This document shows positions 1 through 40,017 of a stretch of 40,017 nucleotides of DNA, in pieces; position 1 is the stretch's first letter; each line of letters starts with the position of its first letter. The DNA comes from Microcaldota archaeon. GTDB taxonomy: Archaea; Micrarchaeota; Micrarchaeia; Anstonellales; Anstonellaceae. The position numbers were made by a program, and so were the translations under genes. Location: assembly GCA_026413765.1 (NCBI GenBank), contig JAOAKI010000011.1:1-40017 (forward strand), read 5' to 3'. The notes beneath the pieces are model-generated. The model saw nothing but the letters and a program-made list of their open reading frames with translations. It had not been told where the DNA came from and did not search any database.

Positions 1-1
1 A

Positions 2-901
2 AGGCAGCTTGAGCCAAAGCTTGGAATAGGCTCAGCAATCAAGTCAATTTTTTCGGACCAGATAACTCTCAGCGAAAGCGAAATTTCCCCACTGATTGAC
101 GAGCTTGAGCTTTCTTTGCTTGAGGCAGATGTTCAATATGATGTCTCGCTTGAGATTTCTTCCTATCTGAAAAGCAAGCTTGTCGGCCTTAAGCTTCCGA
201 AAGGGCAGCTTGGCCAGAAGACTAGGGAAATAATACTGCAATCGCTTGAGTCGGTCATGCATTCGCCAAAGGCTTTTGACCTCGTGGAAAAAGCCAAGTC
301 GCTTCCAAAGCCAGTCAAAATACTGTTTGTTGGGCCAAACGGCGCAGGCAAGACCACTACGATGGCAAAGGTCGCAAAGAAGCTGATGGACGAAGGCTTA
401 AGCGTGGTCTTCTCTGCATCCGACACTTTCCGCGCCGCGGCAATCGAGCAAACCGAAGCCCATGCGCAAAGGCTTGGCATAAAAGCAGTCAAAAGCAAAT
501 ATGGCGCAGACCCTGCATCAGTTGCTTTTGACGCGATCAACTTCGCCCGCGCGCACCGCATCGATGTTGTCCTCATCGACTCAGCAGGAAGGCAAGACAC
601 AAACACAAATCTGCTGATGGAGCTGAAAAAAATCGTCCGGATAGCGCAGCCCGATCTGAAAATCTATGTTGGCGAAAGCATCGGGGGCAATGCGCTGATT
701 GAGCAAGTGAAAGCGTTTGACGAGGCAATCGGGATAGACGGGGCAATACTCACAAAGCTTGACTGCGACGCCAAAGGCGGCACCGCGCTTTCAATCGCAA
801 AAGCAGCAGGCATTCCGATATTATATGTTGGCACAGGGCAAGGCTATGATGACTTGGTGAAATTCGACCCGCGAAAGATTGCCGCAGAAATCATGAGCTA
901 G
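2..901 (+). CDS. ftsY: Signal recognition particle receptor FtsY (5' end outside window)
   Basis: GTPase that docks SRP-ribosome complexes at the membrane Sec translocon. The reading frame is open from base 2, so the N-terminal part lies upstream of the window. Seen: part of the helical N domain, then the NG-domain GTPase motifs in order: P-loop GPNGAGKTTT (around bases 332-361), DTFRAAAIEQ, DSAGRQDTN, TKLD, and the closing GTGQGYDDL. The TKLDCDAKGG stretch and the GQGYDDL ending are FtsY-like; SRP54 would end with a GEGEKxxDL type motif and carry a Met-rich M domain, which is absent. The 3' end overlaps the convergent pheT stop by 11 nt. Family assignment is firm; the length of the missing N-terminus is unknown. 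Confidence 0.95.
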   Translation, partial: RQLEPKLGIGSAIKSIFSDQITLSESEISPLIDELELSLLEADVQYDVSLEISSYLKSKLVGLKLPKGQLGQKTREIILQSLESVMHSPKAFDLVEKAKSLPKPVKILFVGPNGAGKTTTMAKVAKKLMDEGLSVVFSASDTFRAAAIEQTEAHAQRLGIKAVKSKYGADPASVAFDAINFARAHRIDVVLIDSAGRQDTNTNLLMELKKIVRIAQPDLKIYVGESIGGNALIEQVKAFDEAIGIDGAILTKLDCDAKGGTALSIAKAAGIPILYVGTGQGYDDLVKFDPRKIAAEIMS

Positions 902-2459
902 TGTCTTCAATTTCTATCTCTGCGGCGCAAACTGGTTGCTCAAGCCCAAAATTCACCAAAACGCGCGGCGCAACCTCTCCCATATGGCCTACCTTTTTTC
1001 CTTCAATATAGACGGCAGCGCACCTTCCTTTTATGAAAGTCTCGTGCTCCTCAGCGGCAAGCTTCAGCTTCTTTCCTGCCTTTGAGGCAAGCGCCAGGAG
1101 GACCCCTTTGATTTCAGAAAATGAGGCTTTTGGGTGCATTGAGGCAATCGCAAGATGCTGCGCAAGCTGCGGCTTTGCCACAACTCCGATCTCATAGATT
1201 TTGATCGGCAGCCTCTCTTTCTTGCCTTCTGCAAGCACAGCAAGCAGATTGGGAAGTATTGCAGGCCTGACAGTGCAGTATTCCAAAGTAAGCGGGTTTT
1301 CTATTTCAACATGGCTAGCCTCAAGCTGCGCCTTTCTTGTAAGCTCGGGATTGGACAATACCCAAGTCAAAGCCTCGTCATAGCCAAGCCCAATCATTAT
1401 CTGATGATAAATTGGCTCGCCATTCATTTTCCCGACAGTTGCGATTTCTGGCAGAGCTGGCTCAAAATTGTTGAACCCATAGGCAATTGCGACATCTTCT
1501 ATCAAGTCCACCTCGCTCATTATGTCAGTCCGATAGCCTGCGACAAAAACATCGCTTCCTTGGATGCGATGTCCCATTCTTGAAAGGAGAGCGGCCACCT
1601 GCGAATCCGAAAGCTTGATGCCAAGCAGGCGCTCTGCGCCTTTTGTCGGAAGAGCCCATCTTGTCTCCTGCAAGAGCCTGTACGGCTTGCCGTCCAGCAG
1701 AACCTCCTCTATCTGCGCGCCACGCTGCGCAAACGCAGCGCACAGGATGTTGACGGTGGATTTGACCGCCTCTTGGCTTGTGCCCGTGCAATCAATGAAC
1801 AGCTCGGTGGTTTTCTCAGAGACCCTCGTCAGCTCTCCGTTTATGATTGGCGGAAATGAAAGCACTTGCCCTTTGCTGTCTGCAATGATTGGGCATTTTT
1901 CCCCAACCAAATGAGCATATTCCTTGCCTTTCTCGTGAAATTGCAGTATTTGCTCAGGAGTCATCTTCTCAGATGAATTCAGAGGGACAAACGCAATCTC
2001 TCTTCTGCCGCATGCAAAATAGCGGAAAGGAGGATGGAGGGCAGACAAGTCATGCAATCCAATTGCGACCTTTTTCCTTTTGCGCCCGATCGTCTCGTGC
2101 AGCTTCTCTTGCATCTGCATGATAGAGCGCAGAAGCGAATCGGTCATCCTGACTTTGCGCACCACTGCGCAGCCAAAGGCAGGCCTGACTTCTGCCACCG
2201 ACAGGTCGGTGCTTGCAGAAATTTGCGCGGGATGTATTTTGAATTCGGTTGGCTTTCCCTCAAGGAAAGCCTTCAGCGCACGCGCAAGCCCTTCCACACA
2301 AAGGCAGTCTGGGCGGTTTGGGGTGACTTCAACTGCTATCCGGTTCTCGTCAAGCTGCTCTGCAGGAAATCCAAGATAGGTAAGCGTATCGATTGCCTGC
2401 TTTTTTTGGATGTCAACAAGCTCTTGCAAGTCTTCTATCGTAAATTGCAGTTGCGCCAT
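891..2459 (-). CDS. pheT: Phenylalanyl-tRNA synthetase beta subunit, archaeal type
   Basis: Beta chain of the (alpha-beta)2 PheRS that charges tRNA-Phe in the cytoplasm. At 522 residues it has archaeal/eukaryotic size, shorter than the roughly 800-residue bacterial form. Seen: the N-terminal B1 domain signature VTPNRPDCLCVEGLARALK, a B3/B4 editing-type middle, and the B5 plus catalytic-like domain with GLGYDEALTWVLSNPE and ENPLTLEYCTVRPAILPN. The ATG at 2459 is preferred over one 8 codons upstream because a TATA box (2481-2490) lies about 26 nt before it, giving a leaderless mRNA. No pheS is in the window. It converges on ftsY with an 11-nt tail overlap. Confidence 0.95.
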   Translation of the reverse strand: MAQLQFTIEDLQELVDIQKKQAIDTLTYLGFPAEQLDENRIAVEVTPNRPDCLCVEGLARALKAFLEGKPTEFKIHPAQISASTDLSVAEVRPAFGCAVVRKVRMTDSLLRSIMQMQEKLHETIGRKRKKVAIGLHDLSALHPPFRYFACGRREIAFVPLNSSEKMTPEQILQFHEKGKEYAHLVGEKCPIIADSKGQVLSFPPIINGELTRVSEKTTELFIDCTGTSQEAVKSTVNILCAAFAQRGAQIEEVLLDGKPYRLLQETRWALPTKGAERLLGIKLSDSQVAALLSRMGHRIQGSDVFVAGYRTDIMSEVDLIEDVAIAYGFNNFEPALPEIATVGKMNGEPIYHQIMIGLGYDEALTWVLSNPELTRKAQLEASHVEIENPLTLEYCTVRPAILPNLLAVLAEGKKERLPIKIYEIGVVAKPQLAQHLAIASMHPKASFSEIKGVLLALASKAGKKLKLAAEEHETFIKGRCAAVYIEGKKVGHMGEVAPRVLVNFGLEQPVCAAEIEIEDTSS

Positions 2460-2480
2460 AGCCTGAATTTTAGCAGAAAG

Positions 2481-2490
2481 CAATTTATAT
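2481..2490 (-). promoter_or_regulatory. TATA box of pheT
   Basis: On the minus strand the sequence reads ATATAAATTG, centred about 26 nt before the pheT ATG, the normal archaeal TATA-to-start distance for a leaderless transcript. It sits between the small upstream gene and pheT, so pheT can be transcribed on its own. Confidence 0.55.
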
Positions 2491-2494
2491 GGCT

Positions 2495-2677
2495 TTAGTA
2501 AATCCCGTTCACAAAATGCTTCTTGCCGCCAACTGTCACAGAAGGAGCCTCAGATACGAAGTATTTCACTCCTTTGAACTGCACAAAAGGAAGAGCATCC
2601 TCAATAATCACATTCATGCGGGTCCCCTTGACCTCGAATGCAAGGCTTCTTTCTTCCTCTTCCCCAACTGTTTCCAT
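2495..2677 (-). CDS. Small protein of unknown function upstream of pheT (60 aa)
   Basis: I do not recognise this protein. Starting at METVGEEEERS it is 60 residues: an acidic start, then alternating hydrophobic residues (FEVKG, MNVIIEDALPFVQF, YFVSEAPSVTV) that suggest a small beta-rich fold, and no cysteines. The ATG at 2677 is chosen because the TATA box at 2699-2708 lies about 27 nt upstream, so an earlier in-frame ATG at 2701 would sit inside the promoter. It lies 35 nt before pheT on the same strand, though pheT also has its own TATA. Its promoter is flanked by a perfect inverted repeat (2688-2696 and 2715-2723). That it is a real gene is supported by the promoter and by clean spacing, not by homology. 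Confidence 0.5.
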   Translation of the reverse strand: METVGEEEERSLAFEVKGTRMNVIIEDALPFVQFKGVKYFVSEAPSVTVGGKKHFVNGIY

Positions 2678-2687
2678 GTTTATACAT

Positions 2688-2723
2688 TTTTGACCAAACA
2701 ATATTTAAACATAGTGGTCAAAA
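2688..2723 (-). promoter_or_regulatory. TATA box inside a 9-bp inverted repeat (candidate operator)
   Basis: The left arm TTTTGACCA (2688-2696) and the right arm TGGTCAAAA (2715-2723) are perfect reverse complements separated by 18 nt. The TATA-like TTTAAATATT (minus strand, 2699-2708) lies in the spacer. The arm spacing places the half sites on about one face of the helix around the TATA/BRE, where a dimeric repressor could block TBP/TFB. The target would be the 60-aa gene and possibly pheT. The regulator is unknown. Confidence 0.5.
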
Positions 2724-2763
2724 GAGTAAAAACACGTATTTTAATCTGCTGCCCTGATGAGGG

Positions 2764-2772
2764 TTTATAAAT
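2764..2772 (+). promoter_or_regulatory. TATA box of the eIF5A-S24e-S27ae unit
   Basis: TTTATAAAT lies about 52 nt before the GTG at 2820, which puts transcription start near 2795 and leaves a short leader that holds the AAGGTGG ribosome-binding site (2808-2814). It also rules out the upstream in-frame GTG at 2778, which would not be inside the transcript. Confidence 0.5.
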
Positions 2773-2819
2773 GATTTGTGGCAATTTTAAGCCCGTCAAG
2801 CATCTCGAAGGTGGTTTTT

Positions 2820-3209
2820 GTGAGCAAAATTTTTTCCTCAGCAAAAGAGCTCAAAGAAGGCAAATATGTAATCATCGAAGGGGTGCCATGCAGGATTGTG
2901 AGCATCGACTCCTCGAAGCCTGGAAAGCACGGCGCTGCAAAAATGCGCATCACAGGCATCGGAATTTTCGATGGGCAAAAAAAGCAGCTCCTTGTGCCTT
3001 CTGACGCGGATGTCGAAATCCCGATCATCGAGCGCCAGACTGCCCAAATCGTTTCTGTGAATGGGAACACCGCCCAGCTGATGGACACCTCCACTTATGA
3101 GGTTTTTGAGCTCACCATTCCAGATGAGCTTCTCAAGGATGCGGCTGCAGGCAAAGAGGCAGAGCTTATGTGCGCAATGGGGAAGAAAGCAATAACAAGA
3201 ATACATTAG
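2820..3209 (+). CDS. eif5a: Translation factor aIF5A (hypusine-containing)
   Basis: Elongation/initiation factor 5A, which binds the ribosomal E/P site and relieves stalling. Length 129 residues is normal for archaea. Seen: an N-terminal SH3-like domain with the exposed loop PGKHGAAK, whose lysine is the site of deoxyhypusine/hypusine modification, then a C-terminal OB-type domain (DADVEIPIIERQTAQIVSV onward). The GTG start is set by AAGGTGG five bases upstream. It leads a unit with rps24e (9-nt gap) and rps27ae (9-nt gap), so translation-factor and ribosomal genes are probably co-transcribed. Deoxyhypusine synthase is not in the window. Confidence 0.95.
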   Translation: MSKIFSSAKELKEGKYVIIEGVPCRIVSIDSSKPGKHGAAKMRITGIGIFDGQKKQLLVPSDADVEIPIIERQTAQIVSVNGNTAQLMDTSTYEVFELTIPDELLKDAAAGKEAELMCAMGKKAITRIH

Positions 3210-3218
3210 GTTGGTTCT

Positions 3219-3527
3219 ATGGAGCTTAGCGTCATCCAAAGGAAAGAGAATCCTTCGCTGGAAAGGACCGAGCTTTTGTTGCAGCTTTCTTTTGAAAAAG
3301 CAATCCCTTCAAGAAAAGAAATCCGCGATGGAATAATCGCATCAGTTGGCTGCGACCCTTCCTGCCTTTTGGTTGTCAGCGTCAAAAGCAAATTCGGCAG
3401 CCGAGTCGCAAAAGTTCGGGCGCACATATACAAAAGCAAGGAAGCTCTCGCTGCCAGCGAGCGCCACCATCTGTTGGTCAGGGACGGCCTTGCAGAAAAA
3501 AAGAAGAAAGAGGAGGCAAAAAAATAA
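3219..3527 (+). CDS. rps24e: Small ribosomal subunit protein eS24
   Basis: Component of the 30S subunit, 102 residues, typical of the archaeal S24e family. Seen: the opening beta strand with KENPSLERTELLLQLSFE, the helix KEIRDGIIASVGCDP, the strand LLVVSVKSKFGSRVAKVRAHIYKSKE, and a lysine-rich C-terminal tail. The order S24e then S27ae is the conserved archaeal one, and kae1 follows after one inserted gene. Confidence 0.95.
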   Translation: MELSVIQRKENPSLERTELLLQLSFEKAIPSRKEIRDGIIASVGCDPSCLLVVSVKSKFGSRVAKVRAHIYKSKEALAASERHHLLVRDGLAEKKKKEEAKK

Positions 3528-3536
3528 GGTGAGTTG

Positions 3537-3683
3537 ATGGCAGAAAAAGCACCAGCAAAAGCTAAAAGCATCAAGCCATATTCTAAAAAGAAATTCTGCC
3601 CAAAATGCGGGTCGGGAATAAGGTTGGCTGAGCATGCAGACAGGCGCTCTTGCGGAAAGTGTGGGTATTTTGAAAAAAAGTAG
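3537..3683 (+). CDS. rps27ae: Small ribosomal subunit protein eS31 (S27ae), 48 aa
   Basis: Very small zinc-ribbon protein of the 30S subunit; in eukaryotes the same domain is fused to ubiquitin, in archaea it stands alone. Seen: a basic N-terminal tail rich in Lys and Ala, then CPKCG and CGKCG pairs (cysteines 21, 24, 39, 42) that form the zinc site, and a KYF-like end (GYFEKK). The start ATG at 3537 follows a GGTGAG site. Its 3' end overlaps the start of the CAAX protease gene in another frame. Confidence 0.93.
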
Positions 3684-4326
3684 AGCAGTCTGGGCTCTTT
3701 TGCTTTTAGCCTCTGCGGCATTCATTTACTTTTTGGAGAAAGAATGGCAGCCCTCTGCAATCTTTTCGCTTTCTTTTCTTCTTGGCGGGCTGTATTTTTC
3801 AGGCAACGGCAACATATGGAAAGCGTTGCGCTTTGTTGGGCTTTTTTGGCCAAAAAGCGCAAAAAAGGTCGTTTTTTTTTCTGTGGCTGCGCTTGTCTTT
3901 TGCGTTTCGTGCGCAATATTTGTCTCCGCAGTCTTCTCTTTTTTCGGAATTCTTGACAGCGGCAAAGTCGCAAAAAAAATAAGCGAGCTTCCGGCGCACA
4001 TCTTGCTTTTTTCATTCACCGCCGCCCCGCTCAGCGAGGAGATTTTTTTCCGAGGATTCTTGTTCCGCGCCCTTGCAAAGAAGTTCAAAGGGAGATACGG
4101 CGTGCTTCTTGCAGCGCTGCTTTCCTCAGCTTTATTTTCTGCCCTCCATTTCTCTTACGGCTCGCTTGCGCAGCTTGCAGTCGCATTTTTGATAGGGATC
4201 GGGTTTTGCCTTATTAGCCACTTTTCTGGAAGCCTCTGGCCAGCAGTTCTTGCGCACTCTGCATTCAATTTCATCTCTGTCAGCATCATCCTGCTTTGCA
4301 AAGCAAGCGGCTATTGCCCATTTTAA
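3634..4326 (+). CDS. CPBP/CAAX-type intramembrane metalloprotease
   Basis: Multi-pass membrane protein of the CPBP (Abi/CAAX protease) family, up to 230 residues. Seen: hydrophobic segments throughout, the family motif 1 SEEIFFRG (two glutamates plus arginine), motif 2 FSALHF with its histidine, and the third site in LAHSAFNF with His. Together these form the presumed zinc site within the membrane. The start is uncertain: ATG 3634 overlaps rps27ae by 50 nt, and GTG 3661 overlaps by 23 nt and begins just before the first membrane helix. It interrupts the usual S27ae-Kae1 order. The substrate is unknown; archaeal members are rarely characterised. Confidence 0.85.
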
Positions 4327-4331
4327 TTTTT
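4321..4331 (+). promoter_or_regulatory. Candidate TATA box of kae1
   Basis: TTTTAATTTTT overlaps the stop of the CAAX protease gene and is centred about 25 nt before the kae1 ATG, compatible with a leaderless start. No GGTG-type site precedes that ATG. Confidence 0.35.
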
Positions 4332-4350
4332 ATCCTTCAAGCTTATCTTC

Positions 4351-5331
4351 ATGCTTTGCTTGGGGATAGAGTCGACTGCGCACACTATAGGCATAGGCAT
4401 CTGCCAGCTTAAAAAAGGCAAAATAGCCGTCCTTTCGAATGCCGCGCACGCCTACCGCCCCCCAAAAGGGCAAGGCATCATTCCTCGCCTTGCAGCGCAG
4501 CACCACGTCGACCATTTTGGCCAACTGTTGCGCGACGCGCTCCTGAAGGCAAATCTTTCGCTTGAGCAGATAGACCTTTTTGCCTTTTCGCGCGGGCCAG
4601 GAATTGGTCAGTGCCTGCGTGTCTCATGCGCTGCCGCAAAATTTCTTGCGTCCTATTTTGGAAAGCCAATATTGGGCATAAATCACTGCCATGCGCACCT
4701 TGAAATCTCAAAAGGCTTGCTTGGGATGAAAGATCCTCTTTTCGTTTACGTCAGCGGCGCAAACACCCAGCTCATCATTGAAAACAAAGGCAAGCCACGC
4801 TTTCTGGTGCTGGGGGAAACCCTTGACATGGGGCTTGGGAACATGTTTGACTCGTTCGCAAGGGAGGCAGGGCTGAAAGTCCCGCATGGCTCAGAAGTGG
4901 CCAGACTTGCGCAGAAAGGAAAGTTCTTCTTACTTCCTTACACTGTAAAGGGAATGAATTTTGCCTTTGCCGGGCTGCTTACTTCCGCCCTCAAAGCAAG
5001 GCAGTCGCACAGGCTGGAAGACGTTTGCCGCGCTTTGCTTGAAACTTCGTTTGCAGAAATTTGCGAAGCAGCCGAGAGGGCGCTTTGCCTCTATTCAAAA
5101 AAGGAAGTGGTTGTGTGCGGCGGGGTTGCGCAAAATGAACGGTTCTGCCAGATGCTTTCTTCAATGTGCAAGCTGCACAATGCGCGGCTGGGAGTGGTCG
5201 AGCCGCAATACAACGCGGACAACGGGGCAATGATTGCCTATACTGCCCTTTCGGAATGGCAGAAGGGAAAGAGAGAAAAGCTTTCGCTTCTTATGCCTGA
5301 CGGCTATTGGAGGATCGACCAGGTGAATTGA
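4351..5331 (+). CDS. kae1: tRNA N6-threonylcarbamoyladenosine synthase Kae1
   Basis: Catalytic subunit of the KEOPS complex, which transfers the threonylcarbamoyl group to A37 of ANN-decoding tRNAs. 326 residues, the usual size of free Kae1; there is no C-terminal Bud32 kinase domain, unlike the fused form in several archaea. Seen: the ASKHA ATPase opening LGIESTAHTIGIGI, the metal site NHCHAH (His112 and His116), the phosphate loop YVSGANTQLI, GNMFDSFAREAG, and the C-terminal CGGVAQNERF and YNADNGAMIAY. It follows the S24e/S27ae genes as in many archaea. Its stop overlaps the marC start by one base (TGATG). Confidence 0.96.
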   Translation: MLCLGIESTAHTIGIGICQLKKGKIAVLSNAAHAYRPPKGQGIIPRLAAQHHVDHFGQLLRDALLKANLSLEQIDLFAFSRGPGIGQCLRVSCAAAKFLASYFGKPILGINHCHAHLEISKGLLGMKDPLFVYVSGANTQLIIENKGKPRFLVLGETLDMGLGNMFDSFAREAGLKVPHGSEVARLAQKGKFFLLPYTVKGMNFAFAGLLTSALKARQSHRLEDVCRALLETSFAEICEAAERALCLYSKKEVVVCGGVAQNERFCQMLSSMCKLHNARLGVVEPQYNADNGAMIAYTALSEWQKGKREKLSLLMPDGYWRIDQVN

Positions 5332-5894
5332 TGGACATAGCTTTGGTTATGCAGCTTTTTGCCTTGCTCAATCCGCTTTCCTCTTTCCCAGTGCTGATGG
5401 CAGCCTACAAAAAGAAAATGAACGTAAGGCAGATTGCCATCCGCGCATCGCTTGTTGCATACATAATTGCGATATTTGTGCTTTTTTTCGGGCCGCAATT
5501 CTTCTCCCTTTATGGGGTCAGCATCGATGCATTCAGGATAGCAGGCGGAGTGGTTCTTTTCCTGCTTGGGCTTGACACTGTAAGGCCAAAAGAGACAAAG
5601 GCGCAGATAAGCCAGACCGATTCGCTGATCGCAATCATCGCAACGCCTCTTCTTACTGGCCCGGCGGTCATCTCTTTCCTTACAATCAAAGCATTCTCAA
5701 GCGGCGCGCTTGCGATCTTGCTGGACGTGACGGTTGCTTTTGTAGCGGTCAGCGCAGTCTTTTACCTGTTTGCGATAACTCTGCCGCGCATAAATGAGAA
5801 AGCAATCGAGATTCTCTCAAAAATAATGGGGCTCTTCCTTACTGCGATTGCAATCGAGATGATTTCGGTTGGCGCAAAAGGCTTGCTTGCCTAA
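5331..5894 (+). CDS. MarC-family integral membrane protein
   Basis: 187-residue membrane protein of the MarC family (UPF0056), with about six hydrophobic segments. Seen: the family-typical opening LFALLNPLSSFPVL, AGGVVLFLLGLDTV in the middle, and LIAIIATPLLTGPAVIS with the conserved PLLTGPA. The function of the family is unsettled. The start is the ATG overlapping the kae1 stop, with AGGTGA four bases upstream, so it is translationally coupled to kae1. It converges on purM with a 4-nt CTAA overlap. Confidence 0.85.
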   Translation: MDIALVMQLFALLNPLSSFPVLMAAYKKKMNVRQIAIRASLVAYIIAIFVLFFGPQFFSLYGVSIDAFRIAGGVVLFLLGLDTVRPKETKAQISQTDSLIAIIATPLLTGPAVISFLTIKAFSSGALAILLDVTVAFVAVSAVFYLFAITLPRINEKAIEILSKIMGLFLTAIAIEMISVGAKGLLA

Positions 5895-6874
5895 AGGAGC
5901 GAGATTCTTTTTCCGCCCTTTTGCAGCAAAACATCCTGCTTCCGAATCACTTTGCCTATTTCGTATGCTTTTATCTTGTATTTTTTTGATATGCTGAGCA
6001 CTTCTTCTGCTTCTTGCTTGGGGCAGATGACGCACATCCCTATCCCGCCATTGAAGGTCCTGTAAAATTCATAAGGGTCGCCAACCTTCTCCTCAAGCTC
6101 TGCCATTACTCCGTTTGTCTGCGGCATGCCGTCAAGCAGAAAGCCAGCCTTTGCGTGCTTCCCAATCCTTGCAAGCTTGGAAAAAGCGCCGCCCGTGATG
6201 TGCGCCAAGCCAGCAACCTTGCAATTTTCCAGCATTTCAAGCACTGGCTTCACATAAATCCTTGTTGGGGTAAGCATTTCTTTCCACCATCGCTGCTCAA
6301 GCACTTTTCTTGCAAGCGTGTAGCCATTTGAGTGCAAGCCGCTGCTTTCCAGCCCAATTACTACATCTCCTACTTTCATGTCTTTGCCAGTAATCAGGCG
6401 GCCCTCCACCACTCCAACGCAAGTGGCAGCAAGGTCAAACGGCTTTGCCGCGCCACTTATTATTTCAGGCAATATGGCTGTCTCACCGCCGACAAGCGCG
6501 CAGCCTGCCTCCTGCGCGCCTTTTCTGAGCCCCTTCATTATCTCCACCACAAGCCGCCTGTCTTCCTCTGCAAGCGCAAGGTAGTCGACCAAGACAAGAG
6601 GCCTTGCCCCAATGCATATGATGTCATTGACATTCATCGCAACGCAATCAATTCCTACTGTGTCGTATTTGCTTAGCTGCTGGGCAACAAGGACTTTGCT
6701 TCCAACTCCATCGCAATGTATCGCAAGCGTTTTTCCGCCCACCCTAAAAAGCCCAGCATAGTGGTCTTTTATTGGCAGCACAAAAGAAGGTTGCTTTGCA
6801 AAAAGCATCCTGCCAACCAGATTGTGTATCGCACGCACTTTCTTCACATTCACTCCAGCACGCGCATAATCCAT
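5891..6874 (-). CDS. purM: Phosphoribosylformylglycinamidine cyclo-ligase (AIR synthetase)
   Basis: Fifth step of IMP synthesis: ATP-dependent ring closure of FGAM to AIR. 327 residues, normal for PurM. Seen: the N-terminal DYARAGVNVKKV start, HCDGVGSKVLVA, the metal/ATP segment VGIDCVAMNVNDIICIGARP, LVGGETAILPEI, the SSGLHSNGYTLAR loop, and HITGGAF. It is monocistronic, 3' overlapping marC. A TATA box at 6894-6902 is about 24 nt before the ATG, so the mRNA is probably leaderless. It lacks the ACWGTAGTA element seen at purL and the first purP. Confidence 0.96.
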   Translation of the reverse strand: MDYARAGVNVKKVRAIHNLVGRMLFAKQPSFVLPIKDHYAGLFRVGGKTLAIHCDGVGSKVLVAQQLSKYDTVGIDCVAMNVNDIICIGARPLVLVDYLALAEEDRRLVVEIMKGLRKGAQEAGCALVGGETAILPEIISGAAKPFDLAATCVGVVEGRLITGKDMKVGDVVIGLESSGLHSNGYTLARKVLEQRWWKEMLTPTRIYVKPVLEMLENCKVAGLAHITGGAFSKLARIGKHAKAGFLLDGMPQTNGVMAELEEKVGDPYEFYRTFNGGIGMCVICPKQEAEEVLSISKKYKIKAYEIGKVIRKQDVLLQKGGKRISLL

Positions 6875-6893
6875 ATGCCAATTTTCACCAAAT

Positions 6894-6903
6894 CTTATTT
6901 AAA
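6894..6903 (-). promoter_or_regulatory. TATA box of purM
   Basis: The minus strand reads TTTAAATAAG about 24 nt before the purM ATG (6874). The divergent DUF350 gene has its own candidate TTTTTAAGAATAT at 6926-6938 on the plus strand, so the two genes share a 91-nt intergenic region with separate boxes. Confidence 0.5.
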
Positions 6904-6965
6904 ACTCACACAAGTTTTCAAAAACTTTTTAAGAATATCTTTCGTGGAATTTGCGGGGTGATTTC

Positions 6966-7499
6966 ATGGGAGTAGAAAGCTTGCTTATAGGACTGACAAT
7001 CTCGCTTGTTCAGTTGATAGTCGGGCTAGTGTTGGCTATGGGCTCGGTTTACCTTGGGCTGCGGATGTTTGACAAGCTGACTGAAAGCACTGATGAAATG
7101 GCAGAGCTCAAGAAAGGAAATGTCGCAATCGCAATCCTTCTTGGCGCAATCATATTCTCAATTGCGAATGTGGTTGAGGGTGGCGTTTCTAACCTGACTC
7201 AAACAGTCTCACCTGGCCTTTCGCCAATGCAGCTTGTCGCAGCGCTCATCATAGGTGTTGTCAACCTTGTGATCGGCGTGCTGCTTGCAATCTTTGCAAT
7301 CTATATTGCAATAAGCGTGCTTGACAAAATCACAGTTGGAATTGATGAGTTCAAAGAGCTCAAGCGCGGCAATGTTGCGGTTGCCATCATGATGGCAGCA
7401 GTCTTGTTTGCTGTATCTTTTGTGATCAAAGGAGCAGTAGTCGGAATGGCTTCGCTGCTTTCGCCAGAAAGCGTGGCAGTCGCGCTTGGCTGGGCATAA
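6966..7499 (+). CDS. DUF350-family membrane protein, internally duplicated
   Basis: 177-residue membrane protein made of two DUF350-like repeats (about residues 5-78 and 88-165). Each repeat has two hydrophobic helices joined by a polar loop with D-K-hydroxyl then ELKKGNVAIAI or ELKRGNVAVAI, the family hallmark. The molecular role of DUF350 is not established; members are small inner-membrane proteins. ATG 6966 is preferred over the upstream TTG 6951 because GGGGTGA ends 5 nt before it. It is a single gene, followed by a T-rich stretch that looks like its terminator. Confidence 0.8.
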   Translation: MGVESLLIGLTISLVQLIVGLVLAMGSVYLGLRMFDKLTESTDEMAELKKGNVAIAILLGAIIFSIANVVEGGVSNLTQTVSPGLSPMQLVAALIIGVVNLVIGVLLAIFAIYIAISVLDKITVGIDEFKELKRGNVAVAIMMAAVLFAVSFVIKGAVVGMASLLSPESVAVALGWA

Positions 7500-7508
7500 A
7501 GCAGCCAG

Positions 7509-7537
7509 CCCTCTCTTTTTTATTTTCTTAATTTTTT
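7509..7537 (+). terminator. T-rich terminator after the DUF350 gene
   Basis: After the stop at 7499 the plus strand has CTCTCTTTTTTATTTTC followed by a TTTTTTT run. Archaeal termination uses such oligo-T tracts. The tract extends into the end of the convergent dehydrogenase gene. Confidence 0.45.
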
Positions 7538-8482
7538 TCTTATGTTTTCGATCATGTCTTTCGTCATCTTGGCCAAGTCATATTCGTGCTTCCAGCCCCA
7601 GTCTTTCCTTGCCTGGCTGTCATCGATTTTCTTGGGCCAGGAGTCCGCGATTTTCTGCCGCTCATCTGGAGCATATTGTATCTTGAACTCAGGCAAGAGC
7701 TTTTTGATTTCTTGCGCAAGCTCTTTTGGAGTGAAGCTAATCGCAGCGAAATTGTAGCTTCCTTTCACCGTTAGCTTTTCGCGCGGCGCATCCATAAGCT
7801 CAAGCGTGCCGCGTATCGCATCCGGCATATACATCATCGGCAGCATCGTGTCTTCCCTGAGGTAGCAGGTGTATTTGCCGGTCTTGATTGCCTCATAAAA
7901 TATTGCCACCGCATAATCAGTAGTCCCGCCACCTGGCTCTGCCCTCCAAGAAATAAGGCCGGGGTAGCGCAAGCTCCTCAAATCAAGCCCATAGCGCTCA
8001 TAATGGGTGTTGTAATAGTTCAAAAGATTCTCTCCTGCGACTTTTGTCACGCCATACATTGTAGTTGGCTCAAGCACTGTCCTTTGCGGAGTATTTTCAC
8101 GCGGCGTTGTTGGGCCAAAAGCAGCAATTGAGCTTGGCCAAAATATCTTTTTTACTCCGCACTCCAAAGCCACGTCAATTGTGTTCTTCAGCCCTATCAA
8201 GTTTATCTGGAATGCAGCGTTTGGGTCCTTTTCGCTTGTGACCGAAAGAAGCGAGGCAAGCTGGTAGATAATCTCCACGCCGTGCTTTTTGACAGATTTT
8301 TTCATGTCTTCTTTGTTTGTCACATCCCATTTTTCGCAAGGTCCGCTCTCAAGCATTTCCTTTGGGAACTCCGACTTTCGCGTCACTGCCACCACATTAT
8401 TCCCGCCGTATTTCTTCCTCAGCTCAATCGTAAGCTCGCTTCCAATCTGCCCAGTAGCTCCAATCACCATCACTTTTGCCAT
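7520..8482 (-). CDS. L-threonine 3-dehydrogenase-like SDR (NAD-dependent epimerase fold)
   Basis: Extended short-chain dehydrogenase, 320 residues. Seen: the N-terminal NAD site GATGQIGSELT, the SSIAAFGP serine segment, catalytic YGVTK, and the segment LRYPGLISWRAEPGGGTTDY, which is characteristic of SDR-type L-threonine 3-dehydrogenases. The expected reaction is NAD oxidation of L-threonine to 2-amino-3-ketobutyrate, which is then cleaved by a CoA ligase (Kbl); no kbl is in the window. An alternative is an NDP-sugar epimerase, but the GGGTTDYAV segment argues for threonine. AGGTGAG precedes the ATG by 6 nt. It diverges from purD. Confidence 0.78.
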   Translation of the reverse strand: MAKVMVIGATGQIGSELTIELRKKYGGNNVVAVTRKSEFPKEMLESGPCEKWDVTNKEDMKKSVKKHGVEIIYQLASLLSVTSEKDPNAAFQINLIGLKNTIDVALECGVKKIFWPSSIAAFGPTTPRENTPQRTVLEPTTMYGVTKVAGENLLNYYNTHYERYGLDLRSLRYPGLISWRAEPGGGTTDYAVAIFYEAIKTGKYTCYLREDTMLPMMYMPDAIRGTLELMDAPREKLTVKGSYNFAAISFTPKELAQEIKKLLPEFKIQYAPDERQKIADSWPKKIDDSQARKDWGWKHEYDLAKMTKDMIENIRKKLRK

Positions 8483-8519
8483 ATGCTCTCACCTTTCTGC
8501 TATTTTTCCAGCTGGAAGC

Positions 8520-8529
8520 GTTTTAAATG
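8520..8529. promoter_or_regulatory. Single TATA-like element shared by two divergent genes
   Basis: GTTTTAAATG lies midway (about 40 nt each way) between the ATGs of the dehydrogenase (8482, minus) and purD (8566, plus). It is the only TTTAAA-type box in the 83-nt gap and is nearly palindromic, so it may serve both directions. Confidence 0.4.
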
Positions 8530-8565
8530 CTGGCTGCAAAAAATCGTCATTAGACGAGGGATAGC

Positions 8566-9909
8566 ATGGTCAATTTCCTTTTGGTTGGGAATGGCGCAAG
8601 AGAGCACGCAATCGCAGAGTCGATCTGCAAAAACAAAAAAGCAAGGCTTTTTGCCTTCGTCTCCGCCAACAATCCAGGCATTGTTCGGCTTTGCCAAGAA
8701 AGTGGGGGGAAGGCGAAAATAGGCGACATCCATTCCCCTTCGCAGGTTTTGGAGTTTGCCTTGCAAAATGGAATTGAGCTTGCATTCCCCTCGCCTGATG
8801 CCGTCCTTGCCGCAGGAGTCTCAGATGCGCTGCTTGAGGCTGGAATTCCCACCGCCGCCCCCACAAAAGAAGCAGCAAGGCTGGAGTGGGACAAGGCTTA
8901 CTGCAGGTGGCTGCTGAGGAAGCACAAGGTCGGCGGCTTGCCTAAATTTGAGATTTTTGAGGAGGAGAAAAAGGCGCACGATTTCATCGATTCGCTCGAA
9001 GGGCAAGTAGCAGTCAAGCCATCCGGGCTTACAGGCGGAAAAGGCGTCAAGGTGAGCGGCTACCACTTGAAAGACACCGCAGAGGCAAAAGACTACGCTT
9101 CTTACTTGCTGAAAGAGAAAATTTCAGGCCTTGCCACAATCGTGGTGGAAGAGAAGCTGGAAGGAGAAGAGTTCTCGCTTCAGGCATTCTCTGACGGAAA
9201 AAAGGTGTATGGAATGCCAATGGTGCAAGACCACAAGCGGGCATATGAAGGCGATATTGGGCCAAACACTGGAGGGATGGGCTCTTACTCCGGAAAAGGC
9301 ATGCTTCTTCCTTTTGCAACCACCAAGCATTACAACGAAGCCATCCGCATAATGCAGCAGTCGATCGATGCTTTCAGGAAAGAGACAGGAAAGCCTTATG
9401 TAGGGGTGCTTTATGGCGGCTTCATGATAACCGCAAGCGGAGTGAAGCTTATCGAATACAACGCAAGATTTGGAGATCCAGAAGCAATGAATGTCTTGCC
9501 ATTGCTTGAGGACGATCTTCTTTTGCTTTTTGAGCAGATGGCATCCGGCAAAATAGCAAAAAAGCCAAGATTCAAAAAGAAGGCGACAGTATGCAAATAT
9601 CTGGTGCCCGAAGGCTACCCGGCAAAATCTCTCACCGATCAGCCGCTCTATTTCGACTTGCAAAAAATAAAGAAGTCTAAAGCAAAAATGTTTTATGCCT
9701 CGGTTTATGAGAAAGATGGCGTGATTTATACGCAATCTTCTCGCTCGATTGCATTTGTGGGAATCGCTGACAGCATCTCGCAGGCCGAAAGGGTCGCAGA
9801 AGCTGCATGCAGCGCAGTCAGCGGAAAAGTCTGGCACAGAAAGGACATCGGCACAGCCCAGCTCATCCAAAAAAGGATAGACCACTTGAAATCTTTGGGG
9901 GCAATCTAG
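8566..9909 (+). CDS. purD: Phosphoribosylamine-glycine ligase (GAR synthetase)
   Basis: Second step of IMP synthesis: ATP-dependent joining of phosphoribosylamine and glycine. 447 residues, slightly longer than bacterial PurD. Seen: the N-terminal GNGAREHAIAE, FPSPDAVLAAGVSDALLEAGIP, the ATP-grasp glycine loop SGLTGGKGVKV, EEKLEGEEFSLQAF, GPNTGGMGSYS, and EYNARFGDPEAMNVLP with the metal ligands. The region around VLYGGFMIT is normal. It ends with a 4-nt CTAG overlap with the convergent radical SAM gene. Confidence 0.96.
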   Translation: MVNFLLVGNGAREHAIAESICKNKKARLFAFVSANNPGIVRLCQESGGKAKIGDIHSPSQVLEFALQNGIELAFPSPDAVLAAGVSDALLEAGIPTAAPTKEAARLEWDKAYCRWLLRKHKVGGLPKFEIFEEEKKAHDFIDSLEGQVAVKPSGLTGGKGVKVSGYHLKDTAEAKDYASYLLKEKISGLATIVVEEKLEGEEFSLQAFSDGKKVYGMPMVQDHKRAYEGDIGPNTGGMGSYSGKGMLLPFATTKHYNEAIRIMQQSIDAFRKETGKPYVGVLYGGFMITASGVKLIEYNARFGDPEAMNVLPLLEDDLLLLFEQMASGKIAKKPRFKKKATVCKYLVPEGYPAKSLTDQPLYFDLQKIKKSKAKMFYASVYEKDGVIYTQSSRSIAFVGIADSISQAERVAEAACSAVSGKVWHRKDIGTAQLIQKRIDHLKSLGAI

Positions 9910-10919
9910 TCCGCCCTTTTTCTCCAATCATATATTATCGGGATTTTTTGGCCGCAATTTGGGCATCTTCCTTTTGGCTTTACCTTGTCTTCGATCAGCT
10001 CCATCCCAAACCTTCTTATCAGAAGAGCATTGCAATTTGGGCAATAGGTGTTTTCGCCTTCGTCGCCTGGCCGGTTGCCGGTGTAAACATACAAAAGCCC
10101 CTCATCCAGTGCTATCTTCCTTGCCTTCTGCAGCGTGCCTGCTGGCGTCGGCGGAAGCGTCATCTTGTTTGCAGGGTAATATCCGGTGAAGTGGAGCGGG
10201 ATTGAGCGGTCCAACGACTTTATCCAGCTTGCAAGTGCCCTGATTTCATCCTCGGAATCGTTCAAAGTCGGTATCAGCAGCGTGATTATCTCAATGTGCA
10301 TTTTGCTGTGGAGCAGCTTTATCGATTTTAGGACAGGCTCCAAATAAGCGCCGCCGCACACACTCTTGTAGAATTTGTCGTTGAAAGCTTTCAGGTCGAT
10401 CCTTGCGGCATCCAGCCAGCCAAGCTGCTCTATTGCTTCCGGAGTCATATAGCCATTTGTCACAAACACATTGTACAAGCCCTCTTTCCTTGCAAGCAAA
10501 GCGCAGTCTTTTGCGTATTCGTAAAATATCGTAGGCTCGGTGTAAGTGTATGCGATGCCTTCAGCTTTTGTCCTTTGCGCAAGGCCGACTATCGCTTGAG
10601 GCGGCATTTCCTGCCCAAAAATTTCTTTCGGCTGCGAAATTTCCCAGTTTTGGCAGTGCAAGCACCTGAAATTGCATCCAGCAGCAGCAAAAGAGAACAC
10701 CTGCGAGCCAGGGACAAAATGATAAAACGGCTTCTTTTCTATCGGGTCTAAGGCGTAAGATACGCATTTGCCCCAATTGAGAGTATAGAGCTTGCCGCCA
10801 ACATTTTTCCTTACCATGCAAAAGCCGACTTCCCCCTCTTTAATATAGCAGCGCCTCTGGCAAAGAAAGCACACGACCGCGTTTGCAGGCATCTTCCTGT
10901 AAAGCTCTGCCTCCTTCAC
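9906..10919 (-). CDS. amrS: AmmeMemoRadiSam system radical SAM enzyme
   Basis: Radical SAM protein of the three-part AMMECR1-Memo-RadicalSAM set, 337 residues; its reaction is not known to me. Seen: an N-terminal cysteine-rich module (CFLCQRRC, then GFCMVR), the radical SAM cluster motif CNFRCLHC followed by QNWEIS, FVTNGYMTPEA, and a C-terminal zinc ribbon CPNCN plus CPNCG. The assigned start is a GTG at 10919 with no good ribosome-binding site but a TATA-like box 15-28 nt upstream; an ATG nine codons in (MPANAVVC) is the alternative. Neither AMMECR1 nor Memo genes lie in this window, although they are often adjacent. Confidence 0.88.
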   Translation of the reverse strand: MKEAELYRKMPANAVVCFLCQRRCYIKEGEVGFCMVRKNVGGKLYTLNWGKCVSYALDPIEKKPFYHFVPGSQVFSFAAAGCNFRCLHCQNWEISQPKEIFGQEMPPQAIVGLAQRTKAEGIAYTYTEPTIFYEYAKDCALLARKEGLYNVFVTNGYMTPEAIEQLGWLDAARIDLKAFNDKFYKSVCGGAYLEPVLKSIKLLHSKMHIEIITLLIPTLNDSEDEIRALASWIKSLDRSIPLHFTGYYPANKMTLPPTPAGTLQKARKIALDEGLLYVYTGNRPGDEGENTYCPNCNALLIRRFGMELIEDKVKPKGRCPNCGQKIPIIYDWRKRAD

Positions 10920-10932
10920 GCTATCTTTTCAG

Positions 10933-10947
10933 CGATTAAATAATTAA
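10933..10947. promoter_or_regulatory. Divergent AT-rich promoter region, amrS / CobA-like gene
   Basis: The 49-nt gap holds ATTAAATAATTAATC. Read on the plus strand it is about 25 nt before the ATG at 10969 (leaderless). Read on the minus strand it is about 20 nt before the GTG at 10919. No other TATA-like sequence is present. Confidence 0.4.
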
Positions 10948-10968
10948 TCTTGCCTTCCTGATTTTGTC

Positions 10969-11544
10969 ATGCAGCGCAAAAAAGGGCTGGTGCACATCCT
11001 CGTCGGCGATGGAAACGGAAAAACCACCTCTGCGGTTGGGATTGCTGCCCGGGCAGCAGGCAGAGGGTTGAAAGTCGCCTTCATCCAGTTCCTAAAAAGC
11101 GGGCTTTCAAGCGAGCTTGCGTCGCTTCGCAAGCTGAAAATCAAGGTAATCTCAAAGACGAAATTCTGCCCAAACTACCAAAAGCACAAGCTGCAGCTTT
11201 CAAAGAAAGGCTTCACAGTGTTCTGCAGGGATTGCTTTTTGATAAACGAGCAGGACAAGAAGCTTTGCAGGGAAGCTTTCAAAAAGGCGGTCAAGTTCTG
11301 CCAAGCTGGCAAATATGACTTGGTAGTGCTGGATGAGATCCTGTGGGCAATAAAGAAAGGGATAATCTCAGAAGAGGAGCTTGCAAGCCTTGTCAAGTCA
11401 AAGCACAAAGGCTGCGAAATCATTCTGACCGGGCGGCCAAAGCTCAAATCGCTTTTTTCGTTGGCAGATTACGTCTCTGAGGTCAAAAAGATAAAGCATC
11501 CATTTGACAGTGGCGTGCTCTCACGGGCAGGAATCGATTATTAA
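10969..11544 (+). CDS. CobA/CobO-family ATP:corrinoid adenosyltransferase-like P-loop protein
   Basis: 191-residue P-loop protein of the CobA/CobO/BtuR family, which transfers the adenosyl group of ATP to cob(I)alamin-type corrinoids. Seen: P-loop GDGNGKTTSA near the N-terminus, AFIQFLKSG, the Walker B-like LVVLDEIL, and LTGRPK. Odd: the segment between them carries cysteines about residues 65, 84, 87 and 98 (FCPNYQ, FCRDCFL, LCREAF), unlike the usual aromatic corrinoid-binding stretch with its GFTW motif. No cobalamin biosynthesis gene is in the window, so the substrate may not be a corrinoid. Fold assignment is firm; reaction is inferred. Confidence 0.7.
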   Translation: MQRKKGLVHILVGDGNGKTTSAVGIAARAAGRGLKVAFIQFLKSGLSSELASLRKLKIKVISKTKFCPNYQKHKLQLSKKGFTVFCRDCFLINEQDKKLCREAFKKAVKFCQAGKYDLVVLDEILWAIKKGIISEEELASLVKSKHKGCEIILTGRPKLKSLFSLADYVSEVKKIKHPFDSGVLSRAGIDY

Positions 11545-11578
11545 TTTTTCGTGCTTTTGCCTAATGCGGTGCGATTGG

Positions 11579-13057
11579 ATGGAGAAGCTTCTCGTGACAG
11601 TCAAAAGGCCGGACGGCACAAGCATCTCCAAGCCAATCCAGCTTTCAGGCAAGTCAAATCTGATGGCAGCCATCCGAAGGGAATTTACAGACATGAAATT
11701 CAGGATTGACAAGAAATACGGGGCAGAAGTGGTGGAGATTGGCGGGATAAAAAAGGGCGAAGGCCAAGGCATACATTTCACAATAAACGGGCAAGTGCCA
11801 GTCATCATTGACCAAGAGACAGGCAAGAAGCTTTACCTTTCGCTTTACCACATCACTGCAACGCCGCAAAACCTTGCTGGAGCGCATCTTGTACTTGAGC
11901 TTGTTTCTGCCTCGTGCGACTTTGCCGGGTCGGTTGTTGACGCAAAGCTTAGGCTGAGGACTGAAAGCTTCCAGCTTGAGCCACTTGAGCATTCATCATT
12001 TTTGCTGCAACTGCCGCCACCGGCATTTTTGCCAAAGCTTCCCGACCCGCAACTTTCGCTTTGGTATTTTCTTTTGTTCAGGCAAAAAGTGCCTTTTGAG
12101 CTTCAAAAAAATCCAAACAGCAGCTTGCCTATAGTTAAGCCTGTGGCAGAGGAAATCCAAATCACGCTTCAGGGCATGCAGCTTGCATTCCTTTCTGCGG
12201 CGCCTGTCCAGCCAGTTCAGCAGCCGCAAGCGCCAAGCCAACAGCAAAAGCTCAAAGAGTCAGGCGCATTGCAGCCTGCATTTGCAGCGCAAAAAGCCCG
12301 CTTGCCGGCAGAAGAAAGAGCGCCAAAGCAGAGCCTGCCAGTAAAAGCAGTCATCTTCGATTTGGATGGCGTCATTGTTGACAGCGAAAAGGCGCACCTT
12401 GAAACTTTCAACGCTGTCTTGAAGCCTTTTGGGGTCAAAATCAGCCCAAGATTTTGGAGAAAACATTACACTGGCATCGGATCAATAAAAATCTTCCAAG
12501 ACATCGCCAAGAGGCACAAGATAAGCGCCAACATTGACGATTTGGTCAAGCAGAGGGCGAAAATATACCACGAGTACATAGAAAGGCATGGCCTTCCTGC
12601 AATTGCAGGGTTTGGGAAATTCTATTCTTTCCTTGCGCAAAACAAAATCAAGGCAATTGTTGCCTCGGGAGGGCACCGCAAGCATATAGCAGCTTCGCTT
12701 TCCTCTTTGGGCCTTTCATCCTTGCCTTTCGTCGGGCTGGAGGACGTTTCGCACCCAAAGCCCAATCCAGAAATTTTCCTTCTTGCGGCAGCAAAGCTGA
12801 AGGTTTCCCCTTCCGAATGTTTGGTGATTGAGGATTCACTTTCTGGTCTGCAAGCCGCAAAATCAGCAGGCATGAGGGCAATAGCGCTTTCCACCACACT
12901 CAGCGCAAGGCAGCTGAAAGGGAAAGCAAACTGGGTGTTCAAGGATTATAATTCAAAAGGGCTATGGAAGCTTCTTGGCCGCTTGCTGAAGCGTGCTCAT
13001 CCTTTTGCTTTCAAGAAAGCTTCCGCAGCTTCCAGCAATTGGCGCGTGTTTTCGTAG
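11579..13057 (+). CDS. Fusion protein: unknown N-terminal domain, Pro/Gln-rich linker, HAD-family phosphatase
   Basis: 492-residue protein. Residues about 255-472 are a HAD hydrolase of the beta-phosphoglucomutase/phosphoglycolate phosphatase type: motif I FDLDGVIVDSE (nucleophile Asp261, general acid Asp263), motif II VASGGH, motif III Lys in HPKPNPEIF, motif IV VIEDSLSGLQAA. Residues 1-115 are a beta-rich domain (MEKLLVTVKRPDG, NGQVPVIIDQETGKK, LSLYHITATPQNL) I do not recognise. Between them are a Leu/Pro-rich stretch and a Gln/Pro/Ala linker (about 205-250). The start ATG 11579 follows GGTG by 7 nt. The C-terminal 19 residues overlap the Nudix gene on the other strand. The phosphatase substrate is unknown. 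Confidence 0.8.
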   Translation: MEKLLVTVKRPDGTSISKPIQLSGKSNLMAAIRREFTDMKFRIDKKYGAEVVEIGGIKKGEGQGIHFTINGQVPVIIDQETGKKLYLSLYHITATPQNLAGAHLVLELVSASCDFAGSVVDAKLRLRTESFQLEPLEHSSFLLQLPPPAFLPKLPDPQLSLWYFLLFRQKVPFELQKNPNSSLPIVKPVAEEIQITLQGMQLAFLSAAPVQPVQQPQAPSQQQKLKESGALQPAFAAQKARLPAEERAPKQSLPVKAVIFDLDGVIVDSEKAHLETFNAVLKPFGVKISPRFWRKHYTGIGSIKIFQDIAKRHKISANIDDLVKQRAKIYHEYIERHGLPAIAGFGKFYSFLAQNKIKAIVASGGHRKHIAASLSSLGLSSLPFVGLEDVSHPKPNPEIFLLAAAKLKVSPSECLVIEDSLSGLQAAKSAGMRAIALSTTLSARQLKGKANWVFKDYNSKGLWKLLGRLLKRAHPFAFKKASAASSNWRVFS

Positions 13058-13410
13058 GTGAGCTTCCTTTTTGCAAGATTGAACGGCAACCAAGCATATC
13101 CTTTGTGCTCATCTGAAAGCGTTATTTCTTTTTGGCTTGCTTTTGCAAGGAAAAACACCACTTCTTTTGGGATTTTCTCCCCTTTCCTTACGTAAAAATA
13201 CGAAATCGTCTTCCTGAAGCCTTCATAAAATTCAAGGTTTTGCAGGCCGGTCTCCTCCTCTATCTCTCTTTTTGCAGTCTCAAGCTCGCTTTCTCCCTCT
13301 TCAGTGTGGCCTTTCGGCAAGTCCCAATGCCCCTCCTCGTAGTGCAAGACCAAATAAAGCCTCCTTCCTTCCTCCTCAAAAAATACAACTGCGCCGCAAG
13401 ACTTTTCCAT
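12997..13410 (-). CDS. Nudix hydrolase, Ap4A-hydrolase-like
   Basis: 137-residue Nudix protein. The full Nudix box (Gx5Ex7REUxEExGU) is present at residues 34-56, beginning GHTEEGE and ending REIEEETGL. The flanking SCGAVVF start and the HWDLPKG segment resemble asymmetric diadenosine tetraphosphate hydrolases, so the likely substrate is Ap4A or another dinucleoside polyphosphate. ATG 13410 is preferred because a TATA-like GTTTATCAAG (13432-13441) lies about 27 nt upstream. It overlaps the convergent HAD gene by 61 nt, unusually long here. Confidence 0.88.
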   Translation of the reverse strand: MEKSCGAVVFFEEEGRRLYLVLHYEEGHWDLPKGHTEEGESELETAKREIEEETGLQNLEFYEGFRKTISYFYVRKGEKIPKEVVFFLAKASQKEITLSDEHKGYAWLPFNLAKRKLTYENTRQLLEAAEAFLKAKG

Positions 13411-13431
13411 GCAATCACGTTTGCTGGAAAG

Positions 13432-13444
13432 CTTGATAAACATT
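13432..13444. promoter_or_regulatory. AT-rich divergent promoter, Nudix / 87-aa gene
   Basis: CTTGATAAACATT is about 27 nt from the Nudix ATG on the minus strand and about 33 nt from the ATG at 13472 on the plus strand. It is the only TATA-like element in the 61-nt gap. Confidence 0.35.
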
Positions 13445-13471
13445 TTTCATCCAATTGGCACGAGTGGCATT

Positions 13472-13735
13472 ATGGCACAAAAGCTTACTCCAAAGCAAAT
13501 ACACGATATTCTAGTCTCTCTTGGGGTTTCTGACCTTGACGCAGGCCTCATTGCAGACTGCCTGAATGTCGGAAAGTCGACAACATGGATGAACAACGAC
13601 CCAGTGAGCGACGGCATCAACCAAAAGCTTGCCGACTTTTTGAAAGAACATGGCTTCAATTTTGAAATAAAGGTCTCGCCAGTCAAGATGGGCAAATATA
13701 TCTGGGAAGTAAAAAAATTGCCTCCAAAGGAATGA
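13472..13735 (+). CDS. Small conserved-looking protein of unknown function (87 aa)
   Basis: I do not recognise it. From MAQKLTPKQIHDIL it is 87 residues, soluble, apparently alpha-helical at the start (QIHDILVSLGVSDLDAGLIADCLNVG), then a polar loop (KSTTWMNNDP), a helix (INQKLADFLKEHG) and a strand-rich end (FNFEIKVSPVKMGKYIWEVKKLP). There is one cysteine and no signal peptide. The first half has the rhythm of a small DNA- or protein-binding helical domain, which is inference only. The stop abuts the convergent diphosphomevalonate decarboxylase stop with no gap. Confidence 0.65.
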   Translation: MAQKLTPKQIHDILVSLGVSDLDAGLIADCLNVGKSTTWMNNDPVSDGINQKLADFLKEHGFNFEIKVSPVKMGKYIWEVKKLPPKE

Positions 13736-14725
13736 TCACGAAAGCTTCTTTGGCCCATCGCCAGGCCTGCAGACTATTGTCTTGAGCACCCCAGGAATCT
13801 CAGAGATTATTGCTTCTATTTCTTTTTGGTATTTCTCTTCGGTATAGATGTGCGCATTTGGCCCGGCATCAAACGTGTATCCTGCGCAAATTTTTCCCTT
13901 TTGCAAATTGAATTCATGCACCTGCCGCATTATTCTTCTTGAGATGTCATTGAGGTAAATTATTGGCGGGAAGCTGTCGAGCATGACCGCATGCAGGTTC
14001 GAGGACTCTCTCATCGTCAGCTCAAGGAACTTTTCCAAATCTTTCCTCCTTATCGCATCTTTCATCATCTCGGCGGCTTTCGGTAGCATTTTCAGCCTTG
14101 CAGGATAAAGCGGGCTTGTTTTGGCAGTGATTTGCATCGCCTTAGCAGAGCCTATCTCTTTTTTCTCAGGATTAACAATCGCCACGATGTTTCTTAAGCT
14201 CGGCCAATGCGAGGCAGGCGCGATTTGCACAGCATAGGAGTCTGAGCCGTCTTTCTTTTTTCCTGCTTTCCATTCGACAAATCCTCCGATTACCGACCTG
14301 GCTGCCGAGCCTGATCCAAGCCTTGCAAATATGGAAAGCTGCTTTGTTGTCGCATCCAGCCCTGCCGCATCTGCAGCAGCGCATGCCAATGCGGCAAACC
14401 CCGAGGCAGAAGAGGCAATGCCAGCAGCAGTTGGGAAGTTGTTTTCTGATATGACTTCTGCCTTGTACTTTATTTTTGCGGCTTTGCGCACCGCATCAAG
14501 GACGCGGACTGCCCTGCCAAGCTCCTCAGGATTTGCTTCCTTGCCATTCAGAATCAGCCTGTCTTCAAGCAAGTCTTTGCCAAACCTTACAGTTGTGACA
14601 GTCTTGAGGCTGTCGTCCATCGTGACTGAAATGCTGCTGTTGGTTGGGAGGTTGAGGCGGTCGTCGCGCTTCCCCCAATACTTGATGACAGCAATATTCG
14701 GCGTTGCTTGCCAGCATGCCTGCAC
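13736..14725 (-). CDS. mvaD: Diphosphomevalonate decarboxylase (GHMP kinase family)
   Basis: Converts mevalonate diphosphate to isopentenyl diphosphate with ATP. 329 residues. Seen: the N-terminal ATPNIAVIKYWGKRDD, the GHMP glycine/serine loop PTAAGIASSASGFAAL, GSGSAARSVIGGF, and the C-terminal DAGPNA with the catalytic aspartate. Many archaea instead use a modified mevalonate route with isopentenyl phosphate kinase, so the enzyme's substrate could be mevalonate 5-phosphate; sequence alone cannot settle this. The start is a GTG at 14725 with GGGGTGGG just upstream and TATA-like TATTAAATAG at 14741-14750. Confidence 0.88.
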   Translation of the reverse strand: MQACWQATPNIAVIKYWGKRDDRLNLPTNSSISVTMDDSLKTVTTVRFGKDLLEDRLILNGKEANPEELGRAVRVLDAVRKAAKIKYKAEVISENNFPTAAGIASSASGFAALACAAADAAGLDATTKQLSIFARLGSGSAARSVIGGFVEWKAGKKKDGSDSYAVQIAPASHWPSLRNIVAIVNPEKKEIGSAKAMQITAKTSPLYPARLKMLPKAAEMMKDAIRRKDLEKFLELTMRESSNLHAVMLDSFPPIIYLNDISRRIMRQVHEFNLQKGKICAGYTFDAGPNAHIYTEEKYQKEIEAIISEIPGVLKTIVCRPGDGPKKLS

Positions 14726-14740
14726 AAACCCACCCCAAAC

Positions 14741-14792
14741 CTATTTAATATCCTTTTTTGCTTATCTGCTATATTTCCAAACGTTTAAATCT
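14741..14792. promoter_or_regulatory. Two back-to-back promoters, mvaD / phosphoribosyltransferase
   Basis: In the 97-nt gap there are two TATA-like boxes: TATTAAATAG on the minus strand (14741-14750), about 20 nt before the mvaD GTG, and TTTAAATCT on the plus strand (14784-14792), about 35 nt before the ATG at 14823, leaving a short leader with AAGGTG. Confidence 0.45.
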
Positions 14793-14822
14793 TATCGAGT
14801 TGGCTTGCGCAAAGGTGTTTTC

Positions 14823-15761
14823 ATGGCAGAGATTTTGGAAATCGAGCGAACCGAAGATTATGCGTTGTACCAGGTGAAAGACGAAGCTTTCCTCCCAAAC
14901 ACATTCATAATATGCTCGGAGGCTGCGCGCCAGGTTCTTTATTCTCCGCATATTGTCGGCGCTAGGCTTCAGGATGCGATGGAAAAGAACGCTGAGATTT
15001 TTGCCAAAATTGCCGCCAAGCACGTGCTGGCAGGCGTGCCAAAGAAAAACATTTGCGAGCTTGTGTTTCTGTCAGGCGGGCTTTACTATTTCTTGAATAG
15101 CGGCTTCAAAAGAATATTTGGCTCTGCGCTTCAGCAATGCTTCATCGGCATCCAAAGGCAGAGAATCGAAGGGACCGAAGGTCAGTTCAGGGCGATTGCA
15201 GGCTACGAGAATTTTGAGGCATTGCCAGAGAAGGCGAATGTGATAATAGGCGACACTGTTGCAACAGGCTCAACCCTCATAAAAGGGATTCAGCTCCTTC
15301 TGGATGCAGCCGAAGTCAAAGGAGCAAGCTTAGAGTCCATCACTGTTTTTTCCCTGGCAAGCTCTTCTGATGGCGTGCGCAGATTTGCAAGGCTTGCCAA
15401 ATCGCACATCCTTCCTCAGCACCCTTCATGCAAGCTTTCTTTTTACGCATGCGAGATGCTTTTTCACCTCATGCCCGACGGGACCGATTTGCGCTTCCTT
15501 ATGCCTTCTTCTGTGATGCCGCCTGAAAGCATGCAAGAGGCAAAAAGAAGGTATGGAAACTATCTTGCAAAAAACATGCGCTGCGCAGTATTTGATTGGG
15601 GAACGCGCTGCAAAAATCCGATTGCGCACTGCAAAGAGTTCCTGCATTATGCTGAAAAAGAGCTCGAAAGCGTCAAGCCTGACGAGAAGGCGCGAAGCGT
15701 GCTTTTAAAAATGAAAAGAGAGGTGCAGCAGGAGCTTTCTGAAATGGAAAAGCCGCTTTAA
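14823..15761 (+). CDS. Phosphoribosyltransferase-family protein, substrate unknown
   Basis: 312-residue type I PRTase. Seen: the PRPP-binding loop [13 protein letters not shown] (about residues 140-152), preceded by hydrophobic strands ([13 protein letters not shown]) that build the core. The roughly 70 N-terminal and 100 C-terminal residues lie outside the usual PRTase core, making it longer than nucleobase salvage enzymes, and the C-terminal part has a cysteine/tryptophan segment ([16 protein letters not shown]). It is not PyrE, which is present elsewhere here. The start ATG follows AAAGGTG. A long in-frame extension upstream is antisense to mvaD and rejected. Fold is firm; the nucleobase or other acceptor is unknown. 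Confidence 0.75.
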
Positions 15762-16738
15762 TCGGTTATCCCGCTTTGGGTCACTTTGAAAACGCATTCG
15801 CCTTCCGGCAGGTTAGGCGAATCAACAAGCCTTGCAATCCTTTTTTCGTCCTTCCCTTTCCTCAAGTATATTCTGTATGTTGCCGCATGCGCAAGCACAT
15901 GCCCACCTATCGGGGTTGTCGGGTCCCCAAAAAGTATCCCAGGGTTGTCCATCACTTGATTTGTTATATAGACTGCCAAATTATACTTGTCTGCCAGCCT
16001 CTGCAATGTATGCACATGCTTGTTGAGCTTTTGCTGCCTGTCGCCCAATGCTCCTCTGCCGATATAGTCTGCGCGGAAATGTGCGGTCATTGAGTCAATG
16101 ACAATCAGGCGTATGTTCTTTTCCTTTATCATCTCCTCTGCTTTTTCAATCAGCACCATCTGGTGGTCTGAATTGATTGCCCTGCAAACGTAGATGTTTT
16201 TCAGGACTGATTCGGCATCCATGCCTGCGCTTTCCGCCATCTGCTTTATCCTCTCAGGCCTGAAAGTGGATTCGGTGTCGATAAAAAGCACTGCGCCCGA
16301 AAGGCCTCCTTGTTGCGGAGGCTTTTGGACATTCACTGAAAGCTGGAAACCAATCTGCGACTTTCCAGAGGAGAACTTGCCGTAGCATTCGGTTATTGCC
16401 ATTGTCTCAACACCGCCTCCAATCAACGCGTCCAGCTCCTTGCTTCCAGTGGTTATCCTGCCGATCGCCTTTCTTCTTTCAAGTATCTTGTCTGCCGACT
16501 CGTATCCCATCTCAAGCGAGTCCCTTGCGGCAGCAATCGCTTTTTTTGCTGCCTCAACCCCTATCTCCGCTATCTCGTCAAGCTCGTGCGGGCTGCTTGC
16601 AGCAATTTTTTCTATGTCATATCCAGCGCGGCGCAGTTTCTCTGCCGAGACCTCCCCAATGCCAGGCAGATCCTCCAAATCCTTTATCTGCAGTTTTCTT
16701 TTTTCAGAGCCTTCAGGCTCTTCAGATTTTCTTGCCAC
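15758..16738 (-). CDS. radA: DNA repair and recombination recombinase RadA
   Basis: Archaeal Rad51/RecA homolog for homologous recombination. 326 residues from the GTG at 16738, the normal RadA size. Seen: the N-terminal helix-hairpin-helix domain ([20 protein letters not shown]), the polymerisation/linker segment, Walker [24 protein letters not shown], Walker [16 protein letters not shown], the L2-like GDPTTPIGG, and ITNQVM. The start is chosen because AAGGTGAGG ends 4-5 nt upstream; a GTG three codons earlier overlaps the upstream stop as GTGA. It follows a small gene and is probably co-transcribed. The 3' end overlaps the PRTase gene by 4 nt (TTAA). Confidence 0.95.
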
Positions 16739-16743
16739 TGCCC

Positions 16744-16968
16744 TCACCTTTCGTTCGGAAAGACCAGCAAGCGCAACTTGCCGATTTTCAGCGTGTAAAA
16801 ATCGTTGCCGGTTTTGCTCGTATTCCTCCAAATGGCTCCCACATCCTTATAGACGGTTTTTCCGCTTCGGTTGTCGTATTCGGGCTGCACCACTCTGAAC
16901 TCAGGCCTAGCCCCCTTCATTGCGCCAGAATCCGCTTCTGGCATTTCACCACCGCCAGATTCGTCCAT
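16744..16968 (-). CDS. Small DUF736-like protein upstream of radA
   Basis: 74 residues from the ATG at 16968 (98 if an ATG at 17040 is used). The C-terminal half reads [18 protein letters not shown] then [20 protein letters not shown] and ends [10 protein letters not shown], a pattern like DUF736-type small proteins with a GxxWxxTSKxGxxY core. I infer a small beta barrel; the function is unknown. The start is uncertain: the TATA-like TTTTTAAATC at 17049-17058 is too close to 17040 for that ATG to be in the transcript, and a GGTG lies just before 16968. The stop nearly touches the radA start, so the two are an operon. Confidence 0.6.
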
Positions 16969-17048
16969 CACACCAACTCCACTAAATTCAGGGGCGCAAA
17001 AAGCTTGCGCCTTGGTGAAATTTAGCGATCCTATTTGCATTTGGTGGA

Positions 17049-17096
17049 TTTAAAAACCCTCTTTGACCATCATGCCACTGGTTTGTTTTTTAAATC
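17049..17096. promoter_or_regulatory. Back-to-back promoters, radA unit / purP paralog
   Basis: On the minus strand TTTTTAAATC at 17049-17058 drives the radA unit. On the plus strand TTTTTTAAATCTG at 17084-17096 is about 25 nt before the ATG at 17116 (leaderless). Between the second box and that ATG is ACAGTAGTA (17103-17111), which also occurs, with one change, at the purL promoter. Confidence 0.5.
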
Positions 17097-17115
17097 TGAA
17101 TCACAGTAGTAATAC

Positions 17116-18246
17116 ATGGTCGCGTTTGACATACGGAAAATAGCGCGCTCTTATAGAAAGCCATCGGTTGCTGTTCTTGGCTCTCATTCGGCACTCGACA
17201 TTGCTTCGGGCGCTTCCTCTTTTGGCATGAAAAGCATTGTCATTTGCCAGAAAGGAAGAGAGCAAACATACAAAAACTATTACGCAAAAAGAAAGACTCC
17301 TTTTGGGCAGGCAGGCTGCATAGACGAAATAATCGTCCTTGACAAATTTTCAGATGTCGCATCAAAGCAGACAGTCTCGGCGCTCGTCAAAAAGCAGGCA
17401 ATTTTTGTGCCCCACCGTTCTTTCTCTGTCTATGTAGGCTATGACTTGATAGAAAAAGAATTTGGCGTGCCAATCTTTGGCAACCGCATGCTTCTGCGCG
17501 CAGAAGAAAGGACGGCCGCCCGAAATCAGCAGTGGCTCCTCAGGCGCGCAGGCATACGAATACCAAAAGTCTTTTCTTCGCCAGAAGAGATAGACAGGAT
17601 GGTGATTGTCAAAGCCCCCGAGGCAAAGCGCAAATACGAGCGCGCATTTTTCATTGTCCATTCTGCTCACGAGTATCACCGCAAAAGCAAAGAGATGCTT
17701 TCAAGAGGGCTCATCAGCCGCGAAGGGCTCGAAAGCGCGCTGATCGAGGAGTTCGTCGTCGGCGCCCAATTCAATTTCAATTTCTTTTATTCCCCAATAA
17801 ACAGGCAGCTTGAATTCCTTGGCACCGACTTCAGGAGGCAGACTAACTTGGATGGGCTTTTGCGTCTGACTGCGCCTGAGCAGTCCGAAATCCTCAAGCT
17901 GACGCGCATGAAAAACATAGAGGTGGGGCACGTAGCCTGCACAATCCGCGAGTCGCTTCTTGAAAAAGTCTTTGAGATTGGCGAAAGGTTTGTAAAGGCA
18001 TGCAAAGAGGAATATCCTCCAGGCATTATTGGGCCGTTTGCCTTGCAAGGCGCAATCGTGCCGGCAGAAAGCGGCGAAGAGCCAGTGATTTTCGATGTCT
18101 CGTTCAGGGTTCCAGGTTCGCCGGGAATTCGATACACCCCATATACCTCTTACCTTTGGGGAAAAAGCCTCAGCGTCGGCGAGCGCATCGCGCTTGAGAT
18201 CAAGCAAGCAGCAAAAGAAGGCAAAATAGAAGAGATTGTGACGTGA
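17116..18246 (+). CDS. PurP paralog, divergent copy
   Basis: 376-residue member of the PurP (DUF1246 plus DUF1297) ATP-grasp family. Seen: N-terminal GSHSALDIASGASSFG, VICQKGREQTY, GNRMLLR, and C-terminal GPFALQGAIVP and FDVSFRVPGSPG. Where canonical PurP has the glycine-rich ATP loop (GAKGGRGY in the next gene), this copy has EAKRKYERAF, so ATP binding may be altered. The usual reaction of the family is formate- and ATP-dependent conversion of AICAR to FAICAR. It lies 4 nt before the canonical purP. It may be a partner subunit, an enzyme for another substrate, or a second FAICAR synthetase; I cannot tell which. Confidence 0.8.
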   Translation: MVAFDIRKIARSYRKPSVAVLGSHSALDIASGASSFGMKSIVICQKGREQTYKNYYAKRKTPFGQAGCIDEIIVLDKFSDVASKQTVSALVKKQAIFVPHRSFSVYVGYDLIEKEFGVPIFGNRMLLRAEERTAARNQQWLLRRAGIRIPKVFSSPEEIDRMVIVKAPEAKRKYERAFFIVHSAHEYHRKSKEMLSRGLISREGLESALIEEFVVGAQFNFNFFYSPINRQLEFLGTDFRRQTNLDGLLRLTAPEQSEILKLTRMKNIEVGHVACTIRESLLEKVFEIGERFVKACKEEYPPGIIGPFALQGAIVPAESGEEPVIFDVSFRVPGSPGIRYTPYTSYLWGKSLSVGERIALEIKQAAKEGKIEEIVT

Positions 18247-18250
18247 TTTT

Positions 18251-19300
18251 ATGGATGTGACAAAAGAAAAAATACTTGAAATACTTTCTGGCTACGACAA
18301 AAAGAAGCTCAAAATAGCAACAATTTGCTCGCATACTGCTTTGCAGATTTTTCACGGTGCAAGACTCGAAGGGATAAAGACAATAGGAATCTGCACTCCG
18401 AACAGGCAAAAAGTATATGAAGCATTCCCGCTTGGAAAGCCTGATGACTTTTTGATTGTCCAGGATTTGCGTGACATTCCTGAAAAAGAGCTGCAGGATG
18501 AGAACGCAATCCTTATCCCGCACGGCTCGCTGGTCGAATACACAGGGGACAAATTAGGAGAGCTTAAAGTCCCAATGCTTGGGAATCGAGAGAGCCTGAA
18601 ATGGGAGAAAGACAGAATGAAAATGTTCAAATGGCTGCAGGCTGCAGGCCTGCAAGTCCCTGCAGTCATCGACCCTGACAAAATTGACCGGCCATGCATC
18701 GTCAAGCTTGCGGGGGCAAAAGGCGGCAGAGGATACAAAGTCGTCTCAACACCAGAGCAATTCTATGAGCACTTTGAGGGTATGAACGTGATTGTCCAGG
18801 AGTATTTAATTGGCGTTCGCGCATATCCGCACTATTTCTATTCCCCGCTTTCACAAGATGGATTTAGAGCGCTTGAAGGACGAGTAGAGCTGATTGGAAT
18901 TGACAGGCGCTTTGAAAGCAATATCGATGAAGCATATCGGACAGAGCATGCCGGCCTTTCATTCTCACCCTCATTTACAGTCGTGGGAAATGAGCTTTTG
19001 GTCATGCGGGAATCTCTTATCGAAGACTTGCTTGAGATGGGCAAAAGCGTGGTGGAGGCAGCTGACCGCTTGTTTGGTGGCATCCCAGGGCCGTTCTGCC
19101 TGGAGACAGTGGTGGATGAGAATTTACAGTTCTATGTTTTTGAAGTCTCAGCAAGGATTGTGGCAGGAACTAATCTCTATCCATTAGGCTCTCCTTATAC
19201 AGTCTATCAATACAGCGAGCCTATGAGCATGGGCCGCAGGATCGCACGCGAGATAAAAATTGCAGCAAAGCAAGGCAAGCTTTCCAAGCTAGTTTTTTAG
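18251..19300 (+). CDS. purP: Formate-dependent FAICAR synthetase (IMP synthesis)
   Basis: Makes FAICAR from AICAR, formate and ATP, replacing the folate-dependent PurH transformylase in archaea. 349 residues. Seen: N-terminal CSHTALQIFHGARLEGIKT, ICTPNRQKVY, the loop IPHGSLVEY, GNRESLKWEKDR, the intact ATP-grasp glycine loop KLAGAKGGRGY, QEYLIGVRAYPHYF, IGIDRRFESNIDE, GPFCLE and the C-terminal FEVSARIVAGTN with metal ligands. It is translationally linked to the paralog upstream (4-nt gap, GTGA before the ATG). It converges with the small membrane protein gene by a 4-nt TTAG overlap. Confidence 0.94.
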   Translation: MDVTKEKILEILSGYDKKKLKIATICSHTALQIFHGARLEGIKTIGICTPNRQKVYEAFPLGKPDDFLIVQDLRDIPEKELQDENAILIPHGSLVEYTGDKLGELKVPMLGNRESLKWEKDRMKMFKWLQAAGLQVPAVIDPDKIDRPCIVKLAGAKGGRGYKVVSTPEQFYEHFEGMNVIVQEYLIGVRAYPHYFYSPLSQDGFRALEGRVELIGIDRRFESNIDEAYRTEHAGLSFSPSFTVVGNELLVMRESLIEDLLEMGKSVVEAADRLFGGIPGPFCLETVVDENLQFYVFEVSARIVAGTNLYPLGSPYTVYQYSEPMSMGRRIAREIKIAAKQGKLSKLVF

Positions 19301-19536
19301 CAGCTGCAATTTGCTCTCTCAAGCAGCTTTGTTATGCCTATGATGAGTACCAGCATTGGCCAGACATAAGAAAACTGGATACTCTCCAGATTCACCACTT
19401 TGAATACTTGAAGAATGCCTCCCAACCCAAGCACAACCAAAAGCATCTCCTCAATATAGCCTACTTTGCTTGTGCAGCAGCACTCTTTCTTTTCTTTTGG
19501 AAGAGGCGCTTTCTCCTTCTTTTTCTTTGCAGGCAT
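19297..19536 (-). CDS. Small cysteine-rich two-helix membrane protein
   Basis: 79 residues. Seen: a lysine-rich N-terminal tail (MPAKKKKEKAPLPKEKK), a triple cysteine ECCCTS, a first hydrophobic helix (MLLVVLGLGGILQVFKVV), a second (YVWPMLVLIIGITKLL), and the C-terminal ERANCSC. The positive N-terminal tail puts the N-terminus in the cytoplasm, so with two helices the CCC and CSC ends face the same side and could bind a metal or form disulfides. I know of similar short archaeal membrane proteins with terminal cysteines but no function. GGTGG lies 4 nt before the ATG and a TATA box at 19567-19576 precedes it. Confidence 0.65.
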   Translation of the reverse strand: MPAKKKKEKAPLPKEKKECCCTSKVGYIEEMLLVVLGLGGILQVFKVVNLESIQFSYVWPMLVLIIGITKLLERANCSC

Positions 19537-19566
19537 TCGACCACCAATATCGCTTCGCTTGACGGG

Positions 19567-19576
19567 TATATAATCC
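19567..19576 (-). promoter_or_regulatory. TATA box of the small membrane protein gene
   Basis: The minus strand reads ATTATATACC about 35 nt before the ATG at 19536, placing transcription start near 19545 and leaving a short leader with GGTGG. The tandem repeat array begins immediately upstream of this promoter. Confidence 0.5.
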
Positions 19577-19578
19577 TT

Positions 19579-19955
19579 TCCCTAGGGGGCACTAACTTTT
19601 CACTAGCTTCCCCCTAAGGGCTCACCCCCGAACGAAAAACCCAAGATTTTTTAGCACTAACTTTTCACTAGCTTCCCCCTAATGGTTCACTCCCTAGGGG
19701 GCACTAACTTTTCACTAGCTTCCCCCTAAGGGTTCACCCCCGAACGCAAGACACAAGATTTTTTAGCACTAGCTTATCACCAACTTCCCCCTGAGGGTTC
19801 ACCCCCGAACGAAAAACCCAAGATTTTTTAGCACTAAACTTCCATCAAATTTCTTCCTGAAAGCTTCACTTCTGAATGCAAGACACAAGATTTTGGCACT
19901 AGACGTTCACCAGCCTGAGGGTTCATCTCAAAGCGCACAACCAAAAATTTTTTTG
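19579..19955. repeat. 65-bp tandem repeat array, degenerating toward tRNA-Glu
   Basis: Unit starts (GCACTAACTTTTCACTAGCT and variants) lie at 19589, 19654, 19701, 19766, 19831 and 19896, with a remnant at 19956. Spacings are 65, 47, 65, 65, 65 and 60 nt. Units 1, 3 and 4 are nearly identical, unit 2 is truncated, and units 5-6 diverge. Each full unit contains CTTCCCCCTAAGGG, TTCACCCCCGAACG and an oligo-T tail (GATTTTTTAG). The second half alternates between GAACGAAAAACCC (units 1, 4) and GAACGCAAGACAC (units 3, 5). A 41-nt block starting CCCTAGGGGG is duplicated at 19580 and 19692. The period is not a multiple of 3, so it is not coding. The whole stretch 19537-19975 has no gene. Confidence 0.9.
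19581..19620. repeat. Inverted repeat within the array
   Basis: CCTAGGGGG (19581-19589) can pair with CCCCCTAAGGG (19610-19620), allowing one bulged base, around a 20-nt loop. The same arrangement recurs at 19692-19731. In transcripts or single-stranded DNA it would make a GC-rich stem. Confidence 0.6.
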
Positions 19956-19972
19956 GCAGTTGCAAAAAGAGG
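19941..19972 (-). terminator. A/T palindrome and T tract downstream of tRNA-Glu
   Basis: Read on the minus strand after the tRNA 3' end, CCTCTTTTT (19964-19972) is followed by the palindrome CCAAAAAAATTTTTGG (19941-19956). The first T tract is a plausible tRNA terminator; the palindrome may help or mark the decayed end of the repeat array. Confidence 0.4.
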
Positions 19973-19975
19973 AAG

Positions 19976-20089
19976 CGCTCCCACCGGGATTTGAACCCGG
20001 GTTAAAGCCTTGAGAGGGCTTCGTCCTTGACCGGCTTGCCCGGCAAAATAGCACACAGTCGTGCTAAGTCGCCACTAGACTATGGGAGC
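19976..20089 (-). tRNA. trnE(cuc): tRNA-Glu(CUC) with a D-loop intron
   Basis: 114-nt gene on the minus strand. Acceptor stem GCTCCCA (20089-20083) pairs with TGGGAGC (19983-19977), discriminator G at 19976, and CCA is not encoded. The anticodon arm AAGCC-CTCTCAA-GGCTT (20021-20005) gives anticodon CUC after U33, so it reads GAG codons. The T arm is CCGGG-TTCAAAT-CCCGG. The D stem is GTCT (20080-20077) with GGAC (20026-20023), but the D loop is 50 nt long because of an insert. Removing 20074-20036 leaves an 11-nt loop AGGCCGGTCAA, a normal archaeal form, and a 75-nt tRNA. A TATA-like TTTTATTGATT at 20111-20121 lies about 26 nt upstream. Confidence 0.92.
20036..20074 (-). other. Non-canonical tRNA intron (D-loop, after position 15)
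   Basis: 39 nt. A bulge-helix-bulge fits without forcing: the 4-bp central helix pairs D-stem bases 10-13 (GTCT, 20080-20077) with intron GGGC (20041-20038) using two G-U pairs. Bulge one is A14, G15 and the first intron base (20076-20074). The intron helix GGCGA/TTGCC (20073-20069 with 20046-20042) is extended, after a small internal loop, by TAGCAC/GTGCTA (20066-20061 with 20054-20049). Bulge two is the last two intron bases and the next exon base (20037-20035). Both cuts fall after the second bulge base, as in tRNA-Pro here. No outer helix is seen, so it is a relaxed motif. Confidence 0.8.
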
Positions 20090-20130
20090 GCAAAACAGCA
20101 TTTGAATAGAAATCAATAAAACCAATTTGC

Positions 20131-20916
20131 TTAGGCATATTCTTTTGCAGCGTTTACGATGTTTGAAAAGAACTGCAAGCTGTTTTTTTCAAAAGAGATG
20201 CCAGCAGTCCACCTTGGGAAATGGAATTTTCTAACCGAGCATTCCGGATGCGGCATCAGCCCGACTACATTTCCGGATGGGTTGCAGATGCCTGCTATGC
20301 TGTTTTGCGAGCCATTTGGATTTGCTGGGTATTCGTCTGTTTCTTTTAGCGTTGCATCTGCATATTTTGCTACAACCAGCCCCATTTTTTCTAGCTCTTC
20401 AAGCTTTTGCCTGTCTTTTGCAATCAGCCTTCCCTCACCGTGCCTTACAGGACAGTGGAGGAATTCAATGCCTTCAAAATATTTGCACACTGAGCGCTGA
20501 GGCTTCAGGTATACCCACCTATCCTCAAACTTTCCGCTTTGATTTCGCATAAGCGTACATTCTTGCTCAAAATTCTTTCCAATGTTTGGCAGCGCGCCAA
20601 GCTTCACCAAAACTTGAAACCCATTGCAAATCCCAACCACAGGCTTTCCTGAAGCTACAAAATTCTCGAATTGCTGCCTGAAGCTGCTTTTAAGCTTGTT
20701 TGCAAGCACTTTTCCAGAAGAAATTTCATCAGCATATGACCATCCGCCAGGTATCGCAAAGATGTGGTATTCTTCCAGCCTTTCCTCTCCTGCTGCAATC
20801 TTTGAAAAATGCACTATCTTTGAGTCAGCTCCGCCTAAGCTGAAAGCATGCGCAAGCTCAACTTCTGAGTTGAGGCCAAACCCCGCAAGCACAAGGCATC
20901 TTGGTTTTCCAGCCAT
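20131..20916 (-). CDS. purQ: FGAM synthase glutaminase subunit
   Basis: Class I glutamine amidotransferase that supplies ammonia to PurL for FGAM formation. 261 residues, the longer PurQ type that usually goes with long PurL. Seen: N-terminal LVLAGFGLNSEVELAHAF, FAIPGGWSYADE, nucleophile elbow VGICNGFQ (Cys97), and the His-Glu pair in LMPHPECS near the C-terminus. It lies 88 nt downstream of purL on the same strand with no promoter seen between, so it should be co-transcribed. A tRNA-Glu gene follows 41 nt after the stop. Confidence 0.94.
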   Translation of the reverse strand: MAGKPRCLVLAGFGLNSEVELAHAFSLGGADSKIVHFSKIAAGEERLEEYHIFAIPGGWSYADEISSGKVLANKLKSSFRQQFENFVASGKPVVGICNGFQVLVKLGALPNIGKNFEQECTLMRNQSGKFEDRWVYLKPQRSVCKYFEGIEFLHCPVRHGEGRLIAKDRQKLEELEKMGLVVAKYADATLKETDEYPANPNGSQNSIAGICNPSGNVVGLMPHPECSVRKFHFPRWTAGISFEKNSLQFFSNIVNAAKEYA

Positions 20917-20957
20917 AAAAATAACCTCACGCTTCTTTCGCTGCCAGGCTGCTTCCT

Positions 20958-21008
20958 TCAGCCTCCCAGGTTTTTTTGCCAGCGCAAAGGCGCCTTCTTT
21001 TTCATCAT
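20958..21008 (-). CDS. Possible 16-aa basic mini-ORF between purL and purQ
   Basis: An ATG overlapping the purL stop (ATGA) opens a 16-codon frame, MMKKKAPLRWQKNLGG. Near its end is a run of seven A (CAAAAAAAC). Adding one A would join this frame to purQ without a stop, giving a 30-residue basic extension. Either a short coupling ORF, a slippage site, a single-base assembly error, or chance. Too short to support as a gene by itself. Confidence 0.2.
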   Translation of the reverse strand: MMKKKAPLRWQKNLGG

Positions 21009-23956
21009 TTCAACCCTCTTTTCCAATGCTCTTTCATCTTTTCAATCCCGACATCAATCAACTTCTCTTTTCCAAACTTTATCCTCAGCGCTTTTTCACC
21101 AATCACTTTTCCAATCTTGAGCATCTTTGCGCCTTTCATGATTGCCTTGAATCTGCCTTCTTTGCTTGGCTTCACCGACACTATGAATCTGCCTGCGCTT
21201 TCGGAAAACAGCAGCTGGTAAGGACGCATTTCTCTTGCTTGAGCAAGCTCGATTTCAGCGCCAACTTCTCCGCCCATGCAGCATTCTGCAAGCGCAACTG
21301 CCATCCCGCCTTCCGAGCAGTCATGGCAAGAAGAAATCAGCCCTTTTCTGATCGCCTTTTGCAGCTTTCTGTAAAGCGCAAGATTTTTCTTGAAATCCAC
21401 CTTTGGAACATTTGCCCCTACAAAACCTTTCATTGCATAATATTCCGACCCGCCAAGCTCGTTTTTCGTCTCGCCAAGCAAATATATCGAGTCGCCGGCG
21501 GACTTGAAGTCTGAAGTCTGGGCAAGCGTTATGTCCTCTATCTTGCCTATCGCAGAGATAAGCAATGTTGGCGGGACCGAGATTTTCCACTTGCCGAAGC
21601 GGTAGTCGTTTTTCATGCTGTCTTTTCCGGAAATGAGCGGCAGTCCATAGGTCATACAGGCATCATAAAGCCCACGGCATGCTTCCACCAGCTGAGCAAG
21701 CCTGTGCTTTCCTTCTGGGTTTTGCTGCGAATAGATTGGGTCTGCCCAGCAGAAATTGTCCAGCAATGCCAGATGCTCTAGCATGCCTCCAACTGCAACA
21801 TAGTTTCGCACTGCTTCATCTACCGCATTTGCAGCCATTTGGTAGCAGTCAATGTCAGAATAGCGCGGGCAGATGCCATTTGCCACAACCAGCCCTTCCT
21901 TTCTTTCTAAGAGAGGAGCAACTACCGCCCCGTCCGAGGGGCCATCCGCATTGGCACCACACAGCGGCTTTATCACGCTTGAGCCTTGAACTTCGTGGTC
22001 GTATTGCCTGATTATCTCTTCTTTTGAGCAGATGTTTGGTCTTGAAAGCAGGCAAAGCAAATCTTGTGAATAGTCTTGTTTTTGGAAGAGCTTTTCTGGC
22101 GGCTCGCTGAGCTTTTTCTTTTTTAGCTTGGCAGAAAGCTTCATCTGCGGCACGCCATTGTGCAAAAAGTCAATGCCAATATATGCCACTGTCTTTGCCC
22201 CATAAAGGACATGGAAAAATCCGCTGTTTGTGAATTCGCCCAGTTCTGAGACTTCCACACCCATCTGATATGCAAGCTGGACAAACTCCTGGGCTTTTTC
22301 TGGAGGCACTGCCACTGTCATTCGCTCCTGCGATTCAGAAAGCAAGATTTCCCAAGGGTCTAGCCCAGCGTATTTCAACGGCGCCCGGTCAAGATGCAGC
22401 CTTGCGCCTCCGCACATCTGCGCCATCTCTCCAACCGAAGATGAGAGCCCTCCTGCTCCATTGTCTTGTATGCAGCGGTAAAGCATCCTGTCTCTTGCCT
22501 GCAGCAGAAAATCCACCATCTTCTTTTGCGTGTAAGGGTCGCCAAGCTGGACAGCTGACACTGGCGATTCCTCGTGGAGCTCAACAGAAGAGAAAGTTGC
22601 GCCGTGGATGCCGTCTTTTCCTACCCTGCCGCCAACCATGAATATTTTGTCCCCTGCCATTATTGCTTTCTGGTGAGTCTTTTTGCCTCCAATTTCTTGA
22701 GGCATTATTCCGCAAGTGCCGCAATAAACAAGAGGCTTTCCAAGATAGCGCTCATCAAAGCAAATCGCTCCGTTCACTGTGGGGATGCCGCTTGCATTCC
22801 CGCCATTTGCGACTCCTGCCCTCACTCCTTCCATCACTTGCCTTGGGTGGAAAAGCTTCGGAGGGATTTCCCCCTCATAACTTGGAGGGGCAAAGCAGAA
22901 AACATCGGTGTTGAATATCGGCTTTGCGCCCAATCCAGCCGCAAGCACATCGCGGTTTACCCCCAATATGCCAGTAAGCGCACCTCCGAACGGATCGAGC
23001 GCTGAAGGCGTGTTGTGCGTTTCTACTTTCATTGCGATGTTCCAACCCGGGACAAATTCTATTATGCCGGCATTGTCGCTGAAAACCGAAACAAGCCATC
23101 TTTTTTTCTTGCGCAGCTTCTCAGTTGCCCCTTTTATGTAAGTCTTGAATAGAGAGTCGACAGTTTTTTTCCTGCCATGCTCAACCTTTATTTTCGCGTT
23201 GAAAATCTTGTGCTTGCAGTGCTCTGACCAAGTCTGTGCAATGCATTCTATTTCGGCATCGGTAGGGTTTGGTCCAAGCCCGACACACTTCCTTTCTGCC
23301 GCTATGCGAGGGTCGCGAAAATAAGCCTTTATCTTTTTCATCTCCTCCAAATTCAAAGAAAGAAGCCTCTGCCTTGAGATTTCCGCCAGCTTCTTGTCAG
23401 GCACATCGAGGTTAATGGTTTCCACTCGCCCTCCACCAGTTTGCTCAACTTTCGGTATGACTGTGCCAAAGCCTTCTTTTCCATATTCCTGGCTGCTTTT
23501 GACCTCAAACCGCTGTATGAGCTCGTTTGCAAGGATCCTTTTTGCAATCTCCTCAACTTGCCTTCTTGACAGGCTTCCACAGAAAAGATATTGTTTGCCA
23601 CTGTGCACCCCAGCTATTTTTTTCCCAAGCAAATCCTCTATCGCTTCTTTGCTTGTGTCGCCAGTGTTGTCTTTCACTTTCGGCTTGAAGCATACAAATG
23701 CCGCGAAATCAAAATCTTGCGCGCCAAAAAGAGGAGCATTAATCGAAAACAACTCTGTAACTGGGTCGGCAAAAAGCTCCTTGCCCAATAGCTCAAGCTC
23801 GCTTGTCTGCAAGTCCTCATCGATCGCATAAACACTGACCACTCTGATTTTTTTGCATTCTGCAATCTTTAGCTCTTCTTTCACCCTCCTGAGCAATGCC
23901 TCGCCAACCGGGTCCTCAAGTTCGGGCTTGACGCCCACCTCAATCCTGCAAGCCAT
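21005..23956 (-). CDS. purL: FGAM synthase large subunit, PurS-PurL fusion
   Basis: ATP-dependent amidation of FGAR to FGAM. 983 residues against about 720-760 for the small PurL. The extra N-terminal 170 residues look like two PurS-type modules (RIEVGVKPELEDPVGEALLRR, and FVCFKPKVKDNTGDTSKEAIED with RRQVEEIAKRILANELIQRF). PurL core: TDAEIECIAQTWSEHCKHK, METHNTPSALDPFGGALTGI with slightly different first residues (KVETHNTPS), GVANGGNASGIPTVNGAI, DNGAGGLSSSVGEMA, and a second half with SGKDSMKNDY and CHDCSEGGMAVALAE. No C-terminal glutaminase; purQ is separate, downstream. This split (PurSL plus PurQ) is known in some bacteria. GGGTGA precedes the ATG. Confidence 0.94.
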   Translation of the reverse strand: MACRIEVGVKPELEDPVGEALLRRVKEELKIAECKKIRVVSVYAIDEDLQTSELELLGKELFADPVTELFSINAPLFGAQDFDFAAFVCFKPKVKDNTGDTSKEAIEDLLGKKIAGVHSGKQYLFCGSLSRRQVEEIAKRILANELIQRFEVKSSQEYGKEGFGTVIPKVEQTGGGRVETINLDVPDKKLAEISRQRLLSLNLEEMKKIKAYFRDPRIAAERKCVGLGPNPTDAEIECIAQTWSEHCKHKIFNAKIKVEHGRKKTVDSLFKTYIKGATEKLRKKKRWLVSVFSDNAGIIEFVPGWNIAMKVETHNTPSALDPFGGALTGILGVNRDVLAAGLGAKPIFNTDVFCFAPPSYEGEIPPKLFHPRQVMEGVRAGVANGGNASGIPTVNGAICFDERYLGKPLVYCGTCGIMPQEIGGKKTHQKAIMAGDKIFMVGGRVGKDGIHGATFSSVELHEESPVSAVQLGDPYTQKKMVDFLLQARDRMLYRCIQDNGAGGLSSSVGEMAQMCGGARLHLDRAPLKYAGLDPWEILLSESQERMTVAVPPEKAQEFVQLAYQMGVEVSELGEFTNSGFFHVLYGAKTVAYIGIDFLHNGVPQMKLSAKLKKKKLSEPPEKLFQKQDYSQDLLCLLSRPNICSKEEIIRQYDHEVQGSSVIKPLCGANADGPSDGAVVAPLLERKEGLVVANGICPRYSDIDCYQMAANAVDEAVRNYVAVGGMLEHLALLDNFCWADPIYSQQNPEGKHRLAQLVEACRGLYDACMTYGLPLISGKDSMKNDYRFGKWKISVPPTLLISAIGKIEDITLAQTSDFKSAGDSIYLLGETKNELGGSEYYAMKGFVGANVPKVDFKKNLALYRKLQKAIRKGLISSCHDCSEGGMAVALAECCMGGEVGAEIELAQAREMRPYQLLFSESAGRFIVSVKPSKEGRFKAIMKGAKMLKIGKVIGEKALRIKFGKEKLIDVGIEKMKEHWKRGLK

Positions 23957-23980
23957 TATGCCTTCACCCTGCCTCTAAAT

Positions 23981-24000
23981 ATACTACAGTATTTATAAGA
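23981..24000 (-). promoter_or_regulatory. purL promoter with adjacent palindrome
   Basis: On the minus strand CTTATAAAT (23992-24000) is the TATA box, about 40 nt before the purL ATG. Directly after it comes the palindrome ATACTGTAGTAT (23981-23992), whose core ACTGTAGTA matches ACAGTAGTA at the first purP promoter in the same position relative to the TATA box. Candidate operator for a purine regulator. Confidence 0.45.
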
Positions 24001-24015
24001 AGTTCCCTACCCCTC

Positions 24016-24025
24016 TTTTAGAAAC
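24016..24025 (+). promoter_or_regulatory. Weak TATA-like box of tRNA-Pro
   Basis: TTTTAGAAAC lies about 28 nt before the tRNA 5' end (24048), the usual archaeal distance, but departs from the TTTAAA pattern. TTTATAAG at 23992 is the stronger match but 50 nt away and is used by purL on the other strand. Confidence 0.3.
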
Positions 24026-24047
24026 CTTGCAAAACGAAGCCAAAAAA

Positions 24048-24142
24048 GGGGGAATGGGCTAACCTGGTATGCTGCCAGCTTTGGGCCAGTGCCTTGCACT
24101 GCAAGAAAGCTGGTGATCTGAGTTCAAATCTCAGTTCCCCCA
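24048..24142 (+). tRNA. trnP(ugg): tRNA-Pro(UGG) with canonical intron
   Basis: 95-nt gene. Acceptor GGGGGAA (24048-24054) pairs with TTCCCCC (24135-24141), discriminator A 24142, CCA not encoded. The D arm has GG at 24066-24067. Anticodon stem CCAGC (24075-24079) pairs with GCTGG (24109-24113); the loop reads TTTGGG then A, giving anticodon UGG. T arm CTGAG-TTCAAAT-CTCAG. A 22-nt intron follows position 37. Mature length 73 nt. The dus gene begins 23 nt downstream without its own TATA box. Confidence 0.95.
24086..24107 (+). other. Canonical tRNA intron (37/38)
   Basis: 22 nt with a complete bulge-helix-bulge. Central helix TTTG (24080-24083) pairs with CAAG (24102-24105); bulge one GGC (24084-24086); inner stem CAGTGC/GCACTG (24087-24092 with 24096-24101) with a CTT loop; bulge two AAA (24106-24108). 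Cuts after the second bulge base release exactly this segment. Confidence 0.92.
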
Positions 24143-24165
24143 CTCTTGTGCTGCGGTGCTTTGCA

Positions 24166-25128
24166 ATGAAATTCGGAAATGCTTCTTTTTCTGGGAAATT
24201 CGTCCTTGGGCCAATGGCAGGCTATACCGACATGGCATTCAGGCTGCTTTGCAGGAGGGCAGGGGCAGCGATGGCATTCACCGAGTTTGCGAATGCGATT
24301 GCCATCTGCCGCAAGTCCAAGGCAGCTCTGAAGCTGATCCAGACCTGCAAAGAAGAGATGCCGGCAGGTATACAGATTTTCGGCCCTGACGAATACTGGC
24401 TGGCGCAAGCTTGCAGGGAGATTTCCCAGCTTGCTTCTTCTGGCTATCTGCATGCTGCCTGCATTGATTTGAATTTCGGCTGCCCTGCGCCTTCGGTCGT
24501 GAAAGCCAAGTCAGGCGCATATCTTTTGCAATTTCCAAAGAAAATAGGGCAAATCGTGCAAGCATGCGTCAAGGCAAGCCAGCTTCCGATAACATGCAAA
24601 ATCCGCGCGGGCTGGTCCTACAACAATGTGGTTGAGATAGCAAAAATCATACAGCAGTCAGGAGCGCAAGGGATTACAGTTCATTGGCGGCTTGCCAAAG
24701 AAAATAGGCGGCTTACCGAAAGCTGGAAAAGGCTTGAGCCGCTGAAAGGCGAGCTTGCCATTCCCGTTATTGGGAACGGCGGCGCCTATTCTCCCCAAGA
24801 TGCAGTTCGGCTTTTGGAAGAGACTGGGTGCGACGCGTATATGATCTCTTCCGCAGCGCTTGGCAACCCTGCAATTTTTGCGCAAGCAAACGCCTTGCTG
24901 GAGCGAAAGCCTATGCCCGCTTGCAGCCACAAAGACAAGCTGGGCTATTTTTTTGATTATGTCAAATGCGCGCAACAACTTGGCATTCTTTCCCCAAAAA
25001 GAATGAAAGCGCACGCCCTCTGCTTCCTAAAGGGCATCCCTGACTCAAAAAAGGCAAAAATCTTGCTCAGCTGCGCAAAAACAGAAGAAGAAATCCTTGA
25101 AATCATGCAGTCTTTCTACAAAAAATAG
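24166..25128 (+). CDS. dus: tRNA-dihydrouridine synthase family protein
   Basis: FMN-dependent enzyme that reduces uridines, usually in the D loop of tRNA. 320 residues. Seen: the opening LGPMAGYTDMAFRLLCRRAG, the strand IQIFGPDEYW, the catalytic segment DLNFGCPAP with its cysteine, CKIRAGW, QGITVHWR (usual family form is ITVHGR), and the FMN phosphate region VIGNGGAYS and AALGNPAIF. ATG 24166 follows GGTG by 7 nt; a longer frame would read through the tRNA-Pro gene and is rejected. Its position right behind a tRNA gene suggests joint transcription. Confidence 0.88.
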   Translation: MKFGNASFSGKFVLGPMAGYTDMAFRLLCRRAGAAMAFTEFANAIAICRKSKAALKLIQTCKEEMPAGIQIFGPDEYWLAQACREISQLASSGYLHAACIDLNFGCPAPSVVKAKSGAYLLQFPKKIGQIVQACVKASQLPITCKIRAGWSYNNVVEIAKIIQQSGAQGITVHWRLAKENRRLTESWKRLEPLKGELAIPVIGNGGAYSPQDAVRLLEETGCDAYMISSAALGNPAIFAQANALLERKPMPACSHKDKLGYFFDYVKCAQQLGILSPKRMKAHALCFLKGIPDSKKAKILLSCAKTEEEILEIMQSFYKK

Positions 25129-25134
25129 AAAGCT

Positions 25135-25144
25135 CTAAATAATC
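25135..25144 (+). promoter_or_regulatory. TATA box of the flavoprotein reductase gene
   Basis: CTAAATAATC is about 24 nt before the ATG at 25163, with no GGTG site, consistent with a leaderless mRNA. Confidence 0.4.
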
Positions 25145-25162
25145 TAGCTAGCTATTTTCATC

Positions 25163-25861
25163 ATGGAATTCAAGCCATACAGGATCGTTGAGATTGTCAA
25201 CGAAGCACAAGATGTTCGAACCTTCAAGATACTTCCTGTGAAAGGCGAGCTTCCTTCATACCAGCCAGGCCATTTTTTCCTTCTGCAGCTTCCAGATGGG
25301 ACAGGCAAGACGACGCACCGCCCATATTCAGCCGCCTCGCATCCTGATCAAAAAGAGCTTTGGTTTTGCGTGAAAAACAAAGGCTTTTTCCCTTCCCTTT
25401 TGTGGAAGCTGAATGTGGGCGACCTTATCGGCCTTGATGGGCCGTATGGCCTCTTTTTGCTTTCGAAAGACGACAAGAAAAGAGTATTCATAGGGGGCGG
25501 CGTCGGAATCTCTGCTCTCCGCAGCATGATTTTGCAGACGATTAAAGAGAACATGCCTTGCTGGCTTTTCCATTCGGCGCACACAAAAGAAGGCTTGGTT
25601 TATTTTGATGAAATGCAAAAGCTTTCAGCCCAGCATCAAAACTTTGTTTTTTTCCCGTCAATTTCAGGAGAGGAAGCCCCCCCTGGCTGGCAGGGTCTGA
25701 AAGGAAGAATTTCGCTCCAGTCTTTGCTTGACAAGCTTGGTACTCTTGAAGGGATGTCGTTTTATCTGTGTGGAAGCAAAGAGATGGTCGGCGCTCTTGC
25801 CTCCTCTTTAGCCTCAGCAGGCGTGCCAAAAGAGCGAATCAAAAAAGATGAATGGGGCTAA
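25163..25861 (+). CDS. FAD/NAD(P)-binding oxidoreductase (ferredoxin reductase fold)
   Basis: 232-residue ferredoxin-NADP reductase-fold protein. Seen: FAD-binding HRPYSAAS (RxYS), the second flavin segment GPYGLFLL, the nucleotide-binding GGGVGISALRSM, and the C-terminal FYLCGSKEMV. There is no cysteine cluster at the C-terminus, so it is not the 2Fe-2S PyrK subunit of dihydroorotate dehydrogenase, although pyrE and pyrF lie 4 kb away. It probably moves electrons between NAD(P)H and a flavin or ferredoxin partner that I cannot name. It converges with the GNAT gene with a 4-nt CTAA overlap. Confidence 0.8.
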   Translation: MEFKPYRIVEIVNEAQDVRTFKILPVKGELPSYQPGHFFLLQLPDGTGKTTHRPYSAASHPDQKELWFCVKNKGFFPSLLWKLNVGDLIGLDGPYGLFLLSKDDKKRVFIGGGVGISALRSMILQTIKENMPCWLFHSAHTKEGLVYFDEMQKLSAQHQNFVFFPSISGEEAPPGWQGLKGRISLQSLLDKLGTLEGMSFYLCGSKEMVGALASSLASAGVPKERIKKDEWG

Positions 25862-26295
25862 TTTGCCCTTTTTCTTACCAGCAAAATTACATCGCCTGCC
25901 CTTTTTTCAAAAAACCCGAAATGCAAATAAAGCTTTGCCGCCGTGTAGTTCGTGGCGCGGACTTTCAGATAAGTTGTCTGAATCCCTTTTTTGTCTATGT
26001 GGTAGAGCGCTTCTGCAAGGAGTTTTGATCCAACACCGTGCTCTCGATAATGCGCAAGAACTCCCAAGCCTGCGATATAGCATGTTTTTTTCCTTATGCG
26101 GTAGTGGCAAAAGCCGATAGGGATTTGGTTTTTTTCCGCAATCAAAAAATAGTCGCCAGGCATTATCCTGTTTCTTGCTTTTGGGAAAATAGTTGCAATC
26201 AGGCTGCGCACATTTTCCATGTCTTTCTTTCTTGCCCGCCTTACCACAAATGCCGAAAAGAAGTCTTCATAAATTTCTTGGTCTTCTTGCAGCAA
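25858..26295 (-). CDS. GNAT-family N-acetyltransferase
   Basis: 145-residue acetyltransferase. Seen: a strand YFLIAEKNQIPIGFCHYRI, the core strand IAGLGVLAHY, the acetyl-CoA pyrophosphate loop REHGVGSKLL, then TTYLKVRATNYTAAKLYLHFGF, a RimI-like ending. The substrate may be a protein N-terminus or a small molecule. The start is a TTG with AGGTGG 6 nt upstream. It is last in an operon nop5-metallophosphoesterase-GNAT (10-nt gap). Confidence 0.82.
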   Translation of the reverse strand: MLQEDQEIYEDFFSAFVVRRARKKDMENVRSLIATIFPKARNRIMPGDYFLIAEKNQIPIGFCHYRIRKKTCYIAGLGVLAHYREHGVGSKLLAEALYHIDKKGIQTTYLKVRATNYTAAKLYLHFGFFEKRAGDVILLVRKRAN

Positions 26296-26305
26296 TGCCG
26301 ACCAC

Positions 26306-26935
26306 CTAAAGCTGGATGAAGCTCACTTTGATTTCTTCCTTAATTTCTATCTGGGCAGCCGAAAGCTTTGCTGCAGGCGCAAGCTTCACCACCAGCGTCT
26401 CCCCCAGCATCTGCTTTCCTTCATGCTCATGGATGTGCCCGCAAATAAGCAATATCGGCTTCTTCATCTCTACAAATTTTCTTAGAGCCTTGCTCCCTAC
26501 GTTCAGCGAACCGACTGAGTCAAAAGCCCCATAGGGCGGGGGATGCGCCACCACTATCGAAAACTCATCCATGCCTGTCTTTGAAAGCACGCCTTCTATC
26601 TCTTCTTCCGAAAGTTCGCTTGGAGTCCCGAAAGGAGTCTTGTTGCTGCCGCCCAAGCCAACCAAATTCCACTCCCCAACTTTCACTTTCCTGCCATGCA
26701 AAGAGACACCCATCCTCTCAAGCTCTTGCAGCACTTCAGGCGGATCCATGTTGCCATGCACCGCAAAAGCATTTGGGAAAAGTCCAACCACCTCTCTTGC
26801 GTAGGAAACCGGGCCATTGTTTGTCAAATCGCCTGCAAAAAGCACCAAGTCGTACCTTTTTGTAAGCGAAATTGCCTTTAGCCTGTCTAATATCTCCTCT
26901 TCTGCATGCAAATCAGAAAGTGCCAAAATTTTCAT
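26306..26935 (-). CDS. Calcineurin-like metallophosphoesterase
   Basis: 209 residues with all five metal motifs in order: SDLHAEE (the usual DxH), FAGDLTNNG, HGNMD, VVAHPPPYG and CGHIHEHEG. Single-domain cytosolic phosphoesterase or nuclease of the type seen in many archaea; natural substrate unknown. GGAGTGA precedes the ATG by 4 nt. It lies 4 nt after the Nop5-like gene. Confidence 0.88.
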   Translation of the reverse strand: MKILALSDLHAEEEILDRLKAISLTKRYDLVLFAGDLTNNGPVSYAREVVGLFPNAFAVHGNMDPPEVLQELERMGVSLHGRKVKVGEWNLVGLGGSNKTPFGTPSELSEEEIEGVLSKTGMDEFSIVVAHPPPYGAFDSVGSLNVGSKALRKFVEMKKPILLICGHIHEHEGKQMLGETLVVKLAPAAKLSAAQIEIKEEIKVSFIQL

Positions 26936-26939
26936 AGAC

Positions 26940-27728
26940 TCACTCCTTTTGAAGAATCCTTTTCATTTGGGCATCAAGCTTTGCTTTCAGCTTCTCGGCT
27001 ATGAAATTTCCAGTGATTGCGTCCGCTTTGCAAGCAATTGCGATTTTTGCCGCCAGCGCCCTTGCAAGCTTGCCACGCAACTTTCGCGGTGATTTGCTTA
27101 TTAGCGGGTGCTGGAAAATCAAGCCGTGCTTTGGCGGCTTACTGCCTGTTTTCAGGTGCTTGAAGAGCGCTTTTTCTGCGCCAAGCACCTGGATTGTGCT
27201 TGAGGGAAGCAAAACCAGCCTCTTTAGCCCGCCTGCCTGCGCAACGAGTTTGGCTGCAAGCGAGGGTCCTGCAACATATGCCATGTTTGGGCATATTTTG
27301 TTTGCAAGGGCTTCTTGGTATTTTTCAATCTCATCCCTCAATTTCCAAAGCAGCTGGAGCTGGGCTGCAAGCTGCCTAATCTGCTTGAGGTCCTCTTGCG
27401 ACAGCTTTGCCCCGATTGAGCTTTTTGCTTTTTGTATGATCGATTGCGCCTGCTGGCCAAATGCCATCTCAATTTCCTTTTGGTCCAAATTTTCCCTGTC
27501 AATGACCAGCACCCCTTGCACAAATTTGGCAGGGTCGTTTGTTTTGAATTCTGGAAAATAGACACCATACCATTCGACAAGCCTTTCAAACAGCAAATTT
27601 GATACCCTGTTGAGCTCATCAATCGCAGAGACTGTATGAATCAAAAGCAGGTCAGGCGAGCTTATCGCATCTTGCACCTTAAGCTTTGCCTTTTTGATGA
27701 ATTCTTCACGCACAGACGAGACTGCCAT
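26940..27728 (-). CDS. nop5: Nop5/Nop56-family C/D box RNP protein, short form
   Basis: Core protein of the C/D box sRNP that guides 2'-O-methylation. 262 residues from ATG 27728 (GGTG 6 nt upstream), 275 from ATG 27767. Seen: the coiled-coil entry DLLLIHTVSAIDELNRVSNL, LLFERLVEWYGVYFPE, and a full NOP domain with CPNMAYVAGPSLAAKLVAQA, SSTIQVLGAEKALFKHL, KHGLIFQHPLI and RGKLARALAAKIAIA. Missing: the N-terminal roughly 110-residue domain that binds fibrillarin in normal archaeal Nop5; an in-frame stop lies about 10 codons before the first ATG, so the gap is real in this sequence. Fibrillarin is not adjacent. Confidence 0.88.
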   Translation of the reverse strand: MAVSSVREEFIKKAKLKVQDAISSPDLLLIHTVSAIDELNRVSNLLFERLVEWYGVYFPEFKTNDPAKFVQGVLVIDRENLDQKEIEMAFGQQAQSIIQKAKSSIGAKLSQEDLKQIRQLAAQLQLLWKLRDEIEKYQEALANKICPNMAYVAGPSLAAKLVAQAGGLKRLVLLPSSTIQVLGAEKALFKHLKTGSKPPKHGLIFQHPLISKSPRKLRGKLARALAAKIAIACKADAITGNFIAEKLKAKLDAQMKRILQKE

Positions 27729-27778
27729 TTCACGCACCTTTTCTTCTTTTACCCTAATCATTATCATTTTTCTCAGAA

Positions 27779-27788
27779 CGTTTAAAGA
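27779..27788. promoter_or_regulatory. TTTAAA box between nop5 and glyS
   Basis: CGTTTAAAGA is about 28 nt before the glyS ATG (27811, leaderless) and about 54 nt before the nop5 ATG 27728, which has a GGTG site. It is the only TATA-like sequence in the gap and is palindromic at its core, so it may serve both genes. Confidence 0.45.
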
Positions 27789-27810
27789 CCTTCTCTAAGA
27801 CAAACAAACT

Positions 27811-29304
27811 ATGGCAGACGCAGAGCAGTTGATGCAGATTGCAATCAGGCGCGCAATCCTGATCCCCTCGGCAGAGATTTATGGCTCGCAGGCAGGTTTT
27901 TACGATTACGGCCCAGTAGGCTGCGCAATCAAAAGAAACATCGAGAACCTATGGAGAGCCGAAATGCTCCAAAAAGAGGGATTTCACGAGATTGAGACCT
28001 CGCTTCTGTTGCCTGAGATTGTGCTGAAGGCGTCCGGGCACCTTGAAAATTTTGCCGACCCGCTAATCAGCTGCCAGTCATGCAAGCAAAAATTCAGGGC
28101 AGACCACCTCTTGGAAAAGCACCCAGAAGCAAAAAACATAAAGGCAGCAAGCCTGGCACCAGAGAAGCTTTCTGAGCTGATTGCCAAATACGAGCTTGCC
28201 TGCCCAAATTGCAAAACAAAGCTCTCTTCGCAAGTTGGGTGGTTCAATCTGATGTTTAAGACCAACATCGGTCCGCTTGAAGGCAACCCAGGCTATATCC
28301 GCCCCGAAACCGCGCAAGGCATTTTCATAGATTTTCCGCGAATCATAAGGAATTTTGGCGGAAAGCTGCCTATAGGCATTGGGCAGATAGGCAAGAGCGC
28401 AAGAAACGAGATCTCCCCTCGGCAGGGGCTTGTCAGAATGCGCGAATTTACCCAAATGGAGCTGGAATATTTCTTTCATCCAAAGCAGCAAGAGCACCCA
28501 AAATTCGCAAGCATAGCAGACGAAACACTTCGGCTTGCTGAAGAATCCGGCAGCCCATCTGAGGTGAAAATCAAAGATGCAGTCGAAAAAGGTTTAATCC
28601 CAAACCAAATAATGGCATATCTTCTGTGGAAACAAAAACAATTCTATCTGATGCTTGGAATACCACAAGATAAGTTCTTCTTCAGGAAAATTCCAAAAGA
28701 GGAGACACCGCACTACTCCTTGGGCAACATCGACTTGGAAGTGGAGACCTCTTATGGCATAATTGAGACTGCTGGGACCGCATACAGGACTGATTATGAT
28801 TTGTCTTCGCATATGAGGCTTTCAGGGCAAGACCTTTCAGTTTTTGATGAGCAGACAAAAGAAAAAGTAGTGCCGCACGTTGTGGAGCCTTCTATGGGGG
28901 TGGACCGGACTTTCTGGTGCGTGCTTGAGCACTGTTTTCGGGAAAAATCGCCAAGCAAAGAGTGGGAGTGGTTCGATTTCCCACCAAAAATCGCACCTTA
29001 TCATGCATGGGTTTTCCCGTTGATGAAAAAAGATGGCCTTGATGCGAAGGCAAGGGAAGTAGAAGAGAAGCTGAGGGCCGCCGGCCTTTCGGTCTATTAC
29101 CAGGAAAGCGGAAGCATTGGGAGAAGGTATGCGCGCGCAGACGAAATAGGAGTTCCTTACTGCATCACAATAGATTACGAATCATTGGAGCAGGAGGATG
29201 TCACCGTCCGCTTTAGGAATGATGCAAAGCAGATAAGGGTAAAAATAGCGCAGCTTGCAGAAGAGCTGAAATCTTTCATCAGCCAAAACAAAGTCACCGG
29301 GTGA
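27811..29304 (+). CDS. glyS: Glycyl-tRNA synthetase, archaeal/eukaryotic dimer type
   Basis: Class II synthetase charging tRNA-Gly. 497 residues, somewhat short for this type (about 560-600). Seen: N-terminal EIYGSQAGFYDYGPVGCAIK, a zinc-binding-like insertion (CQSCKQKF and CPNCKTK), motif 2 region KSARNEISPRQGLVRMREFT, EYFFHP, EPSMGVDRTFW (motif 3), and the anticodon-binding domain PYHAWVFPLM onward with GSIGRRYARADEIG. It is monocistronic with an 11-nt tail overlap with convergent pyrF. Confidence 0.95.
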   Translation: MADAEQLMQIAIRRAILIPSAEIYGSQAGFYDYGPVGCAIKRNIENLWRAEMLQKEGFHEIETSLLLPEIVLKASGHLENFADPLISCQSCKQKFRADHLLEKHPEAKNIKAASLAPEKLSELIAKYELACPNCKTKLSSQVGWFNLMFKTNIGPLEGNPGYIRPETAQGIFIDFPRIIRNFGGKLPIGIGQIGKSARNEISPRQGLVRMREFTQMELEYFFHPKQQEHPKFASIADETLRLAEESGSPSEVKIKDAVEKGLIPNQIMAYLLWKQKQFYLMLGIPQDKFFFRKIPKEETPHYSLGNIDLEVETSYGIIETAGTAYRTDYDLSSHMRLSGQDLSVFDEQTKEKVVPHVVEPSMGVDRTFWCVLEHCFREKSPSKEWEWFDFPPKIAPYHAWVFPLMKKDGLDAKAREVEEKLRAAGLSVYYQESGSIGRRYARADEIGVPYCITIDYESLEQEDVTVRFRNDAKQIRVKIAQLAEELKSFISQNKVTG

Positions 29305-30151
29305 TTTTACCTATCTGCCTGTTTAGGCTTTCAATCTGCCTCAGCGCTTCGCCGACATAATCTTGGCTTTCTGCTTTTTTCCACGCATAAGCTATCGAAG
29401 AGGAAGCATTTATCCTGTGTAGCGGCATGGATTGAGGCCAAATAGACCTGAGGACATCGCTGGTTTGGCTTGCGGAGCCGCCTTGCGTGCCAACTCCTGG
29501 AATAAGGAGCGGAACTTTCAATCCAGCGTCATAAAAAACCCAAACTATTTTTTCAAGCTCTTGCAAGCCGGTCGCGCCAACCACCGCGCCGATTCCTGGC
29601 GTATACCATTTTGCTATTTTCTGCGCGACGTGTAAATAAAGCTCTTTGCCATCCTCTGCCGCAAGCGCCTGGAAATCAAAAGCGCCGCTATTTGAGGTTC
29701 GGCACAAGACATAAACACCTTTTGCCTGCTTGCAAAAAGACAAAAATGGCTCTATGCTATCCGACCCCATATACGGAGAGACAGTGGTCGCATCCGCCCC
29801 CCAAAATGAGAAGCACTCTTGCGCGTAAGCGCTGCTGGATTTGCCAATGTCTCCTCTTTTTGCGTCCAGTATGATTGGCAGCTGCCCCCTGTATTTTTGA
29901 ATGAGCCTGTACAGAGCGCGCAAGCCTTCAAACCCATATTGCGCAAAATAGGCGTAGTTTGGCTTGATTGCAGAAAATGTCTTTTCCTGCTGCAAGGCAG
30001 CGTCAATTATGTCCGAAAAGAACTTGACAATTTTCTCCTCTGCTGTATCTGCATGCATTTGCGGCATTTGCGCCAAATCAGGGTCAATGCCAAAACAAAG
30101 AATCGAGTTTCTCCTTTCTGCATGCTCGGAAAGCAACTCCAGATAGCTCAT
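29294..30151 (-). CDS. pyrF: Orotidine 5'-phosphate decarboxylase, type 2
   Basis: Last step of UMP synthesis. 285 residues, longer than the roughly 210-230-residue form usual in archaea. Seen: CFGIDPDLAQMP, the lysine of AIKPNYAYFAQYG, catalytic LDAKRGDIGKSSSAYA, SPYMGSDSI, GAVVGATG, and LIPGVGTQGG. These are features of the group 2 OMP decarboxylases found mainly in bacteria, so acquisition by transfer is possible. The ATG starts directly after the pyrE stop (TGAATG) with GGTG before it, so pyrE-pyrF are translationally coupled. Confidence 0.93.
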   Translation of the reverse strand: MSYLELLSEHAERRNSILCFGIDPDLAQMPQMHADTAEEKIVKFFSDIIDAALQQEKTFSAIKPNYAYFAQYGFEGLRALYRLIQKYRGQLPIILDAKRGDIGKSSSAYAQECFSFWGADATTVSPYMGSDSIEPFLSFCKQAKGVYVLCRTSNSGAFDFQALAAEDGKELYLHVAQKIAKWYTPGIGAVVGATGLQELEKIVWVFYDAGLKVPLLIPGVGTQGGSASQTSDVLRSIWPQSMPLHRINASSSIAYAWKKAESQDYVGEALRQIESLNRQIGKITR

Positions 30152-30823
30152 TCAAACACCATACTTGCTTTTGTATTCCAAAAACCGGCTATAAAGCTCA
30201 TCGGTCACATACTGCCTTCCGTTAATCTTGTTTGAGTGCAGGTATTCAAAAATTTCGTCTGCCGATACAATTGCATGCACTTTTGTTGAATATTCCCTCT
30301 CAAATTCTTCGATTGCGTTTTTACCCTCTTCACTCCTTTCTTTTCTGTCCAATAAAATGAAAACCCCTGCAAGCTGGACTTTCGCCACAAAACTGAGCAC
30401 TCCGATTGCTTCCTCTTTTGCCTTTCCGGTTGTAAAGACGTCGTCCACCATTACAATCCTGTCGCCATCCTTTATGGGCGCGCCCACCAGCATTCCAGCA
30501 TCCCCGTGCTGCTTGCTTTCCTTTCGGTTGAAGCACCACGGCTTGTTTATCCCTTTCCTTGCAAGCCCCATAGAGGCCGAGACTGCAAGTGGTATTCCTT
30601 TGTATGCTGGCCCAAAGACCACGTCATATTTTTCAGGTTTCAGCTTTGAGCATATGAAGTCCGCAATTATCGAGGCAAGTGCATTCGAAAGCTCGCCGGT
30701 ATAAAAAACTCCAGAGTTGAAAAAGTATGGCGATTTTCTGCCCGACTTCAGCGTGAATTCTCCGAACCTCAGCGCCTCTGCAAAGCAAGCAAGCTCGATG
30801 AAATCTTTCTGGAACTTCTGCAT
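30152..30823 (-). CDS. pyrE: Orotate phosphoribosyltransferase
   Basis: Converts orotate and PRPP to OMP. 223 residues from ATG 30823. Seen: LRFGEFTLKSGRKSPYFFN at the N-terminus, FGPAYKGIPLAVSAS, CFNRKESKQHGDAGMLVG (the flexible loop), and the PRPP motif IVMVDDVFTTGKA. ATG 30823 is chosen over a TTG 14 codons upstream because a TATA-like GCATTAAAAGCC (30845-30856) lies about 27 nt before it. Directly followed by pyrF, so OMP is made and used by one transcript. Confidence 0.94.
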   Translation of the reverse strand: MQKFQKDFIELACFAEALRFGEFTLKSGRKSPYFFNSGVFYTGELSNALASIIADFICSKLKPEKYDVVFGPAYKGIPLAVSASMGLARKGINKPWCFNRKESKQHGDAGMLVGAPIKDGDRIVMVDDVFTTGKAKEEAIGVLSFVAKVQLAGVFILLDRKERSEEGKNAIEEFEREYSTKVHAIVSADEIFEYLHSNKINGRQYVTDELYSRFLEYKSKYGV

Positions 30824-30844
30824 GCTTAGTTTTTCAGCTGCCAG

Positions 30845-30856
30845 GCTTTTAATGCA
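30845..30856 (-). promoter_or_regulatory. TATA box of pyrE-pyrF
   Basis: Minus strand GCATTAAAAGCC, about 27 nt before ATG 30823. It is placed directly downstream of the T-rich terminator of the TRAM gene. Confidence 0.45.
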
Positions 30857-30865
30857 TGCCCCCAA

Positions 30866-30892
30866 TAAAAAAAAATAAAATGAAAAAATTCA
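30866..30892 (-). terminator. T-rich terminator after the TRAM gene
   Basis: Minus strand after the stop at 30894 reads AATTTTTTCATTTTATTTTT and continues with more T, a strong archaeal-type oligo-T terminator that isolates the TRAM gene from pyrE. Confidence 0.6.
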
Positions 30893-30893
30893 G

Positions 30894-31121
30894 TTAAGCA
30901 GCGGCTTCCTCTATTTTTTCAGCAATTGCGCAGCTTGGCTTTACTGCGACAATTCGGATTTTCACCTTATCGCCTACCGCTGTCCCAGGAACGAATATGA
31001 CAAATCCGTCCTTTTTTGCTATCCCGTCTCCTTTTGCGGCGACCGCTTCTATTGAGACGTCAAGCTCGTCTCCTACTTTGACCGGCTTTGGCATCTCCGG
31101 TCCTCCTTTTCCAAATCTCAT
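30894..31121 (-). CDS. Stand-alone TRAM-domain protein
   Basis: 75-residue single TRAM domain, an OB-type RNA-binding fold; small archaeal TRAM proteins are thought to act as RNA chaperones. Seen: the lead KPVKVGDELDVSIEAVAAKGDGIAKKDG and GFVIFVPGTAVGDKVKIRI, exactly the TRAM pattern. Length and N-terminal arginine/glycine-rich tail (MRFGKGG) are typical. The ATG is preceded by GTGATGAA; no strong GGTG site. It is its own transcription unit, closed by a T-rich terminator. Confidence 0.88.
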   Translation of the reverse strand: MRFGKGGPEMPKPVKVGDELDVSIEAVAAKGDGIAKKDGFVIFVPGTAVGDKVKIRIVAVKPSCAIAEKIEEAAA

Positions 31122-31204
31122 TTCATCACTTCCTTTAAGAAGGCAGGCACTAGGTTGTTGCTTTTGTTTTAGGCAAAGGCATCAACTAGCACACATGCTT
31201 TCTC

Positions 31205-32881
31205 TTATGTGATTTGGACTGATGGATTTATAAGCAGGGCGGGTTGCTGGCCGGCAAAAAGCATAAAGACCAGCTGGCAAGACGGCACCATAAATGCAAA
31301 ATAAAGCCAAGATTTCCGCAAGCTCCCCTCTGCAAACCCAAGGACGAAAGATGAAATTGAGGCATTGATTGCAAGATAGATGGGAGCTGCAAAATTTATC
31401 TGGCTTGCAATCTCTCCTGCCTCGCCAGCGCTGATAAGCGCAAGCGAGGAGGTTATTGCCACTATTGCAGGGACCAATATTCCGCCTGCAGCCAATATCG
31501 TGTATCGCTGTATGGCAAGCTGCGCCCTGCGCTCCTCAACCAGCCCAAAAAAAGATGCCATGTCTTGAGCTGCCTCCTTCAGCGCAAAATACATGTTTGC
31601 TCCTGTCTCATAGGAAATTACTAGCAATGTCAGCGCTCTCCGCACCATCCAAGAAGGGCAGTGCGCTGCAGCTGCATTCAAAGCTCCAGAAAAGCTCTCG
31701 CCGCCTTTCAGCCTCCTTAGCGCCACTTCAAATGCCTCGGAAAGCAGCCCAAGCTCGCTTTTTGAAAGGAACGCAAGCAGCCTCTCTGGAGAGAAAAGCC
31801 GATGTGCTGAGGCTGCCGCATAAAGCGCATCAGGAAGCCTTGTCTCTGCTTCTGCTAGCTGCTTGCTTGCAAGAAATGAAAGCGCCCCATAAACTGCAGC
31901 TGCACCGAAGAAAGCAAGCATCGCATATTGTGGCTTCCCATCATAGAAAGAGAACGCAGCGGCAGCCGCAAGCAAAAGCCAAACTGCCAAAGACAGCTTC
32001 TTTGCATTCTGCCCGTATTTTGCCAAATAAAACTCCCAGCCTATGTTTTCCTGGGATGCAAGCGCGGGCATCTGCAAAGCCGCCAACAGCAAGCAAAGGA
32101 GGTTTATCAGGGGAAAGAGAAAAAGAAAGCAGGCAAATACTACCCATTGCGGAAAACGGTCTCCTAACGAAGGCAAGATTGCAGCAAAGACTGTAAAGAA
32201 AGAAGGCAACATTGCGGAAGAGGCAACGAACAAAATCAAAAGAAGCGAAAGCCTGCCAGCCTGCAGCCTCATTTGAGATAGCTGCTGAGAAGCAATCTCG
32301 GCTGAAAGCTGCTTGAGGGACTCGCTGCTGCCGCCAGTTTCGTATATTGAGCACATCATCATAAAACACCTTTTTATCTGCATTGACTGCAGCTTGGAGG
32401 CAACCTCAAGCAAGACATTCTGGACAGTTGCACCAGCCTTCATTTTCATGCAAGCCCCCGCAAGCTCTTTGGATATCACATAGCCTCTCTTTGACAGCTG
32501 CTCTATGCACTTCTCAAAGGGCATGCCTATCTCTATGCAGACTGCGGCTTCCCTCACCAAGAAAGGAAGCTCTGCCTCTGCAAGGCGGATCCTCCTTGCA
32601 GCAAGAAAGAAAGGCAAAAAATAAAGCAGCCCAAAAATGCACCCAAACGCCAATATCAGCAAAGAAAAAGCCTCAAGCGCGTCTATCCCAGCCAGCACCG
32701 CAGCCGCAGTGATTAGTGTGGATGCAGCCAAAGAGAGCAATGCCGCACCCGATGAAAAGCGCTGCGGGTCAATGTCGCTTCTTCCTGCCCTCTCAAGCTG
32801 CGCTGAAAGATTTGCCAAGCTTTGCTTTGGAAAAACCACTATGCCGCCGAATTTGCAGACAAACCCCAAAAAGTCAGGCAT
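31205..32881 (-). CDS. Type II secretion/type IV pilus assembly membrane protein (TadC/FlaJ-like)
   Basis: 558-residue inner-membrane platform protein with two T2SSF-type modules (about residues 75-255 and 320-500), each with a cytoplasmic helical bundle and following membrane helices. Seen: REAAVCIEIGMPFEKCIEQL and MCSIYETGGSSESLKQL in the first; LPDALYAAASAHRLF and LLVISYETGANMYFALKEA in the second. It would anchor the pilus base above the ATPase encoded just upstream. ATG 32881 follows GGAGG and overlaps the ATPase stop by 8 nt. No pilin or prepilin peptidase is in the window. Confidence 0.85.
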   Translation of the reverse strand: MPDFLGFVCKFGGIVVFPKQSLANLSAQLERAGRSDIDPQRFSSGAALLSLAASTLITAAAVLAGIDALEAFSLLILAFGCIFGLLYFLPFFLAARRIRLAEAELPFLVREAAVCIEIGMPFEKCIEQLSKRGYVISKELAGACMKMKAGATVQNVLLEVASKLQSMQIKRCFMMMCSIYETGGSSESLKQLSAEIASQQLSQMRLQAGRLSLLLILFVASSAMLPSFFTVFAAILPSLGDRFPQWVVFACFLFLFPLINLLCLLLAALQMPALASQENIGWEFYLAKYGQNAKKLSLAVWLLLAAAAAFSFYDGKPQYAMLAFFGAAAVYGALSFLASKQLAEAETRLPDALYAAASAHRLFSPERLLAFLSKSELGLLSEAFEVALRRLKGGESFSGALNAAAAHCPSWMVRRALTLLVISYETGANMYFALKEAAQDMASFFGLVEERRAQLAIQRYTILAAGGILVPAIVAITSSLALISAGEAGEIASQINFAAPIYLAINASISSFVLGFAEGSLRKSWLYFAFMVPSCQLVFMLFAGQQPALLINPSVQIT

Positions 32882-34235
32882 CTTTTTTTCCTCCAAACAG
32901 GAAATCCTGGATCGACCAGAATGCCTTTACAAACCCTTCTGGCTTCTTTTTCTTGAGGAATTCTTCCCTTTTTGCAAGCTCTTTTTTTATTTCAGGGCTT
33001 GTGGCTCCAAGCTGGACTGCAACCGCCTTCACCAGGCTTTCCTTGTCCAAAAACCTCTTGCCGTCGAAAACCACTTTTGGCCAAAGTACATCTTTTTTGT
33101 TGCATAATGCTATTTCAGAAACCACCCTTTTTTCCCCGCTTTTTCTGTTGCGCATATCATAAACCGTCACTCTTCTTTGCACCAAAATCATGTCGATCGC
33201 CTGCAAGTCCTGCTCCATGCAGCCCATCATCCGCATCCTCAGCATCGCCTCATGCGCAGTTGCCGCATGGAAAGTGCTGTAGCAGCCTTTCGCTTGGCCA
33301 GAAAGAGTGGACTCCACAAAAGCAACCGCCTCACTTGCGCTTCTGATTTCGCCCACAACGACCCTGTCAGGACGCATCCTCAGCGAGTCGCGCACAAGCT
33401 CGACCATTCCGATATTGCCTTCCTCAAAAGGCAGCATCCTTATCTGGTGCGGATGCGGAACTGAAATTTCAGGAGTCTCTTCAATCAGAAGAAGCCTTTC
33501 GGAAAAAGGCACAAACGAAAGCAGTGCGTTGAGGGTGGAGGTTTTGCCCGATGCAGTGTTGCCCGCAACCATTATTGTCATGTCTGCCTGCATGCAAAGT
33601 GAAAGCAAAGCCATAATCTCCGGCGTGTAGGTGCTTTTTGCCAAATCAAAAGGGCTCAATGGTTCTGCTGTGAATTTTCTTATTGTAAGCTCGCAGGACG
33701 AGACAGGCGGCATCGAAGCATGCAGCCTGCTTCCATCTTCTAGCACCGCATTTATCCTTGGGTTTTGCGCAGTAAGCCGCCTGCCCAAATTCCTCCCAAG
33801 CTTGTTGACAAGTGAGACAAAATATTCCTGTGATTCCAGCGCGACATTTGTCTTAAGCCAACCGATTTCCCTTTTGTAGACATAAACTGGAAGGCCTATT
33901 CCAATGATTGCGATCTCCTCAAGCCTTTGGTCTGCAAGCAAAGGCTGCAAAAACCCGTGCCCCCAGGTGTGCAAAAAGACAAATTCTGCAAGATAGTCTT
34001 TCTGGTCTTTCTCAAGCTCTATGCCTTCTGCTTGGCAAATTGACAGCAGAAGCTCAGAAGCAAGCTTTCTTGCCTCATTTACATCTGGAATCTCTTTCTT
34101 TTCAGCTTCTTGCCTGAACTGCTCAATCACCAATGAGACCAGCTGCTGCTCCTCTTCTGAAAGCCGCGGCAGGCTGATTTTATAGTCTGCTTTCCAGTCC
34201 CCAAACCTCCATCCAAGCCCTTCTTTCAGGCGCAT
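32874..34235 (-). CDS. Type II/IV secretion-type ATPase (TadA/VirB11/FlaI-like)
   Basis: 453-residue hexameric secretion ATPase. Seen: an N-terminal domain with WGHGFLQPLLADQRLEEI and NPRINAVLEDGSRLHASMPP, SCELTIRKF, Walker A GNTASGKTST, the Asp box LLIEETPEI, Walker B DRVVVGEIRS, and the His box TFHAATAHEAMLRM. It powers pilus or archaellum-like filament assembly with the TadC-like partner. ATG 34235 follows GGTGG by 5 nt and overlaps the DUF192 stop by 10 nt; a longer frame is rejected. Which filament it serves is unknown. Confidence 0.9.
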   Translation of the reverse strand: MRLKEGLGWRFGDWKADYKISLPRLSEEEQQLVSLVIEQFRQEAEKKEIPDVNEARKLASELLLSICQAEGIELEKDQKDYLAEFVFLHTWGHGFLQPLLADQRLEEIAIIGIGLPVYVYKREIGWLKTNVALESQEYFVSLVNKLGRNLGRRLTAQNPRINAVLEDGSRLHASMPPVSSCELTIRKFTAEPLSPFDLAKSTYTPEIMALLSLCMQADMTIMVAGNTASGKTSTLNALLSFVPFSERLLLIEETPEISVPHPHQIRMLPFEEGNIGMVELVRDSLRMRPDRVVVGEIRSASEAVAFVESTLSGQAKGCYSTFHAATAHEAMLRMRMMGCMEQDLQAIDMILVQRRVTVYDMRNRKSGEKRVVSEIALCNKKDVLWPKVVFDGKRFLDKESLVKAVAVQLGATSPEIKKELAKREEFLKKKKPEGFVKAFWSIQDFLFGGKKDA

Positions 34236-34588
34236 TCTTCCCACCCGATTTTGTCGCCCCTCTCTATTTTCAGGCGCGCAGTCATCCAAGACGGAAGCTC
34301 AAGCAGAAATTTGGCATCTTTTTGGGGCATAATCAACGGCGTGTTTGGCGCTACTTTTCTGCGAATCTCTTGTACTCTGCGTTTTGAATCCAGATATACT
34401 GCATCGAAAGCTCCACTCACAAAAAATGAATGTATTGGGTGCTTGCCCTCTTTTTCAAACACAAAAAGCAGCGGCACAACCGTTTTCCTGAACATCAAGC
34501 CCCTCATGCGCTGGAAAAAATTTTTTGCGACTTCCATATGGGCCTTCACTTTCTTTTTTTTCGAATAGTTAAAGATCACAAACACCAT
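34226..34588 (-). CDS. DUF192-family protein
   Basis: 120 residues. Seen: FFQRMRGLMFRK at the front (usual RxxGLMFR), HPIHSFFVSGAFDAVYLDSKRRV in the middle (the family form is HMWFMFFPIDVVFLD), and APNTPLIMP. Most DUF192 proteins have a signal peptide; here the N-terminus is basic and not clearly a signal. The function of the family is unknown. It lies 8 nt after uppS and overlaps the secretion ATPase by 10 nt. Confidence 0.82.
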   Translation of the reverse strand: MVFVIFNYSKKKKVKAHMEVAKNFFQRMRGLMFRKTVVPLLFVFEKEGKHPIHSFFVSGAFDAVYLDSKRRVQEIRRKVAPNTPLIMPQKDAKFLLELPSWMTARLKIERGDKIGWEECA

Positions 34589-34596
34589 CAAACTAC

Positions 34597-35265
34597 CTAT
34601 CTGCCATATTTTCGCTTGCGCCTTGCATATTCTTTGAGCGCCAAAACAAAATCTTTTTCAGAGAAATCAGGCCAAAGCTTTTTGCAAAAATAATACTCCG
34701 AATAGGCAGTCTGCCATGGAAGAAAGCCGCTTGTTCTAATTTCGCCTGAAGTGCGTATTACCAAGTCCGGGCAGTCTTGCAGATAAAGAAGCTGCTCAAA
34801 CTCTTTTTCGCTGACTTCCTTCCCCATTCTTATTGCCCTGTTCACAGCATCCAAAATCTCTTGCCTTCCACCATACGCCAAAAGCAGGTTCAGCCGGTAT
34901 TTTGTGTTTTTTGCGGTCTCTTGCTCCGCCTTCCTCATCTTCTCCTGCAAAGCCTTGGGAAAGGCCTCAAGATTGCCCAAAAACCTCACTTGCGCCTTGT
35001 ATTTTTTGTAGTCATGCTTTAACCCTTCCGCCAATTTCTTGTCAAAAAGCTCAAACAACCCTTTGACTTCTTTTTTGTCCCTCATGAAGTTCTCTGTGGA
35101 AAAGCCCCACATAGTCAATGTCTTTATATTGTACTTTTTGCACCACTTAAGCACATTTGCTATATTGTCTATGCCTTTTTCGTATGCCTTCATTTTGCTG
35201 ACTTTGTGCTTTTTTGCCCATCTGCGGTTGCCATCGGGGATTATCGCAACGTGTTTTGGTTTCAT
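34597..35265 (-). CDS. uppS: cis-Prenyltransferase (UppS/DPPS family)
   Basis: Makes the long-chain polyprenyl diphosphate used as glycan carrier. 222 residues. Seen: HVAIIPDGNRRWAKK, MWGFSTENF, LLLAYGGRQEI, and the C-terminal RTSG and LPWQTAYSEYYF with the conserved glutamate. The typical RTGGExRxSNFLxWQ is changed to RTSGEIRTSGFLPWQ, a common archaeal variation. In this lineage it should supply dolichol-type lipid for STT3 nearby. Its TATA box (35288-35297) lies in the last codons of the upstream PHP gene. Confidence 0.93.
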   Translation of the reverse strand: MKPKHVAIIPDGNRRWAKKHKVSKMKAYEKGIDNIANVLKWCKKYNIKTLTMWGFSTENFMRDKKEVKGLFELFDKKLAEGLKHDYKKYKAQVRFLGNLEAFPKALQEKMRKAEQETAKNTKYRLNLLLAYGGRQEILDAVNRAIRMGKEVSEKEFEQLLYLQDCPDLVIRTSGEIRTSGFLPWQTAYSEYYFCKKLWPDFSEKDFVLALKEYARRKRKYGR

Positions 35266-35287
35266 CTATCTTTGTTTGCCAAAAAAA

Positions 35288-35297
35288 CTATTTAAAC
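35288..35297 (-). promoter_or_regulatory. TATA box of uppS inside the end of the PHP gene
   Basis: GTTTAAATAG on the minus strand encodes the last residues and stop of the PHP protein (Phe-Lys-stop) and lies about 27 nt before the uppS ATG, the right distance for a leaderless transcript. Confidence 0.5.
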
Positions 35298-35956
35298 CCC
35301 ATTTTGCGCTTCACCACCGCAGCCCTCGAATACAGATGGACATAAAAAGGCGACAGCTTCCCAAAAATATCCCTCGGCGCGCTTAGCATCTCTTTTTTGC
35401 CCAATTTTACCTTTGCCTCAAAAACAACATAGGCATTCCCTATTTCTGAAGGATGGTGCGCATCGCTTCCTGCAAGCTGAGCTTTGTTTGCCTTCCTGCA
35501 AAATTCCGCAGCCTTTTGGTTCATTTTTTGCATGCTTACTCTTGAGTTGAACACTTCAACTGCGTCAATTTTTTCAAGCAAAGCAGATGGAATCTGCTCA
35601 AGGTGAATCCCGCTCCTTACAAAATCGTATGGATGCGCAGCCGCGCAGATCGCATTTTGCCTTTTTGCTTCCGCAAGCACATCTTCAAGCGGTCCAGGGG
35701 CTATCTTCTTTTTCACAAAATAGACAAGCAAGTCTCCTTCATCAGTCGCAACTTCCTCGCCTACTATCACCTGTATTTTCAGCTTCATTTTTTTTGCTAT
35801 GGCTTGCGCCTCAATCGCGCCGCGGATTTCGTCATGATCGGTTATCGCAATCGCATTCAAGCCTTTTTTGAGCGCGGCAGTCAATACTTCTTTTGGCTCG
35901 GCAAGCGAGTCGGGCGAGTATTTCGTGTGCATATGCAAATCAGCCTTGATTTTCAT
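35288..35956 (-). CDS. PHP-domain phosphoesterase
   Basis: 222 residues from the ATG overlapping the upstream stop (ATGA). Seen: the metal motifs DLHMHTKYSPD, AITDHDEIRGA, EEVATDEGDLLVYFV, AHPYDFVRSG and the final GSDAHHP. Single PHP domain as in the small histidinol-phosphatase or 3',5'-nucleotide bisphosphate phosphatase relatives; substrate unknown. GGAGTG is 6 nt before the start. Translationally coupled to geranylgeranyl reductase. Confidence 0.88.
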   Translation of the reverse strand: MKIKADLHMHTKYSPDSLAEPKEVLTAALKKGLNAIAITDHDEIRGAIEAQAIAKKMKLKIQVIVGEEVATDEGDLLVYFVKKKIAPGPLEDVLAEAKRQNAICAAAHPYDFVRSGIHLEQIPSALLEKIDAVEVFNSRVSMQKMNQKAAEFCRKANKAQLAGSDAHHPSEIGNAYVVFEAKVKLGKKEMLSAPRDIFGKLSPFYVHLYSRAAVVKRKMGFK

Positions 35957-37041
35957 GTTTTCACTCCAAAAAGCCTGCAAAGAACTATCTTGCCGTATGC
36001 CAACGGAAGCTGCGGGCTGACCATCTGCGACCATCGGTCCATTTTGCCTTCTTGCTCTATCAGCTCATCAAAAAGCGCCATTTTTGCAGCCCTTACCAGC
36101 AAGGAGGGCGGCTGGCCACCCCAAATGTCAAGAATCGCCCTTGCCTGTTGATGAAGAGCCAAATCCAGCCAATAGCTCTTTTTCCATTCGCTTTCATATT
36201 TTGCAGGCTGCTGTGCGTATTTTCCTGCCAAAATCCCGCAGCTTGCCCCGAAAAATATCCCTCCGCCAGTGGTTGCCTTCACTTGCCCTGCCGCATCTCC
36301 GACAAGCGCCACCCTATAGCCGCCCCTTTCTATCGCAGTCTGCCTGCGCATCTGAATTGGAATGACCGCACTGACGCTAAATTTTGCCTCTTTTATCCCG
36401 AGCCTTGAAAGGAACCTCTTGTAATAGATTAGAGGATGCAAAGGAAGCCTTACTCCGAGCCCAATTTTTGCCTCCTCCTCGTTTATCGGTATTATCCACC
36501 CAAAAAAGCCCGGAAAATGCTCAGAAGAAAAATAAAGCTCGGTCTGATGCTTGTCTTGGCAGCGATAGCTGAATTCGCCTTGCAATGTTGCGACATATTT
36601 TTCTATCCTTGGGAACCCAAAGTGCTCTGCGATTGCGGACGCAGGCCCATCCGCGCCCACAACCGTTCGTGCTTGGAACTTTCTTGTGACTTTTTTCCCA
36701 AGCTCAAGCTTTCCACCTTCCTCTACGAATCTTTCGGCAGCCATCCTGTCAAACTCCTTGCGGCAAATGACCACCGCGCTCTCTTTCTTTGGTCTAACAA
36801 TGATTTCTTCCTTTCCGCAGACAATCTTGGCAGATTTAATTTCGTTTATTTTTGCCTTTCTGTAGTCCACATAAGAAGAAAGCGCCTCGAGCCCTGATTT
36901 TGACACCAGCCCAGAGCAGGCCTCAGGCTCTCCAATCCTCTTGTGCTCCTCTGACAGAAGCACTTTCTTTCCTTGCTGCACTGCGGATATTCCTGCAAAG
37001 CATCCTGCAGGGCCTCCGCCAACTATGTGCATGTCATACAT
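35953..37041 (-). CDS. Geranylgeranyl reductase family flavoprotein
   Basis: 362-residue FAD protein of the geranylgeranyl reductase family, which saturates the isoprenoid chains of archaeal membrane lipids or dolichol-type carriers. Seen: N-terminal FAD site HIVGGGPAGCFAGISA, GEPEACSGLVS (family-typical), VGADGPASAIAEHFG, and the second flavin motif LVGDAAGQVKATTGGGIFFG. ATG 37041 is chosen because AATATAAAAACA (37061-37072) is about 25 nt upstream. Substrate (lipid or polyprenol) is inferred from family. Confidence 0.9.
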   Translation of the reverse strand: MYDMHIVGGGPAGCFAGISAVQQGKKVLLSEEHKRIGEPEACSGLVSKSGLEALSSYVDYRKAKINEIKSAKIVCGKEEIIVRPKKESAVVICRKEFDRMAAERFVEEGGKLELGKKVTRKFQARTVVGADGPASAIAEHFGFPRIEKYVATLQGEFSYRCQDKHQTELYFSSEHFPGFFGWIIPINEEEAKIGLGVRLPLHPLIYYKRFLSRLGIKEAKFSVSAVIPIQMRRQTAIERGGYRVALVGDAAGQVKATTGGGIFFGASCGILAGKYAQQPAKYESEWKKSYWLDLALHQQARAILDIWGGQPPSLLVRAAKMALFDELIEQEGKMDRWSQMVSPQLPLAYGKIVLCRLFGVKT

Positions 37042-37060
37042 GAAATAAAAGCAGCGCCCT

Positions 37061-37104
37061 ATGTTTTTATATTTGCATTGAAAGCGCATGGTTAGGCTTT
37101 TATA
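37061..37104. promoter_or_regulatory. Back-to-back promoters, geranylgeranyl reductase / STT3
   Basis: Minus strand AATATAAAAACA at 37061-37072, about 25 nt before ATG 37041. Plus strand TTTTATAG at 37097-37104, about 32 nt before ATG 37133. Neither ATG has a GGTG site. Confidence 0.45.
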
Positions 37105-37132
37105 GATTCTTGTCTGCAAAAAGAACGATTCC

Positions 37133-40017
37133 ATGGTCGCCTTCAGCTTCGACCCGCTTTATCACAGCTTGCTTGTGTTTCTTTCTGCTATTGTGCCGGG
37201 CGTCGCGCTCGGCTTCCCTCTACTCAAGAAATCCTCCCTTTCGTTCACCGAGAAGCTCTTTGCCTCCTTTTTTATTGGGCTGTTTGCAGTTCCGACCCTT
37301 CTTTTTCTTGAGGGATTGGCAGGCATCCAGTTTTCTTTTTTTCTTACAATCCTCAATATTTTTCTTCTGACTGCGGCTGGCGTATTTTGGGGCATCAAGA
37401 CTGACGCGTTTTTCTTGCCAAAATTGGAGCTGCACCAAAGCTTGGAATTTGCCAAAAAAGCAGCCCCTTCTTTCCTTTTGGTTCTTGCCTGCCTGTGGGC
37501 ATTCTGGATAAGAATTCAGCCTTACTCACCTATATATTCTGAACTTGATCCTTATTGGTATGTCTACAGCACAGCTCAGCTTATCCAATATGGCGCAGTG
37601 CCGCCAACCGATGACACCGCCTGGTATCCTGAAGTTAAAAGCTCGCACCGCTCAGTCCCTCTTAAAGCCTATCTTGAAGCGCAGTGGTATTCCCTCTATA
37701 CTGCCGGCGGCGCATTTGACAACTATTTGCTTTTCACAACTTCCAGCTGGCTTCCTCCAATCTCTGCCGCACTGCTTTGCTTTGGGGCATATCTTCTCAT
37801 TTCTTGCGCATATGGAAGAAGATACGGTCTACTTGCAGCCTTTTTGACCGCTCTCCTTCCTGCCACCATCTTTAAGATGTCAGCAGGCGTCAACGAAGCA
37901 TCTCCCGTCGGTTTCATGATGCTTTTTTTGAGCCTTGGCATGTTTGCCTGGAGCATCTACCGGAAAGACAGCGCTCTTCTTCCCGTCGCTTCTTACGCAT
38001 TCTTTGTCGCAGTTCTTGCGTCAAACATACAAATCGTGCTTATCTTGCCTCTTGCAGGCATTTTTCTGCTGCAAGCAGTCGACTATTTCGTCAGAGGCAA
38101 GCAAAACCTTGACTTTCTAAAAGAAGGCGCAATTGTGTTGGCAGGCTTTCTTTTAGGCTCTATTCTTTTGGGCATCTACCTCCAATTTCCTCTCTTTGGT
38201 ATTTTTAACAGCAAGATTTTGGCATTGTTGGCTTCCTATTTTCTTCTCATTTTGTCATTTTTCGCCCTAAAGCAAAATAAATTCCAACAAAATGAGAGGT
38301 TTCTTGCAGTAGGCATTGGCATTTTGGCAGCAGTTGCAATCCTTCTTTCTCCGCTTGGAGCAGCAATAAGAAATGAGATAAAAGACTATGTCAGCGCAGC
38401 GCAATTCAACCATCCTCTCGACAAAACGATTGCAGAGCAAAACCGTGCTGGCAGCGATTTTGAAAGCGAGGCAGGCTTTATTGCATTGGTCCCTAAAAAC
38501 CACATCAAGCCAGGCGGCGACTTCATCGCAAATTCATTCTTTAATATTTTGCAATTCATCTCTTCCGTCTTTTCTTCTCTTGGAAATGGCTTAATTGGCC
38601 TGGCAGATTTTGCCTTCAGGATACTTGTAAACAAAACCGAATACACCGACAAAAAGGCAGATTCGCTATTTTTTGTTTTTCTTTTGGTTGGCTCGTTTGC
38701 TCTAGCTGTGAGGCATTTCAGAAGGGAGCCGCACGAAAGGGAGCTGCCTTCCGTCTTTATTTTGATTTTGCTTTTCACGCTGCCAATCCTGTATGTTGGA
38801 ATAAACAAAATCAAATTCACAATCTACGCAACACTATCTATTGCAGTGCTTGCTGCAGTTTCTGTCGCAGAGCTTGAAAGGCTTGTCATTTGGATTGGAA
38901 AGCGTCTCAAATCAAGCACAATGCTGCAGCATACTTATTCTGCATTCATTGTGGTCATCGCCTTGCTTGTCTTTGCCCAAGCAACTTTTCCGTTTGCTTA
39001 TGGGAAAATCATTCTTCTTAAGTCATTTGAGCCAAGGTACCAAGATGACCCTGTTGGAGTGGCGCCAAAAGCAGCCGCTCTCTGCGAGCAGCTGCGCGCA
39101 AGAGGAGTCAGTTTTGAGCAAATAAGGACGCTTTGCCTTGCAGGAGCAGATCCAAAATTTGCCTCAACCATTAACAACCAGTTCGACTTTGATGTCTGCT
39201 GGCTTTCTCAGATGACTATAGATGAGCTTTTGCCTTCAAACCCAGAAGAACAGAAAGCAGCCTCTGAAGCAGCATTTAGTGCGCGTTTCCGCTGCAACAG
39301 GATTGCATCTTACTGGATTGAAGCAATGGAATGGATAAAAAGCAATCTCGATGAAGACGACCGCGTCACTTCTTGGTGGGATTACGGCCACTGGACAAAT
39401 TACTTGGGCCAGAAAAAAACCGTTCTGCGAAACGAGCATACCTCTACCGCAATGATAGGCCGAGTTGCCCATGATTTCATTATAGGCTCCACACAAGATC
39501 TTATAGACTCGATGAACTATTTTGACAGCCGCTATGTGCTTTTTGATATCGAGCTTATCGGTGGGTTGGGCAGCGCGTTTGGTGGCAAATACGGCGCGCT
39601 TAACTACCTTGGCTGCGTACACGAGGGGCTTGCGACCCTTGAGGGCGGCCCTGGCTCTTCTGATTGCGAATTTGAGCACAGCCCAGAGCGCATCATAATA
39701 CCAAAAGGACAGCCTGCTTCTTCTGCCTGCGTCATTTCAGAAAGCCAGCAAATAAAAGGCCTAGTCGCCTATCCGATCAAAAGGACAGGTCCTGATCTTT
39801 CCTCTCCAAGATATTGCGTTGGAGAAGCAACAATCAAAACAGGAGAAAAAATCGCTGCAACTTATTATCTTGACAGGAAAGATGAGGATGGCAATCTTGT
39901 CCTTTCCAAAGGATTCCTACGCATAATTGATGACCAGCCTCAATATGTCATGGCAGAACTGGTCTACAACAACCTTCCTGTCTGGCCTGGTCCAAACGGA
40001 ACTTGGGTAGACGGCAT
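37133..40017 (+). CDS. aglB: Oligosaccharyltransferase STT3/AglB family (3' end outside window)
   Basis: Catalytic subunit that moves lipid-linked glycans to Asn in exported proteins. 961 codons are open to the window end with no stop. Seen: an N-terminal membrane helix, the first external loop SELDPYWYVYST with the catalytic-type aspartate (residue 139) and YGAVPPTDDTAWYPE, about a dozen hydrophobic segments up to residue 620, then the soluble domain with the hallmark WWDYG (residues 748-752) in SWWDYGHWTNYLG. The usual WWDYGYWI has HWT here. The start is not certain. Neighbours uppS and the reductase suggest one glycan-carrier region. Confidence 0.88.
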   Translation, partial: MVAFSFDPLYHSLLVFLSAIVPGVALGFPLLKKSSLSFTEKLFASFFIGLFAVPTLLFLEGLAGIQFSFFLTILNIFLLTAAGVFWGIKTDAFFLPKLELHQSLEFAKKAAPSFLLVLACLWAFWIRIQPYSPIYSELDPYWYVYSTAQLIQYGAVPPTDDTAWYPEVKSSHRSVPLKAYLEAQWYSLYTAGGAFDNYLLFTTSSWLPPISAALLCFGAYLLISCAYGRRYGLLAAFLTALLPATIFKMSAGVNEASPVGFMMLFLSLGMFAWSIYRKDSALLPVASYAFFVAVLASNIQIVLILPLAGIFLLQAVDYFVRGKQNLDFLKEGAIVLAGFLLGSILLGIYLQFPLFGIFNSKILALLASYFLLILSFFALKQNKFQQNERFLAVGIGILAAVAILLSPLGAAIRNEIKDYVSAAQFNHPLDKTIAEQNRAGSDFESEAGFIALVPKNHIKPGGDFIANSFFNILQFISSVFSSLGNGLIGLADFAFRILVNKTEYTDKKADSLFFVFLLVGSFALAVRHFRREPHERELPSVFILILLFTLPILYVGINKIKFTIYATLSIAVLAAVSVAELERLVIWIGKRLKSSTMLQHTYSAFIVVIALLVFAQATFPFAYGKIILLKSFEPRYQDDPVGVAPKAAALCEQLRARGVSFEQIRTLCLAGADPKFASTINNQFDFDVCWLSQMTIDELLPSNPEEQKAASEAAFSARFRCNRIASYWIEAMEWIKSNLDEDDRVTSWWDYGHWTNYLGQKKTVLRNEHTSTAMIGRVAHDFIIGSTQDLIDSMNYFDSRYVLFDIELIGGLGSAFGGKYGALNYLGCVHEGLATLEGGPGSSDCEFEHSPERIIIPKGQPASSACVISESQQIKGLVAYPIKRTGPDLSSPRYCVGEATIKTGEKIAATYYLDRKDEDGNLVLSKGFLRIIDDQPQYVMAELVYNNLPVWPGPNGTWVDG

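Follow-up and report, generated by a model that had tools for sequence, protein, structure and literature searches.

The window analysed here is the whole of contig C12 (40,017 nucleotides) of genome G000, which is rated 100% complete (840,152 bases, 17 contigs) and is one of the ten genomes that the genome collection places in genus g1. On its minus strand, to which all coordinates of this gene refer, a tRNA-Glu(CUC) gene was read directly from the sequence between 20089 and 19976. In minus-strand order, its 5' part consists of GCTCCCA-TA-GTCT-AG, the intron TGGCGACTTAGCACGACTGTGTGCTATTTTGCCGGGCAA, and GCCGGTCAA-GGAC-G; its 3' part reads AAGCC-CTCTCAA-GGCTT-TAAC-CCGGG-TTCAAAT-CCCGG-TGGGAGC-G. 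The acceptor stem (GCTCCCA/TGGGAGC), the anticodon loop (CTCTCAA), the T-arm (CCGGG-TTCAAAT-CCCGG) and G73 (19976) are all present. The two strands of the D-stem (GTCT/GGAC) are nucleotides 10–13 (20077–20080) and 22–25 (20023–20026), which pair in the mature tRNA in the ARAGORN cloverleaf of the spliced sequence. The 5' exon (nucleotides 1–15, 20075–20089) contains GCTCCCATAGTCTAG, found with at most one mismatch in 10/10 genomes of the genus, and the 3' exon (19976–20035) extends from nucleotide 16 to G73, CCA not being encoded. A T run at 19964–19968, closely downstream, may serve as an archaeal terminator.

The 39-nt intron (20036–20074) lies in the D-loop, between nucleotides 15 and 16. 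The D-loop measures 50 nt with the intron and 11 nt (AGGCCGGTCAA) without it, and excision would convert the 114-nt unspliced form into a 75-nt tRNA-Glu that ARAGORN identifies as tRNA-Glu(ctc), the anticodon CUC being located at 20012–20014. The unspliced gene was missed by ARAGORN and by Rfam at the gathering threshold. The lone match to it in a whole-genome Rfam search scored 27.1 bits, below threshold, and had a wrong 5' half.

When the spliced sequence was used as a query, the genes of relatives were recovered whole in some genomes and, in the remaining ones, split precisely at query position 15, with a 100% match of the 3' exon at query positions 16–74. The D-loop intron of tRNA-Glu(CUC) is carried by 8/10 genomes of the genus (G000, G001, G002, G003, G004, G006, G007 and G008), always at 15/16 and with a length of 39–43 nt (41–43 nt in the seven congeners of G000). 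It is missing from the gene of G005 and G009, which belong to the same genus, and from those inspected in other genera and families. Genes without the intron have the sequence GTCTAG-CCCGGTCAA-GGAC, which is the predicted splice product; homologues equal to this product include those of G005, G009, G011, G015 and G029. Once the predicted intron is deleted, the first 40 nt of six congeners become identical to the G005 gene, and G007 shows identity with the same gene as far as GGAC. The window copy differs from the intron-free gene by one base, a G for C after the junction. An earlier note on this DNA had proposed a 39-nt intron with cuts after 20075 and after 20036 that restore an 11-nt loop. 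Since the intron-free orthologues show precisely this junction, they confirm the proposal and fix the splice site independently of it; together with the presence of the intron in eight of the ten genomes, this argues against a chance arrangement. Additional introns were seen in the same tRNA of some congeners: the G002 gene (L204) has three, in the D-loop, the anticodon loop and, a short one, in the T-loop, the G001 gene (L203) apparently has three as well, and the G007 gene (L208) has introns in the D-loop and T-loop.

The unconstrained minimum free energy (MFE) fold of the precursor contains exactly the proposed bulge-helix-bulge (BHB) motif (z = −3.5 against shuffles, whole precursor), including the central helix on D-stem bases 10–13 that had been drawn from the sequence in the earlier note. 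In this fold GUCU (10–13) pairs with the intron strand GGGC (20038–20041), AG^U and AA^G occupy the two bulges, and GGCGA (20069–20073) pairs with UUGCC (TTGCC, 20042–20046) in an intron-side helix spanning 20042–20073 around an internal hairpin, TAGCAC-GACTGT-GTGCTA (20049–20066). The geometry is that of a BHB, i.e. a 3-nt bulge, a 4-bp helix and a 3-nt bulge, the cut site following the second nucleotide of each bulge; the outer exon helix is weak and not clear, so the motif is best classed as a relaxed BHB. Comparison with the congeners also points to the GGGC strand, which in these genomes is GGAC, the same letters as the D-stem 3' strand. Among the eight carriers, 5/6 pairs of the hairpin have changed on both sides, paired cells amount to 95.2%, and the covariation score was reached by 0/500 shuffles; these counts were made on a hairpin-only alignment, as the full MAFFT alignment had the hairpin out of place. 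The compensating intron pairing that had been suggested as a check in related genomes is found among the eight carriers. The 3' end of the intron (GCCGGGCAA) resembles the following exon (GCCGGTCAA); an origin by duplication was considered on this ground and rejected, since the BHB constraint explains most of the resemblance.

Since the central helix has an invariant exon strand within tRNA-Glu, covariation of this helix was examined by including other tRNAs that carry introns at 15/16. The same site and geometry are found in 3/3 tRNA-Val genes of G000, where Val(UAC) reads GTCG-AA^A...CGGC-AA^T and Val(CAC) reads GTGG-AA^A...CCAC-TA^T, and the intron-free tRNA-Val genes of G002, G005, G012, G016 and G031 have GTCGAATGGTTAAGAC or a close variant, as predicted. 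Introns at 15/16 are also present in tRNA-Asp(GUC) of other families (G027, G057, G079 and others), with GTGT paired to ACAC, GCAC or GCGC. This gene is intron-free in G038, G052 and G064, and the tRNA-Asp introns of G048 and G053 have no clean motif at their end. Across the Glu, Val and Asp introns, 92.5% of central-helix cells are paired, 7 changed on both sides, and the score was reached by 0/500 shuffles; the alignment was assembled by hand from 8-mers at the loci and its rows are partly related, so that these counts are supportive rather than independent. Compensatory changes, seen in the hairpin and, when different tRNA species are compared, in the central helix, indicate that the base pairing is under selection.

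Within the genus, the 3' ends of the Val and Glu introns are alike (GCAAGCCG(G)ACAA), and a tRNA-Val gene lies directly upstream of tRNA-Glu(CUC) in several genomes; the introns of the different tRNAs may share a common ancestor or have separate origins, as the likeness of the 3' ends could come from a shared motif. A broader scenario, which we offer tentatively and think somewhat unlikely as a whole, is that 15/16 is a preferred site in Micrarchaeota on which the Glu, Val and Asp introns landed separately or between whose genes they moved, and that each intron would act as a built-in folding switch, with a copy-like imitation of the D-stem's 3' strand followed by AA, keeping the tRNA in its pre-tRNA shape and allowing the D-arm only after cutting.

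The same intron might be cut one or two bases away from the proposed sites, which would give a D-loop such as AGTCCGGTCAA or AGTGGTCAA. Both variants yield acceptable cloverleaves with ARAGORN, and the D-loops AGTCCGG and AGTGG do occur in tRNA-Glu of other families. However, shifted cuts would not have the 3-nt bulge, 4-bp helix and 3-nt bulge placed at the cut sites, and the intron-free genes of the genus and family never show the corresponding D-loops, all of them having AGCCCGGTC(A)A or AGCCCGGTAA. We consider such a shift very improbable.

Nucleotides 10–13 cannot pair with both of their partners, and the BHB and D-stem forms are therefore mutually exclusive. Fold energies were computed at 37 °C, without proteins or modifications, for precursors containing the D-loop intron only. 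The BHB is ahead by 1.2–1.4 kcal/mol in G000, G002, G003, G006 and G008, the two forms are about level in G007, and the D-stem fold is better by 1.7 kcal/mol in G001 and by 1.4 kcal/mol in G004. MFE folding of the mature tRNA was uninformative, giving a D-stem probability of only ~0.4 even for intron-free sequences. The earlier note had stated that the precursor "cannot form the normal D arm until it is cut". The mutual exclusion holds, but an absolute block does not, and with forms lying ~1.5 kcal/mol apart this wording is too strong. On these modelled energies, the pre-tRNA would be best described as a near-balanced switch in which the two forms compete. As the D-stem is itself part of the splice motif, splicing and D-arm folding are coupled.

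One full splicing endonuclease (EndA) was found in the genome, a 397-aa protein encoded on contig C10. Its residues 8–397 align to the epsilon EndA of ARMAN-2 (PDB 4fz2; E = 1e-130), and its length and alignment fit a fused three-unit chain of about 390 aa. The catalytic residues Y236, H251 and K282, the RNA-gripping residues R275 and W384 and the residues Y160 and K161 of the ARMAN-specific loop (ASL) are all kept in the alignment; the roles of these residues have been described (PMC12397907), and enzymes of the epsilon2 type cleave relaxed motifs (PMC6379350). The protein is 78% identical to the EndA of Candidatus Micrarchaeota archaeon SKW29 and SKW311. By its sequence, then, it is an epsilon2 (ARMAN-2 type) splicing endonuclease. 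A broad-specificity enzyme had been anticipated from the intron position, with the advice to verify its type, and an epsilon2 EndA with all functional residues, those of the ASL included, supports this at the sequence level. The gene for the ligase RtcB is also present. A second EndA-like protein of 190 aa is encoded at L032:1462-2034 on the minus strand (G000:C10, about 19244-19813); it keeps the catalytic Tyr, and His and Lys are lost. This paralogue occurs throughout the genus, ~9–14 kb from EndA where both are on the same contig, with weaker matches beyond the genus, and may act as a structural partner to the epsilon2 EndA.

These elements can be assembled into a mechanism, whose enzymatic part is drawn, beyond sequence and structure, from established work on this enzyme family. 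In the precursor, nucleotides 10–13 would pair with four bases at the 3' end of the intron instead of with 22–25, so that the two bulges would hold A14 G15^U and AA^G. Both bulges would be cut by the genome's own epsilon2-type EndA and the exons joined by RtcB, leaving nucleotides 10–13 free to form the normal D-stem.

The long D-loop could also be retained in the mature tRNA as an expansion segment rather than removed as an intron, and in every genome a D-stem fold in which the insert forms an extended arm is indeed within ~1.7 kcal/mol of the BHB. Against this, the tRNA is used by congeners in a form that has no insert, both ends show BHB signals, the genome encodes both EndA and RtcB, and tRNA-Val and tRNA-Asp carry introns at the same site, also with intron-free orthologues; we find a retained insert scarcely credible.

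The tRNA inventory was compiled from Rfam, pattern and DNA searches and fetched stretches, and is not claimed to be complete. Rfam, pattern and DNA searches of the genome recovered no second tRNA-Glu(CUC) gene, so that the intact second copy named in the earlier note as grounds for refutation was looked for genome-wide and not found. The tRNA-Glu(UUC) gene is separate, on contig C8, and has a canonical anticodon-loop intron and the D-loop AGCCCGGTCAA. GAG accounts for 186/360 Glu codons in ten ORFs of the window. That the gene is a decayed or disrupted copy, the true tRNA-Glu(CUC) being located elsewhere, would fit its being missed by standard tRNA finders, but all stems are intact, the insert is conserved with compensatory changes in eight genomes, and with GAG in use and this the sole CUC gene detected, a pseudogene is untenable.

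We thus put at about 0.94 the probability that this locus is a functional tRNA-Glu(CUC) gene with a BHB intron at 15/16 that is cut by the epsilon2 EndA and joined by RtcB. The intron, its splice product in orthologues, the conserved and covarying pairing and the genes for enzyme and ligase can all be read in the genomes; from these we infer that cutting and joining take place in the cell.

In a tree built from concatenated PurL, EndA and EndA-like paralogue sequences, G000 is sister to the rest of the genus, the intron-free G005 groups with G007 (100/100) and the intron-free G009 with G004 and G001 (91/86); deep branches inside the genus are modestly supported (88/76, 60/61). Single-protein trees of EndA and of the EndA-like paralogue did not resolve the genus; most of it was resolved once PurL was added. 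Since the outgroups do not have the intron, the concatenated tree suggests, as the simplest history, a single gain on the genus stem and two precise, clean losses. The gene neighbourhood was also compared. The tRNA-Glu(CUC) gene is near purL and convergent with it in five genomes (G002, G003, G006, G007 and G008), and in G000 it follows purL-purQ, sharing their strand. Two tandem DUF1246/DUF1297 proteins with PurP-like domains are encoded on the plus strand of the window (17116–18246 and 18251–19300), among purine-biosynthesis genes, together with purQ and purL. A tRNA-Pro(GGG) gene with an anticodon-loop intron (24048–24143, plus strand) lies immediately upstream of the region where purL starts, on the opposite strand.

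A tandem repeat array (19579–19837; period about 65, or 112) was noted beside the tRNA-Glu(CUC) gene. Its family counts ~26 copies genome-wide, many of them beside tRNA-Val or inside T-loop introns, and few in congeners. In L038 (G000:C7:32116), L040 (C3:97), L036 (C7:11701) and L039 (C1:137352), the T-loop is apparently interrupted after GGTTCAAA by long introns containing the repeat TAGGGGGCACTAAACTGACACAAGCTTCCCCCTGAGGGCTCACCCCCGAA, which belongs to the same family as the array; of these four, only L038 and L040 showed the end of the 3' exon. Apparent T-loop introns are also present in L028, L035, L041 and L042 of G000, the last two with an anticodon-loop intron in addition. The end of contig C1 (137,593; L039) is CTGTCTCTTATACACATCT, which resembles a Nextera transposon adapter that was not removed during assembly, and a tRNA-containing stretch is shared between this contig end and the start of C3.

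D-arm introns in tRNA-Glu have precedents. The earlier note had ascribed introns outside 37/38 mainly to Thermoproteales and a few other lineages; D-loop introns are not chiefly a matter of Thermoproteales, as both tRNA-Glu of Methanopyrus kandleri and of Sulfolobus tokodaii have D-arm introns. In M. kandleri, D-loop introns occur in both isoacceptors, with RNA-Seq reads that support them and show late removal, and they accompany a canonical intron, unlike the case described here (PMC3695527); the M. kandleri enzyme differs as well, being an (alpha-beta)2 form without specific loops (PMC6379350). In S. tokodaii, D-arm intron borders of tRNA-Glu(UUC) and tRNA-Glu(CUC) were mapped with recombinant EndA. 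The tRNA, the arm and the BHB-type cut between the second and third bulge nucleotides are the same as here, but the border in Glu(UUC) is at ~nucleotides 22–25 of the transcript rather than 15/16, and the intron is ~16 nt long (PMC4307357). ARMAN-2 belongs to the same phylum and has the same enzyme type, with functional residues that are all conserved here. Its epsilon2 EndA cleaves relaxed-BHB introns, but the tested substrates named in the parts consulted are pre-tRNA-Ile(UAU) and pre-tRNA-Cys(GCA), and a 15/16 D-loop intron is not described there (PMC12397907, PMC4033280). In tRNA-Ile(UAU) of Cyanidioschyzon merolae, BHB-type introns are found in the D-, anticodon- and T-arm of one tRNA, and the D-arm intron (12/13) breaks the D-stem as here, in a eukaryote (a red alga), at another position and with another enzyme (PMC9602550). 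A review gives 20/21, 22/23, 25/26 and others as non-canonical positions, in a list ending with "etc." (PMC4090602). The 15/16 site is not named in that review and was not found in the literature searched, which covers the key literature incompletely. The chemistry and the enzyme class are thus already known, and the present intron is a variant of them whose 15/16 site and sharing of the D-stem were not found described.

Most descriptions of non-canonical tRNA introns concern Thermoproteota, M. kandleri and Nanoarchaeum, joined recently by Asgard archaea. Here, a DPANN genus has a non-canonical intron whose site recurs in three tRNA species (Glu, Val and Asp). Its presence in some close DPANN relatives and clean absence from others provide a natural test of gain and loss and of splice-site prediction. 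All these introns are testable with one recombinant enzyme, of which a close relative has a crystal structure with RNA. Finally, this gene illustrates that tRNAs needed by Micrarchaeota escape standard tRNA finders.
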